NCBI GenBank assembly: GCA_016197225.1 | Contig: JACPWC010000022.1 | Coordinates: 1 to 64,000 of the forward strand | Direction of reading: 5' to 3' | Source of the DNA: Chloroflexota bacterium | Lineage (GTDB): Bacteria > Chloroflexota > Anaerolineae > Anaerolineales > VGOW01 | DNA length: 64,000 bases | Position numbers and translations under genes: made by a program | Shown here: positions 1 through 64,000 of the stretch, piece after piece | Layout of the letters: each line of letters begins with the position of its first letter | How positions within the stretch are numbered: position 1 is the first letter of the stretch | Notes under the pieces: generated by a model | Databases searched by the model: none | The model's input: the letters and a program-made list of their open reading frames with translations, nothing else | Told to the model about the DNA's origin: nothing

Positions 1-132
1 GACTTCGCCGCCTTCAAGACAGCGATTGAAACGTGTCTCCGAGAAATGCCGACGACGCATAAAGCCGCTTTAGATTCGTTACTGACTCTGCGCTTTCAGC
101 GATTTGAAAAAGCGCAGTTTATGCCCGCGTGA
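1..132 (+). mobile_element. 3' fragment of an IS630-like transposase gene
   Basis: The frame from base 1 to the TGA at 130-132 reads as the tail of a transposase; its last part (HKAALDSLLTLRFQRFE) resembles the C-terminus of IS630/Tc1-type DDE transposases. The 5' part lies outside the window. The stop codon overlaps the first codon of the WD40 frame that follows, and that frame is closed by a TGA at 105-107. The right end of the element may therefore sit inside a WD40 gene. A TA at 120-121 is a possible IS630 target site, but the other end cannot be seen. Confidence 0.5.
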
Positions 133-1271
133 GGTATAGTTCGGATGGTATTACTTTAGCCTCAGGAAGTTGTGAATTGTATTCATCTCGCCAAGGGCGT
201 TGTGTCCGAAGCACACTCAAGCTCTGGAACGCCGCAACCGGCAGACTGGACAAGTCAATCAGCGAATACTCAGACGCCGTGTTATCAGTAGTGTTCAACC
301 CGGATGGGCATATGCTTGCATCTGTGATAGATGAGCCGAATACGGCAGTCCAGTTTTGGGATACCCGTAGTGGTCAACTCATCCGTCAGTTTGAGTGGTA
401 TACAGGGCCATCGTCCAACATTGGCTTCTCTTTGCAAAACGACACAATCGCATTCGGAAACTCTGACCATACAGTGGATTTATGGAGCACATTCTCAGGC
501 AAGCAAACATTGAGCCTGAAGGCCCATGACGCCCCTGTTAGTGGGGTCGCTTATAGCTCTAGCAGTTCCAAATTGGCATCTGTGAGCACTGATGGAACAA
601 TCTACATTTGGGATTTAGACACTCAGCAGGTTATCCAGCAAGTTAAGACAGAACGATACGAAATCAACAATATCTCATTCAGTCCGGATGGTAGATCGCT
701 GGCCTGGTCAGGAATCCGTCTCGGCGAAAGTGGAACTGTGCAAGTAATAGACACCTTGAATGGTCAGACATTGCATACACTCGAAGGGGAAGTCATATTT
801 GCAATAGCATTCAGTCCAGACGGCTCCATTCTAGCTGGCGCAGATTTCACAAAGAAAGTTATCTACCTGTGGGACGTGGCATCCGGCAAACTAATCACGA
901 CCCTAACTCAATCTGATAGCATAACCAGTATTGCCTTCAGTCCAGATGGGCGTATCTTAGCCTCCGGAAGCTGGGACTCTTATATTTGGCTATGGGACAT
1001 TGCTTCAAAGCGCCTTGTGAAGAAGATTGCGGGTAACACGGGGCAGATTGAGGCGGTGGCCTTTAGTCCCGACGGTCACTTTATTGCTTCGAGTACGTCT
1101 TTTGACTCGGATGTGTATATCTGGGACGCAAAGAACGGCGAGCTAAGAGACGTGCTCAGGGCACATTCCGGCGAGATAAGGCAGATTGTATTTAGTCCGG
1201 ATGGGAAATTGCTCGCCTCAAAGAGTTTTGACGGTACTGTGGTTGTGTGGTCTATCAACGAAAGTAGGTAG
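129..1271 (+). CDS. WD40 repeat protein, probably truncated at its N-terminus
   Basis: The product of about 380 residues is built only of WD40 blades. About nine blade ends are visible: LKLWNAATG, VQFWDTRSG, VDLWSTFSG, IYIWDLDT, VQVIDTLNG, IYLWDVASG, IWLWDIAS, VYIWDAKNG, VVVWSI. Each follows an FSPDG-type turn. Such beta-propellers serve as protein-interaction scaffolds; no catalytic domain is visible. The frame opens in mid-blade (RYSSDGITLASGS) directly at the end of the transposase fragment, and an upstream TGA at 105-107 closes it. The natural N-terminal part, possibly an enzymatic or NACHT-type domain, is probably lost. Base composition is clearly more AT-rich than the genes downstream, which suggests acquired DNA. 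The GTG at 129 is the first possible start but may not be used. Confidence 0.8.
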   Translation: MRYSSDGITLASGSCELYSSRQGRCVRSTLKLWNAATGRLDKSISEYSDAVLSVVFNPDGHMLASVIDEPNTAVQFWDTRSGQLIRQFEWYTGPSSNIGFSLQNDTIAFGNSDHTVDLWSTFSGKQTLSLKAHDAPVSGVAYSSSSSKLASVSTDGTIYIWDLDTQQVIQQVKTERYEINNISFSPDGRSLAWSGIRLGESGTVQVIDTLNGQTLHTLEGEVIFAIAFSPDGSILAGADFTKKVIYLWDVASGKLITTLTQSDSITSIAFSPDGRILASGSWDSYIWLWDIASKRLVKKIAGNTGQIEAVAFSPDGHFIASSTSFDSDVYIWDAKNGELRDVLRAHSGEIRQIVFSPDGKLLASKSFDGTVVVWSINESR

Positions 1272-1284
1272 TTTCTATACCAGC

Positions 1285-1911
1285 ATGCTTAATTCACTTA
1301 TCACTGTTGGCTGCGAGATTGTGCAAAGCGGTCTCGTGCAAGGCGCTGGTGGCAACCTGTCGTGCCGCATTGACGACACGATTCACATCACTGCCTCCGG
1401 CGCGAAACTTGGCGCGCTGACGGCGGATGACTTTGTCGCCGTCACCACCGAAGGCCAGACGACCTCGCTGCGTAAACCCTCCTCCGAATTATTGATGCAC
1501 CGCGCCGTCTACGCCGCCCTGCCCTGGGCGCGAGTCGTCCTGCATGCTCACCCGCCCAAAGCCATCGCCCTCGGCGCGCTGGGCCGCGATCTGCCCGCCC
1601 TCACCCCCGACTTCTACTTGCACCTCGGCCCGTGTGTGCCGCTCGTCTCTTACGTTACGCCGACCACAAAGGAACTGGCTGACGCCGTGAGCCAGATCAT
1701 CGTCGGCCAGCGCGCCGCGCTTCTGCAAAATCACGGCGTCATCGTCGCCGGCACCGACGCGGCGTCTGCCCTCCTTCGGTTACAATTGCTCGAAGAAGCG
1801 GCGGGCATCCGGCTGATGGCGCTGGCCGTTGGCGAGCCGCGCGCACTCAGTCCGGCAGACTGCAAAGCATTGGACGAAATTACCGGCGGGCGCTATCGAA
1901 TTTCACCCTGA
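1285..1911 (+). CDS. Class II aldolase/adducin family protein
   Basis: A 208-residue protein of the class II (zinc) sugar-phosphate aldolase family, the fold of L-fuculose-1-phosphate aldolase and methylthioribulose-1-phosphate dehydratase. Visible motifs are AGGNLS near the N-terminus, TASG for phosphate binding, SSELLMH with the catalytic or metal-linked Glu, LHAHPP with two zinc-binding His, and QNHG with the third His. The ATG at 1285 gives the normal family length, and residues encoded upstream of it do not fit the family. It follows the WD40 gene by 13 bases and precedes a small membrane protein. The substrate cannot be told from sequence. Confidence 0.85.
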   Translation: MLNSLITVGCEIVQSGLVQGAGGNLSCRIDDTIHITASGAKLGALTADDFVAVTTEGQTTSLRKPSSELLMHRAVYAALPWARVVLHAHPPKAIALGALGRDLPALTPDFYLHLGPCVPLVSYVTPTTKELADAVSQIIVGQRAALLQNHGVIVAGTDAASALLRLQLLEEAAGIRLMALAVGEPRALSPADCKALDEITGGRYRISP

Positions 1912-1917
1912 CTCACT

Positions 1918-2193
1918 ATGTTCTGGTTACTGGTCGTCGCCTCAACACTTGCCTCAGCTTACGCCATCTTCCGCCGCTCGTGGCGCTGGATGTTAGTCAG
2001 CGCCGTGCTTTACTCGCCCTTCGCCTGGTATCTAAACGCCACGCCAAACTTCAGAGGCGCGTGGCTCATCTTGCTTTTTCACCTGGCCGCCGCCTACGTC
2101 CTGCATCGCGGCAATCGCCTTACAGCCTGGCTCTTATTGACTCCAAACATGTTTCTCAGCATTTGGATTGCCCTGTTGGTAATTACTCAATAA
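1918..2193 (+). CDS. Small hydrophobic membrane protein, unknown function
   Basis: A 91-residue protein with three hydrophobic stretches (about residues 1-16, 25-41 and 47-90, the last probably two helices) separated by Arg-rich turns such as FRRSWRW. It begins 6 bases after the aldolase stop and ends 5 bases before the menG start, so it is likely cotranscribed with both. I do not recognise a family; a role in the membrane is all that can be said. Confidence 0.6.
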   Translation: MFWLLVVASTLASAYAIFRRSWRWMLVSAVLYSPFAWYLNATPNFRGAWLILLFHLAAAYVLHRGNRLTAWLLLTPNMFLSIWIALLVITQ

Positions 2194-2198
2194 CAACC

Positions 2199-2918
2199 AT
2201 GACTCACCTCACTGGCGCCGAGCGTGCAACTTACGTGCAAAACATGTTCGCCCGCATCGCTGGAAAGTACGACTTGATGAACCGGCTGATGACGGGCGGG
2301 CAGGACATCCGCTGGCGCAAAATTTTGTTGTCCGTGGCCGCCGTCCCTCGCGGGGGAAGTTTGCTCGACCTGGGAACCGGAACCGGCGACATCGCCGCCC
2401 AGGCCTTGCAAAACGATCCGACGCTCACCAGCGTCGGCGGCGACTTCACCCTGGAGATGATGCGCGTCGGCAAAGCCGACTCCTCCCGTCAAACCGTCCG
2501 CTTCACCGGAACCGATGCCCTCAACCTGCCTTTCCCCGATAACACGTTTGACGCCGTCACTTCCGGCTACCTGATGCGAAACGTGATTGACGTGCGCCGC
2601 GCCTGGGCGGAACAGTATCGCGTCTTGAAACCGGGCGGGCGCGTCGTCTGCCTCGACACAACGCCGCCGCCCAAAAATTTGCTCTGGCCCTTCATCAACT
2701 TTCACCTGCACGTCGTCATCCCGGTGCTGGGCCGCCTCATCGCCGGCGCGTCCGCGTCCGACGCTTACACCTACCTGCCCGACTCCACCGAGAATTTCCT
2801 GCCCGCCGAAAAACTGGCCGAGCGCATGGCCGAAGCCGGGTTCAAAGACGTAAGCTTCCAGCGGCTCATGTTTGGCACTATGGCGATCCATTGGGGGACG
2901 AAAGGGTCAACGGATTGA
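2199..2918 (+). CDS. menG: Demethylmenaquinone methyltransferase (UbiE/MenG family)
   Basis: A 239-residue SAM-dependent methyltransferase catalysing C-methylation of the quinone ring, the last step of menaquinone synthesis. The family-specific start (FARIAGKYDLMNRLMTGG, about residues 17-34) and SAM motif I (LDLGTGTGDIA, residues 56-66) are clear, followed by the FPDNTFDAVT and RVLKPGGRVV motifs. The ATG at 2199 is chosen because the family signature starts there; the open frame further upstream overlaps the small membrane protein. The C-terminal residues KGSTD are encoded inside a hairpin repeat that overlaps the stop codon. Menaquinone rather than ubiquinone is inferred from the likely phylum. 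Confidence 0.88.
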   Translation: MTHLTGAERATYVQNMFARIAGKYDLMNRLMTGGQDIRWRKILLSVAAVPRGGSLLDLGTGTGDIAAQALQNDPTLTSVGGDFTLEMMRVGKADSSRQTVRFTGTDALNLPFPDNTFDAVTSGYLMRNVIDVRRAWAEQYRVLKPGGRVVCLDTTPPPKNLLWPFINFHLHVVIPVLGRLIAGASASDAYTYLPDSTENFLPAEKLAERMAEAGFKDVSFQRLMFGTMAIHWGTKGSTD

Positions 2919-2974
2919 ACGGATTTAGCGGATGATTTTTGGTTTTCCGTTCAATCCGCTAAATCCGTTGACCC
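2904..2974. repeat. Hairpin of AACGGAT words between menG and ubiX
   Basis: A perfect 13-bp terminal stem (2904-2916 with 2962-2974) flanks shuffled copies of the words AACGGAT and TAGCGGAT. It overlaps the menG stop. The same words recur at 8761-8815 and near 13012-13040. Confidence 0.85.
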
Positions 2975-2983
2975 AAAACCGCT

Positions 2984-3565
2984 ATGCCAAAACGACTCAT
3001 CGTCGGCCTCACCGGAGCCTCCGGCGTCATCTACGGCATCCGCGCCCTCGAACTGCTCAAGGGCAGTGAGGTCGAAACCCACCTCGTCCTCAGTCCGGCG
3101 GCCAAAGCCACCATTGCTCAGGAAACCGACTGGAAGGTGAGCGACGTTGAAGCGCTGGCCTCGGTCAGGCACGATCATCGTGACGTGGGCGCGGCCATTG
3201 CTTCCGGCTCATTTACGACGCTGGGCATGTTGATCGCGCCCTGCTCGATCAAAACCCTCTCCGCCGTCGCCAACTCATATTCCAACGATCTCATGTCTCG
3301 CGCCGCCGACGTGTGCCTCAAAGAGGGCCGCCCGCTTTTGCTTATGGTGCGCGAAACCCCGCTTCACCGCGGCCACATCCGTCTCATGGCCCAGGCCGCC
3401 GAAGCAGGTGCCATCATCTTTCCGCCCGTGCCCGCTTTCTACGGCAAACCGCAGACGATTGACGATTTAGTGAATGGCACAGTGGGCCGCGCTCTGGCCC
3501 GGCTGGGCATCGAGAACGAGGCTTATACGAAGTGGAAGGGGATGGGGGAGAGCGGCGCTGGCTGA
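2984..3565 (+). CDS. ubiX: Flavin prenyltransferase UbiX
   Basis: A 193-residue flavoprotein that attaches a dimethylallyl group to FMN to make prenylated FMN, the cofactor of UbiD-type decarboxylases. Family motifs are present in order: GLTGASGVIYG at the N-terminus for FMN phosphate binding, the APCSIKTLSA segment near residue 85, and RETPLHRGH near residue 125 with the conserved Arg and His. Length is normal. It starts 18 bases after a hairpin repeat downstream of menG. No ubiD is present in the window, so the client decarboxylase must lie elsewhere. Confidence 0.9.
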   Translation: MPKRLIVGLTGASGVIYGIRALELLKGSEVETHLVLSPAAKATIAQETDWKVSDVEALASVRHDHRDVGAAIASGSFTTLGMLIAPCSIKTLSAVANSYSNDLMSRAADVCLKEGRPLLLMVRETPLHRGHIRLMAQAAEAGAIIFPPVPAFYGKPQTIDDLVNGTVGRALARLGIENEAYTKWKGMGESGAG

Positions 3566-3586
3566 GGCCCGGTAGATGGTGTTCAA

Positions 3587-4993
3587 TCACCCCAGCCTGT
3601 TTATCCCATCAAATGCCGCCGTCTTGTAACACTCGGCCAGGGTCGGGTAATTGAAAACGGTGTTGACGAAGTAGTCTACCTTGCCGCCAAAGGCCATGAC
3701 GGCCTGGCCGATGTGAATCAGTTCGCTGGCGCCCTCGCCAATGATGTGGACGCCGAGCAGTTCGCGCGTCTCCAGATGGAAGATGAGCTTGAGCAGGCCG
3801 GTGCTGTCGCCGATGATCTGGCCGCGCGCAATCTCGCGATATTGCGCCTTGCCAATTTCGTAGGGAATGCCCTGCGCCGTCAATTCTTCTTCGTTGCGGC
3901 CTACGGTTGAGATTTCGGGGATGGTGTAGATGCCGTAGGGGAACAACTCCGGCACGCTTTTGGCTTCGATGCTTAAGGCGTGGCAGGCGGCGAGGCGGCC
4001 CTGTTCCATCGAGGTCGAAGCCAGGCTCGGGAAGCCGATCACGTCACCCACCGCGTAAATGTGCGGGATGTCAGTCTGGTAGTGAGCGTTCACTTTGAGC
4101 CGCCCCCGGCCATCGGCGGCCAACCCGGCGGCGGCCAGGTTCAGGGTTTCGGTTGCCCCCGTGCGGCCAATGCTGTGCAGCGCCGATTCGGTGATGATCT
4201 GTTTGCCGCTGGCGAGATGAATCTTGACTCGCTGGCCGTGGTTGTCGTCGTTGATTACCTCCAGGCCGCTCACCTCTTCGCCCAGGCGAAGCGTGACCCG
4301 GTTCTGGCGCAGGTGGTAAGCCAGGGCGTCAATGATCTCATGATCGACGAACGGCAGGAGGCGGTCGCGCTTGTCAATCAGCGTCACCCGCATACCGAGG
4401 GCGGCGAAGAGGCAGGCGTATTCACAGCCGATGACGCCCGCGCCGACGACGGTGAGGGTGCGCGGCAGGTGGTTGAGCCGGAGGATGTCGTCGCTGATCA
4501 GGATGTGCTGGCTGTCGAACGAGACGTTGGCGTCTTTGGTGGCGCTGGTTCCGGTGGCAATGATGATGGTGGCGGCAGTCACGTCGCGCTGAACGCGATC
4601 GTCCACGTGATTGAGGCGGACGGTGTGCGGATCAACGAAAGCGGCCTCGGCGGTGAGCAGTTCCACACGGTTGCGCTGGAGCTGGTGGCGGGTCACGTCC
4701 AGCTCGTGGCGGATGACGTGCTCGGTGCGAAAGAGCAGGTCGTTCATGGTGATGTTTTGCTTCACCGTGTACGACGCGCCGTACAGCCCGCGCTCACGGA
4801 AGCCGGAGAGATGCAACACGGCTTCGCGCAACGTTTTGCTGGGGATGGTGCCGGTGTTGATGCACACCCCGCCAACTACTGCCTTGCGTTCGGCAATTGC
4901 CACCCGTTTGTTGAGCTTGGCGGCCTGGATGGCCGCCCGTTGCCCCGCCGGGCCGGAGCCGATGACGAGCATGTCGTATTCGTAGTCGGGCAT
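3587..4993 (-). CDS. sthA: Soluble pyridine nucleotide transhydrogenase (Si-specific)
   Basis: A 468-residue FAD protein of the pyridine nucleotide-disulfide oxidoreductase family, moving hydride between NADPH and NAD+. The N-terminal FAD motif is GSGPAG (residues 12-17), the second nucleotide motif is GAGVIGCEYA, and the FAD-closing motif is YAVGDVIG. In the active-site segment CINTGT the first redox Cys is present (Cys44) but the second is Thr49. This matches SthA, which lacks the CxxxxC disulfide, and argues against lipoamide or mercuric reductase. A GGGAG ribosome binding site lies 9 bases before the ATG. It is convergent with ubiX and followed by word repeats on its 5' side. Confidence 0.9.
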   Translation of the reverse strand: MPDYEYDMLVIGSGPAGQRAAIQAAKLNKRVAIAERKAVVGGVCINTGTIPSKTLREAVLHLSGFRERGLYGASYTVKQNITMNDLLFRTEHVIRHELDVTRHQLQRNRVELLTAEAAFVDPHTVRLNHVDDRVQRDVTAATIIIATGTSATKDANVSFDSQHILISDDILRLNHLPRTLTVVGAGVIGCEYACLFAALGMRVTLIDKRDRLLPFVDHEIIDALAYHLRQNRVTLRLGEEVSGLEVINDDNHGQRVKIHLASGKQIITESALHSIGRTGATETLNLAAAGLAADGRGRLKVNAHYQTDIPHIYAVGDVIGFPSLASTSMEQGRLAACHALSIEAKSVPELFPYGIYTIPEISTVGRNEEELTAQGIPYEIGKAQYREIARGQIIGDSTGLLKLIFHLETRELLGVHIIGEGASELIHIGQAVMAFGGKVDYFVNTVFNYPTLAECYKTAAFDGINRLG

Positions 4994-5023
4994 GGCAATC
5001 TCCCTCGCAGTTATTGATAAACG

Positions 5024-5065
5024 AAAAACGTCAAACGTGTATGTCGTTTCACGTTTGACGTTTTT
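5024..5065. repeat. Hairpin of ACGTTT words
   Basis: A perfect 16-bp stem (5024-5039 with 5050-5065) made of ACGTTTGACGTTT-type words with an 11-base loop, ending in a T run on the plus strand and starting with an A run. It lies between sthA and the SPFH gene, both on the minus strand, and could act as a terminator for the SPFH gene. Confidence 0.85.
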
Positions 5066-5100
5066 GATCTCAGCCGCGCTTTTTTGTCATGGCTATCTCG

Positions 5101-6192
5101 TCAGGGCGTCGTCGCCCCCGGTTCAACCGTTGAAGTAGAAGCCGGCAGTTGAGCCGTGTCCGGCAGGTTGAACAGATACGGGCTGTTCGACGGAACCAGC
5201 ATCACCTGCACGTTGCCGCCCAGCTTTTGCACGTAGGTGTACTGGATCAGATCAGGGTTGTCTTTCAGTTGAGCGGCGATCAGCGCCAGCGACTTGGCTT
5301 CGGCCTCGGCCTGAATGAGCCGGGCTTTTGCTTCGGCCTCGGCCTGGATCACGAACGCTTCGGCATCGCCCTTAGCCTCAATTACGGCGGCGTCGGCCTG
5401 GCCCTGAGCCACCTGCCGGGCCTGCTCGGCCTCCTGCCTCTTCTGCTCCACCACCAACTGCGCCTGCTGGGCTTGTTGTTCGGCAATCTGCTTCTGTTCT
5501 ACAGCCAGCGAATATTGCTCGGAGAACGCCACATTGCGCACCAGGAAATCCACCAGGGTCAAATTGTTCTCGGCAAACTTCTTGGTCAACTCGTCGGTGA
5601 TCAACTGCTCCATCTCCACCCGCTTGGTGCTGACGATCTCCTCGACGCCATACTGCGAGGCCAGATCGCGGATGATGCCTCGCGCCAGGGGGCGCACGAT
5701 GGCATCCTCGTACCGGCTCTGCCAGGTGATATGAAGCGCAACCACCTTCAGCGGGTCAATCGCATAGATCACCGAAGCGTCAATAAAAATTTCCTGCCCG
5801 TCCTTGGTTCGCGCCTTGACCGAGTCGTCGCCTGAGACTTGCCCCTCGGACGGCGAGGACGACATGGTGTACGATTGCCGTGAGATGGGATATTTCTCCA
5901 CCCGCTCGGCAAACGGTATGATCCAATGCAACCCTGGTTTGAGCGAGTCAGGCCGCACACCGCCTGCCGTCAGCGGCGCAATCACCACCCCGTGTTCCTG
6001 CGGCTCAATCACCACTAGTCCGGCGCCAACAACATTCAACACCACGGCCAACACCACCGCGCCAATGACTAGCGGCACCATCCCGCCAATTTTGCCGCCG
6101 CGGGCCACCGTCAACCCGGCCAACACAATTGCCGCGAGCACAATCATCCAGGATAGGCCGGCCAGCACTTGAACAATGCTTGAAATATTCAT
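5101..6192 (-). CDS. SPFH/prohibitin-family membrane protein
   Basis: A 363-residue protein with two N-terminal hydrophobic segments (about residues 12-30 and 37-63), an SPFH/band 7 domain (about 60-240, with EPQEHGVV, GLHWIIPF and DASVIYAID), then a long Ala/Gln/Glu coiled coil (about 240-310) rich in EAKGDAEAFVIQAEAEAKA-like repeats. Such proteins form large oligomeric rings on the membrane and organise membrane domains or proteases. A strong AAGGAG site precedes the ATG. It is divergent from the PyrK-like gene. It could be called HflK/C-like, but no hfl partner is present. Confidence 0.85.
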   Translation of the reverse strand: MNISSIVQVLAGLSWMIVLAAIVLAGLTVARGGKIGGMVPLVIGAVVLAVVLNVVGAGLVVIEPQEHGVVIAPLTAGGVRPDSLKPGLHWIIPFAERVEKYPISRQSYTMSSSPSEGQVSGDDSVKARTKDGQEIFIDASVIYAIDPLKVVALHITWQSRYEDAIVRPLARGIIRDLASQYGVEEIVSTKRVEMEQLITDELTKKFAENNLTLVDFLVRNVAFSEQYSLAVEQKQIAEQQAQQAQLVVEQKRQEAEQARQVAQGQADAAVIEAKGDAEAFVIQAEAEAKARLIQAEAEAKSLALIAAQLKDNPDLIQYTYVQKLGGNVQVMLVPSNSPYLFNLPDTAQLPASTSTVEPGATTP

Positions 6193-6273
6193 TTGAAGTC
6201 TCCTTATGTAGGTCGCAAGCTTGCGACGTTGGTGAAGATTATATCACCCGCAAAATATGAATTGCATTTGTGT

Positions 6274-6279
6274 TATCAT
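6274..6279 (+). promoter_or_regulatory. -10 box TATCAT for a leaderless start
   Basis: TATCAT ends 6 bases before the GTG at 6286. No ribosome binding site lies between them, so transcription would begin at or next to the start codon. No good -35 is visible. Confidence 0.5.
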
Positions 6280-6285
6280 CGCCGC

Positions 6286-6987
6286 GTGCGACAGGCTGAA
6301 GCTCGTTGTAAACAACTGGAACTGATTGGCGACCAGGTACGGATTCGCTTTGAAACGGACCTGATTCCGGCCCCCGGCCAACTCGTCCTCGCCCGTTTGG
6401 CCGCCACTGCCGACCCGTACCTTCGTCTGCCCCTCTTCCCGTCGGCCCTTTTTCAAACCGGGTTCGCGGTAGATGTGGCCGCCTCTCACCCGGCCCTTCG
6501 TTTTCTTGCGCCCGGCGCAACGTTGGACTTGATCGGCCCGGTGGGGGTTCACATCGGCGGCCTCCCATCCCGATCCCGCCTGGCCCTGATCGCCGACTCT
6601 GATCCAGCCATCCTGCTCCCGTTCGCTTCTCAAGCCATCGCCGACGGTGGAACCGCCACCTTGCTTCTCGCCCGGCCTTATCCGCTCGACGCCCTCGACC
6701 CTGAAATCGAAATCCGCGTGGGCGACTTGCCCCAGCTTGCCGCCGAATTTGCCATGCTGGCCGACCGGGTTCTCATTCACACCGACCCGGTCTTGCATCA
6801 ACCTTTGCGCCAACAACTTGCGCACGCCCGCGCCTTCGTCCCGCCCGATTATGCTTACGCGCTGGCCGAGCGTTCACTGCCCTGCGGCCTCGGCGCGTGT
6901 TGCGCGTGTGCCGTGAAGACAAGGCGCGGCTGGCAATGGGCTTGCCTCGACGGCCCCTTCTTCAGCCTGGCCGAACTCGACACCTGA
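6286..6987 (+). CDS. PyrK-like iron-sulfur flavoprotein electron-transfer subunit
   Basis: A 233-residue protein with the layout of the dihydroorotate dehydrogenase electron-transfer subunit: a beta-barrel FAD domain (about 1-80, with a degenerate RLPLFPSAL in place of RPFS), an NAD-binding-like domain (about 85-185), and a C-terminal [2Fe-2S] site with cysteines in PCGLGACCAC and WACLDGP. The open frame reaches 6193, but that is a TTG; the GTG at 6286 follows a -10 box and fits the family start. A partner PyrD-like gene follows at 7975 after a PIG-L gene. It probably reoxidises that partner with NAD(P)+. The degenerate motifs leave true pyrimidine synthesis uncertain. Confidence 0.75.
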   Translation: MRQAEARCKQLELIGDQVRIRFETDLIPAPGQLVLARLAATADPYLRLPLFPSALFQTGFAVDVAASHPALRFLAPGATLDLIGPVGVHIGGLPSRSRLALIADSDPAILLPFASQAIADGGTATLLLARPYPLDALDPEIEIRVGDLPQLAAEFAMLADRVLIHTDPVLHQPLRQQLAHARAFVPPDYAYALAERSLPCGLGACCACAVKTRRGWQWACLDGPFFSLAELDT

Positions 6988-6995
6988 TCTTGTAA

Positions 6996-7057
6996 GGGCG
7001 AAGCATTCGGGACAACGGCTCAAAGTTCACCAGAATCTTTGCTCCGATGCTTCGCCC
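6996..7057. repeat. Hairpin of GGGGCGAAGCA words
   Basis: An 11-bp stem (6996-7006 with 7047-7057) made of GGGCGAAGCAT encloses 40 bases. The same family forms the longer hairpin at 39585-39654. Confidence 0.8.
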
Positions 7058-7068
7058 CTACCACGACC

Positions 7069-7839
7069 ATGAACGTTCTCTGCCTTGTAGCTCATCCCGA
7101 CGACGAAACGATCTTGTGCGGCGGCACGCTGGCCCTGCTGGCCGCGAGAGGCGCGGCGGTTCACGTAGCCTGCCTCACCCGCGGCGAGGGCGGCGAACTT
7201 GGCGAGCCGCCGCTGACCGGCCGCGAGCATTTGGGCGACATGCGCGAGCAGGAGATGGTGTGCGCCGTCGGCAAGCTGGGTGGCAAGAGCCTGACGTTTC
7301 TGGGCTACGTTGACCCCGTCGTCGGCCCCGAGGACAAACTCTTTGCGCCCGAACACGACCCAACGATGCTGGCCGGGCAAATTGTGGCCGCCATCCAGCA
7401 ATTCAAGATTGATGTCGTCATCACCCACGGCTCCAACGGCGAATACGGCCACCCGGCCCACATGTTGATGAATCAGATGACGCTGGCGGCGGTCGCTTCT
7501 TTGCGCCAGGAAGTAGAAGCGCAACCGGCATTTCCCAACCACCTTACCACCCAACCACCCAGTTTCTACACCTTCGCCGCCGCTTTCCCTGATCATCCTT
7601 ACCCGCGCCTCGCCAACGCCGAAGACTCCGCTGATCTGATCCTCGACGTGTCGGCTATGCTCGACAAAAAAGATGCCGCCGCCCTGTGCCACAAAACGCA
7701 GAACGCTCTCTTCGTCCGCCGCCGTTCGGAGCAAATGGGCCGCCCCGTCACCGTGCGCGAAGCTTTGCTCTCGGTCGAAAGCCTCCATCGCGTCTTCGGT
7801 CAGCCTGGTGACGAATTGTCGAAATTGTTGATCCGTTAG
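7069..7839 (+). CDS. PIG-L family N-acetyl-sugar deacetylase-like protein
   Basis: A 256-residue protein of the PIG-L/LmbE zinc deacetylase family. The metal-binding motif AHPDDE is at residues 8-13, and the later HGSNGEYGHPAH segment supplies the other His and Asp/Glu ligands. Relatives remove acetyl groups from N-acetylglucosaminyl compounds (bacillithiol, mycothiol, GPI precursors), or act on teichoplanin-type substrates. The ATG at 7069 is chosen because the family begins at MNVLCLVAHPDDE; the earlier ATG lies in the hairpin repeat. It sits between the PyrK-like and PyrD-like genes, with no obvious link in function. Substrate unknown. Confidence 0.88.
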   Translation: MNVLCLVAHPDDETILCGGTLALLAARGAAVHVACLTRGEGGELGEPPLTGREHLGDMREQEMVCAVGKLGGKSLTFLGYVDPVVGPEDKLFAPEHDPTMLAGQIVAAIQQFKIDVVITHGSNGEYGHPAHMLMNQMTLAAVASLRQEVEAQPAFPNHLTTQPPSFYTFAAAFPDHPYPRLANAEDSADLILDVSAMLDKKDAAALCHKTQNALFVRRRSEQMGRPVTVREALLSVESLHRVFGQPGDELSKLLIR

Positions 7840-7953
7840 AGCCTGTTTGATGATTGCTCTCCAACCGCGTCCTTCGCGAAGCATCCCGGTGGGACGCGGT
7901 TGGCCCGAAGGGGCCTGCGAAGACGCGGGCTTTGAGCATTTTCCAAACAGGCT
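7840..7953. repeat. 114-bp nested inverted-repeat element (MITE-like)
   Basis: Terminal inverted repeats AGCCTGTTTG (7840-7849) and CAAACAGGCT (7944-7953) enclose a second 12-bp stem (CCAACCGCGTCC at 7861-7872 with 7892-7903). The element starts on the base after the stop codon of the PIG-L gene. No open frame fits it. Confidence 0.75.
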
Positions 7954-7974
7954 GTTAGCGATTGGAGTTGGGAT

Positions 7975-8772
7975 TTGTCTATCGAGCTTGCTCCTTCTCA
8001 CAAAATCGGCCTGCCGTTAGCCTCGCCCCTCATCGCCGGCGGCGGCGCGTTTGGCTTCGCCGACGAGTATGCCTCGCTCGCGGGTGAAACCCGTTTCTCG
8101 CGCTTCGGGGCATTCGTCACCAACCCGCTCACGCTCCGCCCGCGCTCACCTGCTAACCAGCAACACGTCATTCCATTTCCGGGTGGAACATTGATTCACA
8201 CCGGCCTGCCTAACCCCGGCCTGTCGGCGGCTATCCGCGACTACGAGCACAAGTGGGAAAGATTGGGTTGCCCGGTCATCGTTCACGTGGCGGCTACCAC
8301 TGTGGATGAAGTGGCAATGTGCGCAGAGAAGTTGGAGCGGGTGGAGTCGGTTGCCGGAATCGAGATCGGCTTTCGCGACGACGAGCCGCTGGCCGAGGCC
8401 GAAGCGATGTTGCGAGCCGCCGTCCAGCGCGCCCGTCAACCCGTCATCGTCAGCCTGCCGCAGGCGCGGGCACCGGCTTTTGCGCGAATGGCCGAGAGGG
8501 TTGGGGCGCAGGCGGTGACGGCGACTGCCCCGCCGCGTGGCACAATGCGACACAAAGACGAATGGGTGAGCGGGCGGCTTTACGGCCCGGCGCTCTTGCC
8601 GCAAACGTTGAGCCTTGTCCGCGAACTAAAAACACAAACCGCCCTGCCGATCATCAGCGCAGGCGGCGTGCATACGAAGGATGATGTTGAAGCGATGCTG
8701 GCAGCAGGGGCAACCGCCGTGATGGTGGATAGCGTTGTTTGGGTTCAGCCCGGCTTTTTTGACAACGGATGA
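7975..8772 (+). CDS. Divergent dihydroorotate dehydrogenase-like (PyrD-like) protein
   Basis: A 265-residue FMN TIM-barrel protein. The N-terminal part (LASPLIAGGGAFGFADEY), the GLPNPG segment and the C-terminal phosphate site (ISAGGVHTKDDVEAML, then GATAVMVDS) match the dihydroorotate dehydrogenase family. The hallmark NxSCPN segment of class 1 enzymes is replaced by IEIGFRDDE, so the usual active-site environment is missing. It may be a paralogue with another substrate. The likely start is the TTG at 7975 with GGAG about 8 bases upstream; no ATG fits. A PyrK-like gene lies 1 kb upstream on the same strand. The stop lies inside a terminator-like hairpin. Confidence 0.75.
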   Translation: MSIELAPSHKIGLPLASPLIAGGGAFGFADEYASLAGETRFSRFGAFVTNPLTLRPRSPANQQHVIPFPGGTLIHTGLPNPGLSAAIRDYEHKWERLGCPVIVHVAATTVDEVAMCAEKLERVESVAGIEIGFRDDEPLAEAEAMLRAAVQRARQPVIVSLPQARAPAFARMAERVGAQAVTATAPPRGTMRHKDEWVSGRLYGPALLPQTLSLVRELKTQTALPIISAGGVHTKDDVEAMLAAGATAVMVDSVVWVQPGFFDNG

Positions 8773-8815
8773 AACGGATCGAACGGATTCTTCTTTATCC
8801 GTTAGATCCGTTGTC
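8761..8815. terminator. AACGGAT-word hairpin between convergent genes
   Basis: The 10-bp terminal stem GACAACGGAT/ATCCGTTGTC (8761-8770 with 8806-8815) encloses more AACGGAT words. It sits exactly between the stops of the convergent pyrD-like and dtd genes, so a bidirectional terminator role is likely. Confidence 0.6.
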
Positions 8816-8817
8816 AA

Positions 8818-9255
8818 CTACTTCTCAAGCAAAATAGTCACCGGCCCGTCGTTCAAAATCTCCACCAGCATCATCGCTCGAAAGACTCCGGTTTGCACAG
8901 GCACGCCGTAAAACTGTAGTCGCTTGGCAAAGTATTCGACGAGCGGCTCGGCCTCGGAGGGTGGGGCGGCGTCAATGAATGAGGGTCGCCGCCCTCTCTG
9001 CGCGTCGGCGTGGAGCGTGAACTGCGAGACGACGATGGCGCTCCCGCCCACTTCCAGCACTGAGCGGTTCATCTTCCCGGCTTCATCCTCAAAGATTCGC
9101 AGGTTGGCGATCTTCTCGGCCAGCCAATCGGCCTGCTCTTGCGTGTCGCCTTTGCCCACGCCGACCAGCACCACCAACCCTTTGCCGATCTCGGCCACAC
9201 GCTTGCCCTCAACTGTGACTGAGCCTTTAGCAACTCGCTGAATTACTACTCGCAA
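8818..9255 (-). CDS. dtd: D-aminoacyl-tRNA deacylase
   Basis: A 145-residue enzyme of normal length that hydrolyses D-aminoacyl-tRNA and so keeps D-amino acids out of proteins. It starts with the family sequence MRVVIQRV. It contains the active-site motif SQFTL followed by GRRPSF (about residues 77-92) and the C-terminal cross-subunit NDGPVT motif (about 136-141). It stands alone on the minus strand, convergent with the pyrD-like gene. Confidence 0.93.
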
Positions 9256-9305
9256 AGATTAACTCCTGAGCCTACAAAAAAATCATTCCAAGCGGAGCAA
9301 GGAAT

Positions 9306-9342
9306 GACGTTTGTCGTTTGACGTTTGAGATTTGTCGTTTTC
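9306..9342. repeat. Tandem GACGTTT/GTCGTTT words
   Basis: Imperfect tandem copies of the 7-8-base word (G)ACGTTT(G) lie between dtd and the next minus-strand gene. They belong to the same family as 5024-5065. Confidence 0.75.
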
Positions 9343-10186
9343 ACTTCCCTCGATCCACCACCGCCTTCACCAGCTTCACGGCAATGCTTCCACCAGGCAC
9401 AATCATCCCCACCGCGTCGGCGGTGACATCGAAGAGCAGGTCGCGAGTCATGAGACTCTTGATCTGGTCTTGAAGTTTCTTGCCGCCAGTGCGCGTCTCG
9501 CCCGTTATCCCGTCGTACTCGACGATCACCTTTTTGCTTTTGGCCGCCCACTCATACTCAAAAGCGTACACAGGCCGGAAGTACAAATCAATCGCTTCCA
9601 CGTCCACCCGCTCTTCGTGGATCATCTGCGCCTGCACCGGCTTGACGGCTTCGCTCATCACCTGCCGCACCACCGCAGTAGCCCGGGCTTGGGGCGGAAT
9701 CACCAGCACGCCCTCGGGCGCAAACCCGGCCAGGTCGGGAATCTCCTCAGCCGTGAATGTCAGATACTTGCCGAAATCAGCCTGGTTGCCCGACATGCCA
9801 TCGAAGGTGCGCGTGAGGCGGCCTTCGTCAATGCAATGCTCAACGACGTCGAGGGCCACGCCCGGCCCGCCTTTGGTCTTCGGGTCAACCGCCACTTTTT
9901 GCCCCAGCACCGTCAGGCTCTTCACTTCCGGCCCGCCGACGTTCAGGGTGTAACTGCGGCCCCGGTCATAAACCGTGCGCGTGGCAATTGTCACTTGCCA
10001 GAACGGTTCGAGCCGATTCTCGGTGGAGAGCAGTTGAATCTCTTCCGGCTTGGGTCGTGAGAGCAGAGCGCCCACCATTCCGGCCACCAGATTGGTGCGC
10101 TTGTCGTCCACCCGCACCCGGGCTACCTCCAGCGTCGTCTGCGGAATGAGTCGAAAAGCGCGTTCGGATGCCAGGGAAATGTCCAT
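9341..10186 (-). CDS. Conserved-looking protein of unknown function
   Basis: A 281-residue soluble protein without a recognised motif, signal peptide or membrane segment. The central part (about residues 60-230) is rich in beta-type segments such as YAFEYEWAAKSKKVIVEYDG, which looks like a repeat or beta-sandwich. The C-terminus (GMIVPGGSIAVKLVKAVVDRGK-like, about 255-281) is basic and weakly hydrophobic. Codon use and GC match the neighbouring housekeeping genes, unlike the ATPase module just upstream. It follows the DUF4276 gene by only 7 bases on the same strand, so read-through from that unit is possible. I cannot assign a function. Confidence 0.7.
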   Translation of the reverse strand: MDISLASERAFRLIPQTTLEVARVRVDDKRTNLVAGMVGALLSRPKPEEIQLLSTENRLEPFWQVTIATRTVYDRGRSYTLNVGGPEVKSLTVLGQKVAVDPKTKGGPGVALDVVEHCIDEGRLTRTFDGMSGNQADFGKYLTFTAEEIPDLAGFAPEGVLVIPPQARATAVVRQVMSEAVKPVQAQMIHEERVDVEAIDLYFRPVYAFEYEWAAKSKKVIVEYDGITGETRTGGKKLQDQIKSLMTRDLLFDVTADAVGMIVPGGSIAVKLVKAVVDRGK

Positions 10187-10193
10187 AAGTCAC

Positions 10194-10835
10194 CTACGAG
10201 TTCAACGCCGCCAGTCCGACAGACTTAAGTTCGTCATAGAACTCGCGGAAGTATTGGCAAGTATCATGAACTGGTTGGAACTGAAGGCACTGAAAAAGTG
10301 GCGTACCATCATTAATTTTGTGATAGTCGTCGCGATGGCGGCTCTTGAACAAAACTTCTATGCGTCTATGCGGCGGGTTATCGAAGTTCTTTGTTTCGGC
10401 ATTCCGATCAGGTTTTATATTCGTGTCATTCAATCGTTTTGCTAAACAATCGCCTTCAGCCAGCAACCAGGCTTCGATCTCATGCACCGAGAGATGAGGT
10501 CGAAAGAAAGTTGGCTCGAAATCATCTTGGAGCCAGTTCTTGACTCTGGTGACTTTCTCAGATAGCTCATCGTCAAGATTGTGCTGAACGTGACTTATTC
10601 CATAGAGGTCAATCAAAGTAAAAACGGCAATGACTTCGGGCTTTCGGCGATACAGAGGAACGTATTCGAATACATCTTTCAGCTTGCCTTTCAGATTAAT
10701 TGGAAGCAGGCCTACTGCTTTCAAGCCATCTGCCTCCCACTGCCTCGAGATGAAATGCTTGACTGCGATTTCTTCTGTGCGACCCTCACACAGGATGACA
10801 ATATGTCGTCCCCCCTTGAGTTCTCGCCGTTTCAC
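10194..10835 (-). CDS. DUF4276 (TOPRIM-like) protein, partner of an AAA ATPase
   Basis: A 213-residue protein with the DUF4276 pattern: an N-terminal ILCEGRTEE motif with the conserved Glu, FTLIDLYG near residue 80, and SVHEIEAWLLA near residue 120. The family is thought to have a TOPRIM-like nuclease core. The start is the GTG at 10835, which overlaps the TGA of the ATPase gene by 4 bases (GTGA) and has GGGGGA upstream; this indicates translational coupling. A two-gene AAA ATPase plus TOPRIM-like pair recalls PARIS (AriA/AriB) and OLD-type anti-phage modules, although AriB belongs to a different DUF. Function is inferred from layout only. Confidence 0.75.
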   Translation of the reverse strand: MKRRELKGGRHIVILCEGRTEEIAVKHFISRQWEADGLKAVGLLPINLKGKLKDVFEYVPLYRRKPEVIAVFTLIDLYGISHVQHNLDDELSEKVTRVKNWLQDDFEPTFFRPHLSVHEIEAWLLAEGDCLAKRLNDTNIKPDRNAETKNFDNPPHRRIEVLFKSRHRDDYHKINDGTPLFQCLQFQPVHDTCQYFREFYDELKSVGLAALNS

Positions 10836-11992
10836 GGGCGTCCCCCAATATGCCCGGCTAACCACAAGTCGCCCAACGTGAACTTGTCAAGCCAACCTGC
10901 TAATTCTGTTTCAGTCAGGCGTGAAAGTGTCGTTCCCCCATCCTCTTTTTCGACAACGACAACATGTTCAGGTTTGACGTAAGAAACAAGTTGGGGAGAA
11001 TGAGTTGCGACAATCACCTGAGTGCGAGTCGCCGCTGACTCTAGCAACTCGGCCACTAGTTCAATCCAATCTGGGTGCAGGCCAATTTCAGGCTCTTCAA
11101 TACAAATCAGGGGCGGCGGGTTGGGTGTTTTTAGAATGGCAAGCAAACACAACAAGCGCAAAGTTCCATCTGAGAGAAGATTGGCTGAGAAGCCATAGTC
11201 TTTTTCAAACGGGCGTTCCCACCAGCGCAGGACAATTTTGCCGTCGCCACCTTCGGCGGGGAATGAAATATGGTGAAAACCCTCGTAAACGTTTTTCAAA
11301 GTCTCGCAAATTTCATCCCATATCACAGGGTAGTCGCTTTGGATCGTGTGAAGCACGGGTGTTAAATTGCTGCCATCGGGTAATAAGCGGATGCTGGAAC
11401 GGGCAGTCTGAGAGCCTCGAACGGGCGCGTCGGCGTCTACCCTGAAGGGCTGATAAAACGTCCAGTTCTCAAAATGATTCAATAATTTATAAGGAATGGG
11501 ATAGGCTGTATAGTCTTTAACCTGATAGATAGCCAGTTCATAGGTGCTTTGAAGCTCCTTTTGCTCTTCCTTCTTGCTAGACATATTACGGAACATAGCT
11601 TTATGTCCATCAGAGCGCATCAAGTCAAGAGGCACGGTCTTCGATGGAATGGAGGCTTGGGAAACCTGCTCGGATTTTACAGAGCCCACCCGGTGCAATA
11701 CCAATTTATATTGAACGGGTGTAGTCTCATAGCTAATTCCTCTTTCGGAAGCGAAAGAAAATTCAAAGCTAAAAGAAAAAAGAGCACTTTTTCCGCCTCT
11801 GAAGGTTAGAATGTCATCTATAGGGAGGTTATTCTCGAATTGTCCAGCCGCCGCCTGTGCCATCAAATTGAAAACATCTAAAAAATTAGACTTACCACTA
11901 CCATTCGGCCCGATCAGCACCGTCAAGCCAGGCATGTCCAACTCAACATGGCGCAAACTACGATAGTTTTCAATTTCAATTCGCGTCAACAT
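10832..11992 (-). CDS. AAA/ABC-type ATPase of the AAA_15/AAA_21 (OLD-like) class
   Basis: A 386-residue SMC/RecF-like ATPase. It starts with IEIENYRSLRHVELDM and carries Walker A GPNGSGKS (28-35), an ABC-type signature LLSDGTLRLL (272-281), Walker B ICIEEPE (about 296-302), and the switch His in ATHSPQL (about 329-335). The middle region (80-240) is variable. Its stop overlaps the start of the DUF4276 gene. The gene is visibly more AT-rich than trpS next to it, a sign of acquisition. Such ATPases usually sense or gate a toxic effector encoded alongside. Confidence 0.85.
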   Translation of the reverse strand: MLTRIEIENYRSLRHVELDMPGLTVLIGPNGSGKSNFLDVFNLMAQAAAGQFENNLPIDDILTFRGGKSALFSFSFEFSFASERGISYETTPVQYKLVLHRVGSVKSEQVSQASIPSKTVPLDLMRSDGHKAMFRNMSSKKEEQKELQSTYELAIYQVKDYTAYPIPYKLLNHFENWTFYQPFRVDADAPVRGSQTARSSIRLLPDGSNLTPVLHTIQSDYPVIWDEICETLKNVYEGFHHISFPAEGGDGKIVLRWWERPFEKDYGFSANLLSDGTLRLLCLLAILKTPNPPPLICIEEPEIGLHPDWIELVAELLESAATRTQVIVATHSPQLVSYVKPEHVVVVEKEDGGTTLSRLTETELAGWLDKFTLGDLWLAGHIGGRP

Positions 11993-12013
11993 CGTTTGCC
12001 TCTGCTTGGGATT

Positions 12014-13003
12014 TTACAGCGGTAATCCCACCGCTTCTTTCACCTCAGCCAACGTTTGCTCGGCCAGACCTTGCGCTCGCCTGGCTCCGTCGTGCAGAAC
12101 GTCCCACACATGATCCGGGTTCCTGGCAAGCTCGGCCCGTTTCTCGCGAAACGGCTCGAGGTGGGCGTTGATATTCTTGGCCAGAATCTTCTTGCAGTCC
12201 ACACAGCCAATGCCGGCCACGCGGCACTCGCGGTCAATCATCGGTAATTCGCGCGGCGCGGGCGAAAAGGTCTTGTGGAGAGTGAAGACGTTGCAGACCT
12301 CCGGGCGGCCGGGGTCGGTGCGGCGCTGGCGTTGCGGGTCAGTCACCATCGTCATCACTTTGGCCTGAGTCTCTTCGGGCGTGGCCGCCAACTCGATGTG
12401 GTTGTTCAGGCTCTTGCCCATCTTTTGCTGGCCGTCGGTGCCCAGTACTTTGGGATACTCGGTGTTCTTCATCTGCGGCTCGATCAGCACTTGCTTCCCG
12501 GTGCGGAAGTTGAAGGTGCGCACGACCTCGCGGGCAAACTCGATGTGTGACGCCTGATCAATGCCGACCGGAACCGTGTCGGCCTTGTACAGGGTGATGT
12601 CCGCCGTCATCAGCACCGGATAGCCGACGAGGCCGTAGTTGATGTTGTGAGGATGAAGCGCCACTTTCTCTTTGAACGTCGGCAGATCGGTGAGCTTGCC
12701 GAGCGGGGTGAACATGGACAGGATGGTGTGCAGTTCGGTCACCTGCGGCACGTGGCTCTGCACAAACATGATCGTCTCGTTCGGGCGGATACCGGCGGCC
12801 AGCCAGTCCAGGGCCATCTCGGCGGTGTTCTGCCGCAAGTCCTCAAACTCGTCCATCGTGGTCAGCGCGTGCAAATCTACAATGCAGTACACGCACTCGT
12901 AGTCATCCTGTAGAGCTACGTAGTTTTTGATCGCGCCCAAATAATTGCCTAAGTGCTGGCGGCCGGTGGGCCGCGCCCCCGAAAACACTCGTCCTTTTTT
13001 CAT
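12014..13003 (-). CDS. trpS: Tryptophanyl-tRNA synthetase with a [4Fe-4S]-type cysteine motif
   Basis: A 329-residue class I synthetase charging tRNA-Trp. The HIGH-type motif is QHLGNYLGA (about 16-24) and the KMSKS-type motif is KMGKS (194-198); the DLHALT and GYPVLMTADI segments are typical. Cys237, Cys260, Cys267 and Cys270 form C-x22-C-x6-C-x2-C. This is the spacing that binds a [4Fe-4S] cluster near the anticodon-binding region in Thermotoga maritima TrpRS. The gene lies 7 bases downstream of the selenoprotein gene on the same strand and is probably cotranscribed with it. Confidence 0.93.
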   Translation of the reverse strand: MKKGRVFSGARPTGRQHLGNYLGAIKNYVALQDDYECVYCIVDLHALTTMDEFEDLRQNTAEMALDWLAAGIRPNETIMFVQSHVPQVTELHTILSMFTPLGKLTDLPTFKEKVALHPHNINYGLVGYPVLMTADITLYKADTVPVGIDQASHIEFAREVVRTFNFRTGKQVLIEPQMKNTEYPKVLGTDGQQKMGKSLNNHIELAATPEETQAKVMTMVTDPQRQRRTDPGRPEVCNVFTLHKTFSPAPRELPMIDRECRVAGIGCVDCKKILAKNINAHLEPFREKRAELARNPDHVWDVLHDGARRAQGLAEQTLAEVKEAVGLPL

Positions 13004-13010
13004 CGTTGAA

Positions 13011-13274
13011 TCATCCGTTTCCTTCCGTTTTATCCGTTGTCAGTTTTTCCGCTACCAGCGCCGCAATCTCCCCCGGTTCAACGTGGCGATGCGTAGCAAG
13101 CTTGGAATAGATCAGTTCGCCATTCAGACTGACCTCGAACCGCCCTCCTTCTGACGGGACGATGCGCACCTCTGAAAGTTGCGGCTCGAATTTGGTCAGC
13201 AGTTCGCCCGCCAAACTGGCGGCGCGGGCCGTGTAGTGTCAAACCGCGCAGTAAACAATCTCAATGGTGTGCAT
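13011..13274 (-). CDS. SelW/Rdx-family selenoprotein with in-frame UGA (CxxU)
   Basis: An 87-residue thioredoxin-like protein of the SelT/SelW/SelH (Rdx) family if the TGA at 13239-13241 is read as selenocysteine. Codons from the ATG at 13274 give HTIEIVYCAV, then UGA, then HYTARAASLAGELL, which matches the family pattern YCxxC.Y..RA..LA.ELL. Sec therefore sits at residue 12 as the second member of CxxC, where SelW proteins carry it. The rest (VRIVPSEGGRFEVSLNGE and LIYSKLATHRHVEPGEI) is typical Rdx. A GU-loop hairpin follows the UGA, and a -10 box lies 7 bases before the ATG. Conventional gene calling would keep only the 67 residues after the UGA. Confidence 0.8.
13208..13222 (-). promoter_or_regulatory. 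Candidate bacterial SECIS element
   Basis: On the minus strand CCGCCA-GTT-TGGCGG forms a 6-bp stem with a GUU apical loop, starting 16 bases after the UGA, so the loop is 22 bases from it. Bacterial SECIS elements are short hairpins just 3' of the UGA with GU in the apical loop. An alternative longer fold GCCCGC/GCGGGC uses the same region. Confidence 0.6.
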
Positions 13275-13281
13275 GGGCAAA

Positions 13282-13287
13282 AGTATA
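13282..13287 (-). promoter_or_regulatory. -10 box TATACT for the selenoprotein gene (leaderless)
   Basis: TATACT on the minus strand is separated from the ATG by 7 bases. It is divergent from, and only 22 bases away from, the -10 box of the IMPase gene. Confidence 0.5.
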
Positions 13288-13309
13288 ACACGCCAGCCAT
13301 GAGACGCGA

Positions 13310-13315
13310 TATACT
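13310..13315 (+). promoter_or_regulatory. -10 box TATACT for the IMPase gene (leaderless)
   Basis: TATACT is followed by 6 bases and then the ATG at 13322; there is no room for a ribosome binding site in the transcript. Confidence 0.55.
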
Positions 13316-13321
13316 GACTCT

Positions 13322-14110
13322 ATGTCTAATATTCTTTCCACCGCCACTTCCATTGCCCGTCGGGCCGGAGAAATTCTCAAAGAAAATAATGGCGACCGCC
13401 GCGTTGACTTCAAAGGCGAGATCGATCTCGTCACCGACTACGACCGCCGCTCCGAAGCCTTCATCGTCTCAGCCCTGGGTGAAGCTTTCCCCGACCACGC
13501 CCTGCGCGCTGAAGAAGGAAGCCGGGCCAACACCGGCGCCGATTACGAATGGCTGATTGACCCTCTCGACGGCACCACCAATTTTGCGCACGGACTGCCA
13601 ATTTTCAGCGTCAGCATGGCGCTGTTGCATTGCGGTGAGCCAGTCGTCGGCGTGGTTTACGATCCGTCGCGTGACGAATGTTTCACCGCCGAGAAGGGCG
13701 GCGGGGCATTTCTCAACAGCCACAAGTTGCAGGTGTCGGCCACCCCGACGCTCGACGCGGCTCTGCTCGTCACCGGCTTCCCTTACGACATCCGCACTAA
13801 TCCCTACGACAATCTTGCCCAGTTCAATCACTTTGCCGTGCGAGCGCGGGCTGTGCGCCGCCTGGGTTCGGCCGCATTGGATTTGGCTTATGTAGCCGCA
13901 GGCCGTTTGGATGGCTATTGGGAATTTCGCATGAAGCCGTGGGACATTGCCGCCGGGGCGCTGATGGTGCGCGAAGCCGGTGGACGGGTGACTGATCATA
14001 ACAATCAGCCAACATTTGTGCCTGATGCCGCGCTCCTGGCCACGAACGGCCTGATTCACGACGCGATGTTGAGAGTATTGCGCGAAGGCGAGAATGCGCC
14101 GCGACCGTAA
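13322..14110 (+). CDS. Inositol monophosphatase family protein
   Basis: A 262-residue Mg2+-dependent phosphatase of the IMPase/SuhB family, acting on inositol-1-phosphate or a related small phosphate ester. The metal motif EEGS is near residue 62, the signature WLIDPLDGTTNF is at about 76-87, and the second signature WDIAAGALMVREAGG is near 207-221. All three catalytic Asp/Glu positions are present. It begins a plus-strand run (IMPase, enoyl-CoA hydratase, hydroxyacyl-CoA dehydrogenase). The ATG lies directly after a -10 box. Family members include CysQ and fructose-bisphosphatases, so the substrate is not fixed by sequence. Confidence 0.88.
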   Translation: MSNILSTATSIARRAGEILKENNGDRRVDFKGEIDLVTDYDRRSEAFIVSALGEAFPDHALRAEEGSRANTGADYEWLIDPLDGTTNFAHGLPIFSVSMALLHCGEPVVGVVYDPSRDECFTAEKGGGAFLNSHKLQVSATPTLDAALLVTGFPYDIRTNPYDNLAQFNHFAVRARAVRRLGSAALDLAYVAAGRLDGYWEFRMKPWDIAAGALMVREAGGRVTDHNNQPTFVPDAALLATNGLIHDAMLRVLREGENAPRP

Positions 14111-14117
14111 GTTGTGT

Positions 14118-14123
14118 TACTAT
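14118..14123 (+). promoter_or_regulatory. -10-like box TACTAT before the enoyl-CoA hydratase
   Basis: TACTAT ends 7 bases before the ATG at 14131, in the 20-base gap after the IMPase stop. It is another candidate leaderless start, weaker than the others. Confidence 0.35.
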
Positions 14124-14130
14124 TTCTGCC

Positions 14131-14919
14131 ATGACCGACTATACAACCCTCCTTTACTCCCTCGCCGACGGCGTCGCTGAAATCACCTTCAACCGCCCCG
14201 AAGCCCTCAACGCCTTCAACGACCTGATGGCCGCCGAGTTTCAAGAGGCGCTCAAGAACGCCGAACGCGACTCGACCGTGCGGGCCTTGCTTATCACGGG
14301 CGCCGGCAAAGGCTTTTGCGCCGGGCAGGATTTGAGCGCAGTGCGCGAACGCCCTGGAGGTCTCTCGTTCCGCGAACACTTGCTTAAGACCTACAATCCG
14401 ATTGTGGCGAAATTGCAGTCGCTTGAGAAGCCGGTAGTGGCCGCCATCAACGGGGCGGTGGTGGGCGCGGGCTTCGGCATCGCCCTCGCTTGCGACATTC
14501 GCTACGCCTCCGTGTCAGCCAAGTTTCGCATGGCCTTCATCGGCATTGGCCTCGCGCCAGACTCCGGCACGAGCTACTTCCTGCCGCGCCTGGTCGGCAT
14601 GGGCCGCGCTCTCGAACTGGCTTACACCAACGAGCTGGTAGACGCCGCCACTGCCTTGCAACTGGGCCTCGTCAACAAAGTGTTCCCCGCCGACGCGCTG
14701 TTGAAAGAAGCTCAGGCCTTGGCCGCCAGACTGGCGGGTGGCCCAACCAAAAGTTACGGCCTCACCAAACGGGCCATGCTCCACGCCGCTGGCGGCACCC
14801 TCGACGATGCGCTCGACTACGAAGCGCACCTGCAAGACATTGCCGGCCGCACTGACGATCACAAAGAGGGCGTCGCCGCCTTCCTGGAAAAACGCCCGCC
14901 GCAGTTCAAAGGGAAATAA
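14131..14919 (+). CDS. Enoyl-CoA hydratase/isomerase (PaaG-like)
   Basis: A 262-residue crotonase-fold enzyme. The oxyanion-hole segments are ITGAGKGFCAGQDL (about 55-68) and INGAVVGAGFG (about 109-119). The following APDSGTSYFLPRLVG segment (about 141-155) resembles PaaG, the ring-opening isomerase of phenylacetate degradation, rather than a standard hydratase with two Glu. A 3-hydroxyacyl-CoA dehydrogenase gene follows, so the pair would carry out two steps of a CoA-ester degradation. No paaABCDE oxygenase genes are in the window, so the exact pathway is open. Confidence 0.85.
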   Translation: MTDYTTLLYSLADGVAEITFNRPEALNAFNDLMAAEFQEALKNAERDSTVRALLITGAGKGFCAGQDLSAVRERPGGLSFREHLLKTYNPIVAKLQSLEKPVVAAINGAVVGAGFGIALACDIRYASVSAKFRMAFIGIGLAPDSGTSYFLPRLVGMGRALELAYTNELVDAATALQLGLVNKVFPADALLKEAQALAARLAGGPTKSYGLTKRAMLHAAGGTLDDALDYEAHLQDIAGRTDDHKEGVAAFLEKRPPQFKGK

Positions 14920-14926
14920 GAGAGGA

Positions 14927-15001
14927 ACCGCCAAGACGCAAAGATCGCAAAGCCCCTTCCACGTTCCTGGCCTTTGCGCGCTTCGCGCCTTCGCGGTGAA
15001 C
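14927..15001. repeat. GCAAAG-word repeats in a hairpin
   Basis: Words such as AAGACGCAAAG on one side and CTTTGCGCGCTTCGCGCCTT on the other form an imperfect inverted pair. The right arm reaches to within 6 bases of the next gene's start. Confidence 0.8.
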
Positions 15002-15006
15002 TGAAA

Positions 15007-15852
15007 TTGCAAACGATAGCGATTCTCGGCAGTGGCACGATGGGCGCTGGCATCGCGCAAGTCTGCGCCCTGCGCGACTTTGAGACGATCCTTTACGATA
15101 TCAGTGACGAGATTGTCAGCGCCGCGCTGGAAAAGATTCAGGCCTCGATCCGCAAAGGCGTCGAACTTGGCAAGACTCCAGCCGGTGAAGCCGACTCAGC
15201 CCTTGCCCGCCTGAGGACGGCCACTCGCCTCTCCGATCTCGCCCCCGCCGATCTCATCATCGAAGCCGTCCCTGAAAAGCTTGATCTCAAACAGCACCTC
15301 TTCCACCAACTCGATTTCATTCTTGCCCCCTCGGCCCTGTTGGCCTCCAACACCTCCTCGCTTTCCATCACCGCCATTGCTGGAGCCACCAAACGCCCAT
15401 CGCAAGTGCTCGGCCTGCACTTCTTCAACCCGCCGCTCCTCATGGCTCTGGTCGAAGTCGTGCGCGGCGACCAAACATCAGATAAGACTCTCAACGCCGG
15501 CATGGAATTCGCCCGCGCCCTCGGCAAGACACCGGTCGTGTGCAGTGATACGCCGGCCTTCATCGTCAACCGCGTCGCCCGGCCTTTCTATGGCGAAAGC
15601 TTGCGCTTGCTCGGCGAGCACGCGGCTGATGCGCCGACGATTGACAAGCTCATGAAGTCGCTCGGCTTTCGCATGGGGCCGTTTGAACTCATTGACCTCA
15701 TCGGCCTCGACGTGAACTTCGCCGTCACCCAGTCGGTCTACAACGCCTTCTTCCACGACCCCAAATATCGCCCGCATCCCATCCAGCAAAAAATGGTGGA
15801 CGCCGGACTGCTGGGGCGGAAGACGAAACGCGGATTCTACGAATATCCGTAG
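15007..15852 (+). CDS. 3-hydroxyacyl-CoA dehydrogenase
   Basis: A 281-residue NAD-dependent dehydrogenase, oxidising 3-hydroxyacyl-CoA (3-hydroxybutyryl-CoA or a phenylacetate intermediate). The N-terminal Rossmann motif is ILGSGTMGAGIAQV, the central part has SNTSSLSIT and HFFNPPLLM with the catalytic His, and the C-terminal domain has FIVNRVARPF and FELIDLIGLDV. The TTG at 15007 gives the normal family start; the upstream TTG at 14974 would translate the word repeat. It lies downstream of the PaaG-like gene and is followed by another word repeat. Confidence 0.87.
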   Translation: MQTIAILGSGTMGAGIAQVCALRDFETILYDISDEIVSAALEKIQASIRKGVELGKTPAGEADSALARLRTATRLSDLAPADLIIEAVPEKLDLKQHLFHQLDFILAPSALLASNTSSLSITAIAGATKRPSQVLGLHFFNPPLLMALVEVVRGDQTSDKTLNAGMEFARALGKTPVVCSDTPAFIVNRVARPFYGESLRLLGEHAADAPTIDKLMKSLGFRMGPFELIDLIGLDVNFAVTQSVYNAFFHDPKYRPHPIQQKMVDAGLLGRKTKRGFYEYP

Positions 15853-15898
15853 AAGGCTTCACCGCCAAGGCGCGAAGAACGCAAAGGAATTTAAGAAG
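15853..15898. repeat. GCAAAG/GGCGCGAAG words
   Basis: A single-arm copy of the CCGCCAAGGCGCGAAGAACGCAAAGG type between the dehydrogenase stop and the next start. Confidence 0.65.
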
Positions 15899-15903
15899 TC
15901 TCT

Positions 15904-17937
15904 GTGAACCCCGTGCGCTTCACGTCTGTGGTGAAAACGTTTTTAACTGGGCGATGGCAAACATTGGCCGTCGCCCTTTTTCATCTCTTTGCTCTTGCCC
16001 TCACCGCCCGCCTCGCCCACTGGCCCTTTCTCGCCGTCACTGCCGCCCTCATCGCCGTCATTCTCCCTTTTACGTTTTACGTTTCACGTTTCTCTTCTTC
16101 GTCTCTTCATCTTGTCACCCTGTCGCCCCGTCTCCTTGTCTCCCTCTCTCCTCTTCTCTTCCTCTACACCGTCACCGCCCTCCGCCTCCTCCTCGCCCTC
16201 CTCGCCCGCGTTCTCTGCCCGGCGTGTTCAACTTCCCTCACGGTTCCTAAGCCGTTCGCTTCGTGGCTCTCGTTCGAGTGGGCGGCCATCTTTTCGCTCG
16301 TCGACCTCATCGCTCTGCAAGCCGCGCAAACCTTTCCAGCCAGCCACCATGCCCGCCTCTCTACCTTTGCTCTTACAACACTTGCTGTTCTCTGGATCAT
16401 CGCCCTCTTTCCGCGCCTCATTCCGGCTGGCATCACCGGCGCTGATCCGTTTGCTTACGTTCAAATGGCCGTTGACCTGGCGACACGCGGCGCGCCGACT
16501 CACTCCTTTCCGTTAGCCGACCTTGCCGGACGCCTCAACATCCCTATCTACCCAACCCTCTTCGTCGGCTACACCATCCCAAACAACGGTGAAGCCGCCA
16601 CCGTCTGGCCGCCCGGTTTCTCCGCCCTGCTCGCCCTCGCCTTCAAACTGTTCGGCGAGCTCGGCCTCTACCTCCTCAACCCGGCGCTCGCCTGCCTCTG
16701 CCTGTTTGCCACCTTCCTTCTCGCCCGTCGCATCTTCAACCTGCCAACGTTCTACGCCCTCCTCGCCTCGCTCCTCCTCCTCACCTCACAAGAGCAAACC
16801 GTTCGCCTCTCCATCCCTCTCGCCGACCTTGCGGTGCAACTGTTTACGACGCTTGCGATCATCATCGCCCTCAGAGATTGGAGATTGGACGCTTCGCGTG
16901 GAGATTTGAAATTGGGATTTTGGGCTTTGGGTCTTGGGATTTTCTCCGGCCTCGCCTTCGTCACCCGCTACACCCAGCTCCTCCTCGCCCCCGGTCTCCT
17001 TTTTCTTCTTGCAACTGACCAACGGAATACGCCACATCGAATACGCAAAACCATTATTCATTGTTCATTGTTCATTGTCTCGTTCCTTATCATTGCTTTG
17101 CCTGACTTCTACTACCGGGCACTCGCCTTCGGCTCGCCCTTCGCCTTCGCCTCAGGCGAACTCGCCCAATTCTCCGCCGCCGACGTTCTCCCCGTCACCC
17201 TCCGCCTCCTCGCCGAACTCACCGCCGATTTCAATCTCGCTGTGCCATTCATCCTCGTCGGCGCAATCTACCTCGCCAAAAATCGCCGCCTTGCTCTGGG
17301 CCTCGCCCTGGCACTCGGCCCCATCGTCCTCTTTCATCTGCCTTACCATTACCTCAAACTTCGCGACCTGCTTTTCCTCTTCCCAACCCTCTGTGCCCTC
17401 GCCGCCCTCGGCTTGCATCGCCTCGCCGCTTACGTTTCACGTTTCAAATTTGACGCTTCTCGCCAGACCTCATTCTTCATTGTTCATTGTTCATTGTTCA
17501 TTCTCCTCGCCTTCCGCTGGAACGCCCAACTACCTCTTCTCAACGGCTTCTACACTTATGGCTTCCTCAGCGGCGAGCAACGCGCTCACCTCAACTCACT
17601 TGCCGACCTCACCCCGCCCAACGCCGTCATCGCCGGCTCGCTCAACACCGGCGCCGTCTCCCTTTATGCTGGCCGCCAAACCGTCCGGCCCGGCCATCTT
17701 TTGCAACCTGGCCGCACCTGGACAGACTCGGAGTGGCGAAGCTTTGTCGCCGCCCTGCACGCCGACGGTCGCCCCGTGTATCTGCTCATGGACAGCGAAG
17801 AGATGATCGATCCAGCAAATGCGCTCGTGTCCTGCTGTCGGCTGAGTCCTATTGCCGAACTCTACCTTCCGTATTACTATCGGAGTGGCGCGGCCACCAA
17901 CGAAATCGTGCCGCTCTATCGCGTGGACTTCAAATGA
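15904..17937 (+). CDS. Large polytopic membrane protein, GT39/ArnT-like
   Basis: A protein of about 677 residues with roughly a dozen hydrophobic segments and a soluble C-terminal part (about 560-677). An extracytoplasmic-loop motif with Asp (ITGADPFAYVQMA, about 176-188) resembles the acidic first loop of dolichyl-phosphate-mannose-type glycosyltransferases. The open frame contains at least four blocks of intergenic-type word repeats, translated as FYVSRFSSSS...LVSLSP, DWRLDASRGDLKLG, IIHCSLFIVSF and YVSRFKFDASRQ...FIVHCSLFIL. Several fall in hydrophobic stretches. The start (GTG 15904) is uncertain. It overlaps the next gene by 4 bases (ATGA). Function is inferred from topology only. Confidence 0.65.
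   Translation: MNPVRFTSVVKTFLTGRWQTLAVALFHLFALALTARLAHWPFLAVTAALIAVILPFTFYVSRFSSSSLHLVTLSPRLLVSLSPLLFLYTVTALRLLLALLARVLCPACSTSLTVPKPFASWLSFEWAAIFSLVDLIALQAAQTFPASHHARLSTFALTTLAVLWIIALFPRLIPAGITGADPFAYVQMAVDLATRGAPTHSFPLADLAGRLNIPIYPTLFVGYTIPNNGEAATVWPPGFSALLALAFKLFGELGLYLLNPALACLCLFATFLLARRIFNLPTFYALLASLLLLTSQEQTVRLSIPLADLAVQLFTTLAIIIALRDWRLDASRGDLKLGFWALGLGIFSGLAFVTRYTQLLLAPGLLFLLATDQRNTPHRIRKTIIHCSLFIVSFLIIALPDFYYRALAFGSPFAFASGELAQFSAADVLPVTLRLLAELTADFNLAVPFILVGAIYLAKNRRLALGLALALGPIVLFHLPYHYLKLRDLLFLFPTLCALAALGLHRLAAYVSRFKFDASRQTSFFIVHCSLFILLAFRWNAQLPLLNGFYTYGFLSGEQRAHLNSLADLTPPNAVIAGSLNTGAVSLYAGRQTVRPGHLLQPGRTWTDSEWRSFVAALHADGRPVYLLMDSEEMIDPANALVSCCRLSPIAELYLPYYYRSGAATNEIVPLYRVDFK
16067..16160. 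repeat. In-frame word repeats (ACGTTT and CCCTGTC/GTCTCC families)
   Basis: ACGTTTTACGTTTCACGTTTC runs into CACCCTGTCGCCCCGTCTCC-type words inside the membrane protein gene. The frame stays open through both. Confidence 0.7.
16870..16935. repeat. In-frame GGAGATTG/TTGGGA words
   Basis: Tandem GAGATTGGAGATTGG, then GGGATTTTGGGCTTTGGGTCTTGGG, inside the coding frame at a loop between membrane segments. Confidence 0.7.
17050..17084. repeat. In-frame TTCATTGT tandem words
   Basis: Three to four copies of the octamer TTCATTGT, translated as the hydrophobic peptide HCSLFIV within a predicted membrane segment. Confidence 0.8.
17431..17506. repeat. In-frame ACGTTT and TTCATTGT words
   Basis: ACGTTTCACGTTTC is followed by four TTCATTGT octamers, translated as FIVHCSLFIL within a hydrophobic segment. 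It is the second TTCATTGT block in this gene. Confidence 0.8.
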
Positions 17938-18575
17938 ATGTTTTGATTCAAGGGAACGCCGCCGAGTGTGAGACCTTCAGCCGACTCTATCAACAGGCCG
18001 GACACACGACTGACGCTTCTGCTCGCGTGGACATCGCCCTCGACCTTCACCTGGCCGATAAGGCCGCCAAGCAAGCCTGGCTCAAAGGGGCAACCGCCGA
18101 TGTGATCCTCACCGCCGCCGTTCCCTGCTCGGCCACCGAAGCCGCCTCGTGGTCGCCGCACCCGGATCGAGTCGTCGGCATCTCGCCTATCTTCGGGAAT
18201 ATGATCGAGCTGGCCCCGGCCCTGCAAACGCCGCCCGATGCGCTCGAACGCGCCGAAGCCTTTCTTCGCTCGTTGAACCTTGAAGTGGTGCGCGTGGCCG
18301 ACGGCCCCGGCCTGGTGCGCTTGCGTGTGTTGTGTTGCCTGATCAACGAAGCCGCCTCGGCCCTGGCCGAGGGCGTGGCCTCGTCGGCGAACATTGATAC
18401 GGCTATGAAGCTTGGCGTGAACTATCCGCGTGGCTTGCTGGAGTGGGGTGACGCGCTCGGCCTCGAGGTGGTGCTGGCCGTCCTGCGCGCCCTGCAAGCC
18501 GACTACGGCGAAGATCGCTACCGGCCTTCACCGTTGCTGATTCGCAAAGCGTTAGCGGGTCAGAAGTTTTCGTAG
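17934..18575 (+). CDS. Single-domain 3-hydroxyacyl-CoA dehydrogenase-like protein
   Basis: A 213-residue protein whose C-terminal half (about 110-213) matches the substrate-binding 3HCDH domain: INEAASALAEGVASSANID, then AMKLGVNYPRGLLEWGD and GEDRYRPSPLL. The N-terminal half is a reduced Rossmann-like region with no GxGxxG, so NAD binding is doubtful. It resembles the second, non-catalytic half of PaaH/PaaC-type two-domain dehydrogenases, here as a free gene. The ATG overlaps the preceding stop by 4 bases. It may assist the dehydrogenase at 15007; this is an inference. Confidence 0.75.
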   Translation: MNVLIQGNAAECETFSRLYQQAGHTTDASARVDIALDLHLADKAAKQAWLKGATADVILTAAVPCSATEAASWSPHPDRVVGISPIFGNMIELAPALQTPPDALERAEAFLRSLNLEVVRVADGPGLVRLRVLCCLINEAASALAEGVASSANIDTAMKLGVNYPRGLLEWGDALGLEVVLAVLRALQADYGEDRYRPSPLLIRKALAGQKFS

Positions 18576-18611
18576 AGCAAGCTGGCAACTTGCTCCACGA
18601 AGGAGAATGCA

Positions 18612-19091
18612 ATGGATACCGTCGCTAAGAAAACTGTTTTGCGAATGTTCACCTACGGCCTGTTTGCCGTCACCGCCAAGGATGGCGAAAGCGGCCATGC
18701 CATGCTGGCGAACTGGATCACGCAGGTGTCGTTCGAGCCGCCTATGCTGGTCCTGGCTGTGGAACACGACAGCCACATGCGAATATTGGTTGACATGCAC
18801 GGCGCATTCGCCGTCAACGTCCTCGAAAGCGGCCAGCGCGACTTTGCCGGGCAACTTGGCCGAACCTTCGCCAAGCATCCCGACAAGCTCAAAGAGGTGG
18901 CCTGGAAGCCCGGCCCGGTTACCGGTTCGCCGATCATGGAAGTTGGGCTGGGTTGGGTGGAGTGCCGTGTCGTCGAAGAGCAAATCACCGGCGACCACAA
19001 CCTCTACATTGCCGAAGTGGTCGAAGCCGGCGTGAACAAGGAAGGCGAGCCGTTGACTTTGAAGGAGACGGGGTTTAAGTATTCGGGATAA
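18612..19091 (+). CDS. Flavin reductase-like (FMN-binding split barrel) protein
   Basis: A 159-residue flavoprotein of the flavin reductase/FMN-binding split-barrel family. It has the typical start (TYGLFAVTAKDG), then ANWITQVSFEPPMLVLAVEHDS (about 33-54) and FAVNVLESGQRDFAGQLG (about 66-83). Such proteins reduce flavin with NAD(P)H, or bind FMN in small oxygenase systems. A strong GAAGGAG site lies 8 bases before the ATG. A hairpin at 19100-19125 terminates the unit. Confidence 0.85.
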   Translation: MDTVAKKTVLRMFTYGLFAVTAKDGESGHAMLANWITQVSFEPPMLVLAVEHDSHMRILVDMHGAFAVNVLESGQRDFAGQLGRTFAKHPDKLKEVAWKPGPVTGSPIMEVGLGWVECRVVEEQITGDHNLYIAEVVEAGVNKEGEPLTLKETGFKYSG

Positions 19092-19099
19092 AACAAAAA

Positions 19100-19125
19100 C
19101 GCCGCTGGCTTTCACCTCAGCGGCG
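19100..19125. terminator. Bidirectional intrinsic terminator
   Basis: The 8-bp stem CGCCGCTG/CAGCGGCG lies between the convergent flavin reductase and sigma factor genes. On the minus strand it is followed by a T-rich tract (TTTTTGTTTT), so it is strongest for the sigma factor transcript. Confidence 0.7.
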
Positions 19126-19160
19126 CAATTTCTAATTCTCCAATCCTCTAATCACAACCA

Positions 19161-20075
19161 TCAATTCCTCAAATACGCCTCCAGCCCCCGCACCTCGCTC
19201 ATCGTTCGCAAGTGCGCCAGCGCCCGCTCGCTAATCTGGCGCACGCCCTCGGGACTCATCTGCCAGTCGGCGGCAATGGCCCGCAACGGTAGCGCCTCGC
19301 CGCCGCCCAGCCCAAACCGCAAGCGCAAAATTTCTGCTTCCCGCTCGTCCAGCCGCGTCAGCGACTCTTCCAGGATTCGGCGCAAGCCCCGCTCAACAAT
19401 GGCGGCTTCGGGGTCAATGGCTGTATCGTCCACCAATCGCTCAAGCGAGTCGCGATCTTCGGGATTGATGGGCACGTCGAGCGAGATGACCTCTTGCCCA
19501 TCCTGTAAAAGCTCGGAGGCCGCTTGAGGCGAAAGCCCCGCTGTCTCAGCCAATGTCTCAAGGCTTGGCGCGTCGCCGATCTGTTGAGTCATTTGCGCCG
19601 CCAGGCGGCGAAGCTGGCTGAGCTTGTGAACGCGGTTGACGGGCAGGCGCACCGAGCGGCCCAAATTGGCGATGGCCCGGCCAATGCCCTGCCGGATCCA
19701 CCACACGGCAAAGGTGGCGAAGCGCGTGCCGCGCCGAGGGTCGTAGCGGTCGGCGGCTTTGATCAGGCCCAGCACGCCTTCTTGAACCAGGTCGTCGTAA
19801 GTGAGCGATGCGTTGCGAAAGCGGCCAGCCAGGTTGAGCACCAGCCGTAAGTTATGCAGAACAAGCGCCTCGCGGGCGGCTTCCCCGTCCGCCTCCTGCT
19901 GCCGGAGCGAACGGCGCTGGCCCGGCGTGAGGGAGCGTTTTTCGAGGCGGCGGCGAGCCACGTGGCCGGCGGCTACCCGTCGAGCCAGGGCAATTTCCTC
20001 TTGATGAGTCAGCAAGTGCAGGGGTGCTTCTTCTCCCAGCAAACGTTGGAGTGGTTTTGTGGCGAACATCATCAT
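19161..20075 (-). CDS. RNA polymerase sigma factor, sigma-70 group 1/2
   Basis: A 304-residue sigma factor. Region 1.2 is LHLLTHQEEIALARRV (about 19-34), region 2 has LVLNLAGRFRNASLTYDDLVQEG and FATFAVWWIRQGIGRAIAN (core binding and -10 recognition), region 3 follows, and region 4 ends with the helix-turn-helix PLRAIAADWQMSPEGVRQISERAL. It lacks the long region 1.1 of a primary RpoD, so a group 2 alternative sigma is likely. It is divergent from the LysR gene with a 125-base shared intergenic region. Confidence 0.88.
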   Translation of the reverse strand: MMMFATKPLQRLLGEEAPLHLLTHQEEIALARRVAAGHVARRRLEKRSLTPGQRRSLRQQEADGEAAREALVLHNLRLVLNLAGRFRNASLTYDDLVQEGVLGLIKAADRYDPRRGTRFATFAVWWIRQGIGRAIANLGRSVRLPVNRVHKLSQLRRLAAQMTQQIGDAPSLETLAETAGLSPQAASELLQDGQEVISLDVPINPEDRDSLERLVDDTAIDPEAAIVERGLRRILEESLTRLDEREAEILRLRFGLGGGEALPLRAIAADWQMSPEGVRQISERALAHLRTMSEVRGLEAYLRN

Positions 20076-20166
20076 GTCACCTTTTTGATAAGCCAGACCT
20101 TATTTGTCCCATTTGTCACAAGCATATTGCCTTTCGAGGGGGAAGTCAAAGACGAGATTAAGTTAG

Positions 20167-20183
20167 TAACTATAAGTTATACT
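20167..20183 (+). promoter_or_regulatory. LysR-type operator overlapping a -10 box
   Basis: TAACTATAAGTTA (20167-20179) is a perfect dyad of the T-N11-A type bound by LysR regulators. It overlaps TATACT (20178-20183), a -10 box for the lysR gene that starts at 20201 behind a GGGAGAG site. Autorepression is implied. Confidence 0.5.
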
Positions 20184-20200
20184 GATAGGCGGGAGAGAGA

Positions 20201-21070
20201 ATGGAGCTTCGACACCTGATTTATTTTGTGGCGGTGGCCGAACGGCTGAACTTTTCGCGAGCGGCTGAGGATTTAAATGTAGCCCAGCCGGGAATCAGCC
20301 AACAAATTCAGGCGCTGGAGCGCGAACTGGGTATGCCGTTGTTTGAACGGCTGGGCAAACGGGTGGCGCTCACCGAGGCCGGGCAGGCGTTTCTGCCCCA
20401 TGCTCGGCAAATTCTGGCGGCAGTGGAGGCGGCCCGCAACGAAATTCGGGAGCGGGGGACGTTGAAGCGCGGCACGGCCAGCCTGGGCGCGCCGCCGACC
20501 GTGAGCGCCCATCTCCTGCCGGCCCGGCTCACCGCCTTCGAGCAAAAATACCCCGGCCTGGAAGTGACTTTGCGCGAGGCCGGAACCGAAACGCTCCTGA
20601 AGTTCGTCGAAGAAGGGGAGCTTGATTTGGCGATTGTATCCACTGACTTTTTGCCAGCCTCGGTTGAGGCCATGCCGTTTTGGGAAGAGGGCTACGTGTT
20701 AGCCGTCGGCGTGGGGCACCCTTTGGGTGGCCGGGACACCGTCTCCATGCCGGAGTTGGCGGCTGAACCTTTCATCCTGTTTCCTGAGGGTTACAAGCTC
20801 CGGGAGGTGACTCTGGCCGCCTGCCGCCGGGCCGGGTTTGATCCCAAAGTAGCGCTGGACGGCGGCTCGATGCAGAGCGTGCTCCAGTTTGTGGCCGCCG
20901 GTTTGGGGGTGGCGCTTGTTCCTGAGATGGCCCTGATAAACACGGCCACGATTCACGCTCTGCAAATTTCCGATCAGACCTTGCGCCGTTCGCTGGGCCT
21001 GGTGTGGCGCAAAGGCCGCTACCTCAGCCCGGCGGCGCGGGCACTGCGCGAGTTTTTGCAAGAGGAATGA
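20201..21070 (+). CDS. LysR family transcriptional regulator
   Basis: A 289-residue regulator. The N-terminal winged helix-turn-helix is typical (LIYFVAVAERLNFSRAAEDL then VAQPGISQQIQALE), and the C-terminal periplasmic-binding-like effector domain (about 90-289) includes the GLGVALVPEMA segment. The CysL/CbbR/IlvY-like subgroup cannot be fixed. It is divergent from the sigma factor gene and has a LysR-type box over its own promoter. Its stop overlaps the start of the next membrane protein by 4 bases, so the two are probably coexpressed. Confidence 0.9.
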   Translation: MELRHLIYFVAVAERLNFSRAAEDLNVAQPGISQQIQALERELGMPLFERLGKRVALTEAGQAFLPHARQILAAVEAARNEIRERGTLKRGTASLGAPPTVSAHLLPARLTAFEQKYPGLEVTLREAGTETLLKFVEEGELDLAIVSTDFLPASVEAMPFWEEGYVLAVGVGHPLGGRDTVSMPELAAEPFILFPEGYKLREVTLAACRRAGFDPKVALDGGSMQSVLQFVAAGLGVALVPEMALINTATIHALQISDQTLRRSLGLVWRKGRYLSPAARALREFLQEE

Positions 21071-23106
21071 CGGTTTTGCCCGGCTCGCCTCGCCGCTCAT
21101 TCAAGTGGGAATGGGTGGCGTTCGGCGCCATCCTTCTCCTCGGCGTTGCCCTGCGTTTTTATAAGCTTGGCGACCTGCCGCGCGGAATCTACCACGACGA
21201 GGCCTATTACGGCCTCGACGCGGTGAGCGTGATCGAGGGCGCGCGCCCGATCTTCTTCCCGGCCAACAACGGGCGTGAGCCGCTGTACATTTACCTCCTG
21301 AGTCTTAGCGTGGGGGCGTTTGGGCGCACATCGTTTGGCCTGCGGTTTGCCTCAGCCGTCATCGGCACGCTGATCCTGCCGGTCACTTACCTGCTAGGCC
21401 GGGCGTTGTTCAACCGGCGCGTTGGCTTGCTGGCGATGGCGATTTGCGCGATCACGTTCTGGCCGGTGGCGCTCAGCCGGGTGAGCTTTCGGGCCGGGGC
21501 GTTGCCGCTTTTTCTTGGCCTGGCAATTGCGCTTGGCTGGCTTGGCCTCTCGCGCCGCAACTTGCTGTTGGCGATCTTGGGCGGGGTTGTTTACGGGCTG
21601 GCGTTCAACACCTACACGGCGGCGCGGGTGACACCGCTGGCGTTCGGAGCGATAGCGGTTGTAGCATTTCTAACGCAAAGACGCAAAGACGCAAAGGCGC
21701 AAAGTTTTGTAAATACACAAACATCTAATCCGCCCACGACCCCTGATTCTAATCCTGGCCTGGCTCTGCCGGGAAAGCGCCCCGGCAAGACTACAGCTAA
21801 TCTTCAGAAGGATGTTTCCCAGCGGATTAGAAACGTCGCTCCTATTCCAAGTTCGCCGACTGAACAGATAAGTTTTCATTGGCGCGAGGCTCTCGCTTTC
21901 GTATTGAGCGCCTTGCTCGTCGTCGCGCCGCTTGGCGTTTATGCGTTGACTCATCCAGAGCAGGTGTTTGCCCGCGAAGGGCAGGTCTCGATCTTTGAGA
22001 CCGAGAGCGGCAACCCGGTTTTGATTTTGCTCAAACACGTTTGGCTGGCCCTCGGGATGTTCGGCTGGCATGGCGACTCCATCGCCCGCCACAACTTGCC
22101 GGGGCGGCCTGTGTTCGACCTTTGGACGTTTGCATTTTTCATCGCCGGACTCGTTATCGTGTTCATTCGCGCCTGGCGGGCAGACACACGGGTCTGCCCC
22201 TACAGATTTGTTCTGGTGTGGCTGGCGGCGACAATTCTGCCCACCATCTTGGCCGAAGACACGCCTCACTTTTTGCGGGCCATTGGCTTGTTGCCGGTGC
22301 TGTGGCTGATTCCGGCGGTTGGGTTTGAGACACTACTAGACCTCACCGGTCTTAAGAGACCGGTGAGGTCTGGAGCGGTTGCGTTGCTCCTTCTTGCCTC
22401 AACTTTCTCCACTGCTCGCGACTACTTTTTGGATTACGCCAATGACCCCATCACCAATTACTCCTTTGAATCTGCGGCCACCGACCTGGCCGCCCACATT
22501 AATAGCCGCCCCGAATTTTCTAATCGGATAGATAATCGCCTGTGGGATAATTTCGCCGCGCTTCATTTTTTGATTCCGGATCGGGAAGGAAGCGACTCGG
22601 AGAACCGGGTGCAACTTGCGGTTTGGCCGTATGAAGCCGACGAGGTTCGGGCGGCAGTGGCGGCCCTCCCGGCGAATTCGTTGATCAGCATCAGGCGCGG
22701 GGAATTGGCGAGAGGTGATTTAGAGACGACGCCCTATTCGTTGTATACGCTCTTCACCGCCGAGCCGGCCCAGTCGGAGTCGCCAGCCGTTGCATTTGGC
22801 GAGGCAATTGAGTTACGATCCTGGGAAGTGAATGAAATCAATGGCAACGCGCAAATTCGCCTGCGCTGGGCGCTGGCCGGCTCGCCCGTCACCGCCGATT
22901 ATCATGTTTACGTGCATGTGCTGACGGGCGGCGAAATTTCGGCCCAGGCCGACGGCGAGCCGCTGGGCGGGCTGTATCATTTCTCGTGGCTCAGGCCGGG
23001 CGATGTGTTGAACGACGAATACATTTTGCCGAAAGGGGAGCAGGTCGTGGTTGGCCTGTACGCGCCAGACGGCACTGCGCTGGGCGAGGCGCTGGAGTTG
23101 AAATGA
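21067..23106 (+). CDS. GT39/ArnT-like membrane glycosyltransferase
   Basis: A 679-residue polytopic protein. The first extracytoplasmic loop has the acidic motif GIYHDEAYYGLDA (about 38-50) followed by NNGREPLYIY, characteristic of dolichyl-phosphate-sugar-type (GT39/GT83) glycosyltransferases that use polyprenyl-phosphate sugars. The C-terminal 100 residues form a beta-sandwich-like domain (YHVYVHVLTGG, QADGEPLGG) also present in the protein at 26402. Four repeat elements lie in frame: GCAAAG words, a 108-bp element, a GGGCAGAC hairpin and a perfect 15-bp palindrome. They add a hydrophilic insert of about 75 residues (about 200-275) and two smaller linkers. The ATG overlaps the LysR stop. 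Confidence 0.8.
   Translation: MTVLPGSPRRSFKWEWVAFGAILLLGVALRFYKLGDLPRGIYHDEAYYGLDAVSVIEGARPIFFPANNGREPLYIYLLSLSVGAFGRTSFGLRFASAVIGTLILPVTYLLGRALFNRRVGLLAMAICAITFWPVALSRVSFRAGALPLFLGLAIALGWLGLSRRNLLLAILGGVVYGLAFNTYTAARVTPLAFGAIAVVAFLTQRRKDAKAQSFVNTQTSNPPTTPDSNPGLALPGKRPGKTTANLQKDVSQRIRNVAPIPSSPTEQISFHWREALAFVLSALLVVAPLGVYALTHPEQVFAREGQVSIFETESGNPVLILLKHVWLALGMFGWHGDSIARHNLPGRPVFDLWTFAFFIAGLVIVFIRAWRADTRVCPYRFVLVWLAATILPTILAEDTPHFLRAIGLLPVLWLIPAVGFETLLDLTGLKRPVRSGAVALLLLASTFSTARDYFLDYANDPITNYSFESAATDLAAHINSRPEFSNRIDNRLWDNFAALHFLIPDREGSDSENRVQLAVWPYEADEVRAAVAALPANSLISIRRGELARGDLETTPYSLYTLFTAEPAQSESPAVAFGEAIELRSWEVNEINGNAQIRLRWALAGSPVTADYHVYVHVLTGGEISAQADGEPLGGLYHFSWLRPGDVLNDEYILPKGEQVVVGLYAPDGTALGEALELK
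21668..21705. repeat. In-frame GCAAAG tandem words
   Basis: ACGCAAAGACGCAAAGACGC then AAAGGCGCAAAG lies inside the glycosyltransferase frame, translated as TQRRKDAKAQS. Confidence 0.8.
21724..21831. repeat. 108-bp inverted-repeat element, copy A
   Basis: Terminal repeats TCTAATCCGC (21724-21733) and GCGGATTAGA (21822-21831) flank a GCCGGG...CCCCGGC hairpin and the segment GGATGTTTCCCA. A second copy with the same ends and the same internal segment is at 53433-53538. The length of 36 codons keeps the host frame open. Confidence 0.75.
22178..22203. repeat. In-frame GGGCAGAC/GTCTGCCC hairpin
   Basis: An 8-bp stem (22178-22185 with 22192-22199) followed by CTAC, related to the GGGGCGAAGCA/CCCCTAC hairpins. 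It is translated as RADTRVCPYR inside the glycosyltransferase. Confidence 0.65.
22338..22371. repeat. In-frame perfect 15-bp palindrome
   Basis: AGACCTCACCGGTCT (22338-22352) pairs perfectly with 22357-22371 around a TAAG loop. It is translated as LDLTGLKRPVRS inside the glycosyltransferase. It has the same build as the intergenic hairpins at 36759 and 43345. Confidence 0.85.
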
Positions 23107-24710
23107 GTTTTGGAACATCGATCAGAAAGCACAAAGGCACTAAGACACAAAGGCACAAAGAAAACTTGGTGTCGTTGTGCCTTCGTGTCTTCGTGTTAAG
23201 TGGTATTGCCCTTTATTGTTCCCGGCCTGCATCGGCCCAACAACCCAACCTACTCACTAACCCGGGCTTTGAGAGTCCATACTTTCAACAGTGTTGCCAC
23301 ACCGAGCCGAGCTTCGACCCCAACGCGCCTTACGCCGAAGTGCAGGTGGCCAACGGCTGGAAGGCCTACTGGGTTGAACCCGACTCCAGCCCGGCCTTCA
23401 AAAGTTATTGCGATTACAACGTCGAGCCGGTCACCTGTCAGCCTTACCACCGCCCTGAATTCCGCGACCTGGGAACGGCCCCCGAACGCATTCACGGCGG
23501 CGCGAACGCGCAAAAATATTTCACCTTCTACTCCACTCACCTGGCCGGGTTGTATCAGCAAGTGACGGGCGTCATCCCCGGCCAGACCTATCGCTTCACA
23601 ATTTACGTACAAGCCTGGTCAACCGACAGCAGTGTGCCGGGCGCGTCATCTTTCGGCGAGCAGGCGATGGGCTTGCAAATGGGCATTGATCCCAACGGCG
23701 GCACCGATCCGTTCAGCGCCAACATTGTCTGGAGCCAGACCTACAACCCGCTCGACATCTGGCAACAACTTGGCGTGGATGTCGCCGCGAAAAGTTCAAC
23801 CATCACCGTCTTCACCCGCTCGTGGCCGCGCCTGGCCCTGCGTCACGTTGACATTTATCTCGACGACGCCAGCCTCACCGCGCTCGGCGGCGAAGCCGGA
23901 ACCTTCCCCACCAGCGCCCCGCTCATCGGGGTGACTCCGGGGGCCACTACCGACGCCTTGCTCAACCCGGCGGCCACCCCCAGGCCGCCAACACCCACCT
24001 GGCCGCCCACCAGCACGCCCCTCGCCAACGGCGAAGTCTGGTACACCGTTCGCTCCGGCGACGCGCTCGTCGTCATCGCCTTCTATCATCAAACGACGGT
24101 AGACGAGATCCAGCGCCTCAACGCCCTGAACTCAGCTACGATCTTCGTCGGACAAAAATTGTTGATCAAACACGTGACGCCTCAACCCACACTGACCGCC
24201 ACTTTGAATGTGACGTTGACGCCGTCTCAGACGCCCGAGCTGGTTCTTTTGTCCACTGACACGCCTGTTCCTATTAGCAACTCGCCCGATTACGGTCAAC
24301 TGTGCGTAGTCGCGTATAATGACGCCAACAGCAACGCCATCAACGACAATGAATCGCCTTTGCCAGGCGTGCGGGTGACGCTTAGTGTGGGCAACACGCC
24401 GCTCGAAAGTTACGTAACTGCCGACGAGCCGGATCACTGCTTCTTGCAATTGCCGCCGGGAACTTACACCCTCTCGGTGGCCGCCCCGGCTGGTTATGCG
24501 CCCACCACGACCAGCGAATCGGCTGTTCAACTTGAGGCAGGCAAAGTGATCACGCTGGTGTTCGGCCTCACTTCGGCCACCTCAAGTTCGCTTGAGGCAG
24601 GCGGGGCGTTTTTCGGAGCCAGCGGGCCTTTGCTCGTCGTCGGGACAGGAATCATGGCGCTGGCCCTTGCAGGCGGAGTCCTGCTCGTGCTTATGGCGCG
24701 AAGAAAGTAA
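23103..24710 (+). CDS. Secreted LysM surface protein with C-terminal membrane anchor (paralogue 1)
   Basis: A 535-residue exported protein. A signal-like hydrophobic segment (VFVLSGIALYCSRPASA) follows an N-terminus that is itself word repeat. Then come a jelly-roll, carbohydrate-binding-like domain starting NLLTNPGFESPYF, a Pro/Thr-rich linker, a LysM domain (EVWYTVRSGDALVVIA to GQKLLIK) for peptidoglycan binding, a second linker, an SdrD-B-like beta-sandwich (YNDANSNAINDNESPLPGV), and a C-terminal transmembrane helix with a basic tail MARRK. The ATG overlaps the preceding stop by 4 bases. A close paralogue follows at 24754. Confidence 0.8.
   Translation: MSFGTSIRKHKGTKTQRHKENLVSLCLRVFVLSGIALYCSRPASAQQPNLLTNPGFESPYFQQCCHTEPSFDPNAPYAEVQVANGWKAYWVEPDSSPAFKSYCDYNVEPVTCQPYHRPEFRDLGTAPERIHGGANAQKYFTFYSTHLAGLYQQVTGVIPGQTYRFTIYVQAWSTDSSVPGASSFGEQAMGLQMGIDPNGGTDPFSANIVWSQTYNPLDIWQQLGVDVAAKSSTITVFTRSWPRLALRHVDIYLDDASLTALGGEAGTFPTSAPLIGVTPGATTDALLNPAATPRPPTPTWPPTSTPLANGEVWYTVRSGDALVVIAFYHQTTVDEIQRLNALNSATIFVGQKLLIKHVTPQPTLTATLNVTLTPSQTPELVLLSTDTPVPISNSPDYGQLCVVAYNDANSNAINDNESPLPGVRVTLSVGNTPLESYVTADEPDHCFLQLPPGTYTLSVAAPAGYAPTTTSESAVQLEAGKVITLVFGLTSATSSSLEAGGAFFGASGPLLVVGTGIMALALAGGVLLVLMARRK
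23126..23198. repeat. ACAAAGGCAC/GTGCCTTCGTGTC word hairpin inside a signal sequence
   Basis: Tandem ACAAAGGCAC-type words with their inverse (GTGCCTTCGTGTC) encode the N-terminal residues RKHKGTKTQRHKE and the start of the hydrophobic segment of the LysM protein. Confidence 0.75.
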
Positions 24711-24734
24711 ACAATCGGCTCAGGCCGATTGTTT
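24709..24734 (+). terminator. Hairpin between the two LysM genes
   Basis: The 11-bp stem AAACAATCGGC (24709-24719) pairs with 24724-24734 around TCAG. It starts inside the stop codon of the first LysM gene and lacks a long T run, so partial termination or RNA stabilisation is possible. Confidence 0.6.
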
Positions 24735-24753
24735 GATGAAAGGAAAACAAGAA

Positions 24754-26340
24754 ATGCGTTCAATAAAAATAAGTAGCCTGGTGCTGGTTCTGGCGGCCCT
24801 GGCCGCCGCCGCCGTGCCTCTCACCGTGTCGGCCTCCCCGACCCAGCCACAGACCAATCTGCTCAAAAATGCGAGCTTCGAGGAAGGCTTCACCGGCGGC
24901 GTCGCCAACAGTTGGAGCAAGTGGACAATCTCGGACGCCGCCGCCACGCCCCAAAACAACTGTGGCCGCAAGGAACCCACCTACCAACAAATCACCTCGT
25001 CGTTGGATGCGCGCCGGGTGAAGGATGGCTCCAGCGCCCAGCAAATGCTTACGCCCGTTCAAGACCCGGGCTTTGGGTTTTACGGCGGCCTTCAACAAAC
25101 GGTGGCCGGCCTCACGCCGGGCAAGACCTATCGCTTCAGCGTTTGGGTTCACGCCTGGTCGAGCACCAAAGACAACCCGGCCCTCTCGGAAAGCACCGGC
25201 CCGGCCTACTTTGAAGTGGGCGTCGGACAAGGCCCGACGTTCGCCGCCGATCCTAACGTCAAACACTCCGGTATCAAAGATATCAAAGACAACTATGTTC
25301 AACTAAGCCAGGACTTGACGGCGACCGGCAACACCATCACTGTCTTCATTTACGCCAACCCCTCGGCTTGTTCTAAACACAATGAGGCCTTCTTCGACGC
25401 CGCCTCTCTCACAGAAGTGACCGGCTCGGGCACCGCCGCGCCCACGACTGCGCCTGGCGCGACCAAAGCGCCGCCCACCGCCACCCTGCGCGTGCTGGCA
25501 ACCAAATTCCCCACGCCCACGCCCAACGCCGAAGGCAAGATCGTTTACACCGTGCAGGCCGGCGACACCATCATTGACATCTGCGGTGTGATCGGGCGCG
25601 GCACCGACATCACCTGCATTGACGACATTTTGAAGTTGAACGGGTTGAGCAATGCGCGAGACATTCGTGTGGGCCAGCAGTTGGTGATTGGCACGACGGG
25701 GGTGGTGGTTCAGCCGACGGCGACCACCCTGCCGACCGAGGTTCCCACGACGGCCCCCACCACCGATCCCAACGCTTCACCGACGACGGCCCCTCAACCC
25801 ACCACAATTGATCAGCCAACGGTTGATCCTAACGCTTCGCCAACCTCTGCACTCAACGTGATTCCTACTGAAGTCGCCGTTGGCGGCGAAGGCTCGATTT
25901 GCGTGACGCTATACAACGACGCCAACGGCAACGGCATTCTCGACCAGGGCGAAGGGCTGGTGGCGGGCGGCAACTTTTCTCTGCTTGACCTGACGGCCAG
26001 CACGACGTTGCAGACTTACACCACCGACGGCGCGAGCGAGCCGCACTGCTTTGAGGGCTTGAACAGCGGCAACTATCGGGTCACATCCACCCTGCCTGAA
26101 GGGTTCAAGGCCACCACCCGCGCCGACTGGGACTTGCCTCTTTCGGCGGCCAGCAGTGCTACACTGGAGTTTGGCGCGCAATCCACCGGCGGCACGACGA
26201 GCGGCGGCGACACCGGCGGCGCGACGACTAACACCGACAGTGGCCGCCTCACTCGGGCCTTGTTGGCCGGGGCAGGCGTTGTGCTCCTGCTCATCGCGGC
26301 GGGCGTGGCCGGGTTTTTGGTGCTGACGCGGAGACGATAA
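24754..26340 (+). CDS. Secreted LysM surface protein with C-terminal membrane anchor (paralogue 2)
   Basis: A 528-residue paralogue of the preceding protein with the same order. It has a classical signal peptide (SLVLVLAALAAAAVPLTVSA), a jelly-roll domain starting NLLKNASFEEGF, a Thr/Pro linker, a LysM domain (KIVYTVQAGDTIIDICGV to VGQQLVIG) with two extra cysteines, a long Thr/Ala/Pro linker (ATTLPTEVPTTAPTT type), an SdrD-B-like domain (LYNDANGNGILDQGEG), a Gly/Thr stretch, and a terminal membrane helix with tail LTRRR. AGGA precedes the ATG by about 10 bases; an earlier in-frame ATG at 24736 is less likely. It probably links peptidoglycan to the membrane. Confidence 0.82.
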   Translation: MRSIKISSLVLVLAALAAAAVPLTVSASPTQPQTNLLKNASFEEGFTGGVANSWSKWTISDAAATPQNNCGRKEPTYQQITSSLDARRVKDGSSAQQMLTPVQDPGFGFYGGLQQTVAGLTPGKTYRFSVWVHAWSSTKDNPALSESTGPAYFEVGVGQGPTFAADPNVKHSGIKDIKDNYVQLSQDLTATGNTITVFIYANPSACSKHNEAFFDAASLTEVTGSGTAAPTTAPGATKAPPTATLRVLATKFPTPTPNAEGKIVYTVQAGDTIIDICGVIGRGTDITCIDDILKLNGLSNARDIRVGQQLVIGTTGVVVQPTATTLPTEVPTTAPTTDPNASPTTAPQPTTIDQPTVDPNASPTSALNVIPTEVAVGGEGSICVTLYNDANGNGILDQGEGLVAGGNFSLLDLTASTTLQTYTTDGASEPHCFEGLNSGNYRVTSTLPEGFKATTRADWDLPLSAASSATLEFGAQSTGGTTSGGDTGGATTNTDSGRLTRALLAGAGVVLLLIAAGVAGFLVLTRRR

Positions 26341-26348
26341 AAAAAACC

Positions 26349-26397
26349 AGAGAATTGGAGATTGGAGGATTCTCTAATCTCTAATTCTCTAATCTCC
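26349..26397. repeat. TCTCTAATCTCC/GGAGATTGGAG word hairpin
   Basis: GAGAATTGGAGATTGGAGGA faces tandem TCTCTAATCTC words, forming an inverted pair in the 61-base gap before the next gene. Confidence 0.8.
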
Positions 26398-26401
26398 ATC
26401 A

Positions 26402-29400
26402 ATGAACAAGCGGCTGGAGTGGATCACGTTAGCCGGCGTAGCTTCTCTGGCCGCTTTGCCGTTGTTCCTCAACCCCGGCTTCCTCAACACCCGGGGCGGC
26501 GGCGACAGCCCCTTCCTTCTCTTTCGTCTTCATCAGCTTTACTCGGCCCTCACGCAAGGCGTCTTCCCCGTCCGTTGGATGCCCGACGCCGCTTTTGGCC
26601 TCGGTTATCCATTTTTCAATTATTACGCCACCCTGCCATTTTACCTGGCCGCGCTCTTCAAGTTTTTTGGCGCGTCTTATGTGCTGGCCCTCAAGCTCAC
26701 GCACCTGAGCGGTTTTTGGCTGGCGGCGTTCGGCATGTACGGTTGGTTACGGGCCGCAGGCGTAAATCGAAGCGCGGCCTGGCTGGCGGCGGTTGCTTAC
26801 ACCTTCGCCCCGTTCCACCTCGTCAACGTTTACGTGCGCGGCGACTCGCTCGGCGAGTTCTGGGCCTTTGCGCTCTACCCGCTTTGCCTCTGGGCCGCCC
26901 AGCCCCTTCGCAATAACCAATTACCAATAACTAATAACTTTCGTAACCGGTTATTAGTAATTGGTTATTCGTCAGTGCCCCTCGCCCTGGCCTACGCCGC
27001 CCTCATCTTCACTCACAACATCTCGGCCCTCATCTTCTCGCCCTTCCTCGGGCTCTATTTGTTCGCCTCACTCTTCGCCTCGCCAAATACTCAACCCACT
27101 TCACGTTTCACGTTTGACGTTTCGCGCTCTCTGTTGTTCATTGTTTATTGTTCATTAGCCATTGCCCTCGGCCTCGCCCTCTCCGCCTTCTACTGGCTCC
27201 CCGCCCTGCGCGAAACCGGCTTCGCCCAGCTTGGCTCGCAAACCACCGGCTTCTTTTTCTACGGCAATCACTTTCGCGGCCTCAACCTGATCCAACCTTC
27301 TCTCCTCTTCAACTACGACGTTGGTAGTTCCACCACCACCCCGTTTGCAATGGGTCTGGCTCAAACTATTCTGCTTGGCATCGCTATCCTTGTCGTCGTC
27401 TATCGTGTGCTTCAAGCAATCCGTAAACGTGATGAAGCTTCATCCTTCATCCTTCATCCTTCATCCTTTCTTCTTTTTGGCCTCGCCCTCTCCACCTTCA
27501 TGCTCACCCGCTTCAGCGCGCCGCTGTGGGCCAACTTGCCGCTACTGTCCTTCTCCCAATTTCCCTGGCGCTTCCTTTCGGTGCAAAGCCTCTTCGCCAG
27601 CGCCCTCATCGGCCTGGCCGGGCAATTCTCAATTCCCAATTCAAAATTCACAATTTCGCTTGTCGTTTTGTGCATTGCGAATTGCGCCTTGAGCATTCTT
27701 GGTTTGCGCCCCGACTTCGTCCCCATCACCGACGCCGACGTAACTGCCGAACGCCTGCAAACCTACGAATACTTCACCGGCAACATTGGCACAACCATCC
27801 GTAACGAATACTTGCCCAGGTGGACTCAGCCCCGGCCTTACTCGTCTGAAGAATACATCTTTGGAACGGCTTCGCTCAAGGTGTTGACCGGCGAAGCGGG
27901 GGGCGAGCGACTCGAAAAACGAGCCGCCTCACAAACCTGGGCCGTCAACGTCAACTCCGGCTCGGCTCGCGTGGCTGTGCCACTGCTTTACTGGCCGGGC
28001 TGGCAAGCGCGGGCCGACGGCAAACCGCTCGACGTGACTCCAGCCGACGGCCTGGGCTGGGCCTCGTTCGACCTGCCTCGCGGCGAGCATCAGGTTGAAC
28101 TCAAACTTGGGAACACACCCACGCGCCGCAACGCCAGCCTCATTTCAATCATCGCTTTGCTCGTCACTGTTGCGCTGGCTCAACCCTGGAACCGCCTCAA
28201 AACCACCTTCGTGTTCTTTGCGTCTTCGCGGTTAAAACTCTCCGGCCTTCTGATCCTCTTGATCATCCTCGCCCTCGCCGGTCGCTGGCTCAACGCCCAG
28301 GCCAAACCCAGCGGCGCGGCCACCATGGACTTCGACCAACTCGGCTACCTGCACGCGGCCCCGGTCAAGTTTGGCAATTTCGACATTTTGCAAAGCTACA
28401 ACTACTCCGCCGAAACGCTCCGGCCCGGCGAGACGCTGGCCGTGTCACTGCTCTGGCAGGCCAGCGGCAACGCCACCTTCACCCTCGATCTCGTCTCGCC
28501 CGCCGGGCATTTGCTCAACCTGCCGCACACCATCGCCCAAACCAGCGGCCCGGCCAAAGATTACACGGTTGCCGCCTTGCGCCTGCCCGATACCCTTCCA
28601 ACCGGTGTGTATCTTTTGCGGCTGTCCCTCATTCAAGACAACCTTCTTGCGCCCGCCCTCACCTCAGGCAGCCAGCCACGCGGCGCAATCTACTTGCGGC
28701 CTATTCGTGTTGTAGGAGCGATTCGCGAAGCGTATCGCGATGTTCCATTTACTCAACTGACTCCAGCCCTCGGACTGGGAGCCGTCACTGCTTCCCAAAC
28801 CGACTCGTCTTCCGTCACCGTCACTCTTAACTGGCAAGCCATCGCGCCCATCCCAGCCAACTACATGCTGGCTCTGCGTTTGCGCGACTCAACAGGTGCA
28901 GAGTTGGCCGCCCTCGACGTTCAGCCGACCGGCGGCATTTACCCCACCAGCATTTGGCGGCTTGGCGAAGTTGTGGCCGATCAGTATCAACTTGCGTTGC
29001 CCTCCGGTTTAATTCCGAGCGAGTATCCGTTGACGATCACGCTTTACGACGCGGCCACGCTCGCCCCGGCAGGGACGGCCACACTCCCGATCACGCTCAC
29101 CCAGTGGTCGCCGCCGCCCGGAACCGAACCGCTTCATCAGTTCAACCAAGCGATTGCGTTGCACAATGTCACCCTGCCGGGCCTTGTCAAAGCGGGCGAC
29201 GCGCTCGCGTTCACAGCGCGATGGATTGCGCTCGCGCCACCACAAGAATTAGAAGTTCGCTGGAGTGTCGTCGGACTCAACGGGCAGGTGACAACGTTTG
29301 CCGACTTGTCGCTGGCGGCCAAACCGAGTTCAGAATGGGCGGTGGGGGCGTTGGTGGCCGGTCATCCGTCGTTCATCATTCCGGTCAACACCGCGCCGGG

Positions 29401-29884
29401 CAATTACAAGATCGAAGTTCAACTGCTCGACGCGGCGGGCAAACCGATCTCGCCCTCAGTCAGTGTTGGCAACCTGCTCGTCGCCGCCTCAGATCGCACT
29501 GCAACATTGCCGCCGATGCAGTTTGAAGCGAACGCGCAGTTTGGCCCAATCAAGCTGGCCGGCTACGACGCCGCTCTAACTCCTGCCACTCTAACGCTAA
29601 CTCTCCACAGGCAAGCCTCCGGCCCGGCTGAGGCCGACTACAAATACTTCGTCCACATCCTCAACCCCGAAGACGAGTCAATCCCCGCCCAGGCCGACGG
29701 CTTCCCGACCGTGCCAACCTCGCAGTGGTTTGAGAATGAAGCCGTCAGCCAGATGGTGACGATCTCGCTGGCCGACCTTGCGCCTGGCGTAGTTTACAAC
29801 ATCGGCGTCGGCTGGTACGACCCGGCTACCGGCAACCGTTTGGGCGAGCGGGCGATTTTGAGTCAAGGGGTGGTGAAACCGTAA
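26402..29884 (+). CDS. Giant YfhO-like membrane protein with multiple beta-sandwich domains
   Basis: A 1160-residue protein. The N-terminal half (about 1-640) is polytopic with an early extracytoplasmic GGGDSPFLLFRLHQL segment and a YWPGWQARADGKPL region typical of YfhO-type membrane glycosyltransferase-related proteins. The C-terminal half (about 650-1160) holds several beta-sandwich units with repeated patterns (FGNFDILQSYNYS, LRPGETLAVSLLWQA, ADYKYFVHILNPED, QADGFPTVPTSQW). The last unit resembles the C-terminal domain of the 21067 protein. At least five word-repeat blocks lie in frame. It starts just behind a word hairpin. A role in cell-surface glycan assembly is inferred. Confidence 0.75.
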   Translation: MNKRLEWITLAGVASLAALPLFLNPGFLNTRGGGDSPFLLFRLHQLYSALTQGVFPVRWMPDAAFGLGYPFFNYYATLPFYLAALFKFFGASYVLALKLTHLSGFWLAAFGMYGWLRAAGVNRSAAWLAAVAYTFAPFHLVNVYVRGDSLGEFWAFALYPLCLWAAQPLRNNQLPITNNFRNRLLVIGYSSVPLALAYAALIFTHNISALIFSPFLGLYLFASLFASPNTQPTSRFTFDVSRSLLFIVYCSLAIALGLALSAFYWLPALRETGFAQLGSQTTGFFFYGNHFRGLNLIQPSLLFNYDVGSSTTTPFAMGLAQTILLGIAILVVVYRVLQAIRKRDEASSFILHPSSFLLFGLALSTFMLTRFSAPLWANLPLLSFSQFPWRFLSVQSLFASALIGLAGQFSIPNSKFTISLVVLCIANCALSILGLRPDFVPITDADVTAERLQTYEYFTGNIGTTIRNEYLPRWTQPRPYSSEEYIFGTASLKVLTGEAGGERLEKRAASQTWAVNVNSGSARVAVPLLYWPGWQARADGKPLDVTPADGLGWASFDLPRGEHQVELKLGNTPTRRNASLISIIALLVTVALAQPWNRLKTTFVFFASSRLKLSGLLILLIILALAGRWLNAQAKPSGAATMDFDQLGYLHAAPVKFGNFDILQSYNYSAETLRPGETLAVSLLWQASGNATFTLDLVSPAGHLLNLPHTIAQTSGPAKDYTVAALRLPDTLPTGVYLLRLSLIQDNLLAPALTSGSQPRGAIYLRPIRVVGAIREAYRDVPFTQLTPALGLGAVTASQTDSSSVTVTLNWQAIAPIPANYMLALRLRDSTGAELAALDVQPTGGIYPTSIWRLGEVVADQYQLALPSGLIPSEYPLTITLYDAATLAPAGTATLPITLTQWSPPPGTEPLHQFNQAIALHNVTLPGLVKAGDALAFTARWIALAPPQELEVRWSVVGLNGQVTTFADLSLAAKPSSEWAVGALVAGHPSFIIPVNTAPGNYKIEVQLLDAAGKPISPSVSVGNLLVAASDRTATLPPMQFEANAQFGPIKLAGYDAALTPATLTLTLHRQASGPAEADYKYFVHILNPEDESIPAQADGFPTVPTSQWFENEAVSQMVTISLADLAPGVVYNIGVGWYDPATGNRLGERAILSQGVVKP
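26909..26970. repeat. In-frame AATTGGTTATT word hairpin
   Basis: CAATAACCAATTACCAATAA faces GGTTATTAGTAATTGGTTATT, a long imperfect inverted pair. It is translated as RNNQLPITNNFRNRLLVIGY between membrane segments. Confidence 0.85.
27100..27160. repeat. In-frame ACGTTT and GTTCATT words
   Basis: CACGTTTCACGTTTGACGTTT is followed by TTGTTCATTGTTTATTGTTC. The second part is translated as the hydrophobic LLFIVYCSLAI. Confidence 0.8.
27433..27471. repeat. In-frame CATCCTTCATCCTT tandem words
   Basis: Four copies of the octamer CTTCATCC are translated as EASSFILHPSSFLL at the edge of a membrane segment. Confidence 0.8.
27620..27700. repeat. In-frame CAATTCCCAATTC and TTGCGAATTGCGC words
   Basis: CAATTCTCAATTCCCAATTC then AAAATTCACAATTTC and TGCATTGCGAATTGCG lie in frame, translated as GQFSIPNSKFTISLV and CIANCALSI. 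Confidence 0.7.
28205..28237. repeat. In-frame TTCTTTGCGTCTTCGCGG word
   Basis: One arm of the GCAAAG family in inverse orientation, translated as FVFFASSRLK. Confidence 0.6.
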
Positions 29885-29959
29885 CCGCGACGCGAATTGC
29901 GTGTCCCGTTGTGCGACAAAGTTGCACAATTGACAACCTTCAACTTCAAAGGGGCAACC

Positions 29960-31228
29960 ATGAAACTCAACTACGGCAAGACCTTTTTGCTCGGCTTCGG
30001 CTTCTTGGGCGTCAGCGTCATCTGGTCGGTCTACAACGTTTACGTCCCGATCTTCCTCGACCGAAAGTTCGGCCTCGACCCGGTCTGGATCGGCTTCTTT
30101 ATGACGCTGGACAACATCGCCGCTCTGCTCATCCAGCCGCCGGTCGGCGCGTGGTCGGATAAACTGCGAACGCCCATCGGGCGGCGGATGCCGTTTCTGC
30201 TCATCGGCGCTCCAATTGGGGCAATTGCCTTTGGCATCATTCCGCTGGCGCAAGTTCTGCCGTTGTTCGTGGCTTGCACCAGTTCGCTCTTGTTGAGCAT
30301 GGCTCTGTGGCGCACGCCAGTCGTCGCCCTCATGCCCGACATCACGCCGTCGCAGTTCCGTTCGCAAGCCAACGGCGTCATCAACCTCATGGGCGGGGTG
30401 GGAACGATTGTGGCCACGCTCGGCGGGTCGGCGCTTTACGAGATGAATCCGGCCTACCCGTTCTGGCTCGGCTCGGTTCTGGTAGTGGCCGCCACCCTGT
30501 TGGTGTTCTTCCTGCTCAAAGAACCAAAGGTTTTTGAAGCAAGCGAGGCGCAACCCGGCATGATCGAGAGCCTGAGGTCGGTGGTGCAGGACGAAGACAA
30601 GAGCGGCCTGCGGCTCCTGCTGGCGATCTTCTTCTGGTTCCTCGGCTTTGCGGCCATCGAAGCCTTCTTCTCGTTGTATGCCATCAACCATTTGGGACTT
30701 GGCGAGTCGGACGGTGGGCGGCTGATCGGCCATCTTGGGTTGATCTTCGTCCTCTTCGCCATGCCAGCCGGTTACCTCGGCGGGCGGATCGGGCGGCGGC
30801 CCACCATCCTCGCCGGGATCGTTTTGATGAGCGCCGCGATGCTCGCCATTTTCTTCACCCCGGCTGGCACACTCACCATCCCGCTCACCCCCAAACTGCC
30901 GGCGCTGGGGGTGATTCCGGTGATCAGTATCTTCATGATGACAGCCGGAGCGGCCTGGGCGCTGATTAACATCAATAGTTTACCGATGGTGGTGGATATG
31001 ACCGACGCTTCGCGCGTCGGCACGTACACCGGCCTCTACTATTTGTTCTCCACCCTCTCGGCCATCGCCGGGCCGAACGTCAACGGCTGGATTATCAAGT
31101 TGACCGGGAATAACTACAACGCGATCATGATCGTTGCCCCGATCTTTATGGTTGTGGCGCTGGTGTTGATGGTGGGGGTGAGGAGCGGGGAGGCGGTGGT
31201 GGTTGCCCCGGCGGCGGCTGGAGATTGA
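29960..31228 (+). CDS. MFS transporter, sugar symporter-like (SLC45/GPH type)
   Basis: A 422-residue carrier with about 12 hydrophobic segments. The loop after the second helix has QPPVGAWSDKLRTPIGRRMP, the form of the MFS loop motif seen in sucrose/proton symporters (SLC45) and related GPH carriers. The matching half-motif GGRIGRRP occurs around residue 275. An AAGGGG site precedes the ATG at 29960 by 8 bases; the open frame upstream is not membrane-like. It stands alone after the giant membrane protein. Substrate (oligosaccharide or glycoside) is an inference. Confidence 0.8.
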   Translation: MKLNYGKTFLLGFGFLGVSVIWSVYNVYVPIFLDRKFGLDPVWIGFFMTLDNIAALLIQPPVGAWSDKLRTPIGRRMPFLLIGAPIGAIAFGIIPLAQVLPLFVACTSSLLLSMALWRTPVVALMPDITPSQFRSQANGVINLMGGVGTIVATLGGSALYEMNPAYPFWLGSVLVVAATLLVFFLLKEPKVFEASEAQPGMIESLRSVVQDEDKSGLRLLLAIFFWFLGFAAIEAFFSLYAINHLGLGESDGGRLIGHLGLIFVLFAMPAGYLGGRIGRRPTILAGIVLMSAAMLAIFFTPAGTLTIPLTPKLPALGVIPVISIFMMTAGAAWALININSLPMVVDMTDASRVGTYTGLYYLFSTLSAIAGPNVNGWIIKLTGNNYNAIMIVAPIFMVVALVLMVGVRSGEAVVVAPAAAGD

Positions 31229-31270
31229 TGTAGAATAACGGTTGTTGGCAAAGAAAGGCAGGGTAGGGAT

Positions 31271-31549
31271 ATGAATGACTTAATCGAATTGTCTCTGGAT
31301 AAGCTGGGTCGCATCCTGATTCCAGATTCTCTGCGACGCCGCCTAAGTTTAGCTCCTGGCATGGTGTTGATCGTGGAGAAAGGCGAGGGGGGCGGCTTGC
31401 GTCTGCGCCTTCAAACTCCTCAGCCAGCGCTGGTTGACAAGAGGGGAATACTGGTCGTAAAAGCCGAGCCAACCAGTGATTTGAGCGATCTAACCCGACG
31501 CGAACGCGATCAACGCCTGTTTACTCTGTTGCAAAGAACCGGCCTGTGA
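31271..31549 (+). CDS. AbrB/MazE-type DNA-binding antitoxin
   Basis: A 92-residue protein with a swapped-hairpin SpoVT/AbrB domain at the N-terminus (LSLDKLGRILIPDSLRRRLSLAPG, with the LGRILIP core). Such proteins neutralise a partner toxin and repress the operon. The next gene, a PIN-domain protein, begins inside its stop (4-base overlap, GTGA), so this is a VapBC-type toxin-antitoxin pair. A weak GGTAGGG site precedes the ATG. Confidence 0.85.
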   Translation: MNDLIELSLDKLGRILIPDSLRRRLSLAPGMVLIVEKGEGGGLRLRLQTPQPALVDKRGILVVKAEPTSDLSDLTRRERDQRLFTLLQRTGL

Positions 31550-31980
31550 GAATTCTTCTTGATACTTCGGTGCTGGTTGCGGCGATGGTAGAGGCGCATC
31601 CGGCCCATTCGGCGGCTCTGCCTTGGTTACAACGAGCAAAAGGCGGTATAGACACGGGGCTGGTTGCCGCTCATTCATTGGCAGAACTTTATGCCATTCT
31701 AACAACCCTACCTGTTGAGCCACGTATCCTCCCATCCATTGCTTTGGAATTGATCAAGCACAACGTCCTTGATATGCTTGAAGTTGTGTTTCTCTCTGGC
31801 GACGACTATGCCACTTTGATAAGCCGGCTGGCGGGATTGGGAATCGTCGGCGGCGCGACTTATGACGCGCTGATTCTGCACGCCGCTTCAAAGGCAAATG
31901 TCGATCAAGTTATTACGCTGAACGAGAAAGATTTCCGGCGCGTATACCCTGAGTTGGCTGATCGAATCGTCTCTCCCTGA
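31546..31980 (+). CDS. PIN-domain ribonuclease toxin (VapC-like)
   Basis: A 144-residue PIN-domain protein. The conserved acidic residues are visible: Asp in LLDTSVL (residue 6), Glu in SLAELYAIL (about 45), Asp in ATYDALIL (about 105), and Asp in LNEKDFRRV (about 126). VapC toxins cleave tRNA or rRNA when the antitoxin is lost. The GTG start overlaps the antitoxin stop by 4 bases, giving coupled translation. It is convergent with the D-2-hydroxyacid dehydrogenase gene. Confidence 0.87.
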   Translation: MRILLDTSVLVAAMVEAHPAHSAALPWLQRAKGGIDTGLVAAHSLAELYAILTTLPVEPRILPSIALELIKHNVLDMLEVVFLSGDDYATLISRLAGLGIVGGATYDALILHAASKANVDQVITLNEKDFRRVYPELADRIVSP

Positions 31981-32004
31981 TAGATTGCAGAAATGTACGC
32001 AGAT

Positions 32005-32967
32005 TTATCGGTTATACACTTCCCTATTCACGCAATGGGGCATTGGCTTCCCCTCCAACCCCGCCAGCAAATTCTCGCAAGCAAGCTCGGCCATGCGCTT
32101 GCGCGCCCCGCGCGTGGCCGAGCCGATGTGGGGCGTGATGAGGCAGTTGGGCAGACGATAAAGAGGGTGGTCGGCGGGCAGGGGTTCGGGGTCGGTCACA
32201 TCGAGGGCGGCCCCGGCGATCCAGCCTTCGCTCAGGGCGCGATGCAGGGCGGTCATATTCACTACGCCACCGCGCGCCGCGTTGACTAAAATCGCAGTCG
32301 GCTTCATCAGCCGCAAGGCGCGTTCGTCAATCAGGCGGCGAGTCTCCGACGAGAGCGGCAGGTGCAGGCTCACAAAGTCGCTCTGGCGAAGCAGGTCATC
32401 CAACGAGAGACGGCTGGCCCTGAGAGTCTGCTCCGCTTCTTGGTTGGCATTGCGGTTGGCGTAAACAATCTGCATTCCAAAAGCTTTGGCTCGCGTCGCC
32501 ACCGCGAGTCCGATTCGCCCCAGTCCCACAATTCCTAAAGTTGCTCCATTCAAGTCCGCGCCCAACCACGCTGTCGGCGTCCACGTTGCCCAGCGGCCTT
32601 CGCGGGCGTCGGCGCTGGCTTCGGGCAAACGCCGCGCGGCGGACAGCAAAAGCGCCATCGTCAAATCTGCCGTTGCTTCGGTGAGCACGCCGGGCGTGTT
32701 GCCAACGGGGATTCCGCGCCGGGTGCAGGCGGCCACATCAACGTTGTCTACGCCTACAGCCATGTTGCTTACCACGCGCAGGCGTTGCGCTCTGCTCAAA
32801 AGCACTTCGTCAACGCGAAGAGTGAGCAGGGTGAACAGGCCTTCGGCTTCGCTCAAGTGCGCTTCAAGTTCGGCAGGGCCGATCAAGAGTTGACAGCGAT
32901 CCTTCAGCATCGCCAGCCAGTCGTTGGGCAAGGCGTGAGAGACGATTGCAAGTGGCAGGTTGCTCAT
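32005..32967 (-). CDS. D-2-hydroxyacid dehydrogenase (glyoxylate/hydroxypyruvate reductase-like)
   Basis: A 320-residue NAD(P)-dependent enzyme. The substrate domain has VSNMAVGVDNVDV (about 66-78), the Rossmann motif is GIVGLGRIGLAVA (about 145-157), followed by HLPLSSETRRLID, NAARGGVVNM with the catalytic Arg, the Glu in TDPEPLPADHPLY, and the catalytic His in TPHIGSAT. This fits glyoxylate/hydroxypyruvate reductase (GyaR/GhrB-like), which recycles glyoxylate. The ATG overlaps the DUF92 stop by 4 bases, so the two genes are translationally coupled. Confidence 0.9.
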   Translation of the reverse strand: MSNLPLAIVSHALPNDWLAMLKDRCQLLIGPAELEAHLSEAEGLFTLLTLRVDEVLLSRAQRLRVVSNMAVGVDNVDVAACTRRGIPVGNTPGVLTEATADLTMALLLSAARRLPEASADAREGRWATWTPTAWLGADLNGATLGIVGLGRIGLAVATRAKAFGMQIVYANRNANQEAEQTLRASRLSLDDLLRQSDFVSLHLPLSSETRRLIDERALRLMKPTAILVNAARGGVVNMTALHRALSEGWIAGAALDVTDPEPLPADHPLYRLPNCLITPHIGSATRGARKRMAELACENLLAGLEGKPMPHCVNREVYNR

Positions 32968-33788
32968 ACGATCAAGTATAGCGCCGCCGCCAAAAGCGCC
33001 CCAACCGCCGCCGCCAAAAAATTCACCCAGTCGTTATCGAGCCACTTCCAACCGCGAAGCGGGCGGGTGGGCGAGCCGCAACGGTGAGTCGGGTGGCGCT
33101 CGGTTTCTTTGTGGCACTGGTCGCAGTAATAAATCGCCTGCACGGTTGCGCCGAGGAGGCTATCGAAGAGAGAAGCGGCGAGGCCGGAGAGGGTGAGGGT
33201 GAGCAAGAGAGTCAAAGCAGAAGAGCGAAGAGAGAGAAGAGACGGGTCAAGAAAGATGGCGATGAGGGCGGTGAGAGCGATGAGGAGAGAACCGGCGAGG
33301 GCGGCGAGCGTGCCCCAGGCGCTGACTCCGCCCGACGTGCCGACTTCGACGGTTTGGCCGCCGGTGATTAAACGCGGCGGACTCTTGCCTAGCACCCCAA
33401 GCTCGGTGGCCCAGGTGTCGGCGTTGGCGGCGGCCAGGGCGGCGGCGCAGGCGACCCACCAGGCCGGGTGCTGAGTGGCGGCCCAACCGACGATGCACAA
33501 GGCAGCCACGCCACCGTTCGCCAATGCTTGTCCGAGATCGCGTTGCGATCCTTTGGAAAATTTTTCGACGAGTGATTCTTTTTGTGTCTCTTTGAAACGT
33601 GAGAGGGCGCTGGAGGAGATGAAGAAGGCCAACAGCAAAGCCGCGCCGGGCAGGCCGCCGAGTCCAAACAGCAGGCCGCCAGTGATGATGGCCCCCGCCA
33701 CGCCGCTGCCGCTCAACGCGCGGCGGCGATAACCGAGGTAGCCGATAATGGCGGCCAGAGCAATTCCAAGAGCGAGTTGGGTCAGCAT
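32964..33788 (-). CDS. DUF92/TMEM19 family membrane protein
   Basis: A 274-residue membrane protein with about six hydrophobic segments. Typical DUF92 features are YRRRALSGSGVAGA at residues 21-34, ANADTWATELGVLGK near 120, SGGVSAWGTLAALAG near 150, and SLFDSLLGATVQA near 208. A short C-terminal CDQCHKETERHPTHRCG segment could bind a metal. Plant and cyanobacterial members (VTE6) phosphorylate phytyl phosphate; whether this one acts on isoprenoid phosphates is not known. It is followed by the hydroxyacid dehydrogenase with a 4-base overlap. Confidence 0.85.
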   Translation of the reverse strand: MLTQLALGIALAAIIGYLGYRRRALSGSGVAGAIITGGLLFGLGGLPGAALLLAFFISSSALSRFKETQKESLVEKFSKGSQRDLGQALANGGVAALCIVGWAATQHPAWWVACAAALAAANADTWATELGVLGKSPPRLITGGQTVEVGTSGGVSAWGTLAALAGSLLIALTALIAIFLDPSLLSLRSSALTLLLTLTLSGLAASLFDSLLGATVQAIYYCDQCHKETERHPTHRCGSPTRPLRGWKWLDNDWVNFLAAAVGALLAAALYLIV

Positions 33789-33835
33789 GGAGGCAATAAT
33801 TTAACCAGGCTCTACCAGATTGAGTGTGAAAACCC

Positions 33836-33995
33836 TTAACGCAAAGGCGCTAAGGCGCAAAGTCGCTAAGAAATAAACGGGTTTTTCTTTGCGCCCTGGC
33901 AACTTTGCAGCTTTGCGTTAAAAAATCCCGTTAAACTCGGAAGAGCCACAAAGGTTTTCTTTGTGAAGCTTTGAGGCTTTGTGCCTTTGTGGTGG
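33836..33995. repeat. Long GCAAAG/GCTAAG word array
   Basis: ACGCAAAGGCGCTAAGGCGC and further words face CTTTGCAGCTTTGCG and CTTTGAGGCTTTGTGCC, giving two nested inverted pairs. The array fills most of the 211-base gap between DUF92 and the DUF1648 gene; no gene is seen there. Confidence 0.8.
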
Positions 33996-33999
33996 AGTC

Positions 34000-34890
34000 C
34001 TAGAGCAAGCCGAGGGCGGCAACCCAAAGAAAGGCCTGGACGAGACTGGAGCCTAACCACAACAGATAAGCGGCGGGGCGCTCGGCGCGGCGCACGTGCA
34101 GAACGCCGCCGACGAGCGAGTTGACCAGCCACACCAGCCCGCTGATGACGGGCAGGATAAAGAGGCCAACGGGTGAGCCTGTCCGGTCGGGCAGGCCGTT
34201 GATGTTGAAGTGAAGGGGAATAGCTGGCGGCAGGGACGGAATGCGAACGGCGATGACCACCATCAGCAAGAACGGCAGAACGAAACTGATTCCTACCAGC
34301 GCCTGAGCCGGGCGGTCGCGCCACAAGTCCCACTCGTAAAACTTAGGGCGGTTGTAGGTATGCTCAAGCGGCTCAAGGATGCCCTTGCGGCCTTCGCTCT
34401 CGAAGGAGTCTATGAAGGCATCAATGTTTTCGGGTGAGATCACGTAGCCGCCGAAAGTGGTGACGACAATGAGTTGGCCTTCTTGCGGCGTGGTGGCGTA
34501 ATACGTCAGGTCGCCGACGGTTTTGGTGTGGCCGCGCCCGACGAGACACCCCGGCCACCACAGGCCGCGCGGCGCGAGGTCGCTCGGCAGTTCCTTGCCA
34601 ATGAGCAGGCCGGTGATCTCGCGCATGGGGATGATTTCACGCATTGGCCCCCAGGCGATGACGAGCGCGTTTTGGGTGAAGCGATATTGGGCGTTGACCA
34701 GCGAGAAGGTGCGGTAGGCGATGAAGACGATGACCGGCAGGCTGAACAGAGTCAGCATGACCCACAACGGAGTAAGGAGGTTGACAGGCGTACGGGCCAG
34801 AATGACGACGAACAGCACGGTGGCGGCGGCCAGGATGATCATGGCCGTGACGCCGATGACGATGCCGAGGGCGCGGGGCGGGCGGGACAT
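34000..34890 (-). CDS. Membrane protein with PH-like and DUF1648-type domains
   Basis: A 296-residue protein. Two N-terminal membrane helices (about 8-32 and 40-58) are followed by a bacterial PH-like domain (about 60-165, with YRFTQNALVI, IPMREITGL and GGYVISPENIDAFIDSF). A DUF1648-type segment follows (IPLHFNINGLPDRTGSPVG, about 228-246) with further helices. Related proteins occur widely in Firmicutes and Chloroflexota as putative regulators or transport-associated proteins; function unknown. No partner gene is obvious. Confidence 0.7.
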   Translation of the reverse strand: MSRPPRALGIVIGVTAMIILAAATVLFVVILARTPVNLLTPLWVMLTLFSLPVIVFIAYRTFSLVNAQYRFTQNALVIAWGPMREIIPMREITGLLIGKELPSDLAPRGLWWPGCLVGRGHTKTVGDLTYYATTPQEGQLIVVTTFGGYVISPENIDAFIDSFESEGRKGILEPLEHTYNRPKFYEWDLWRDRPAQALVGISFVLPFLLMVVIAVRIPSLPPAIPLHFNINGLPDRTGSPVGLFILPVISGLVWLVNSLVGGVLHVRRAERPAAYLLWLGSSLVQAFLWVAALGLL

Positions 34891-34904
34891 GGTTGGATAT
34901 TTGA

Positions 34905-34957
34905 CGTTGGAGGTTGGAGCCTTCTAACTTCCAACCTCCAATCTCTAACTTCCAAAT
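34905..34957. repeat. GTTGGAGGTTGGAG/CTTCCAACCTCCAATC word hairpin
   Basis: Inverted arms of TTGGAGG and CCAACCTCC words lie between the ilvE stop and the DUF1648 start. Related to the GGAGATTGGAG family. Confidence 0.8.
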
Positions 34958-35905
34958 CTAGGCTTTCGCCATTTCGCGTTCGGTTTCGTACACCGGCGCG
35001 CACCAGTGGCGGTACTTTTGCGCTTTGCCGCGCACGACGTTGAAGTACAGGTCGCGCAGTTCGGAGACGAGCGGGCCCATCCGGCCAGCGCCGACCGGGC
35101 GGTAATCCACGCGGGTGATGGCGGCAATCTGCACCCCCGTCCCGCTGAAGAAGGCTTCGTCGGCGACGTAGATTTCAGTGCGGTCAATCGGGCGTTCGAT
35201 GACTTCGACGCCCATTTCTTCGCGCAGGAGGCTGATCACCGTGCGGCGGGTGATGCCTTCGAGGATGTTGTCGGTGATGGGCGGGGTGATGACGACGCCG
35301 TCGCGGATGAGGTAGAGATTCTCCGCCGAGCCTTCGGCCATGTGCCCGTCCTGGTTGAGGACAATGGCTTCGTCGAAGCCTGCGCGCTGGGCGTCGGTCT
35401 TGACGAAGGCCGAGTTGACGTAGGAGCCGGCGATCTTGCCGCGCGCCGGAATGCTGTTGTCGTCCACCCGCCGCCAGGAGGAAATGGTGACGTGCGCGCC
35501 CTCTTCATTTTCCACGTAGCGGCCAAACGGCACGGCCACCATTGAGATTTCGGGGGTGAGGTTGTGCAGGCGCACGCCGATGATCTCGTCACTGTAGAAC
35601 GCCAGCGGGCGGATGTAGCAATCCTGATGGTAGTCTTCGGTGCGAAGCAGATCCATCAAGTGATTGACGAGATCATCTTCAGAATAGTTGAACTCCATCA
35701 AGAGCAGTTTGGCCGATTGCAAAAATCTGCGGAAGTGGTCGTGGGGCCTGAAGACGAAGAGCTGACTCTCGTCGTCGTTCCAGTAGCCGCGCAGGCCGCC
35801 GAAGGCGGCCGTGCCGTAATTCAACGCGTGAGAGAGGACGCCGATCCGGGCTTCACTGTAAGGGACGATCTTGCCTTGAAAGAATGCATAGTTTGGAAGA
35901 GGCAT
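34958..35905 (-). CDS. ilvE: Branched-chain amino acid aminotransferase
   Basis: A 315-residue PLP enzyme of fold type IV, the last step in Leu/Ile/Val synthesis. Class-typical segments are VLSHALNYGTAAFGGLRGY (about 23-41), CYIRPLAFY (Arg for substrate carboxylate), the PLP-binding Lys in ARGKIAGSYVNS (about 154-165), the Glu in MAEGSAENLYLIRDG, and ITRRTVISLLREE. Length is normal. An AAAGGAG site lies 7 bases before the ATG, and TATAAT about 25 bases before it is a candidate -10, so this gene has a short leader. Confidence 0.93.
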   Translation of the reverse strand: MPLPNYAFFQGKIVPYSEARIGVLSHALNYGTAAFGGLRGYWNDDESQLFVFRPHDHFRRFLQSAKLLLMEFNYSEDDLVNHLMDLLRTEDYHQDCYIRPLAFYSDEIIGVRLHNLTPEISMVAVPFGRYVENEEGAHVTISSWRRVDDNSIPARGKIAGSYVNSAFVKTDAQRAGFDEAIVLNQDGHMAEGSAENLYLIRDGVVITPPITDNILEGITRRTVISLLREEMGVEVIERPIDRTEIYVADEAFFSGTGVQIAAITRVDYRPVGAGRMGPLVSELRDLYFNVVRGKAQKYRHWCAPVYETEREMAKA

Positions 35906-36025
35906 TCATTTATCTCCTTTGCTGGATGATTATACTCGATGCGGATTGCGTGAGTCTTGGAGTGGCAATCTATTGAGTCTGCTTTTACTGTGTGCTTACC
36001 GGTTTTTGACTGCTATGTATGACAG

Positions 36026-36727
36026 CTACGCCCGGCCAAACACTGGAATGCGCGCGCCGTTCGTCGCGCCCGCTTCGTCACTGCACAGCCAGAGCACGGC
36101 GGCAGAAATTTCTTCGGGCGAGCTGCCGGTTCTGGGCTTCGCCGGATCAGGCGGCGCAGTTTCGATGCTCCGGATTTGGATGGCGTTGACGGTCACGCCC
36201 GTGTCCTTAAGTTCCTGGGCCAGCACCAACATCAACGTGTCTTGCGCCGCCTTGCCAATGGCATACGGCGCTTGTTTGGCGTTGGGCGTTTGCGCCACTG
36301 GCGTGCCAATGTGCACAAAGCGTCCCCAGTTGTTGGCGGCCATCATCGGGATGAAGGCGCGGGCTATGTGGAGAGTCGTCCACAAGTGCTGATCGAGCAT
36401 GGACGTGACCTCAGCCAAATCCATTTCGGTCACAGGCGCTCCGGCCTTGTAGCCGCCGACGAGATGGATGACAGCATCGGCCCGCCCGAACTTTTCTTTC
36501 ACCGCTCCGGCCAGCGCGTTCACCGAAGCCGGGTCGGTCAGGTTGGCGGCGTAAGCCAACACACGCCCGGCGGGCAGGGCCAGTTCGCTCGCCAGCGTTT
36601 GTAGTGGCTCGAGGCGCGACCCGACGAGGGCCAGTGAAGCCCCGGCCTGGGCGAAAGCGCGGCACAGCGTCGGGCCAAGACTCCCGGCGGCCCCGGCGAC
36701 GACGATGATGCGATCTTTGATGGACAT
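36026..36727 (-). CDS. Short-chain dehydrogenase/reductase (SDR)
   Basis: A 233-residue classical SDR. The cofactor motif is VAGAAGSLG (about 10-18), AANLTDPASV follows, HLVGGYKAG replaces the usual NNAG, and the catalytic Tyr-Lys are in YAIGKAAQD (about 164-172). The usual catalytic Ser position is HIGTPV, so Thr may substitute. Substrate cannot be predicted. A TTAGGAG site lies 7 bases before the ATG. It is downstream of surE on the same strand, separated by a perfect hairpin. Confidence 0.85.
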   Translation of the reverse strand: MSIKDRIIVVAGAAGSLGPTLCRAFAQAGASLALVGSRLEPLQTLASELALPAGRVLAYAANLTDPASVNALAGAVKEKFGRADAVIHLVGGYKAGAPVTEMDLAEVTSMLDQHLWTTLHIARAFIPMMAANNWGRFVHIGTPVAQTPNAKQAPYAIGKAAQDTLMLVLAQELKDTGVTVNAIQIRSIETAPPDPAKPRTGSSPEEISAAVLWLCSDEAGATNGARIPVFGRA

Positions 36728-36758
36728 GGCAATCTCCTAATAAGTGATTCTTAGCGCC

Positions 36759-36791
36759 AAACCCTTAGGGTCTTCGAGACCCTAAGGGTTT
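36759..36791. terminator. Perfect 15-bp hairpin over the surE stop codon
   Basis: AAACCCTTAGGGTCT (36759-36773) pairs perfectly with 36777-36791 around TCG. The surE stop (36782-36784, minus strand) is inside the arm. The minus-strand side ends without a strong T run, so it may be a repeat used as a weak terminator. Confidence 0.7.
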
Positions 36792-37603
36792 ATCGGATAG
36801 GGTCTTAGTTGACGTTCCCACGCAATGAGATCAATGCGCGAAGTCAGATCGAGCGAGAGGGGCGTGACTGAAACAAACTTGCCGCTGGCGATGGCGGCGA
36901 CATCGGAGTCCGGTTCCGGCTCTGAATCGAGTCGGCGATGATAATCCACTTTGCGCGGGTCGGTCAGATTCTCGCGTTGAGGCTTGATGGGCAGGTAGTA
37001 GCGTTGACGCGAGAGGCGGGTGACCTGCCAGGGAGTCTCAGGGGTGGCCGCCGCCGGCACGTCAACTTTGATCACGTCCACGTCCGGCGGAAGTTGCTGT
37101 TGGAAAATGAGCGCGGCGAAGAAGCGGGTGAAGTGAGCGGCGGCGGCGAAGTCAATGTCTTCGGAGTGCGTGAGGTGAGACTCCGGCCATGTTTCGAGCG
37201 CGCCGGCCAGAGACGGAATGCCGAACGAGGCGGCCTCCAGCGCCGCGCCCACCGTGCCGGAAATGGTGATGCCACTGCCCACGTTCTCGCCGTAGTTGAT
37301 GCCCGACACGACCAGGTCGGGCGGGCGAGGTGTCAGCTCCAGAATGCCGTGTTGCACGGCCTGCGCCGGCGTGCCGTCCACGGCAAACACCTCCCAGTGG
37401 TCGCCGCCGATCTGCTGGCGTTGGGCGTGAATGACGCCGCCGGTGTTGGACGGCAGACTGCGGCCCGCGCCCGACCATTGTTCGCGCGGGGCGGCCACTG
37501 TCACCCAGCCCAGTGTTGAGAGCGCCTCAGCGGCCGCTCGCAGGCCGGGCGAGTTGATGCCGTCGTCGTTGGTAAGCAGAATGAGTTTTTCGTCGGGTGG
37601 CAT
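36782..37603 (-). CDS. surE: 5'-nucleotidase SurE
   Basis: A 273-residue metal-dependent phosphatase acting on nucleoside monophosphates. The metal-binding start is LLTNDDGINSPG (about 8-19), followed by PREQWSGAGRS and SGINYGENVGSGITISGTVGAA split over residues 100-121. The C-terminal part is typical. The last codons and the stop lie in a hairpin repeat. A -10 box TATAAC lies 9 bases before the ATG with no ribosome binding site, so a leaderless mRNA is likely. Confidence 0.92.
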   Translation of the reverse strand: MPPDEKLILLTNDDGINSPGLRAAAEALSTLGWVTVAAPREQWSGAGRSLPSNTGGVIHAQRQQIGGDHWEVFAVDGTPAQAVQHGILELTPRPPDLVVSGINYGENVGSGITISGTVGAALEAASFGIPSLAGALETWPESHLTHSEDIDFAAAAHFTRFFAALIFQQQLPPDVDVIKVDVPAAATPETPWQVTRLSRQRYYLPIKPQRENLTDPRKVDYHRRLDSEPEPDSDVAAIASGKFVSVTPLSLDLTSRIDLIAWERQLRPYPINP

Positions 37604-37612
37604 GGCTCAGGC

Positions 37613-37618
37613 GTTATA
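37613..37618 (-). promoter_or_regulatory. -10 box TATAAC for surE
   Basis: TATAAC on the minus strand ends 9 bases before the ATG at 37603; no Shine-Dalgarno sequence lies in between. Confidence 0.4.
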
Positions 37619-37717
37619 CTACCCCAACTTGGGTGAAGCTTCAATGCGAAAATTATGCGCGATTTTATGCCGGTAAACCCTGCTAAGTTTTGATACAATG
37701 CGTAGAATTTCCGGGAC

Positions 37718-38638
37718 ATGGACTCTTTGATGAAAAACGTTTTCTTTGATCACGACGCCGGCGTGGATGACCTGCTGTCAATCATCTTTCTGCTGGCGAT
37801 GAAGCAGGTGAAGCCGCTCGGCATCGGGGTGACTCCGGCGGACTGCTACCTTGAAACCGGCCTGCCGGCCACGCTGAAGATTCTGGAACTGCTCAAGCGC
37901 GCGGAAATTCCGGTGGCGGGCGGCGTGCTGAATGGCCGCCACGAATTCCCCAGCGGGTGGCGGCATCACTCCGACACGGTGGACGCTCTGCCGCTTCTCA
38001 ACGAAACCGGCGGGCCGCACATCGCCGCCCAAACTCTGCCCGCCCACGAACTGCTCATTCAAACTGCGCGCGCCAGCAGCGACCCGGTCACGCTCCTCTT
38101 CACCGGCCCGCTCACCAACCTGGCCGCCGCCCTCGATCTTGCGCCCGACATCGAGCAACGCTTTGAGCGGCTGTACTGGATGGGCGGCGCGGTAGACGTT
38201 CCTGGCAACGTGTTGCCGCCCTACGGCGACGGCACAGCAGAGTGGAACGCCTACTGGGATGCTCCGGCGGCGGCTCGCGTGTGGCGCTCGACGATTCCGA
38301 TCACCCTCGTCGGCCTCGACGCGACGGACAGTGTGCCGGTCACGCTGGACTTTTTGCGGCGGCTGGCCCGTCAGAGGCGGTTTCCTCTTTCCGATCTGGC
38401 CGGGCAATGTTGGGCCGTCACCGTCAACACAGGCTACCATCTGTGGGACACGCTCACCACGCTCTCCATCGGCTTCCCCGACTTGATCACGGTGTGCGAC
38501 GTGCCGTGCGAGATTGTCACCGAAGGGCCGAGCGAGGGCCGCACCCTGGCCGCGCCGGGTGGCCGCCTGGTGCAGGTGGCCGGGCCGGTGAATGCGGCTC
38601 AAGTGTACGACACGGTGCTGACGTTGCTACAACAGTAG
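37718..38638 (+). CDS. Nucleoside hydrolase
   Basis: A 306-residue inosine-uridine-type nucleoside N-ribohydrolase. The Ca2+/ribose motif DHDAGVDD is at about 10-17 (DxDxxxDD form), TGPLTNLA near residue 128, and GGAVDVPGN near 152. It releases bases from nucleosides for salvage. It is divergent from surE (a nucleotidase), so the two may act in nucleotide turnover in series; this is an inference. A second in-frame ATG at 37730 is equally possible as start. The tandem Nudix gene follows directly. Confidence 0.88.
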   Translation: MDSLMKNVFFDHDAGVDDLLSIIFLLAMKQVKPLGIGVTPADCYLETGLPATLKILELLKRAEIPVAGGVLNGRHEFPSGWRHHSDTVDALPLLNETGGPHIAAQTLPAHELLIQTARASSDPVTLLFTGPLTNLAAALDLAPDIEQRFERLYWMGGAVDVPGNVLPPYGDGTAEWNAYWDAPAAARVWRSTIPITLVGLDATDSVPVTLDFLRRLARQRRFPLSDLAGQCWAVTVNTGYHLWDTLTTLSIGFPDLITVCDVPCEIVTEGPSEGRTLAAPGGRLVQVAGPVNAAQVYDTVLTLLQQ

Positions 38639-38641
38639 TTG

Positions 38642-39583
38642 ATGCCCGACTACCTCAACTGGCTTCGCTCGCGCATCGGCTCGCGCAAAGTGATCATCGC
38701 ATTTGCCACCGCTCTTATTTTTGACGATGATGGGCGACTGCTCTTTCAAAAGCGCACCGACTTTCGCGAAGCGTGGTGGGGCTTGCCCGGCGGCGTGCTT
38801 GAAATTGGCGAGACGTTTGAGCAGTGCGCCGTTCGAGAGGCGCTCGAAGAAACCGGCCTGCGCGTCCAGCCGACGCGCTTAGTCGGCGTTTACACCTCAC
38901 CTGACTACGATGTGCGCTACCCAAACGGCGACGAGGCGCAACAGTTCACCGTCGCCATCGAGTGCCGGGTGACGGGCGGCGACTTCCGGCCTGACGGCGT
39001 TGAAGTTGCCGAGCACCATTTCTTTTCGACGGAGGAATGGCGCAAGCTGACTCTGCCGCCCTGGTATGCGGCCATGGCTCGCGATTTTGCTTCGGGGAAG
39101 CCGCCACAGTTTGACCCGCCTTTGTTCAAACCCGCTATTGCCGACGGCTGGCGTGAATTGCGCGCTCAAATCGGTTCGGGGCGGATGATTGCGCCCGGAG
39201 CCGGGGCGTTCATCCAAAACGAATCGGGGCAAGTTCTGCTTGGCTTGCGGAGCGAAGGACTGTGGGGCATCCCGGCTGGGTTGATGGAACTGGGCGAGTC
39301 GATCAGCGGCACGCTCGTGCGTGAAGCTCGCGAAGAGATGAACGTGGACATCGCCCCGCGCGAACTGCTCGGCGTCTTCACCGGCCCCGACTTCTTCCAC
39401 ACTTACGCCGACGGCAACGAAGTGCAGATCGCCTCAACCCTCTTTCGCGCCGACATCGGCGGCGGCGAACTCAGGCCCGACGGCCACGAAACGCTCGACC
39501 TGCGCTGGTTCGACCCGGCCCACTTGCCGGAGATGCCGGCCCGGCACAGGCGGCTGGTGGAGTTTGCTTTGAAGAATCGTTAA
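38642..39583 (+). CDS. Protein with two tandem Nudix hydrolase domains
   Basis: A 313-residue protein carrying two complete Nudix domains. The first Nudix box is GGVLEIGETFEQCAVREALE plus ETGL (about 49-72), fully canonical. The second is AGLMELGESISGTLVREARE plus EMNV (about 215-238), with Asn in place of the last Gly. Nudix enzymes hydrolyse nucleoside diphosphate-X compounds. The first start codon after the nucleoside hydrolase is TTG 38639; ATG 38642 is preferred. The adjacent nucleoside hydrolase suggests a nucleotide clean-up unit. Both domains keep the catalytic REXXEE core. Confidence 0.88.
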   Translation: MPDYLNWLRSRIGSRKVIIAFATALIFDDDGRLLFQKRTDFREAWWGLPGGVLEIGETFEQCAVREALEETGLRVQPTRLVGVYTSPDYDVRYPNGDEAQQFTVAIECRVTGGDFRPDGVEVAEHHFFSTEEWRKLTLPPWYAAMARDFASGKPPQFDPPLFKPAIADGWRELRAQIGSGRMIAPGAGAFIQNESGQVLLGLRSEGLWGIPAGLMELGESISGTLVREAREEMNVDIAPRELLGVFTGPDFFHTYADGNEVQIASTLFRADIGGGELRPDGHETLDLRWFDPAHLPEMPARHRRLVEFALKNR

Positions 39584-39584
39584 C

Positions 39585-39654
39585 GTAGGGGCGAAGCAGT
39601 CGGAGAATGGTTTTGCTATTCTCCAAAGTATTTGCCCGACTGCTTCGCCCCTAC
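39585..39654. repeat. Perfect 17-bp GTAGGGGCGAAGCAGTC hairpin
   Basis: GTAGGGGCGAAGCAGTC (39585-39601) pairs perfectly with 39638-39654. A nested stem GGAGAAT/ATTCTCC lies inside. It follows the Nudix stop and may act as its terminator. Confidence 0.85.
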
Positions 39655-39749
39655 AATGCCGCTACCTGACATTGCTGATCCGCGAGTAAACTCCTGCTGA
39701 AGTGGATTATACTCTGCCAGCGAACTTACACGAAAGGAAAGCACATCTC

Positions 39750-40133
39750 ATGAACCGCAACATCATCCACACCGACCACGCTCCCAAAGCCATCGGCCCC
39801 TACTCACAGGCTGTTCGCGTCGGCGATTTTGTTTACACTGCCGGGCAAGTGCCCATCGTCCCGGCCACCGGCGACCTGATCGCTGGCGAGATCGAAGCCC
39901 AAACGCGGCAGGCGCTCACGAATATCAAAGTTATATTGGAAGCGGCGGGTAGCGGGCTGGACAAAGTGGTGAAGACCACCGTCTTCATGACCAACCTCGG
40001 CGACTTCGCCCGGATGAACGGCGTGTACGCCGAGTTCTTCCCCTCGAACCCGCCCGCCCGCTCGACGGTGCAAGTGACGGCCCTGCCGAAGGGCGCGATG
40101 GTGGAAATTGAGTGTGTAGCGGTTGTTCAGTGA
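39750..40133 (+). CDS. ridA: RidA/YjgF family enamine/imine deaminase
   Basis: A 127-residue protein of the RidA family, which hydrolyses reactive 2-aminoacrylate and related imines formed by PLP enzymes. The start APKAIGPYSQAV, the QVPIVPATGDL segment, and the C-terminal ARSTVQVTALPKGAMVEIECVA with the conserved Arg are all present. The ATG at 39750 follows GAAAGGAAA at 9 bases; TATACT about 35 bases upstream is a candidate -10. The gene is monocistronic, followed by a word repeat. It could serve ilvE and other PLP enzymes. Confidence 0.92.
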   Translation: MNRNIIHTDHAPKAIGPYSQAVRVGDFVYTAGQVPIVPATGDLIAGEIEAQTRQALTNIKVILEAAGSGLDKVVKTTVFMTNLGDFARMNGVYAEFFPSNPPARSTVQVTALPKGAMVEIECVAVVQ

Positions 40134-40190
40134 ACAGTCAACAGTAGATAGTAAACAGTGAACAGTGATCGGTGAACTGTTTACTGTTCA
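40134..40190. repeat. GTGAACAGT/GTCAACAGT word hairpin
   Basis: Tandem ACAGTCAACAGTAGATAGTA and GTGAACAGTGATC words face GTGAACTGTTTACTGTTCACT. They fill the gap between ridA and the broken transpeptidase gene. Confidence 0.85.
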
Positions 40191-41649
40191 CTAGAATCCA
40201 AACGCGCATCCGTCCGCTCGCGGATCACTCCCGCCCCACAGCACACCGTCAGGCTCGCGGCGGATGATCTGGCCGCGACCGAAGAGGGCGCGACCCCAGC
40301 CGCCGACGGTGAAAACGTCGTGGCCCATCTCTGAAAGTTTGGCCGCCGACTCGCGTGGGATGCCTTCTTCTATCGCCACCCGTCCACTCGGCTCGCCCGG
40401 CTCCAGACAAATGCGCGGTCTGTTGAGAGCGGCCTGCGGATCGAGCGCGTCGTCAATCATGCCAATGACAACTTGGGTGTGGCCCTGCGGTTGCATGAAA
40501 CCGCCCATCACTCCGAATGGCCCAAACAGTGAACCGTCGGCGCGGGTGAGCAGGCCGGGAATGATGGTGTGATAAGGCCGCTTGCGTGGCGCGAGGGCGT
40601 TGGGGTGATCCGGGTCCAGGCTGAAGTTGTGGCCGCGATTTTGCAGGCTGAAGCCCGTGCCTTCAGGAACCAGGCCAGTGCCAAAGCCCATGTAATTGCT
40701 GTTGATGAACGAGCAGGCGTTGCCCGCCCCATCCACCACGCAGAAATAAACCGTGTCCGACCCGGCGACGGGGGAGCCGTGTTGGGTGTCAATTGTGGCG
40801 CGTGAGGGGTTGATCAGTTGGCGTCGTTGGGCGGCATAGGTTTTTGAGAGCAGGCCGTCGAGCGGGGCCGGGTTGAAGGCGGGGTCGGCCACGTACCAGC
40901 GCGTGTCAGCGAAGGCGATTCGCAGTGCTTCAATAATGAGATGCAATCGTTCAGGCGAGAGTGGATCGAGCGAGGCAATGTCGAAGCCTTCGAGAATGTT
41001 GATGGCAATGAGAGCCGTCAGCCCTTGCCCGTTCGGCGGACACTCCCAGACGCGCAGGCCGCGATACGTCGTGCTGATTGGCTCGTCCCACGTCGAAGTG
41101 TGCGCCGCGAGGTCGTCCGTCGTCATGGCGCCGCGGTGTTTCTGAATCGTGGCAACGATCTTCTTCGCAATCTCACCACGATAAAACGCCTCTTTGCCAC
41201 CCTCAGCCATGATCCGGAGCCAGAATTGTCGTCATTGGCATTGAACCATGCCGCTCGACAAGATCGCACCAGCCCGCGCCCGCGCCGGGCACGGTCACGC
41301 AGTGCGCATGAAACGGATCGGCAATCTCTAATCCTTCATTCTCCAATCCCTGTTTACGAATTAGATCAATCGTCAGCGCCGCCGGTGCGCGCCCCGATCC
41401 ATTCAGCGCCGTCACCGTTTTGGTGGCCGCGTCGAAATACAACGCAAAGCAATCGCCGCCAATGCCGGTTGACGTTGGCTCGGCGACGTTGAGGGCGGCG
41501 GCTGCCGCCACGGCGGCATCTGCCGCGTTGCCGCCCTGCATCAGAATCGAAAGGCCGGCCTGGGTCGCCAAAGGCTGGCTGGAGGCCACCATGCCGCGCG
41601 TGGCGAGGATGGGAGAGCGATAGGAGTCGAATTTAGGTTCAGAGGTCAT
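40191..41649 (-). pseudogene. Gamma-glutamyltransferase family gene with internal deletion and frameshift
   Basis: Two open frames together make most of a GGT/YwrD-type protein. The N-terminal part (from ATG 41649) has QGGNAADAAVAAAAALNV and PTSTGIGGDCFALYF and ends LAPDHG, then a stop. The C-terminal part resumes in another frame with AEGGKEAFYRGEIAKKI and runs through the nucleophile region (SDTVYFCVVDGAGNACSF) and RPYHTIIPG to the end. About 50-55 residues that normally join these parts are missing at about 41205-41212. The gene also holds an in-frame TCTCTAATCC word repeat (41329-41361). A functional two-part enzyme is unlikely. Confidence 0.75.
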
Positions 41650-41722
41650 AAGTAACTCGTCAAACGTCAAACGACACCCGCAGGGGGCCGTGCCAACGTG
41701 AGTAGCGTGTAAAGTTTGTTGT

Positions 41723-42391
41723 TTATTTGCTAACCCTAGCTTTCAGGGCGGCGATATTTTCGGGGACAGTGTTCGGGCCGCCGAACACGGCGTTGCCCGC
41801 CACCAGCACCGTAGCCCCGGCGTCGGCGGCCTCACCGGCAGTGCCAGGGGTGATGCCGCCATCCACTTCCAACCACGCCTGCGAGCCAATGCCATTCAGC
41901 ATCCGCCGCGCTCGCCGAATCTTGGCCGTGCTGGCCGGGATGTAGCTCTGCCCGCCGAAGCCGGGATTGACCGTCATCACCAGCAGGAGATCGAGGTCAG
42001 GCAAAATTTCTTCGACGGTGACGAGAGACGTAGCCGGATTGAGGGCCACGCCCGCTTTGACGCCGAGGGCCTTGATAGCTTGCACGGTGCGGTGCAGGTG
42101 CGGGCAGGCTTCGACGTGAACGGTGATGATGTCGGCTCCGGCGCGGGCGAAGTCGGCCAGGTAGCGGTCGGGCGACTCGATCATCAGATGCACGTCGAGC
42201 GTGGCCTTCATCTCGTCACACAGCGGGCGCAAGGCTTTAACGACGAGCGGGCCGATGGTGAGGTTGGGGACGAAATGGCCGTCCATCACGTCCACGTGAA
42301 CCCAGTCGGCTCCGGCGGCGAGAGCTTCGCGGGTGTGGTCAGCTAATCTGGCAAAGTCGGCGGAAAGGATGGAGGGGGCGAGTTTGATCAT
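41723..42391 (-). CDS. rpe: Ribulose-phosphate 3-epimerase
   Basis: A 222-residue TIM-barrel enzyme interconverting ribulose-5-phosphate and xylulose-5-phosphate. Typical segments are KLAPSILSADFARL at the start, WVHVDVMDGHFVPNLTIG (about 29-46, metal-binding His and Asp), DVHLMI with the next His, MTVNPGFGGQSY (about 139-150) and LEVDGGITPG. The ATG at 42391 gives the family start; upstream codons are word repeat. No ribosome binding site is evident. The alpha/beta hydrolase gene lies upstream on the same strand, separated by about 105 bases with GCAAAG-type words. Confidence 0.93.
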   Translation of the reverse strand: MIKLAPSILSADFARLADHTREALAAGADWVHVDVMDGHFVPNLTIGPLVVKALRPLCDEMKATLDVHLMIESPDRYLADFARAGADIITVHVEACPHLHRTVQAIKALGVKAGVALNPATSLVTVEEILPDLDLLLVMTVNPGFGGQSYIPASTAKIRRARRMLNGIGSQAWLEVDGGITPGTAGEAADAGATVLVAGNAVFGGPNTVPENIAALKARVSK

Positions 42392-42496
42392 GATGATTTC
42401 ACTGCGAAGGCGCAAAGAGCGCGGAGAAGAGATGTAGCATCCTGAGCGGAGCGGCGATGCTGTCCCGCCGCGCAGTCGAAGGATGCGGGCCTCCGC

Positions 42497-43306
42497 TCAG
42501 GGCGCTTGTTTCGTTAAATTGATGCTTTCCAGAAAACTCAAAACGATCTCGTTGACCTGCTCCGGCGCTTCCATGTTGGCCAGGTGGCCTGCGCCGGACA
42601 CGACAACTTTGCGGCAAGACGGGATGCGCTGTCCTAGAATGTCGGCGATGTTGTGAAAGTCTGGCGCGTCGTGTTCGCCGGCGATGGCCAGCGCGGGCGC
42701 GCGAATTTGCTCCAGACGTTCGATGGCCGGAGGCTGTAGCCATCGTCCGGGGTCGCGGTTGAGCCAATGCCAGCCTGAATACGTAGTCACCATCTGCCTC
42801 AGCCGGGCCGCCACCGGCGGCAGTTCGTTCGCCGGGATGAACAACTCGTCGTCCAGCCAGGCTTCTCTGGCCGCCGCCACACCTGCCGACTGCGCTGTGG
42901 CCCGCGGGCCTCCCCAGTCTTTGGCCCAACGATAGCCGCCCAGCGTGCCGTCAATGGTGATCAACGAGCGCGTCGCTTCGGGATAGGTGAGGGCAAAGTC
43001 AATAGCGATGCCGCCGCCTAACGAAAAGCCGGCGATGTGCGCCGAGTCAATCTTCAAAATTTGAAGCAATGCTTTGAGGTCGTCCAGGTGGGTGTAAGGG
43101 TCACTGGCTGGTGTGGCCGACTGGCCGAAGCCGCGCAGGTCACAGCGGACGACTTGATAATGCTGGGCAAACGCCTCAAATTGGTCGTCCCACATCCGCG
43201 TGTCGAGGCTGAAGCCGTGAACGAAGACGAGCGGCTGGCCTGCTCCAGCCATTTCATAATAAAGGCGCGTGCCGCTGACTTGAGCGAAGCCGGTTTGGAT
43301 TTGCAT
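42497..43306 (-). CDS. Alpha/beta hydrolase
   Basis: A 269-residue alpha/beta hydrolase. The oxyanion segment is FVHGFSLDTRMWD (about 28-40), the nucleophile elbow is GFSLGGG (about 93-99, Ser), and the late acid and His are in GEHDAPDFH and GAGHLANMEAPEQVN. The pattern is close to 3-oxoadipate enol-lactonase and haloperoxidase-like esterases, so ester or lactone hydrolysis is likely. The exact substrate is unknown. A -10 box TATCAT lies 8 bases before the ATG, with no Shine-Dalgarno sequence. Confidence 0.87.
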   Translation of the reverse strand: MQIQTGFAQVSGTRLYYEMAGAGQPLVFVHGFSLDTRMWDDQFEAFAQHYQVVRCDLRGFGQSATPASDPYTHLDDLKALLQILKIDSAHIAGFSLGGGIAIDFALTYPEATRSLITIDGTLGGYRWAKDWGGPRATAQSAGVAAAREAWLDDELFIPANELPPVAARLRQMVTTYSGWHWLNRDPGRWLQPPAIERLEQIRAPALAIAGEHDAPDFHNIADILGQRIPSCRKVVVSGAGHLANMEAPEQVNEIVLSFLESINLTKQAP

Positions 43307-43314
43307 GATGAACG

Positions 43315-43320
43315 ATGATA
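43315..43320 (-). promoter_or_regulatory. -10 box TATCAT for the alpha/beta hydrolase
   Basis: TATCAT on the minus strand is 8 bases from the ATG at 43306, another candidate leaderless start. Confidence 0.4.
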
Positions 43321-43344
43321 CTCTTGAAGTGCGCTAAAAGCAAA

Positions 43345-43378
43345 AACCCTCTCGAAGACTTGAGTCTTCGAGAGGGTT
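43345..43378. terminator. Perfect 16-bp hairpin downstream of coxM2
   Basis: AACCCTCTCGAAGACT (43345-43360) pairs perfectly with 43363-43378. It lies between the end of the second cox-like operon and the hydrolase promoter. TCTCTAATC words follow at 43418-43452. Confidence 0.65.
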
Positions 43379-43448
43379 GCTCAACATCTGGCGGACGAGA
43401 CTTATTTGGAGCCGTCCTCAATTCTCCAATCTCTAATTCTCTAATCTC

Positions 43449-44315
43449 TTACCCTTTCGCCCTCCCCGCCGCCGTCATCAGCGCCCGCTTGGCTAACACG
43501 GTGGCCAGGTGAACACGATACTCGCCGGAGGCGTAAGCGTCACTCAACGGGTCTTTGAGGGCGGCGGCCACTTTGTTTGCGGCGGCGGCGCAGGCGGCCT
43601 CGTCGCAGGCCGACCCCATCAACGCCTCCTCGGCGGCGCTCACCCGCACCGGGTTGCCCGTCACGCCGCCCACGGCCACGCGCGCGCCGTTGCACTTGCC
43701 GCCGCTCATCATCACCATGACGGCTACCCCGGCCACAGCGTAGCTGGAGGCCGGATGGCGGTGCTTCATGTAAGACGCGCCGGCAGTCTTGCCATAAGCC
43801 GGAACGCTCACCGAGGTCAACACTTCGTCGGCGGCCAGGGCAGTGGTGAGCAGGCCGGTGAAGAAGTCGGCGGCGGCGATGTCGCGTGTGCCTTTCGGCC
43901 CCATGACCGTCATTGTCGCGCCGAGGGCGATCATGGCCGTCGGGTAGTCGGCGGCGGGGTCGGCATGGGCCAGCGAGCCGCCCAGCGTGCCCTTGTTGCG
44001 GACTTGCTGATCGCCGATGTGGGACGCCGTCTCGGCCAGCAGGCCGCACTCAGCCTTCACCAGCTCGGACGATGCAACCGCCGTGTGAGTGGTGAGCGCG
44101 CCGATCTTCAAGTTGCCGCCATCTTTGCTGACTCCGGTGAGGCCGCCGATGCGGCTGATGTCCACCAGCGCCGCCGGGCCGGCCACCCGCAGTTTCATGG
44201 CCGGGATGAGGCTATGGCCGCCGGCCAGCACTTTGGCCCCGCTCTTGGTTTTGAGAAGCTCAACGGCTTCGTTGAGAGTCGTCGGGCGATAGTAATCGAA
44301 GTTTGCAGAGTACAT
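43449..44315 (-). CDS. FAD-binding medium subunit of a Mo-hydroxylase (CoxM-like, form II set)
   Basis: A 288-residue flavoprotein subunit carrying FAD that passes electrons from the iron-sulfur subunit to an acceptor. FAD motifs are KVLAGGHSLIP (about 28-38) and NKGTLGGSLAHADPAADYP (about 107-125). It ends the second Mo-hydroxylase operon (coxS-coxL-coxM order, unlike the coxM-coxS-coxL order of the first). The ATG at 44315 is preceded by AGGGAG; the longer open frame upstream is the GGTCGTTTGGTC word repeat. Substrate unknown because its large subunit is of the form II type. Confidence 0.88.
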   Translation of the reverse strand: MYSANFDYYRPTTLNEAVELLKTKSGAKVLAGGHSLIPAMKLRVAGPAALVDISRIGGLTGVSKDGGNLKIGALTTHTAVASSELVKAECGLLAETASHIGDQQVRNKGTLGGSLAHADPAADYPTAMIALGATMTVMGPKGTRDIAAADFFTGLLTTALAADEVLTSVSVPAYGKTAGASYMKHRHPASSYAVAGVAVMVMMSGGKCNGARVAVGGVTGNPVRVSAAEEALMGSACDEAACAAAANKVAAALKDPLSDAYASGEYRVHLATVLAKRALMTAAGRAKG

Positions 44316-44327
44316 TGTTAGTCTCCC

Positions 44328-44420
44328 TAGTCCTGTAGTCGTTTGGTCGGATAGTCGCATAATCTTGTGGTCGTGTTGTCCAACCGCCGGACAACAAGAC
44401 CACCAGACCACCAGACTAAA
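44328..44420. repeat. TAGTCGTTTGGTCGG/AGACCACCAGACC word hairpin
   Basis: Words such as GTAGTCGTTTGGTCGGATAG face CAAGACCACCAGACCACCAG. The repeat fills the gap between coxL2 and coxM2. Confidence 0.85.
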
Positions 44421-44423
44421 AGA

Positions 44424-46763
44424 CTATTTCTTCATCGCCCGCCAAATCTTTTCCGGCGTGAGCGGCATGTCAATGTGCTTGACGCCGAACGGCGTGAGGG
44501 CATCCATCACTGCGTTGACAATCGTCGGCGTGGAGGCAATGGTGCCCATCTCGCCCACGCCCTTGACGCCCAGCGGATTGTGAGGCGACGGTGTCTCAGT
44601 GTGTCCGGTTTCGATCATCGGGAACAACTCGGCGCGCGGGATGGCGTATTCCATGAGATTGGCCGTCACCAGTTGGCCGTTTTCGTCATACACGCCTTCT
44701 TCAGTGAGCGCCTGCCCAACACCCTGCACTATCCCACCGACCACCTGGCCGTTAACGATGAGTGGGTTGATGATCTTGCCCACGTCGTCAACGGCAATGT
44801 AACGCTGAAGGGTCACCTGGCCGGTGTCAGGGTCAATTTCTACTTGCGCGATGTGGGCGCTGTTGGGATAAGTGAAGTTGGCCGGGTCGTAATAGGTGTC
44901 TTCTTCCATGCCCGGCTCCATCCCGTCGGGCAGGTTGTGGGCGGTGTAGGCGGCAAAAGCCAGGTCGCCGAAGGATTTGGACTTGTCGGGCGAGCCTTTG
45001 ACATAGACCTTGCCGTTGTCCTGGTCGTAGACCATGTCTTCAACCGCCGCTTCCAGTTGATGTGCGGCGATCTTCATCATCTTCGCTCGCACTTTTTCGG
45101 CGCTACGAACCAGGGCGCTTCCGCCGACCGATGTGCTTCGACTGCCGTAAGTGCCCATGCCGTTGGGAATCACGGCAGTGTCGCCGTGAACAATGTCAAC
45201 ATCGTTGATGTTGACGCCCAACTCGTCGGCCACGATCTGAGCAAACGTGGTCTCGTGGCCCTGGCCGTGCGTGTGGGCCCCGGTGAGCACCGTTACTTTG
45301 CCGGTAGCGTGGACGCGAACAGAGCCGCTCTCCCAGAAGCCGGTGACGCCGCCCAACGCGCCCGCCACCTTTGACGGAACCGGGCCGCTAGCTTCGATAC
45401 AACCTGCGATGCCAATGCCAACCAGCTTGCCTTTCTTACGCGCCTCGGCCTGTTGCTTGCGCATCTCGGCATAGTTTGACATCTCGATGGCTTTATCAAA
45501 GAGACGCTGGTAATTGCCGCTGTCGTATTGCAGAGCCACCGGCGTTTGATACGGGAATTCATTCGCCGGAATGAAGTTCTTGCGCCGGAACTCAACTGGA
45601 TCCATGTTCAACTCGCGGGCGGCGGTGTCCACCAGACGTTCGACCACGTAAGCGGCTTCGGGCCGACCCGCGCCGCGATAGGCGTCCACCCAAACGGTGT
45701 TACTCAGCGTGCCCCATATTTGGCCATAGATAGCTGGAATCTTGTAGAGGCCGGAAAGCAGGGTGACGTAGAAAGCGGTGGGGATGAGTGAGGCGACGAG
45801 TGAAATGTAAGCCCCATTGTTGGCCCACGTTTCAACCCGCAAGCCAGTGATCGCGCCGTCCTTCTTCAGGGCCAGCTTGCAAACTGTGACATGATCGCGG
45901 CCCTGTGTATCCGACATGGCCGCCTCGCTGCGCGAGGACACCCACTTGACCGGGCGATTGAGCTTGCGCGCCGCCCAGGGCACGAGGGCTTCTTCGGGAT
46001 AAGTCGGAATCTTGCTCCCGAAGCCGCCGCCCACATCGGGCGAGATCAACCGCAGTTTGTGTTCCGGGATGCCAATGAGGAAGGCGCTCAACACCACCCG
46101 AGTCAGATTGGGGTTCTGGCTCGTCGTCCACAGGGTCATTTCTTCTTTGCCTGAATCCCACTGGGCGAGCGCGGCGCGCGGCTCAATGGCGGTGGCGATC
46201 AATCGCTGGTTGACCAGTTCCAACTCCACCACTTTGTCGGCCTCGGCGAAGGCTTTGTCGCATTCGTCCTTGTTGCCTAGCGCCCAGGTGTAGCTCATGT
46301 TATTGGGGATTTCATCATGGACTAAAGGCGCGCCGGGCTCGGCGGCTTTGCGGGCGTCGGTGACGGAGGGAAGCGGCTCGTACTCCACTTCGATCAGGTC
46401 GAGGGCGTCGGCGGCGATGTAAGGGGACTCGGCCACCACTGCCGCTACCCGGTCGCCCACGTGCCGCACTTTGTCTGTTTGCAAAACGCGCTGGACGGGC
46501 ACTTTGATGTTGGGGACGTTCCAGCCGCTGGGCAGTGCGCCAACGTCCATGGTGTCTTGGCCGGTGAACACGGCGATCACGCCGGGGTGGGCTTTGGCTT
46601 TGCTGATGTCAATGCTTTTGATTTTGGCATGAGCGTAGGGACTGCGTTTGATGGCAAGGTGGGCCATGCCCGGAATTTTGAGGTTCGCCACGTAACTGCC
46701 CTTGCCTTGAATGAATCGCGGGTCTTCCCGCCGCTTCATGCTGGTGCCAACGTATTTGCTCAT
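44424..46763 (-). CDS. Molybdopterin large subunit of a xanthine oxidase-family hydroxylase, form II (CoxL-like)
   Basis: A 779-residue Mo-containing catalytic subunit. The N-terminus has MKRREDPRFIQGKGSYV, the Mo-pterin segments include PDVGGGFGSKIP and GQGHETTFAQI, and the catalytic Glu is in GVKGVGEMGT near the C-terminus. The active-site loop reads AYRGAGRPEA, the form II signature, not AYxCSFR. It is therefore not expected to be a true CO dehydrogenase; form II enzymes hydroxylate other, mostly unknown, substrates. It lies between coxS2 and coxM2. A GAGGAG site precedes the ATG. Confidence 0.92.
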   Translation of the reverse strand: MSKYVGTSMKRREDPRFIQGKGSYVANLKIPGMAHLAIKRSPYAHAKIKSIDISKAKAHPGVIAVFTGQDTMDVGALPSGWNVPNIKVPVQRVLQTDKVRHVGDRVAAVVAESPYIAADALDLIEVEYEPLPSVTDARKAAEPGAPLVHDEIPNNMSYTWALGNKDECDKAFAEADKVVELELVNQRLIATAIEPRAALAQWDSGKEEMTLWTTSQNPNLTRVVLSAFLIGIPEHKLRLISPDVGGGFGSKIPTYPEEALVPWAARKLNRPVKWVSSRSEAAMSDTQGRDHVTVCKLALKKDGAITGLRVETWANNGAYISLVASLIPTAFYVTLLSGLYKIPAIYGQIWGTLSNTVWVDAYRGAGRPEAAYVVERLVDTAARELNMDPVEFRRKNFIPANEFPYQTPVALQYDSGNYQRLFDKAIEMSNYAEMRKQQAEARKKGKLVGIGIAGCIEASGPVPSKVAGALGGVTGFWESGSVRVHATGKVTVLTGAHTHGQGHETTFAQIVADELGVNINDVDIVHGDTAVIPNGMGTYGSRSTSVGGSALVRSAEKVRAKMMKIAAHQLEAAVEDMVYDQDNGKVYVKGSPDKSKSFGDLAFAAYTAHNLPDGMEPGMEEDTYYDPANFTYPNSAHIAQVEIDPDTGQVTLQRYIAVDDVGKIINPLIVNGQVVGGIVQGVGQALTEEGVYDENGQLVTANLMEYAIPRAELFPMIETGHTETPSPHNPLGVKGVGEMGTIASTPTIVNAVMDALTPFGVKHIDMPLTPEKIWRAMKK

Positions 46764-46775
46764 AGGAAACTCCTC

Positions 46776-46816
46776 TAATTGGTTATTGGTTATCAGTAAT
46801 TACTAATAACCAATTA
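46776..46816. repeat. AATTGGTTATTGG word hairpin
   Basis: AATTGGTTATTGGTTATCAG faces TACTAATAACCAATTA between coxS2 and coxL2. Same family as 26909-26970 and 49610-49644. Confidence 0.85.
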
Positions 46817-47275
46817 CTAACCCGCCGCCTGCTGAATGGCTTTGACGATATTCTGGTAGCCGGTGCACCGGCAGACGTTGCCCTCCAGCCCGTGCCTGAT
46901 TTCGGCCTCGGTGGGATGAGGGTTGCGGTTGAGCAAGTCCACCGCCGTCATGATCATGCCCGGCGTGCAGAAGCCGCATTGCAAGCCGTGCTTTTCCCAG
47001 AAGCCCTGCTGAACCGCGTGCAGGGTACCGTTTTGAGCTAGCCCCTCAATCGTGGTCACGCTACTGCCATCGGCTTGCACGGCTAGCAGGGTGCAGGATT
47101 TAACCGCCTGACCGTCCAGCAGAACGGTGCAAGAGCCGCACTGGCTGGTGTCGCAGCCGACGTTGGTTCCGGTCAGCCCCAGTTCCTCGCGCAAAAAATG
47201 CGCCAGCAGAACGCGGGGTTCAACCTCTCGCGTTTGTTGGACTCCGTTCACCGTAATTGAAACCGATTGCTTCAT
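46817..47275 (-). CDS. [2Fe-2S] small subunit of a Mo-hydroxylase (CoxS-like, form II set)
   Basis: A 152-residue iron-sulfur subunit with two [2Fe-2S] clusters. The plant-ferredoxin-type cluster cysteines are in [16 protein letters not shown] and AVKSC, and the second cluster in CGFCTPGMI and [11 protein letters not shown] strong AAGGAGG site precedes the ATG at 47275; codons upstream do not fit. It heads the second Mo-hydroxylase operon, behind a 315-base leader region that holds a terminator-like hairpin. Confidence 0.93.
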
Positions 47276-47591
47276 ACTATTAGCCTCCTTGTTGATGATG
47301 TGGGTTGTTGACACTTACCGGCACGCCCGGCAGTGAAATAAAAACTCCAGCGGGCCGGGAGGGGCAGGCTGGAGTCAGGAAGAGGCGGCGTCAGGTTGCA
47401 GGCGCAGGGCGACCCGTGCAGATTGAACGGCGTGTGCTGGCGCTGTTGAAGGTTTGGCATGGATGAGGTTTGAGTTGCCGATTGGTTTCTACTCCACTCT
47501 ACCGCAAACTTCCATCAAAAGTCAATCTTTTGGGGAAAATGCTGAATTGCTCATTGGGTCTTAACCCTGCGCCGGGCGATCCGGTTCGCGT
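47276..47591 (-). promoter_or_regulatory. Gene-free leader region upstream of coxS2 with candidate promoter and attenuator
   Basis: No gene is convincing here; a 62-codon frame is probably chance. On the minus strand a candidate promoter TTGACT (47520-47525), 18 bases, TAGAGT (47496-47501) would give a leader of about 210 bases. That leader contains a terminator hairpin and, closer to the start, a smaller hairpin with two CCGG arms (about 47310-47334). I do not recognise a known riboswitch fold. Confidence 0.4.
47336..47375 (-). terminator. Intrinsic terminator or attenuator before coxS2
   Basis: The 8-bp stem ACTCCAGC (47368-47375 read on the minus strand) with GCTGGAGT (47344-47351) is followed directly by TTTTTATTT. 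It may end the upstream accessory operon, or act as an attenuator if the promoter at 47496-47525 is used. Confidence 0.7.
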
Positions 47592-48617
47592 TCAGGCCAG
47601 TTCGTTGCGGGGCATGGGCCGCTCCGGGGCGTCTTCCAGCAGGCCGCCGTGACCCAGAGCGAAAATGTCGGCGCGAGTCAGGCGGTCGCCGGCCAGGAGG
47701 CGCGGCAGAACCCAGTCTACGATGTTGACTTTGCGGCTCCGGGCGCAACCGGGCGCGCCCAAAATTGCCGCATCGCCCAGGTAGGCCACCAATAGCAAAT
47801 TGCCGGGGTCCACTGGCACGCCAAAGCAGGTCACTTCACCGCCCGCCTGTTCGATGGCTCTGGGGACGATGTCGTGCCTGTCCATGATGGCGGTTTCCCC
47901 GGCCAGGACGATCAGACGCGCTCCCGCCTCGCGCGCTCGTTGCAGGCTTTCAATCAAAGTTGCTTCGCCGGTCTCATCTTCCAGTGGCACGTAGTCGGTG
48001 TTGTGGATTTGCGAACCAAGTGCCTCAACGCGGTCACGTAGCGGGGCAAAGTCGGCGAAAAGTTTTTCTTGCAGAGACGGCGACCCCGACAGAATCAGGC
48101 TGACGGATTGCGGCTTTAGCTCGTCCACCCGGATTAAGGGGAAGCCGTCACTCTTCCCGGCGGCTTCAGCTTGTCCAATAACTGTTTCCGGCACGGCGAA
48201 GGGGATGATTTTGACGGTGGCGACGATTTGGCGCGGGCGGACGGCGGTGTGAGAGGCCAGGGTGGCCAGGGTGACGCCGTCACAGGCGTTGACCCGGTTC
48301 AGTCGTTCCACGTCTACGCGCAAAACGCCCTGAACGGTCGCCAGCAGGTTCACCCGCCCCGAAGCCGGGCCAGAGAGCCGCAGGCCGTCCCCGGTCACGG
48401 CCTGGGCCACGCGGCGGGCGGCGGTGTCCTCGTCCAAATCGCCCGGCTCCAACTCGGCCACGTATACCGAGTTTCGCCCGATGGCTCGCAAAGCGGCAAC
48501 GTCGTCGGCAGTGAGCGGCTTGCCCTTGCGTAAGATGCGTTTGCCGTCCGGCCCGGCGATGTTGTGGCCGAGAATTTTGTTTTGGGCGTGGGTGAGGGGA
48601 ACTGGCCCGAACTTCAT
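47592..48617 (-). CDS. Molybdopterin-binding (MoCF domain) protein
   Basis: A 341-residue protein. The first part begins KFGPVPLTHAQNKILGHNI and matches the N-terminal domain of MoeA/MocA-linked molybdopterin-binding proteins. The C-terminal half (about 165-310) has an MoCF-like fold with LILSGSPSLQEK, TDYVPLEDETGE, LIVLAGETAIMDRHDIVPRA split over about 235-260, and AAILGAPGCARSRKVN. It probably acts in inserting or modifying the molybdenum cofactor (as a partner of MocA) for the two Mo-hydroxylases around it. It is the last gene of the form I CODH accessory run. Confidence 0.82.
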   Translation of the reverse strand: MKFGPVPLTHAQNKILGHNIAGPDGKRILRKGKPLTADDVAALRAIGRNSVYVAELEPGDLDEDTAARRVAQAVTGDGLRLSGPASGRVNLLATVQGVLRVDVERLNRVNACDGVTLATLASHTAVRPRQIVATVKIIPFAVPETVIGQAEAAGKSDGFPLIRVDELKPQSVSLILSGSPSLQEKLFADFAPLRDRVEALGSQIHNTDYVPLEDETGEATLIESLQRAREAGARLIVLAGETAIMDRHDIVPRAIEQAGGEVTCFGVPVDPGNLLLVAYLGDAAILGAPGCARSRKVNIVDWVLPRLLAGDRLTRADIFALGHGGLLEDAPERPMPRNELA

Positions 48618-48624
48618 AACGAAA

Positions 48625-48690
48625 AGCGGTCAGCTTTCAGCCATCAGCTTTTTGAAACTTCAGGCTACGTGCTGACCGCTGAAAGCTGAT
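48625..48690. repeat. GGTCAGCTTTCAGC word hairpin
   Basis: AGCGGTCAGC (48625-48634) pairs with GCTGACCGCT (48671-48680), with further CATCAGCTTT and GAAAGCTGATT words, between coxG and the MoCF gene. Confidence 0.85.
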
Positions 48691-48699
48691 TGCCAAGAG

Positions 48700-49143
48700 C
48701 TACACTTCAATTCTCTTTTTGACTTCGTTGAAAAACTCGCCGGCCAGTTTTTGAGTCACCGGCCCCATCATCCGGGCGGCCAGGCTGGCCAGTTGGCCGA
48801 GGATGACAATGTCCGCCGTCCACTTCAAATCGGTTGAACCGTCCGGGCCGTCGCTGAGAAACATTTCGCTGGTCACGTCGGCGGCGCTGCCGGGCGCGTT
48901 GCCATGCCCTTTGATTTTGGCCCGGTTCGGCGCCTCCAGTTCCAGGAACTCGCCGTCGCCGCTGAATTTAGCCTTGACCGAGCCGAGGCCGATAGCGGCA
49001 ATGGCTTTGAACTTTTTATTTGGCTCAATGATTTCAATTGACTCCACGCCCGGCGCGCACCCGGCCACCTTGTGCGGGTCGGTGAGAAACTCCCACACTT
49101 TCTGGCGATGGGCTTTGATGTTGGTGGTTCCTTCAAGATGCAT
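48700..49143 (-). CDS. coxG: CoxG-like SRPBCC protein
   Basis: A 147-residue START/SRPBCC-fold protein of the CO dehydrogenase subunit G family. It starts MHLEGTTNIKAHRQKVWEFL with CAPGVESIEI and the late GQLASLAARMMGPVTQKLAG segment typical of CoxG. CoxG anchors CODH to the membrane and links it to the respiratory quinone pool in mycobacteria. It lies 3 bases downstream of a small antitoxin-like gene in the CODH run. Its position next to a form I CoxL supports a role in CO oxidation. Confidence 0.9.
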   Translation of the reverse strand: MHLEGTTNIKAHRQKVWEFLTDPHKVAGCAPGVESIEIIEPNKKFKAIAAIGLGSVKAKFSGDGEFLELEAPNRAKIKGHGNAPGSAADVTSEMFLSDGPDGSTDLKWTADIVILGQLASLAARMMGPVTQKLAGEFFNEVKKRIEV

Positions 49144-49146
49144 GGT

Positions 49147-49386
49147 TTATCTTTCTTGGCGGATTTCGCGTTGCCACACAACGGGATCGGCGATGCTAGC
49201 CAATGCGTTTGTCTTCGCCAATCCGGCCAGCGCCAAAGACATTGCCCGGCCTCGTTCAGCTTTCGATGTGGTCGTCGCTTTGCGGAGCAGGGTAATTCGC
49301 ACCTCCGCTCCTTTAATTTGGCGTGCGGGCTTGTCAACCCAGGTAATCTGGTTGCCATTGACGATAGCACGATAGGTGGTCAACAT
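49147..49386 (-). CDS. Small antitoxin-like protein inside the cox cluster
   Basis: A 79-residue protein. The start MLTTYRAIVNGNQITWVDKP and the end ASIADPVVWQREIRQER follow a pattern I associate with small type II antitoxins that normally precede PIN toxins. No PIN or other toxin gene is adjacent. Both neighbours are CO dehydrogenase accessory genes, and coxG starts 3 bases after its stop. It could be an orphan antitoxin or a co-opted regulator; the assignment is tentative. Confidence 0.55.
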   Translation of the reverse strand: MLTTYRAIVNGNQITWVDKPARQIKGAEVRITLLRKATTTSKAERGRAMSLALAGLAKTNALASIADPVVWQREIRQER

Positions 49387-49430
49387 GTTTCCTCCTGCTC
49401 CAAATTATACCCGCCAAACTTAGCCATTCG

Positions 49431-50426
49431 TCACTCAATGCTTGCCAGATATTTCTCTGGCTCTTTCTCAAACGACCGCTTGCAACCGGCGCAACAGAAA
49501 TAATACGTTTGTCCGCTGTAGTCGGTAGTATAACGTGCCCCGGCAATTTCGACCATCATGCCACAGACGGGGTCTTTGGCTTCGGAGACTTCGACCGGCG
49601 CTGATGTGGCAATTGGGAATTGGTTATTGGTAATTAGTAATTGGCGGCCCACCTGCACGATCTCGGCCAGGATGCTGATGGCGATCTCTTCCGGCGTGAC
49701 GGCGCCAATGTCCAACCCTGCCGGATATTTTAGCCGAGAGAGGCGATCTTCGGGGATGCCGGAGTCGCGCAAATATTGGATGACAGATTCCGCCCGCTTC
49801 TTGCTGGCGACGAGGGCGATGTAGGGCGCGTCGGTCTTCAACGCCGCGATCAGCGCGTCTTCGTCATAGTTGCCGTGCGAGGCGACGACGATGTAAGTTT
49901 GCGGGGCGGCCTTGATTTGCGAGAAGTCAATGTGATCGCGCACCATGTCGGCCTCCGGGAAACGGTCAGGTGTCGCGTCCATTCCCATCACGGTGACGGC
50001 GTAGCCCATGCCTTTGCCCAGTCTTGCCAAAGCTTCGGCCAGAGGCAGGTGGCCGACGACGATCAGTTGTGGTTTTGGCAAATGCGGTTCAATGTAGACT
50101 TCCAACGTGCCTCCGCTGATGCAAGTCAGGGCGATCTCAATCACGCCATCATCCGAGCGCCCCAATTTCTCCGGCGGGCACAACCGCAACAAGCGCGGTT
50201 GTCCGTCTTGCAAGGCTTTGAGCGATTCGCGGATGACGCTGGGCTGGGCGCAACTGCCGCCGACCCAGCCCGTCAGCTTGCCGTCAGCGGTGATGATGGC
50301 CTTCGCTCCGGCTTTGGCCGAGGTTGGCTTTTCGGCGCGAACGACGGTGGCGAGGACGAACGGCTGGCCCGCTTTGGCGAGCGCCAGCGCCTGATCAAGA
50401 TAGTTTTCTAGCATAGAAAAATTCAC
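49431..50426 (-). CDS. XdhC/CoxF-family maturation protein fused to a YHS metal-binding domain
   Basis: A 331-residue fusion. Residues about 1-120 are the XdhC/CoxI domain (FVLATVVRAEKPTSAKAGAK, GGSCAQPSV), about 125-255 the Rossmann-like XdhC_C domain (LIVVGHLPLAEALARLG, VVASHGNYDEDAL, YPAGLDIGAVTPEEIAISI), and about 280-331 a YHS domain with DPVCGMMV and YFCCAGCKRSF cysteines. XdhC proteins bind molybdopterin and sulfurate it; YHS domains bind metals such as copper. That suits a form I CODH, whose active site holds Cu-S-Mo. The linker (GRQLLITNNQFPIATSA) is encoded by an AATTGGTTATT word repeat. Confidence 0.87.
   Translation of the reverse strand: MNFSMLENYLDQALALAKAGQPFVLATVVRAEKPTSAKAGAKAIITADGKLTGWVGGSCAQPSVIRESLKALQDGQPRLLRLCPPEKLGRSDDGVIEIALTCISGGTLEVYIEPHLPKPQLIVVGHLPLAEALARLGKGMGYAVTVMGMDATPDRFPEADMVRDHIDFSQIKAAPQTYIVVASHGNYDEDALIAALKTDAPYIALVASKKRAESVIQYLRDSGIPEDRLSRLKYPAGLDIGAVTPEEIAISILAEIVQVGRQLLITNNQFPIATSAPVEVSEAKDPVCGMMVEIAGARYTTDYSGQTYYFCCAGCKRSFEKEPEKYLASIE
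49610..49644. repeat. In-frame AATTGGTTATTGGTAATTAG words at a domain junction
   Basis: The repeat lies exactly in the linker between the XdhC_C and YHS domains, and the frame stays open. Confidence 0.8.
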
Positions 50427-50522
50427 CGCAAAGACGCTAAGAGCGCAAAGTCATCTTTATCCTCTTCGCGTCCTTCGCGCCTTCGCGGTGAGAAAATGAT
50501 ATTTGACGTTTTACGTTTGACG
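50427..50522. repeat. GCAAAG hairpin plus ACGTTT words
   Basis: ACCGCAAAGACGCTAAGAGC faces CTTCGCGTCCTTCGCGCC, followed by TTTGACGTTTTACGTTTGACG, filling the gap between coxL1 and the XdhC-YHS gene. Confidence 0.8.
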
Positions 50523-50524
50523 CT

Positions 50525-52873
50525 TCACTCTTCCAGCGCCACGCCCTTCTCTTTCAAAATCGCCCACACTTTCGGCGGGGTGAGAGGGATGTCAATGTGG
50601 CGCACGCCGAGATGCCACAGCGCGTCCACGACGGCGTTGGCGATGGCCGGCGGCGCGCCGACAGTGGGCGACTCGCCGACACCCTTCAAGCCCTGTGGAT
50701 GGTGCGGCGAGGGCGTCACCGTCTCGCCTACTTCCCACTTGGGCGATTCGACGGCGGTAGGCACCATATAATCCATAAACGTGCCGCCGTAGAGGTTGCC
50801 TTGTTCGTCGTATTGCATCTCTTCCATCATCGCGGGAGCAAAGCCCATGGTCAGGCCGCCGTGAATTTGGCCTTCGACGATCATGGGGTTGATGCGGTTG
50901 CCGCAGTCGTCAATGGCTACAAAGCGCCGAATCTTCACCTGGCCCGTGCCGCGATCAATGTCTACCACGCAGATATACGAGCCGAAGGGGTAAGTCATAT
51001 TCGGCGGGTCGTAGTAGTTGATGGCCTCCAACCCGGCTTCCATGCCTTGCGGGTGATTGGTGTAGGCGGCGAAGGCCAGCTCTTGAATCGTCTTGGCCCG
51101 ATCCGGCGAGCCTTTGACGTAGAACTTGCCGCGCTCCCACACCAAATCCTCCTCGGCGGCTTCGAGCAGGTGAGCGGCGATCTTCTTGGCCTTGTCGCGG
51201 ATCTTGCGGGCGGCGACTGCGCCAGCCGCGCCGGCGGTCGGGGTGGAGCGACTGCCATAAGTGCCGAGGCCATACGGAGCAGTGTCGGTGTCCCCTTCCT
51301 CCACTTTGATGTCGCCGGCAGGGATGCCGAGTTCTTCGGCGATGATCTGGGCGTAAGTCGTCTCGTGTCCCTGCCCCTGACTCTTGGTGCCGAAGCGGGC
51401 AGTGGCCTTGCCGGTGGGATGGACTCTGATCTCGCACGAGTCGAACATCTTGATGCCGATGATGTCGAACTGATGCGACGGCCCCGCGCCGACGATCTCG
51501 GTGAAGGACGAGATGCCGATGCCCATCAACTCGCCGCGCTTGCGCTTCTCGGCTTGCTCTTTGCGCAGGTCGGCGTAGCCGATCATGTCCATCGCCTTTT
51601 GCAGGGCGGCGTGGTAGTTGCCGCTGTCGTATTCCCAGCCGAGCGCGGACACATAAGGGAACTGCTCCGGCTTGATGAAGTTCTTCATGCGGAACGCGGC
51701 CGGGTCTTCGCCGCGCTCGTGGGCCATGATGTCCACCATGCGCTCGATGGCGTGCACGGCTTCGGTGACGCGGAATGAACAGCGGTAGGCGACGCCGCCG
51801 GGCGGTTTGTTGGTGTACACGCCGTCCACTTCCATGAACGCCTTCTGGAAATCATACGAGCCGGTGGCGATGTGCATCAAGCCGGCCGGGAACTTTGAGG
51901 GCGCGGCCTGAGCGTCGGCATAACCGTGATCAGCGAGGGTGGACATGCGCATGGCGGTGATGTGACCGTCCTTGTCCGAAGCCAGTTCGGCGGCGATGTG
52001 ATAGTCGCGGGCGAATGAATCGGCTTGCAGGTTTTCGGAGCGATCTTCGATCCACTTGATGGGGTGGCCCAGCAAGACCGAGGCCGCGACGGCCAAAACA
52101 TAGCCCGGATATGCCGGAACCTTGCCGCCAAAGCCGCCGCCGAGGTCGGGTGAGATCACGCGGATGTTCTCTTCCGAGAGGCCGACGTGCCCGGCCACGA
52201 GCGCCAACACCGTGCGGATGACGTGCGGGGCCTGTGAGGTCATATACAGATCAAGATGTTTATTGACGCCGTCCCAGTTCGCCAGACAGCCGCAGGTTTC
52301 CATGGAGGCCACATGGATGCGCGGGAGGTAGATATTCTCTTTCACCACCGTGGCCGCGCTGGCAAAGGCTTTTTCGGTCGCCGACTTGTCGCCCACTTCC
52401 CAGTGCCAGATACGGTTGTTCTCTTTGTCGTCGCGGACTTTGGTCGCGCCGGGTTCCAGCGCCTTGCGCGGATTGACGACGACGGGCAGGGGGTCGTAAT
52501 CCACTTCCACGGCGGCCACCCCGTCGGCGGCGGCGTAGCGGTCTGCCGCGATCACCGCCACCACTTCCTGCGCCTGGTACTTCACCGTGTCAATGGGCAA
52601 AACCATTTGCTTGTCGCCCGCTAGAGTCGGCATCCAGTGCAGGTTGTACTTTTCCAGGTCCTTGCCAGTGATGAAGCCCAGCACGCCCGGAATCTTGGCC
52701 GCCTTTTCGGTGTTGATGCTTTTGATTTTGGCGTGAGCGTAAGGACTGCGCACGATGTCGAGCCACAACATGCCCGGCAGTTTGAAATCGTCAATGTAAT
52801 TGCCTTTGCCCTGAAGGAAACGCGCGTCTTCCTTGCGTTTCATCGAAGAGCCGAGACCGTGTACTTCAGCCAT
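50525..52873 (-). CDS. coxL: Aerobic carbon monoxide dehydrogenase large subunit, form I
   Basis: A 782-residue Mo-Cu CO dehydrogenase catalytic subunit. The active-site loop is AYRCSFR (residues 362-368), so Cys365 is the cysteine that binds copper in form I CoxL. Cofactor segments include SPDLGGGFGGKVP (about 240-252) and GQGHETTYAQI (about 490-500), and the catalytic Glu is in LKGVGESPT (about 740). It oxidises CO to CO2 with electrons passed through CoxS and CoxM to respiration. Gene order is coxM-coxS-coxL, as in known form I clusters. A GGAGG site precedes the ATG. coxD/coxE maturation genes are not in the window. Confidence 0.95.
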   Translation of the reverse strand: MAEVHGLGSSMKRKEDARFLQGKGNYIDDFKLPGMLWLDIVRSPYAHAKIKSINTEKAAKIPGVLGFITGKDLEKYNLHWMPTLAGDKQMVLPIDTVKYQAQEVVAVIAADRYAAADGVAAVEVDYDPLPVVVNPRKALEPGATKVRDDKENNRIWHWEVGDKSATEKAFASAATVVKENIYLPRIHVASMETCGCLANWDGVNKHLDLYMTSQAPHVIRTVLALVAGHVGLSEENIRVISPDLGGGFGGKVPAYPGYVLAVAASVLLGHPIKWIEDRSENLQADSFARDYHIAAELASDKDGHITAMRMSTLADHGYADAQAAPSKFPAGLMHIATGSYDFQKAFMEVDGVYTNKPPGGVAYRCSFRVTEAVHAIERMVDIMAHERGEDPAAFRMKNFIKPEQFPYVSALGWEYDSGNYHAALQKAMDMIGYADLRKEQAEKRKRGELMGIGISSFTEIVGAGPSHQFDIIGIKMFDSCEIRVHPTGKATARFGTKSQGQGHETTYAQIIAEELGIPAGDIKVEEGDTDTAPYGLGTYGSRSTPTAGAAGAVAARKIRDKAKKIAAHLLEAAEEDLVWERGKFYVKGSPDRAKTIQELAFAAYTNHPQGMEAGLEAINYYDPPNMTYPFGSYICVVDIDRGTGQVKIRRFVAIDDCGNRINPMIVEGQIHGGLTMGFAPAMMEEMQYDEQGNLYGGTFMDYMVPTAVESPKWEVGETVTPSPHHPQGLKGVGESPTVGAPPAIANAVVDALWHLGVRHIDIPLTPPKVWAILKEKGVALEE

Positions 52874-52881
52874 AGTATCCT

Positions 52882-52929
52882 CCGTATTTCGTATTGCGTA
52901 TTTCGTATTTACGGACTACACAATACGCA
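52882..52929. repeat. TATTTCGTATTGCG words
   Basis: Tandem TATTTCGTATTGCGTATTTC then CACAATACGCACTACGCC words lie in the short gap between coxS1 and coxL1. Confidence 0.8.
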
Positions 52930-53406
52930 CTACGCCTCCTGCATTTTCTTGGCGGCATACTGCACCGCTTTGACGATGTTGTTGTAGCCCGTGCACCGGC
53001 ACAAGTTGCCCGACAACCCCCAGCGAATTTCGTCTTCGGTTGGGTTGGGGTTCTTCTTCAGCAGGGCGACAGACGACAACATCATTCCCGGCGTGCAGAA
53101 GCCGCACTGCAAACCGTGCTCCTGATGAAAGCCTTCCTGGATCGGATGCAGAGCGCCATTTTGGGCCAGGCCCTCTACGGTCATCACCTCGCCGCCGTCG
53201 GCCTGCACAGCCAGCACGGTGCAACTCTTGACGTTGCGGCCATTGAGCATGACGGTACACGCGCCGCACGACGACGAGTCACAGCCGATGTGAGTGCCGG
53301 TGAGGTTGAGATTCTCGCGGAGGAGGTGCACGAGCAAAAGCCGCGACTCGACATCGGCATGGTGAAGTGTGCCATTGACAGTAACATGAATGTGATGGGT
53401 GCTCAT
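52930..53406 (-). CDS. coxS: Aerobic carbon monoxide dehydrogenase small [2Fe-2S] subunit
   Basis: A 158-residue iron-sulfur subunit. The ferredoxin-type cluster cysteines are in [16 protein letters not shown] and NVKSC, the second cluster in CGFCTPGMM and [10 protein letters not shown]. It shuttles electrons from the Mo-Cu site of CoxL to the FAD of CoxM. A CAAGGAG site lies about 7 bases before the ATG. The C-terminus (KMQEA) is encoded beside a word repeat. It is highly similar in layout to the coxS-like gene at 46817, pointing to duplication of this part of the locus. Confidence 0.94.
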
Positions 53407-53432
53407 AGTTGACTCCTTGTTGGATGCCGCCG

Positions 53433-53538
53433 TCTAATCCGCCCGTCACCTTTGGTCTTAAGTTGACCGCCTTTCTGCTGGGATGTTTCCCAACAGAACC
53501 AAAGGTGAAGAAAGAACAAAGGTTGCTAGCGGATTAGA
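53433..53538. repeat. 106-bp inverted-repeat element, copy B
   Basis: Ends TCTAATCCGC (53433-53442) and GCGGATTAGA (53529-53538) are the same as copy A at 21724-21831, and both share GGATGTTTCCCA. Inside are nested stems CACCTTTGGT/ACCAAAGGTG and TGGGA/TCCCA. It sits between coxM1 and coxS1 in the operon and could affect mRNA processing. Confidence 0.75.
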
Positions 53539-53555
53539 GCGACCACACCACGCAC

Positions 53556-54428
53556 TCAGCCCTTCGCCCTCGCCACCGCTTGCTTCAACGCGCGAACGGT
53601 GAGCGTTTTGACCAGTGAGCGTTTGTACTCCGCCGAGCCGCGCGGGTCGGCGCTGGGGTCAGCGGCGGCGGCGGCCAACCCGGCGGCGGCGCGGATGGCG
53701 TCGTCGGTGGGCGCTTTGCCATGCAGGGCGGCCTCGGCGGCGGTGGCCTTGATCGGCACGAGGCCGACGTTAGTGAGGCCAATGCCAACGTATGAGCATT
53801 TGCCGCTTGCGTCGAGAGTCACCTGAGCGGCTACAGCGGCGGTGGCGTAGTCGCCAACCTTGCGCTCAATTTTGAGATAGCACCCGCCGGTGCGTGGCTT
53901 GTTGGCCGGGATTTGGATCTCGGTTAACACTTCGTCGTGAGCCAGAGCCGTCTCAAACGTACCTTTGAAAAAATCGGTGATGGGGATGGTGCGGTTTCCC
54001 TTCGGGCTGGCGGCCACCACCTGGGCGCCGTAGGCCAGCATGGTGGCCGGGTGATCGTTGGCCGGGTCGGCGTGGGCCAGGTTGCCGCCTACTGTAGCCA
54101 GGTTGCGCACCACCGGGTCGGCGATCATTCTGGCCGTGTCGGCCAGCAAGGGGTACTTCTTATGGATCAACTCGGACTCGTCGAGTTCCGACTCGCGGGT
54201 CATCGCCCCGATCTTGAGCCAGCCCCCATCCTCGCGAATGTAGCTCAGGCCTTCGAGGCGGTTGATGTCAATAAGCAAAGCGGGCGACGCAAGCCGGTAC
54301 CGCATCATCGGTATCAGGCTATGGCCGCCCGCTAGAATTTTGGCCTCCGGGTTCTGCCCCAACAAAGTAATGGCTTCACTCAGAGTCTTTGGAACTGCGT
54401 AATCAAAGGTAGGTGGAATCATGGGCAT
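53556..54428 (-). CDS. coxM: Aerobic carbon monoxide dehydrogenase medium FAD subunit
   Basis: A 290-residue FAD subunit. The FAD motifs are KILAGGHSLIPMM (about 35-47) and NLATVGGNLAHADPANDHP (about 112-130). The C-terminal CO_deh_flav_C domain is present (KIERKVGDYATAAVAAQ). It is the first gene of the form I operon on the minus strand, so the promoter should lie in 54429-54559. No clear -35/-10 was picked out there. The start (ATG 54428 or ATG 54422) is not decided; no strong ribosome binding site is seen. Confidence 0.93.
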   Translation of the reverse strand: MPMIPPTFDYAVPKTLSEAITLLGQNPEAKILAGGHSLIPMMRYRLASPALLIDINRLEGLSYIREDGGWLKIGAMTRESELDESELIHKKYPLLADTARMIADPVVRNLATVGGNLAHADPANDHPATMLAYGAQVVAASPKGNRTIPITDFFKGTFETALAHDEVLTEIQIPANKPRTGGCYLKIERKVGDYATAAVAAQVTLDASGKCSYVGIGLTNVGLVPIKATAAEAALHGKAPTDDAIRAAAGLAAAAADPSADPRGSAEYKRSLVKTLTVRALKQAVARAKG

Positions 54429-54559
54429 CGCTCCATTTTGGGTAATGAGTAATTGGGGAGTAGGGTGAAGATTGAGGAAGGGTGTCGGCGGCCTCCTTTC
54501 GTAAGAGATAGATTTGTGGCTAAAGTGGGGCGCTGTTTGCGCTGACTATCTATTGAAAC

Positions 54560-54595
54560 AAAAAACGGCCCGGCGGGATAGACCCAACCGGGCCG
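54560..54595 (-). terminator. Intrinsic terminator after the response regulator gene
   Basis: CGGCCCGG/CCGGGCCG (54566-54573 with 54588-54595) is followed on the minus strand by six or more T. It separates the kinase/regulator transcript from coxM1. Confidence 0.85.
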
Positions 54596-54618
54596 ATATT
54601 TGACCTAATCAGTCCAAT

Positions 54619-55260
54619 TTACGCCAGCCCGCGCCGCACGGCCTCTGCCGCCGCCTGCGCTCGCGTGGTCACACCCAATTTCTCGAACACATCCTGTAGT
54701 TTGCGCTTGACGGTGGTTTCGCTGAGGTGCAGTTCGACGGCAATTTTGGGATTGCTTGCCCCGGCCACTAAGAGGCCCAGGATGCGATGTTCGTCATCCG
54801 TCAGGCCGATCTCTCGAATCGCCCGTTCACGGCTGTAGTCGGTGAATTGCTCGACGACGAGATCGATCACCCTCGGGCTGAGGACCCGTTCGCCGCGATA
54901 CACGGCCCGCACGGCCTGGGCCAGCGTTTCATCCGACGCGCTTTTGAGGACGTAGCCGATTGCCCCGGCTTGCAGTGCGCCTTTCACGTACTCCTCGTCG
55001 TCGAAGGAGGTCAGCATCAGAATCTTGGTTGTGGGGTGTTGGCGCGAGAGAATTCGCGCCGCCTCCACGCCGCTCATGCCCGGCATACGGATGTCGAGCA
55101 GGATGACATCGGGCGCTGTCTGCCGCGCCAACTCGACGGCGGCCGGGGCGCTGTCGGCTTCGCCCACCAACGTCATGTCCGGGTAATTGGAGAGCAGGCT
55201 ACGCAATCCTTGCCGGACGATGGGGTGGTCATCCACGATCAGAATGCGAATCGGAGCCAT
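54619..55260 (-). CDS. NarL/LuxR-type response regulator
   Basis: A 213-residue two-component regulator. The receiver domain has DDHPIVRQGL (acidic pair), the phospho-acceptor Asp in VILLDIRMPG (about residue 55), Thr/Ser in LMLTSFDDE and Lys in GYVLKSA. The C-terminal LuxR helix-turn-helix is LTDDEHRILGLLVAGASN to HLSETTVKRKLQDVFEKLG. It is cotranscribed after the histidine kinase (20-base gap) and ends at a clear terminator. The CODH operon begins just beyond, so control of coxM by this pair is an attractive inference. Confidence 0.92.
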   Translation of the reverse strand: MAPIRILIVDDHPIVRQGLRSLLSNYPDMTLVGEADSAPAAVELARQTAPDVILLDIRMPGMSGVEAARILSRQHPTTKILMLTSFDDEEYVKGALQAGAIGYVLKSASDETLAQAVRAVYRGERVLSPRVIDLVVEQFTDYSRERAIREIGLTDDEHRILGLLVAGASNPKIAVELHLSETTVKRKLQDVFEKLGVTTRAQAAAEAVRRGLA

Positions 55261-55280
55261 TGGGCAATTAGAGCGTGGAG

Positions 55281-56591
55281 TTATCCATCCCTGCCCTCTT
55301 CTCCAGCATGATGAATCGGCGCGGTGAGGTTGACGCGCGTTCCCTGCCCCGGCGCAGTGTGGATGGTGAGCCGCCCGCCCAGGCCCTCAGCCCGCTCGCG
55401 CATGCCCAACAATCCGACACCGTCTCGCCGGGTATCATTGGGATCGAAGCCCCGGCCATCGTCGGCGACAGAGAGCGTCACGGCGGAAGGGGTGAAGCCG
55501 ACGGCGACCTCGGCCCGGCATGCGCCGGCGTGAACGCTGACGTTTTGCAGGGCCTCCTGCATGATCCGGTACAGGCCAATTTCCATGTCGGGCGGCAAGC
55601 GAACTGCCTCGCCGCTGGCCTGCACCACACACGGAATGCCAGTGTATTGGGCGAAACGCTCGGCATAGCGCCGCAGTGACGGAACCAACCCCAACGCGTC
55701 GAGGGAGGGCGGGCGCAAATCGTAAATGATCTGTTTGATCTCGCGCTCCATGCGCCGCAAAACTTCTGCCACTTGCTCAAGCGAGGCCTCGGCCAGCGCC
55801 AGCTCGTCCCCCCGCAGCCGCTCGCGCCCAGACTTGAGTTCGAGCAGGGCGCCGATGAGCAATTGATTGAGGCCGTCGTGCATATCTTGCGAGATGCGCT
55901 GGCGCTCGCGCTCCTGCACGTTCACGGTGTCGGCCAGCAGTTGGCGCAATTGCTCGGCCTTCTGGGCGAGGGCTTCCTGCGCTTCTTGCAGAGCCTGGGT
56001 GCGATCGGCAACCTTGCGCTCCAGCCCGGCTTTGGCCGCCTGCAACTCTTCGTACAGTTGCGCGTTGCGGATGGCGATGGCGACCTGGGCCGCATACGTC
56101 ACCAATAGTTGTTCGTGGTCGTCGTCGTAGGGCGTGGGCCGGTTCGCCACCCCGATCATGCCGATGGGTGATTCGCGCCCGCGTAGAGGCACACCCAGGA
56201 AAGTGTGCACCGGTGGGTGTCCCCGCGGCTGGCCGACACGCAGTGGATCGGCCATTGCATCTTCAGAACGCACCTGGCGGTTCTCCAGCACCACGCGGGC
56301 GAACACGTTGGGCCGCAGGGGAATGACGTGCGATTGATCATAAAACTCGGTCGTCGGGTGGAAGCCGCGGATCGCCACCACGTCCATTGCCTTCCCGTCC
56401 GCCGTATTCAGGCCGATGAAGCCGAACTGCGACTCGGTGAGGTCGAGGCAATGGCCCAGAGCGATGTCCATCACCGATTGCAAATCGCGCAAGGTCGAGA
56501 GTTCAACCGCCAGGTGATAAAGCGCCTGGAGGCGGTTGCGCTGGTGAGCGTCACTATCCTGTTGAAGTGTTGGAGCGAGGGCAATAGCCAT
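55281..56591 (-). CDS. GAF-domain sensor histidine kinase (HisKA_3 type)
   Basis: A 436-residue soluble kinase. A GAF domain (about 20-195, with SQFGFIGLNTADGKAMDVVA and FLGVPLRGRESPIGMI) is followed by a coiled coil (about 190-225), a HisKA_3 dimerisation domain with phospho-His in RISQDMHDGLNQLL (about 233-246), and a HATPase_c domain with DDGRGFDPND and GVGLLGMRERAEGLGG. It has no membrane segment, so the signal is cytoplasmic, possibly a redox or gas cue through GAF. The NarL-type partner follows. Confidence 0.92.
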   Translation of the reverse strand: MAIALAPTLQQDSDAHQRNRLQALYHLAVELSTLRDLQSVMDIALGHCLDLTESQFGFIGLNTADGKAMDVVAIRGFHPTTEFYDQSHVIPLRPNVFARVVLENRQVRSEDAMADPLRVGQPRGHPPVHTFLGVPLRGRESPIGMIGVANRPTPYDDDHEQLLVTYAAQVAIAIRNAQLYEELQAAKAGLERKVADRTQALQEAQEALAQKAEQLRQLLADTVNVQERERQRISQDMHDGLNQLLIGALLELKSGRERLRGDELALAEASLEQVAEVLRRMEREIKQIIYDLRPPSLDALGLVPSLRRYAERFAQYTGIPCVVQASGEAVRLPPDMEIGLYRIMQEALQNVSVHAGACRAEVAVGFTPSAVTLSVADDGRGFDPNDTRRDGVGLLGMRERAEGLGGRLTIHTAPGQGTRVNLTAPIHHAGEEGRDG

Positions 56592-56667
56592 AGTTACCTC
56601 ATCTGAATATCAAACGGCGCTTTGAGTATACTCCCGATCAAGCCGTTTTTGATCGCCTGCCGGAGAG

Positions 56668-56673
56668 TATAAT
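56668..56673 (+). promoter_or_regulatory. Consensus -10 box TATAAT for the HD-GYP/LuxR gene (leaderless)
   Basis: A perfect TATAAT ends 7 bases before the ATG at 56681, with no ribosome binding site between them. Confidence 0.6.
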
Positions 56674-56680
56674 CGTAGTC

Positions 56681-58237
56681 ATGCCCGGCTCAAATGGCCT
56701 CCGCCTCGCCGAACTCCTTGCCTCCCTCTCTCTGGCCATTGACCTCGGCACCGGCCAGCCGCTGGAGTGGGTGATGAAGTGTACGCTCCTTGCCGCCAAC
56801 TTGAGCAAAGCCCTCGGCTTGAGCGAAGACGACCAGCGCGACGTGTTTTTTCTCTCGCTCCTGCGCCACGTCGGTTGCACCGCCAACGCGCACGCCGACG
56901 CCGGACGTTTCGGCGATGAACTTGGGGCCGCTGAAGGCCTGACGCTCGATATGGATGATGTGGCTCAGGCGTTTGGCTTTGTGTTTCGCAGCGCGGGCAG
57001 GGGCCGGCCTCCGCTTGAAAGGCTGGGCTACATCGGCGGCCTGTTGGCGGCCGGGCCGGGGGTGGCCAAAATCAACCACGCCGCGCACTGCGAAGTGGCC
57101 GAGCGCATCTCTGAGACGCTGGGCTTCAGTCCAGCGGTTGCCGCCGGTCTATGGCAAATTTACGAACGCTGGGATGGCAAAGGCGACCCTAAAGGACTCA
57201 AAGGTGAAGACATCGCCCTGCCCGTGCGGGTCATTCATCTCGCGCAAGACGCCGCAACTTTTTATTCGTTGAACGGGATCGAATCGGCCACGACGGTGGT
57301 GCGCGGACGGGCGGGCCGCCAACTTGATCCCACCTTTGTAGATTCCTTTTGCCGCTTCGCCCCTGACCTGTGTTCTGCGCTGGACGCCGACTCACTTTGG
57401 GAGGCCCTGCTCACCGCCGAACCGGGCCGCCCCGTGCAACTGACCGACTCGCAGATAGATGCCGGTTGCCTGGCCGTCGCCGACTTCACCGACATGAAAT
57501 CGCCCTTCACCCTCAACCACTCGCGCCACGTTTCGCAACTGGCCGAAGCCTCGGCCCGGCTGTGCGGCCTGCCGGAAACAGACGCGGTGAATTTACGGCG
57601 GGCGGGGCTTTTACACGACATCGGCCGGGTGGGGGTGTCGGCGGGCATTTGGGGCAAAGCCGGTTCGCTCACCGAGAGCGAGTGGGAACGAGTCCGACTG
57701 CACCCTTATTACACCGAACGAGTCTTGTCGCGCTCAAAGACGCTTGAACCGTTAGGAGCGCTGGCCGCCCTGCATCACGAGCGTCTCGACGGCTCCGGCT
57801 ATCATCGCCGACTGCCCGGCGCATCACTGCCCCTTAGCGCCCGCCTGCTGGCCGCCGCCGATGCTTATTGTGCCATGACGGAACTGCGCCCACACCGCAC
57901 CGCGCTTACGCCGGAGGCCGCCGCCGATCAACTGCGCCGCGAGGCGCGTTCAGGCGAGCTCGACGAGAAGGCCGTCGAGGCGGTGCTGGTCGCCGCCGGA
58001 CACGCATCGCGGCTTCCCACGTGCAAGGCGGCCTCTGTCGAGTTGAGCGAACGCGAGATTGAAGTGTTGCGCCTCGTGGCGCGCGGCCTCTCCAACAAAG
58101 AAATGGCCGCCCGACTCGTCATCTCCCCCAAAACCGTCGGCCACCACGTCCAGCACATCTACAACAAAATCGGCGTCAGCACCCGGGCAGGCGCGACGCT
58201 GTTTGCGATCCAAAACAATCTGCTGGAGGCGACATGA
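56681..58237 (+). CDS. HD-GYP-like domain protein with C-terminal LuxR DNA-binding domain
   Basis: A 518-residue protein. The N-terminal half (about 1-230) is a degenerate HD domain. The second half holds an HD-GYP-like domain ([18 protein letters not shown] at about 285-302, [17 protein letters not shown] near 310-326, [19 protein letters not shown] near 363-381). GYH replaces GYP, so cyclic di-GMP hydrolysis is uncertain. A LuxR helix-turn-helix ends it ([20 protein letters not shown] to [15 protein letters not shown]). It overlaps the next LuxR regulator by 4 bases. Starts leaderless, divergent from the histidine kinase. Confidence 0.85.
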
Positions 58238-59883
58238 GCCACGATCATCTCACCGCCGCTCACGCCGCACTCAAGCAAGCGCAGTGGCCTGAAGCCAAAG
58301 CGCATTTTGAGTCTGCGCTAAAGGAAGACGACGGCCCTGAAGCGCACGACGGACTGGGCATTGCATTGTGGTGGCTCAACGAGGTGAGCGCCTCGCATCA
58401 GCACCGCGCCCAAGCTTATCTCGGTTGCAAAGCGTCCGGCGATCTGCGGCGGGCGGCGCTGATCGCCGCGTGGCTGGCGCGGGAGCAGGTCTTTCTGCGC
58501 GCCAACGTCAGCGCCATGAAAGGCTGGTTCGCCCGCGCCGAACGTTTGCTGAACGAGGAGAGCGCCCCGTGCGTGGAAAGTGGCTGGCTTGCCCTCTACC
58601 GCGCCTCGATGATGTCCCCACCTGCCGAACTAGAAACAACGGCCCTCCAATCCATTGACCTCGCCCGCCGATTCAACGATCCCGGCCTCGAAGCCCTGGC
58701 CCTCGCCTTTGGCGGCCTGGCCCGCGTGGCCCTGGGGCGTGTGGAGGATGGCATGGCGTTCATTGACGAAGCGATGACGGCAGTGACCGGCGGCGAGGTG
58801 GGCAGTTTCATGATCACCAGCGAGGTCTTCTGCGCCACGCTCTCGGCGTGCGAGTTGGCGGGCGATCTGGTCCGTACCGATCATTGGTGTGAAGCGGCGC
58901 GGGCATTCGCCGATCGCTATCACTGCCCGTTCCTCTCCGCCTACTGCCGCACAACCTACGGCGGCCTGCTCACCGCCACCGGGCGCTGGGGCGAGGCCGA
59001 GGCCGAATTGATGGAGGCCATCCGCGTCTTCGAGTCCGGGCATCAAGCCTTGCGCGTTCACGCCGTCCTGCGCCTTGCCGATTTGCGCGCTTGTCAGGGG
59101 CGATTGGAAGAAGCCGAGATTCTGCTGTCCGGCTACGAAGATCACGGCGGTGCGGTTCTGCCAATGGCCCGCCTGCATTTGGCGCGGGACGAATCCGAGT
59201 TAGCTCGTGCGGTATTGGAGCAAGCTCTTCGTCCTGTGTCCGCGTCAGCGCCCACGCTGGATCACGCGCCGCTGTTGCGTTTGCTGGTGGACGTTCACCT
59301 CTCGCTGGGCAACCTCGACGCCGCCAGACGTACTGCCGATGAATTGGCCGCCCTCGCGGGAGGAGCGCACAGCGATCTTTTATTGGCTCAAGCTGATCTC
59401 GCGCAGGGGCAGGTCAAACGATTCGCCGGGGAAGCCGACTCGGCTCAATGCTTCCTCTCTGCCCTCGACCGCCTGCGGCAGTACGAGCAATCGCTGGTGG
59501 CGGGGCGCGCCAAGCTGGAGATGGCGCGGGTGCTGAAAGATAGTGACCGGCCCGGTGCGGTGACGTGGGCGCGGGCGGCGCTGGCTTGCTTCGACCGCAT
59601 CGGCGCGGCTCGCGACTCCGACGAGGCCGCCGCGCTTCTGCGCGAGATGGGCGCAGTGGGGCGCGTGGGCGCGCGCACAACCGCGGCGCTTACCCAACGC
59701 GAGGAAGAAGTGCTGGCCCTGCTCGCGCGCGGCCTCTCCAACCGCGAGATCGCCGAGCGGCTGGTCATCAGCGCCAAGACCGCCGAGCATCACGTCAGCC
59801 AGATTTTGAGCAAACTGGGCCTGCGCAGCCGCGCCGAAGCGGCGGCCTATGCCCAACGAGAATCCACAAAGACAGACAAATAG
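58234..59883 (+). CDS. TPR-containing LuxR-family regulator
   Basis: A 549-residue protein. About 1-470 is helical TPR-like sequence (repeats with A-x-A and EA/LA patterns such as [20 protein letters not shown] and [17 protein letters not shown]), a protein-interaction scaffold. The C-terminus is a LuxR helix-turn-helix ([20 protein letters not shown] to [18 protein letters not shown]). It lacks the N-terminal ATPase of MalT-type regulators. The ATG overlaps the stop of the HD-GYP/LuxR gene, so the two regulators are translationally coupled and may form a heteromeric or sequential switch. Confidence 0.85.
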
Positions 59884-59974
59884 GGGATGCAAATAGGGGG
59901 TGTCCCCGATGCGCCCCCGCGCCGCTCGGCCTATGATGTGGGCAATCACCCATTCACACATCAAGGAGCAAAAC

Positions 59975-60469
59975 ATGAGCGGCGAAACTTCACCCATCGT
60001 ATTGCAATCAGGACAGGGCCGGGCGCTCTGGCATCTCAACGCTTTGATGAACTTCAAGGCTCTGGGCGCGGAGACGGGCGGCCAATTCTGGGCATTGGAG
60101 GGGCTGGCTGACAAGCACATGGCCGTGCCACTCCATTCCCACAGCCACGAGGACGAAATCTGGTACGTCGTCGAAGGCGAGATCACCTTCACCGTCGGCG
60201 ACAAAACGTGGACGGCCGGCCCCGGTTCGTTCGCCTTCGTCCCCCGCCACACTCCTCACACCTTTCAAATCAAATCGGAGACGGCGCGCTGGTTCGGCAT
60301 TGGCACACCCGCCGGGCTGGACGAGTGGTTCTTCGAAACCGGCCAACCGGCCCAAGCGTTGACGCTCCCACCGCCGCCGCCCGCCCCGCCCGACGAGGCC
60401 GCCATCAACGCCATCGTCGCCAGCCTGAAGGCCTATGGCACCGACACGTTGGGGCCGCCGCCCGGCTAA
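59975..60469 (+). CDS. Cupin-domain protein
   Basis: A 164-residue small protein with one cupin barrel. Motif 1 is HSHSHEDEIWYVVEGE (about 50-65) with two His and one Glu as metal ligands, and motif 2 is GPGSFAFVPRHTPHTF (about 80-95) with a third His. The C-terminus is Pro-rich. Such proteins bind metal and often act in sugar or aromatic metabolism or as sensors; function unknown here. An AAGGAG site lies 7 bases before the ATG. Confidence 0.87.
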   Translation: MSGETSPIVLQSGQGRALWHLNALMNFKALGAETGGQFWALEGLADKHMAVPLHSHSHEDEIWYVVEGEITFTVGDKTWTAGPGSFAFVPRHTPHTFQIKSETARWFGIGTPAGLDEWFFETGQPAQALTLPPPPPAPPDEAAINAIVASLKAYGTDTLGPPPG

Positions 60470-60533
60470 GACTCTAAGGGTCTCAGCCCCTTCACTTCGT
60501 TACGGGGTGCTTCGCAAGACCTTTAGGGTCTGG
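60470..60533. repeat. TCTAAGGGTCT/AAGACCTTTAGGGTCT repeat
   Basis: Two AGGGTCT words flank a CCCCTTCAC...GGGGTG stem just after the cupin stop. Related to the AGACCCTAAGGG hairpin at 36759. Confidence 0.65.
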
Positions 60534-60612
60534 CGCAACTACTATATCTCTAATTTTCAGCGGCGGCCCAAATTGAGTCTAAAATGCCTGTCATCAACGC
60601 GAACTTGAAAGG

Positions 60613-61851
60613 ATGACGGCCATGCCAACCCTGCCAAACTACAAACACTTCGACGGACGCCATTGGGAAACGGGGACGGTTCAAAACTACTTTGCCTATT
60701 CCGGCGTCAAAGCGCCGCACAGCGGCAAGCCCTACAGCGAAGCCATGCTGATGGGCGTCAGCGGCGGGGTGCTGGTGGGCTACTTCTCATTTGCCTACGA
60801 AGGCCACGACCCGCACGTTGCCATTCTCACCCGCAACACCTTCAACCCGCTCGACACCCTGCTCGTCCGTCTCGGCGTTATTCAACACTTGCAACAAACG
60901 CCGGACGCCAAAAAGGGTCTGCAAAATTTGCTGGACGCCCTCGACTCCGGCTCGCCCGCCATCGTCTGGGCCGACGCCTTCAGCCTGCCCTACAACGGAC
61001 TCGAATCGCGCCAGGACTGGTGGGCGATGTTCCCGATCCTGGTTTATGGATTCGACGATGAGGCCGACACTGTTTACATTGCCGACCGCTCGTCCCAACC
61101 CTTCATCATTACTCCTGCCGAACTGGCCGCCGCGCGCGGGCGGGTGAAGAAAGACAAATATCGCCTGCTCACCCTTGAGCCGCCCGACTCCGGCAAATTA
61201 CCCGTTGCCGTGCAACAAGGCATTTGGGATTGCCTCAAGCGTTACACCGAAGCGCCGGTGAAGAGCGCCCGAAAGAATTTTGGGCTGGCCGCCTTCCAGC
61301 GTTGGGCCGCCGTGTTGACCAACCCGAAGGACAAGCAGAGTTGGGCCAAAATTTTCCCGCCGGGTGTGAAGATGTACGCCGGGCTGATGTCGGCCTTCGA
61401 TCGTTTTGGATTGGGCACGGCCGGCGCGCAACGCGACCGCGATTTGTACGCCAACTTTTTGGATGAGGCGGCCACGGTGTTGGAACGGCCCGCCCTGCAA
61501 GAGTCGGCCAAACTGTTTCGAGTCTGCGCCAAAGGCTGGGGCGAGTTGGGCGCGGCGCTTCTGTCAGACACTATGACGCCATTCAAAGAAACGCGCGAAC
61601 TGCTGACGCGCCGGCGCAAACTCTTCGTCGAGAAAGGCGGCAAGGCGTTGGCTGAAACTCGGAAGGTCAACACGCGGCTGGAGGCCATCCGCGCCGAAAT
61701 GGAGAAAGCCTTCCCGCTCACGACTGGCGAAGCCGCCGCCCTGCGCGAGCAGATTGCGGAGAGTGTGCTGAAGGTGGGCGAACAAGAGAAGGCCGCTTAC
61801 GAGTCATTACAGGCGGCGATGGCCGATCAACAAGGGCGGAGGAGGAAATAG
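60613..61851 (+). CDS. BtrH-like N-terminal domain / DUF4872 protein
   Basis: A 412-residue protein. The N-terminal third (YKHFDGRHWETGTVQNYFAY, then EAMLMGVSGGVLVGYFSF) resembles the BtrH N-terminal domain found in butirosin-type acyltransferases, here with no Cys at the motif where BtrH carries one. The rest (about 140-400) resembles DUF4872, with ILVYGFDDEADTVYIADRS and a long helical tail. It could transfer an acyl group or be a peptide-modifying enzyme; the function is not known. A GAAAGG site precedes; ATG 60622 is an alternative start. Confidence 0.65.
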   Translation: MTAMPTLPNYKHFDGRHWETGTVQNYFAYSGVKAPHSGKPYSEAMLMGVSGGVLVGYFSFAYEGHDPHVAILTRNTFNPLDTLLVRLGVIQHLQQTPDAKKGLQNLLDALDSGSPAIVWADAFSLPYNGLESRQDWWAMFPILVYGFDDEADTVYIADRSSQPFIITPAELAAARGRVKKDKYRLLTLEPPDSGKLPVAVQQGIWDCLKRYTEAPVKSARKNFGLAAFQRWAAVLTNPKDKQSWAKIFPPGVKMYAGLMSAFDRFGLGTAGAQRDRDLYANFLDEAATVLERPALQESAKLFRVCAKGWGELGAALLSDTMTPFKETRELLTRRRKLFVEKGGKALAETRKVNTRLEAIRAEMEKAFPLTTGEAAALREQIAESVLKVGEQEKAAYESLQAAMADQQGRRRK

Positions 61852-61949
61852 TGGGCCATCATACAACTGCCCTGAGGACACTCCCGAGGACACCCTTTTG
61901 CTAATATGAGGCCAAATAACAACTTCGTCATTCAAAAGGAGAAACCACC

Positions 61950-62219
61950 ATGTCCACCCTATTCGTTCATCACAAAGTTGAAGACTATGCCAAGTGGCGG
62001 CCCGTGTTCGATGAAATGGGCGCGGCGCGCAATACCCACGGCGCCACCGGCTGGCGTGTGTTGCGCGACGCTGCCAACCCCAACGAGATCATCATCCTCA
62101 CCGAGTTCCCGGACGCAGACAGCGCGCGCCGTTACGCGCAGGCTCCCGAACTGCGTGAGGCCATGCAGCGCGCGGGCGTGAGCGGCCGGCCCGAAGTGCT
62201 GTTCCTCGACGAGGCCTGA
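61950..62219 (+). CDS. Small ABM/cyclase-fold protein
   Basis: An 89-residue protein. The pattern FVHHKVEDYAKWRPVFDEM at the start and EFPDADSARRYAQAPELREAM further on is typical of the antibiotic biosynthesis monooxygenase-like ferredoxin fold dimers of unknown function found in Chloroflexota and Actinobacteria. A strong AAAGGAG site precedes the ATG at 61950. It lies between the BtrH-like gene and the BTAD regulator, facing the same way. No catalytic residue is obvious. Confidence 0.8.
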   Translation: MSTLFVHHKVEDYAKWRPVFDEMGAARNTHGATGWRVLRDAANPNEIIILTEFPDADSARRYAQAPELREAMQRAGVSGRPEVLFLDEA

Positions 62220-62262
62220 GGCCCTCACTCGTGCCGCCGTAGCCCGCAACGCCCCATGCTCC

Positions 62263-62268
62263 TATAAT
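62263..62268 (+). promoter_or_regulatory. Consensus -10 box TATAAT for the BTAD regulator (leaderless)
   Basis: TATAAT ends 6 bases before the ATG at 62275. Confidence 0.6.
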
Positions 62269-62274
62269 AGGGGC

Positions 62275-64000
62275 ATGTCGGCGTTGCGGATTTTTCTTCT
62301 AGGCGAACCTCGATTTGAGCGCGATGGACATACAGTCGAGTTGACCTCGGCCAAAGCCATCGCCCTGCTCGCCTACCTCGCCCTTACTCGCGTCTCGCAC
62401 GCCCGCGAGCATCTCCTCGCCCTGCTCTGGCCTGAAAGCCCCGGCGACGCCGCGCGCAAAAATCTCCGTAACACCTTGTGGTCCATCCGCAAAGTATTGG
62501 GGGAAGATGCTCTGCTCACGACTGATGACCGCCTCGCTCTCTCCCGATCCGCCTGGGTGGACGCGCACGAATTTGAGTCCATCCCCCAACCGTTAATCCC
62601 AAACCCCCAACCCCTAATTTCTCTCTATCATGGCCTCCTCCTCGATACCCTCTCCCTGGCCGATGCCCCCGACTTTGAAATCTGGCTGACGGCTGAACGC
62701 GAGCGATTTGGACAACTGTATCTGCGCTTGCTGGCGGCGGCGATAGAACAGAGTCGGGCAACCGGAAATTGGCCGGAGGCGTTGGAACTTGCCCACCGCG
62801 CGTTGGCGCACGACAACCTGCAAGAGCCGATGCACTGCGCGTTGATGGAAGCGCACGCGCGTTTGGGCCAACGGCCCGAAGCCCTGCGCCAGTACGACTC
62901 ATTGCGCGCCATCCTCGAACGCGAGTTGGGCGTGGAGCCGCTGGCCGAAACGAAAGCACTGCGTGAGGCCATCGCGCGGGACGATTTGCCGTCCACCCCG
63001 CAGAGGCAAACCAAGCCGCGCTCTGCGCCCATCGAGCCAGCGCACCCGCCGTTCGTGGGCCGCGAAACTGAGAAAGTGGCGCTGGATGAAGAATTGGAAG
63101 CCGCCGCCTCCGGTCGGGCGCGCCTCGTCCTGCTCACGGGCGAGTTGGGGATTGGCAAATCGCGGCTGTGGCGCGAGTGGTCGCTCGGCCTCCCGCTCGA
63201 TTGTGTTGTGCTGGAGATGCGCTGTCTCGAAGCGACTCAGACCCTGCCCTTCGCGCCGCTCACCGAGTTGTTCTCGCGCGGCGCCTACGCCCGCCGGCTG
63301 TTCACGCCGCCCTCGCCTGTGCCCGCCTTATGGCTGGCCGAGGTTGCGCGCCTGCTTCCTGACTTGCGCACTGCTTTGCCTGACTTGCCCGCGTCCGCCG
63401 CGCTCCCGCCGGACGAAGAGCGCCGCCGCATCTTCGAAGCCTTCACCCAATGCCTGCTCGCGCTTAAGGCCCGCCCGCTCGTGTTGTTCATGGACGATTT
63501 GCACTGGGCCGACCGCGCCACGCTGGACTGGCTGGGCTACCTCGCCCATCGCCTGCACAGCGAGGCTCTATTGCTCGTCGCCACCTATCGGCCAGAAGAT
63601 GCGCCCCCCTCGCTCATGCAGTTCGCCGCCGACCGGGGCCGCGAGTTCATCGCCCGCCGCCTGCCATTGGCCCGCCTGACGCACGACGAGTCCGAGACGC
63701 TCATCACTGCCCTCGTCGCCGAACCGACTCAGGGGGAGGCATTCGTTCAGCGCGTACTGACTCAAAGCGCGGGCAATCCGTACTTTCTGATTGAGTTGTG
63801 CCGGGCCGCCACCGATGGTTTACCGCACTCTCTGGCCGAACTGGTGCGCGCCCGCCTCCACCGCCAGCCCGACACGGCCCGACAGGTGGCCCAGACCGCT
63901 GCTGTGCTCGAGCCAGATTTTGATTTCGCTACCCTGCGCCGGGCTAGCGGGCGCGGCGAAGAAGAAACGCTCGATGCCCTCGACGCGCTCTTGCGCGCGG
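62275..64000 (+). CDS. BTAD/SARP-type ATPase regulator, cut by the window end
   Basis: At least 575 residues, with no stop before the window ends. An OmpR/SARP-like winged helix (SALRIFLLGEPRFERDGHTV, then LTSAKAIALLAYLALT and LLWPES) is followed by a bacterial transcriptional activation domain (BTAD, about 100-220, ALELAHRALAHDN, ELGVEPLAET) and an AAA/NACHT-type ATPase with Walker A GELGIGKSR (about 289-297) and Walker B VLFMDDLHWAD (about 402-412). Such SARP-STAND regulators switch on accessory operons. A TAATCCC/CCCCAACCCC word repeat (about 62583-62625) lies in frame inside the BTAD region. Confidence 0.9.
   Translation, partial: MSALRIFLLGEPRFERDGHTVELTSAKAIALLAYLALTRVSHAREHLLALLWPESPGDAARKNLRNTLWSIRKVLGEDALLTTDDRLALSRSAWVDAHEFESIPQPLIPNPQPLISLYHGLLLDTLSLADAPDFEIWLTAERERFGQLYLRLLAAAIEQSRATGNWPEALELAHRALAHDNLQEPMHCALMEAHARLGQRPEALRQYDSLRAILERELGVEPLAETKALREAIARDDLPSTPQRQTKPRSAPIEPAHPPFVGRETEKVALDEELEAAASGRARLVLLTGELGIGKSRLWREWSLGLPLDCVVLEMRCLEATQTLPFAPLTELFSRGAYARRLFTPPSPVPALWLAEVARLLPDLRTALPDLPASAALPPDEERRRIFEAFTQCLLALKARPLVLFMDDLHWADRATLDWLGYLAHRLHSEALLLVATYRPEDAPPSLMQFAADRGREFIARRLPLARLTHDESETLITALVAEPTQGEAFVQRVLTQSAGNPYFLIELCRAATDGLPHSLAELVRARLHRQPDTARQVAQTAAVLEPDFDFATLRRASGRGEEETLDALDALLRA

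What the first reader, a model, noticed from the sequence alone, without database searches (positions are those of the whole stretch)
13208..13274. SelW/Rdx-type selenoprotein with an in-frame UGA and a nearby SECIS-like hairpin
Sequence: the frame from ATG 13274 has YCAV-UGA-HYTARAASLAGELL, the family CxxC site with the second Cys replaced by UGA at 13239-13241. The minus-strand hairpin CCGCCA-GUU-TGGCGG begins 16 bases after UGA with GU in the loop. A -10 box lies 7 bases before the ATG, and trpS follows 7 bases after the stop. Knowledge: SelT/SelW/SelH proteins carry Sec at this position, and bacterial SECIS hairpins sit just 3' of the UGA. Inference: an expressed Sec protein that an ordinary annotation reduces to a 67-residue fragment.
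Basis: partly seen in the sequence, partly recalled or inferred. Interest (0 to 1): 0.8.

Follow-up and report, generated by a model that had tools for sequence, protein, structure and literature searches.

The report
Ordinary bacterial SelW-like selenoprotein gene
The gene encodes a small redox protein in which an in-frame 'stop' codon is almost certainly read as selenocysteine; this is real and well supported, but it belongs to a selenoprotein family known in bacteria since at least 2005.

Summary
The observation and its interpretation both hold. On the minus strand, 13274-13011 encodes an 87-residue Rdx/SelW-family protein whose CxxC site reads Cys-Ala-Val-UGA. The genome carries selA, selB, selD (itself with an in-frame UGA) and tRNA-Sec. 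Of 61 genomes (own genome, 4 of its genus, 56 of its order), 36 carry the gene. All 36 have an in-frame UGA, at exactly this position in every locus read. The 17 genomes without selA all lack the gene. Alone, the hairpin folds no better than shuffled sequence. Across 37 sequences, however, 96% of its cells pair, 5 of 6 pairs have changes on both sides, and slid versions collapse. Cys homologues from the same phylum lack the stem. The hairpin meets all four constraints of the published bacterial SECIS model. So this is a genuine, probably expressed SelW-like selenoprotein, an ordinary member of a known bacterial family. Two minor extras: it lies just upstream of trpS in most of the order, and in its own genus it appears leaderless (TATACT seven bases before the start, no Shine-Dalgarno). 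Protein-level proof and the redox substrate are not available here.

The parts
13011..13274 (-). SelW-like (Rdx family) selenoprotein gene, 87 residues with Sec at residue 12; the terminal stop is also TGA
   Evidence: Pfam Rdx E 1.6e-21; TIGR02174 CXXU_selWTH 61 bits against a cut-off of 34; 36 of 61 genomes carry the homologue
13239..13241 (-). Sec-encoding UGA, second position of the CxxC/U redox site
   Evidence: TGA at the same codon in all 38 loci read; in-frame TGA in all 36 genomes with the gene
13208..13222 (-). bacterial SECIS hairpin CCGCCA-GUU-UGGCGG; the loop starts 22 nt after the UGA, with G then U
   Evidence: 96.4% of cells paired, 5 of 6 pairs with changes on both sides; Cys homologues lack it; model built without this sequence finds it at 5.8e-14, the next place in the genome at 0.43
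13282..13287 (-). TATACT -10-like box ending 7 nt before the ATG, no Shine-Dalgarno; suggests a leaderless mRNA
   Evidence: sequence; the box is conserved in L020 and L021, and as TATAAT in L026, of the same genus
12014..13003 (-). trpS, tryptophan--tRNA ligase, probably co-transcribed
   Evidence: TIGR00233 286 bits against a cut-off of 177; trpS lies beside the gene in 24 of 30 loci of the order

Best explanation
It is a SelW-like (Rdx) selenoprotein. SelB carries Sec-tRNA-Sec to the ribosome, recognises the hairpin just 3' of the UGA and has the UGA read as selenocysteine. This gives an 87-residue thioredoxin-like-fold protein with a Cys-Ala-Val-Sec redox site. It most likely acts as a small thiol/selenol oxidoreductase. 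The gene, Sec position, SECIS and machinery are shown by sequence. The decoding itself is inferred with high confidence. The redox role rests on family knowledge, and the substrate is unknown.
For: Family match and solved Rdx homologues. tRNA-Sec, selB, selA and selD all over family cut-offs in the same genome, with selD itself carrying UGA at a Sec position. UGA in all 36 order genomes that have the gene. Co-occurrence with selA: 36/8/0/17, Fisher p 2e-9. Covarying SECIS, absent from Cys homologues (p 3e-5). All bSECIS constraints of PMC13188914 met. In-frame, mostly third-position change on both sides of the UGA.
Against: No peptide or transcript data. The hairpin alone folds no better than shuffles. 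The redox substrate cannot be found from sequence. Co-occurrence counts are not corrected for phylogeny.
Confidence: 0.97

Rival explanations
1. The UGA is a true stop and the gene is a pseudogene, or translation restarts downstream to give the 67-residue fragment.
For: A TTG-start ORF of 67 aa exists.
Against: The same UGA is kept in 36 of 61 genomes that diverge down to about 43% identity. Codons upstream of it are conserved and drift mainly at third positions. The fragment would lack the redox site. The hairpin is under selection.
Confidence: 0.02
2. UGA is read as Trp or by non-specific readthrough (trpS lies next door).
For: Adjacent trpS.
Against: The family has Cys or Sec, never Trp, in the loci read here. 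UGA also ends this same gene. The dependence on selA and the SECIS covariation would be unexplained.
Confidence: 0.01

Closest known systems
SelW-like bacterial selenoproteins (Rdx, PF10262; TIGR02174 CXXU_selWTH)
   Same: Length, CxxU site, UGA followed by a bacterial SECIS, overall sequence; the family is listed with 48 genes in the Sargasso Sea set (PMC1088965) and 10 genes in sequenced bacteria in 2006 (PMC1794560)
   Different: Nothing essential; beside trpS, and apparently leaderless in this genus
Campylobacter-type SelT/SelW/SelH family protein (NF041051)
   Same: Same domain, 74.4 bits
   Different: Below that equivalog's cut-off of 88 bits, so not filed there

Membership tests
Rdx / SelT-SelW-SelH (PF10262, TIGR02174) | Profile match over the curated cut-off | tested here: met
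   76.7 against 22.6 bits and 61.2 against 34.2 bits
Rdx / SelT-SelW-SelH (PF10262, TIGR02174) | CxxC or CxxU motif after the first strand | tested here: met
   YCAVU, aligned without gaps with relatives
Bacterial selenoprotein | selA, selB, selD and tRNA-Sec in the genome | tested here: met
Bacterial selenoprotein | bSECIS: loop 3-9 nt, stem 4-16 bp, G in the first two loop positions, 16-37 nt from UGA to the loop, MFE <= -7.5 kcal/mol | tested here: met
   loop 3, stem 6, loop GUU, spacing 22, core MFE -8.6; constraints from PMC13188914
Bacterial selenoprotein | UGA aligned with Cys in homologues | tested here: met
   Seven Cys homologues from the same phylum have TGC at this position
Bacterial selenoprotein | Selenium in the purified protein | not testable with these tools
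   needs 75Se labelling or mass spectrometry
NF041051 SelTWH_Campy | Score over the equivalog cut-off | tested here: not met
   74.4 against 88 bits

The most novel reading that the evidence does not exclude
In this genus the selenoprotein mRNA is leaderless: transcription starts at or next to the ATG, and the Sec UGA is only 34-36 nt from the 5' end, so SelB-dependent recoding would follow leaderless initiation almost at once. The search for a published bacterial example was shallow.
Probability: 0.5. Interest if true: 0.35.

Novelty: new member of a known kind. Interest (0 to 1): 0.2.

Why it matters
It corrects a gene that a standard call would cut short. It also gives a clean comparative case in which an RNA hairpin inside a coding region dictates paired amino-acid choices: Ala..Ala, Val..Thr, Ile..Met and Thr..Val at residues 19 and 22. 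For the field it adds one more SelW-like selenoprotein lineage, conserved across an order of bacteria.

Tried and rejected
The Rfam scan of the window at gathering score gave nothing, so it gives no support for the hairpin. The single-sequence fold was not significant and was not used as evidence. Campylobacter-type equivalog membership was rejected (cut-off not met). Trp readthrough and pseudogene were rejected. The second tRNA-Sec model match on C38 is a tRNA-Ser by ARAGORN. The other SECIS-model matches in the genome, all at E above 0.4, were taken as chance. A first selD translation was in the wrong frame and was redone.

Full report
Observation. The minus strand from 13274 reads MHTIEIVYCAV-UGA-HYTARAASLAGELLTKFEPQ... 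and ends at TGA 13013-13011; the UGA is at 13241-13239 and the hairpin CCGCCA-GUU-UGGCGG at 13222-13208. The mechanical ORF list shows only a 67-residue fragment, 13011-13214. trpS starts 7 bases after the stop.

Family. With the UGA read as Cys, the protein matches Pfam Rdx at 1.6e-21 and TIGR02174 CXXU_selWTH above its cut-off; it is below the cut-off of the Campylobacter equivalog. Solved bacterial relatives exist, for example 3dex and 2fa8.

Machinery. The genome (4.8 Mb, 98% complete) has a tRNA-Sec confirmed by two programs, selB (326 bits, 356 with its C-terminal piece), selA (537 bits) and selD (371 bits). selD has one in-frame TGA in the context ASCAG-U-AAKLDP, which from general knowledge of SelD is its usual Sec/Cys site.

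Relatives. Of 61 genomes (the own genome, 4 of its genus, 56 of its order), 36 carry the gene. Every one of these has an in-frame TGA, and none of the 36 full-family matches is a Cys form; the loci that were read have it at exactly this codon. Genomes by SelW and selA: both 36 (one, G006, has only a contig-edge selA fragment), selA only 8, SelW only 0, neither 17; Fisher p 2e-9, not corrected for kinship. UGA forms are also found in Latescibacterota, Poribacteria, a Gemmatimonadetes genome and Alteribacillus. Over the wider phylum both UGA and Cys forms occur.

SECIS. Folded alone, the region is no better than its shuffles (z -0.5 to -0.6), and 6.1% of TGAs in the window have a comparable hairpin. 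Comparison decides. Over 37 distinct sequences 96.4% of cells pair (shuffled 87.3%, sd 1.0; 0 of 500 reach it), 30 cells have changes on both sides against 11 expected, and sliding the partner by 1-3 columns drops pairing to 23-58%. The loop G, at position 23 after the UGA, is invariant in that set. The residues encoded by the two stem arms co-vary as base pairing demands (Ala..Ala, Val..Thr, Ile..Met, Thr..Val). A model built from 26 relatives without the window finds the window site at 5.8e-14, with nothing else in the genome better than 0.43. That score also includes coding conservation. In the wider phylum, 23 UGA loci have 4-6 of the 6 pairs, while seven Cys loci have 2-4 (Mann-Whitney p 3e-5). 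The published bacterial SECIS constraints (PMC13188914) are all met.

Context and expression. trpS lies directly downstream in 24 of the 30 order loci fetched, and the divergent inositol-monophosphatase-family gene is kept within the genus. The start has TATACT 7 bases upstream and no Shine-Dalgarno. L020 and L021 keep the same arrangement and L026 has TATAAT, whereas several other families of the order have an AGGAG-type site. Such boxes precede only 0.5% of ATG/GTG in the window, but also the divergent gene at 13322 and the ATGs at 32967 and 56681. A leaderless mRNA is therefore likely, though not shown.

Function. The CxxU site and thioredoxin-like Rdx fold indicate a thiol/selenol redox protein (family knowledge). 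PMC1088965 notes a probable redox function, interaction with glutathione, and unclear exact role.

Novelty. SelW-like was the most abundant selenoprotein family in the Sargasso Sea set in 2005 (PMC1088965), and PMC1794560 (2006) lists it in several bacteria and argues that Sec is its original form. This is a well-supported new member of a known kind.

Noticed in passing
13282-13287 (-), 13310-13315 (+), upstream of 56681 (+) and of 32967 (-): -10-like boxes (TATACT/TATAAT) 6-7 nt before start codons without a Shine-Dalgarno: leaderless genes may be common in this genome.
   Followed up: partly
L018 (G000 contig C37), codon in ASCAG-U-AAK: selD of the same genome is itself a UGA-containing selenoprotein gene.
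   Followed up: yes
13011-13003 and loci L020-L047: selW-trpS adjacency is conserved in 24 of 30 order loci; the reason is unknown.
   Followed up: partly
L058-L060, L069, L072 (other classes of the phylum): Some UGA forms have a C in place of the first loop-closing A (CCACCCGTGCGGTGG), so a 5-pair stem with a slightly larger loop: a variant of the same SECIS.
   Followed up: no
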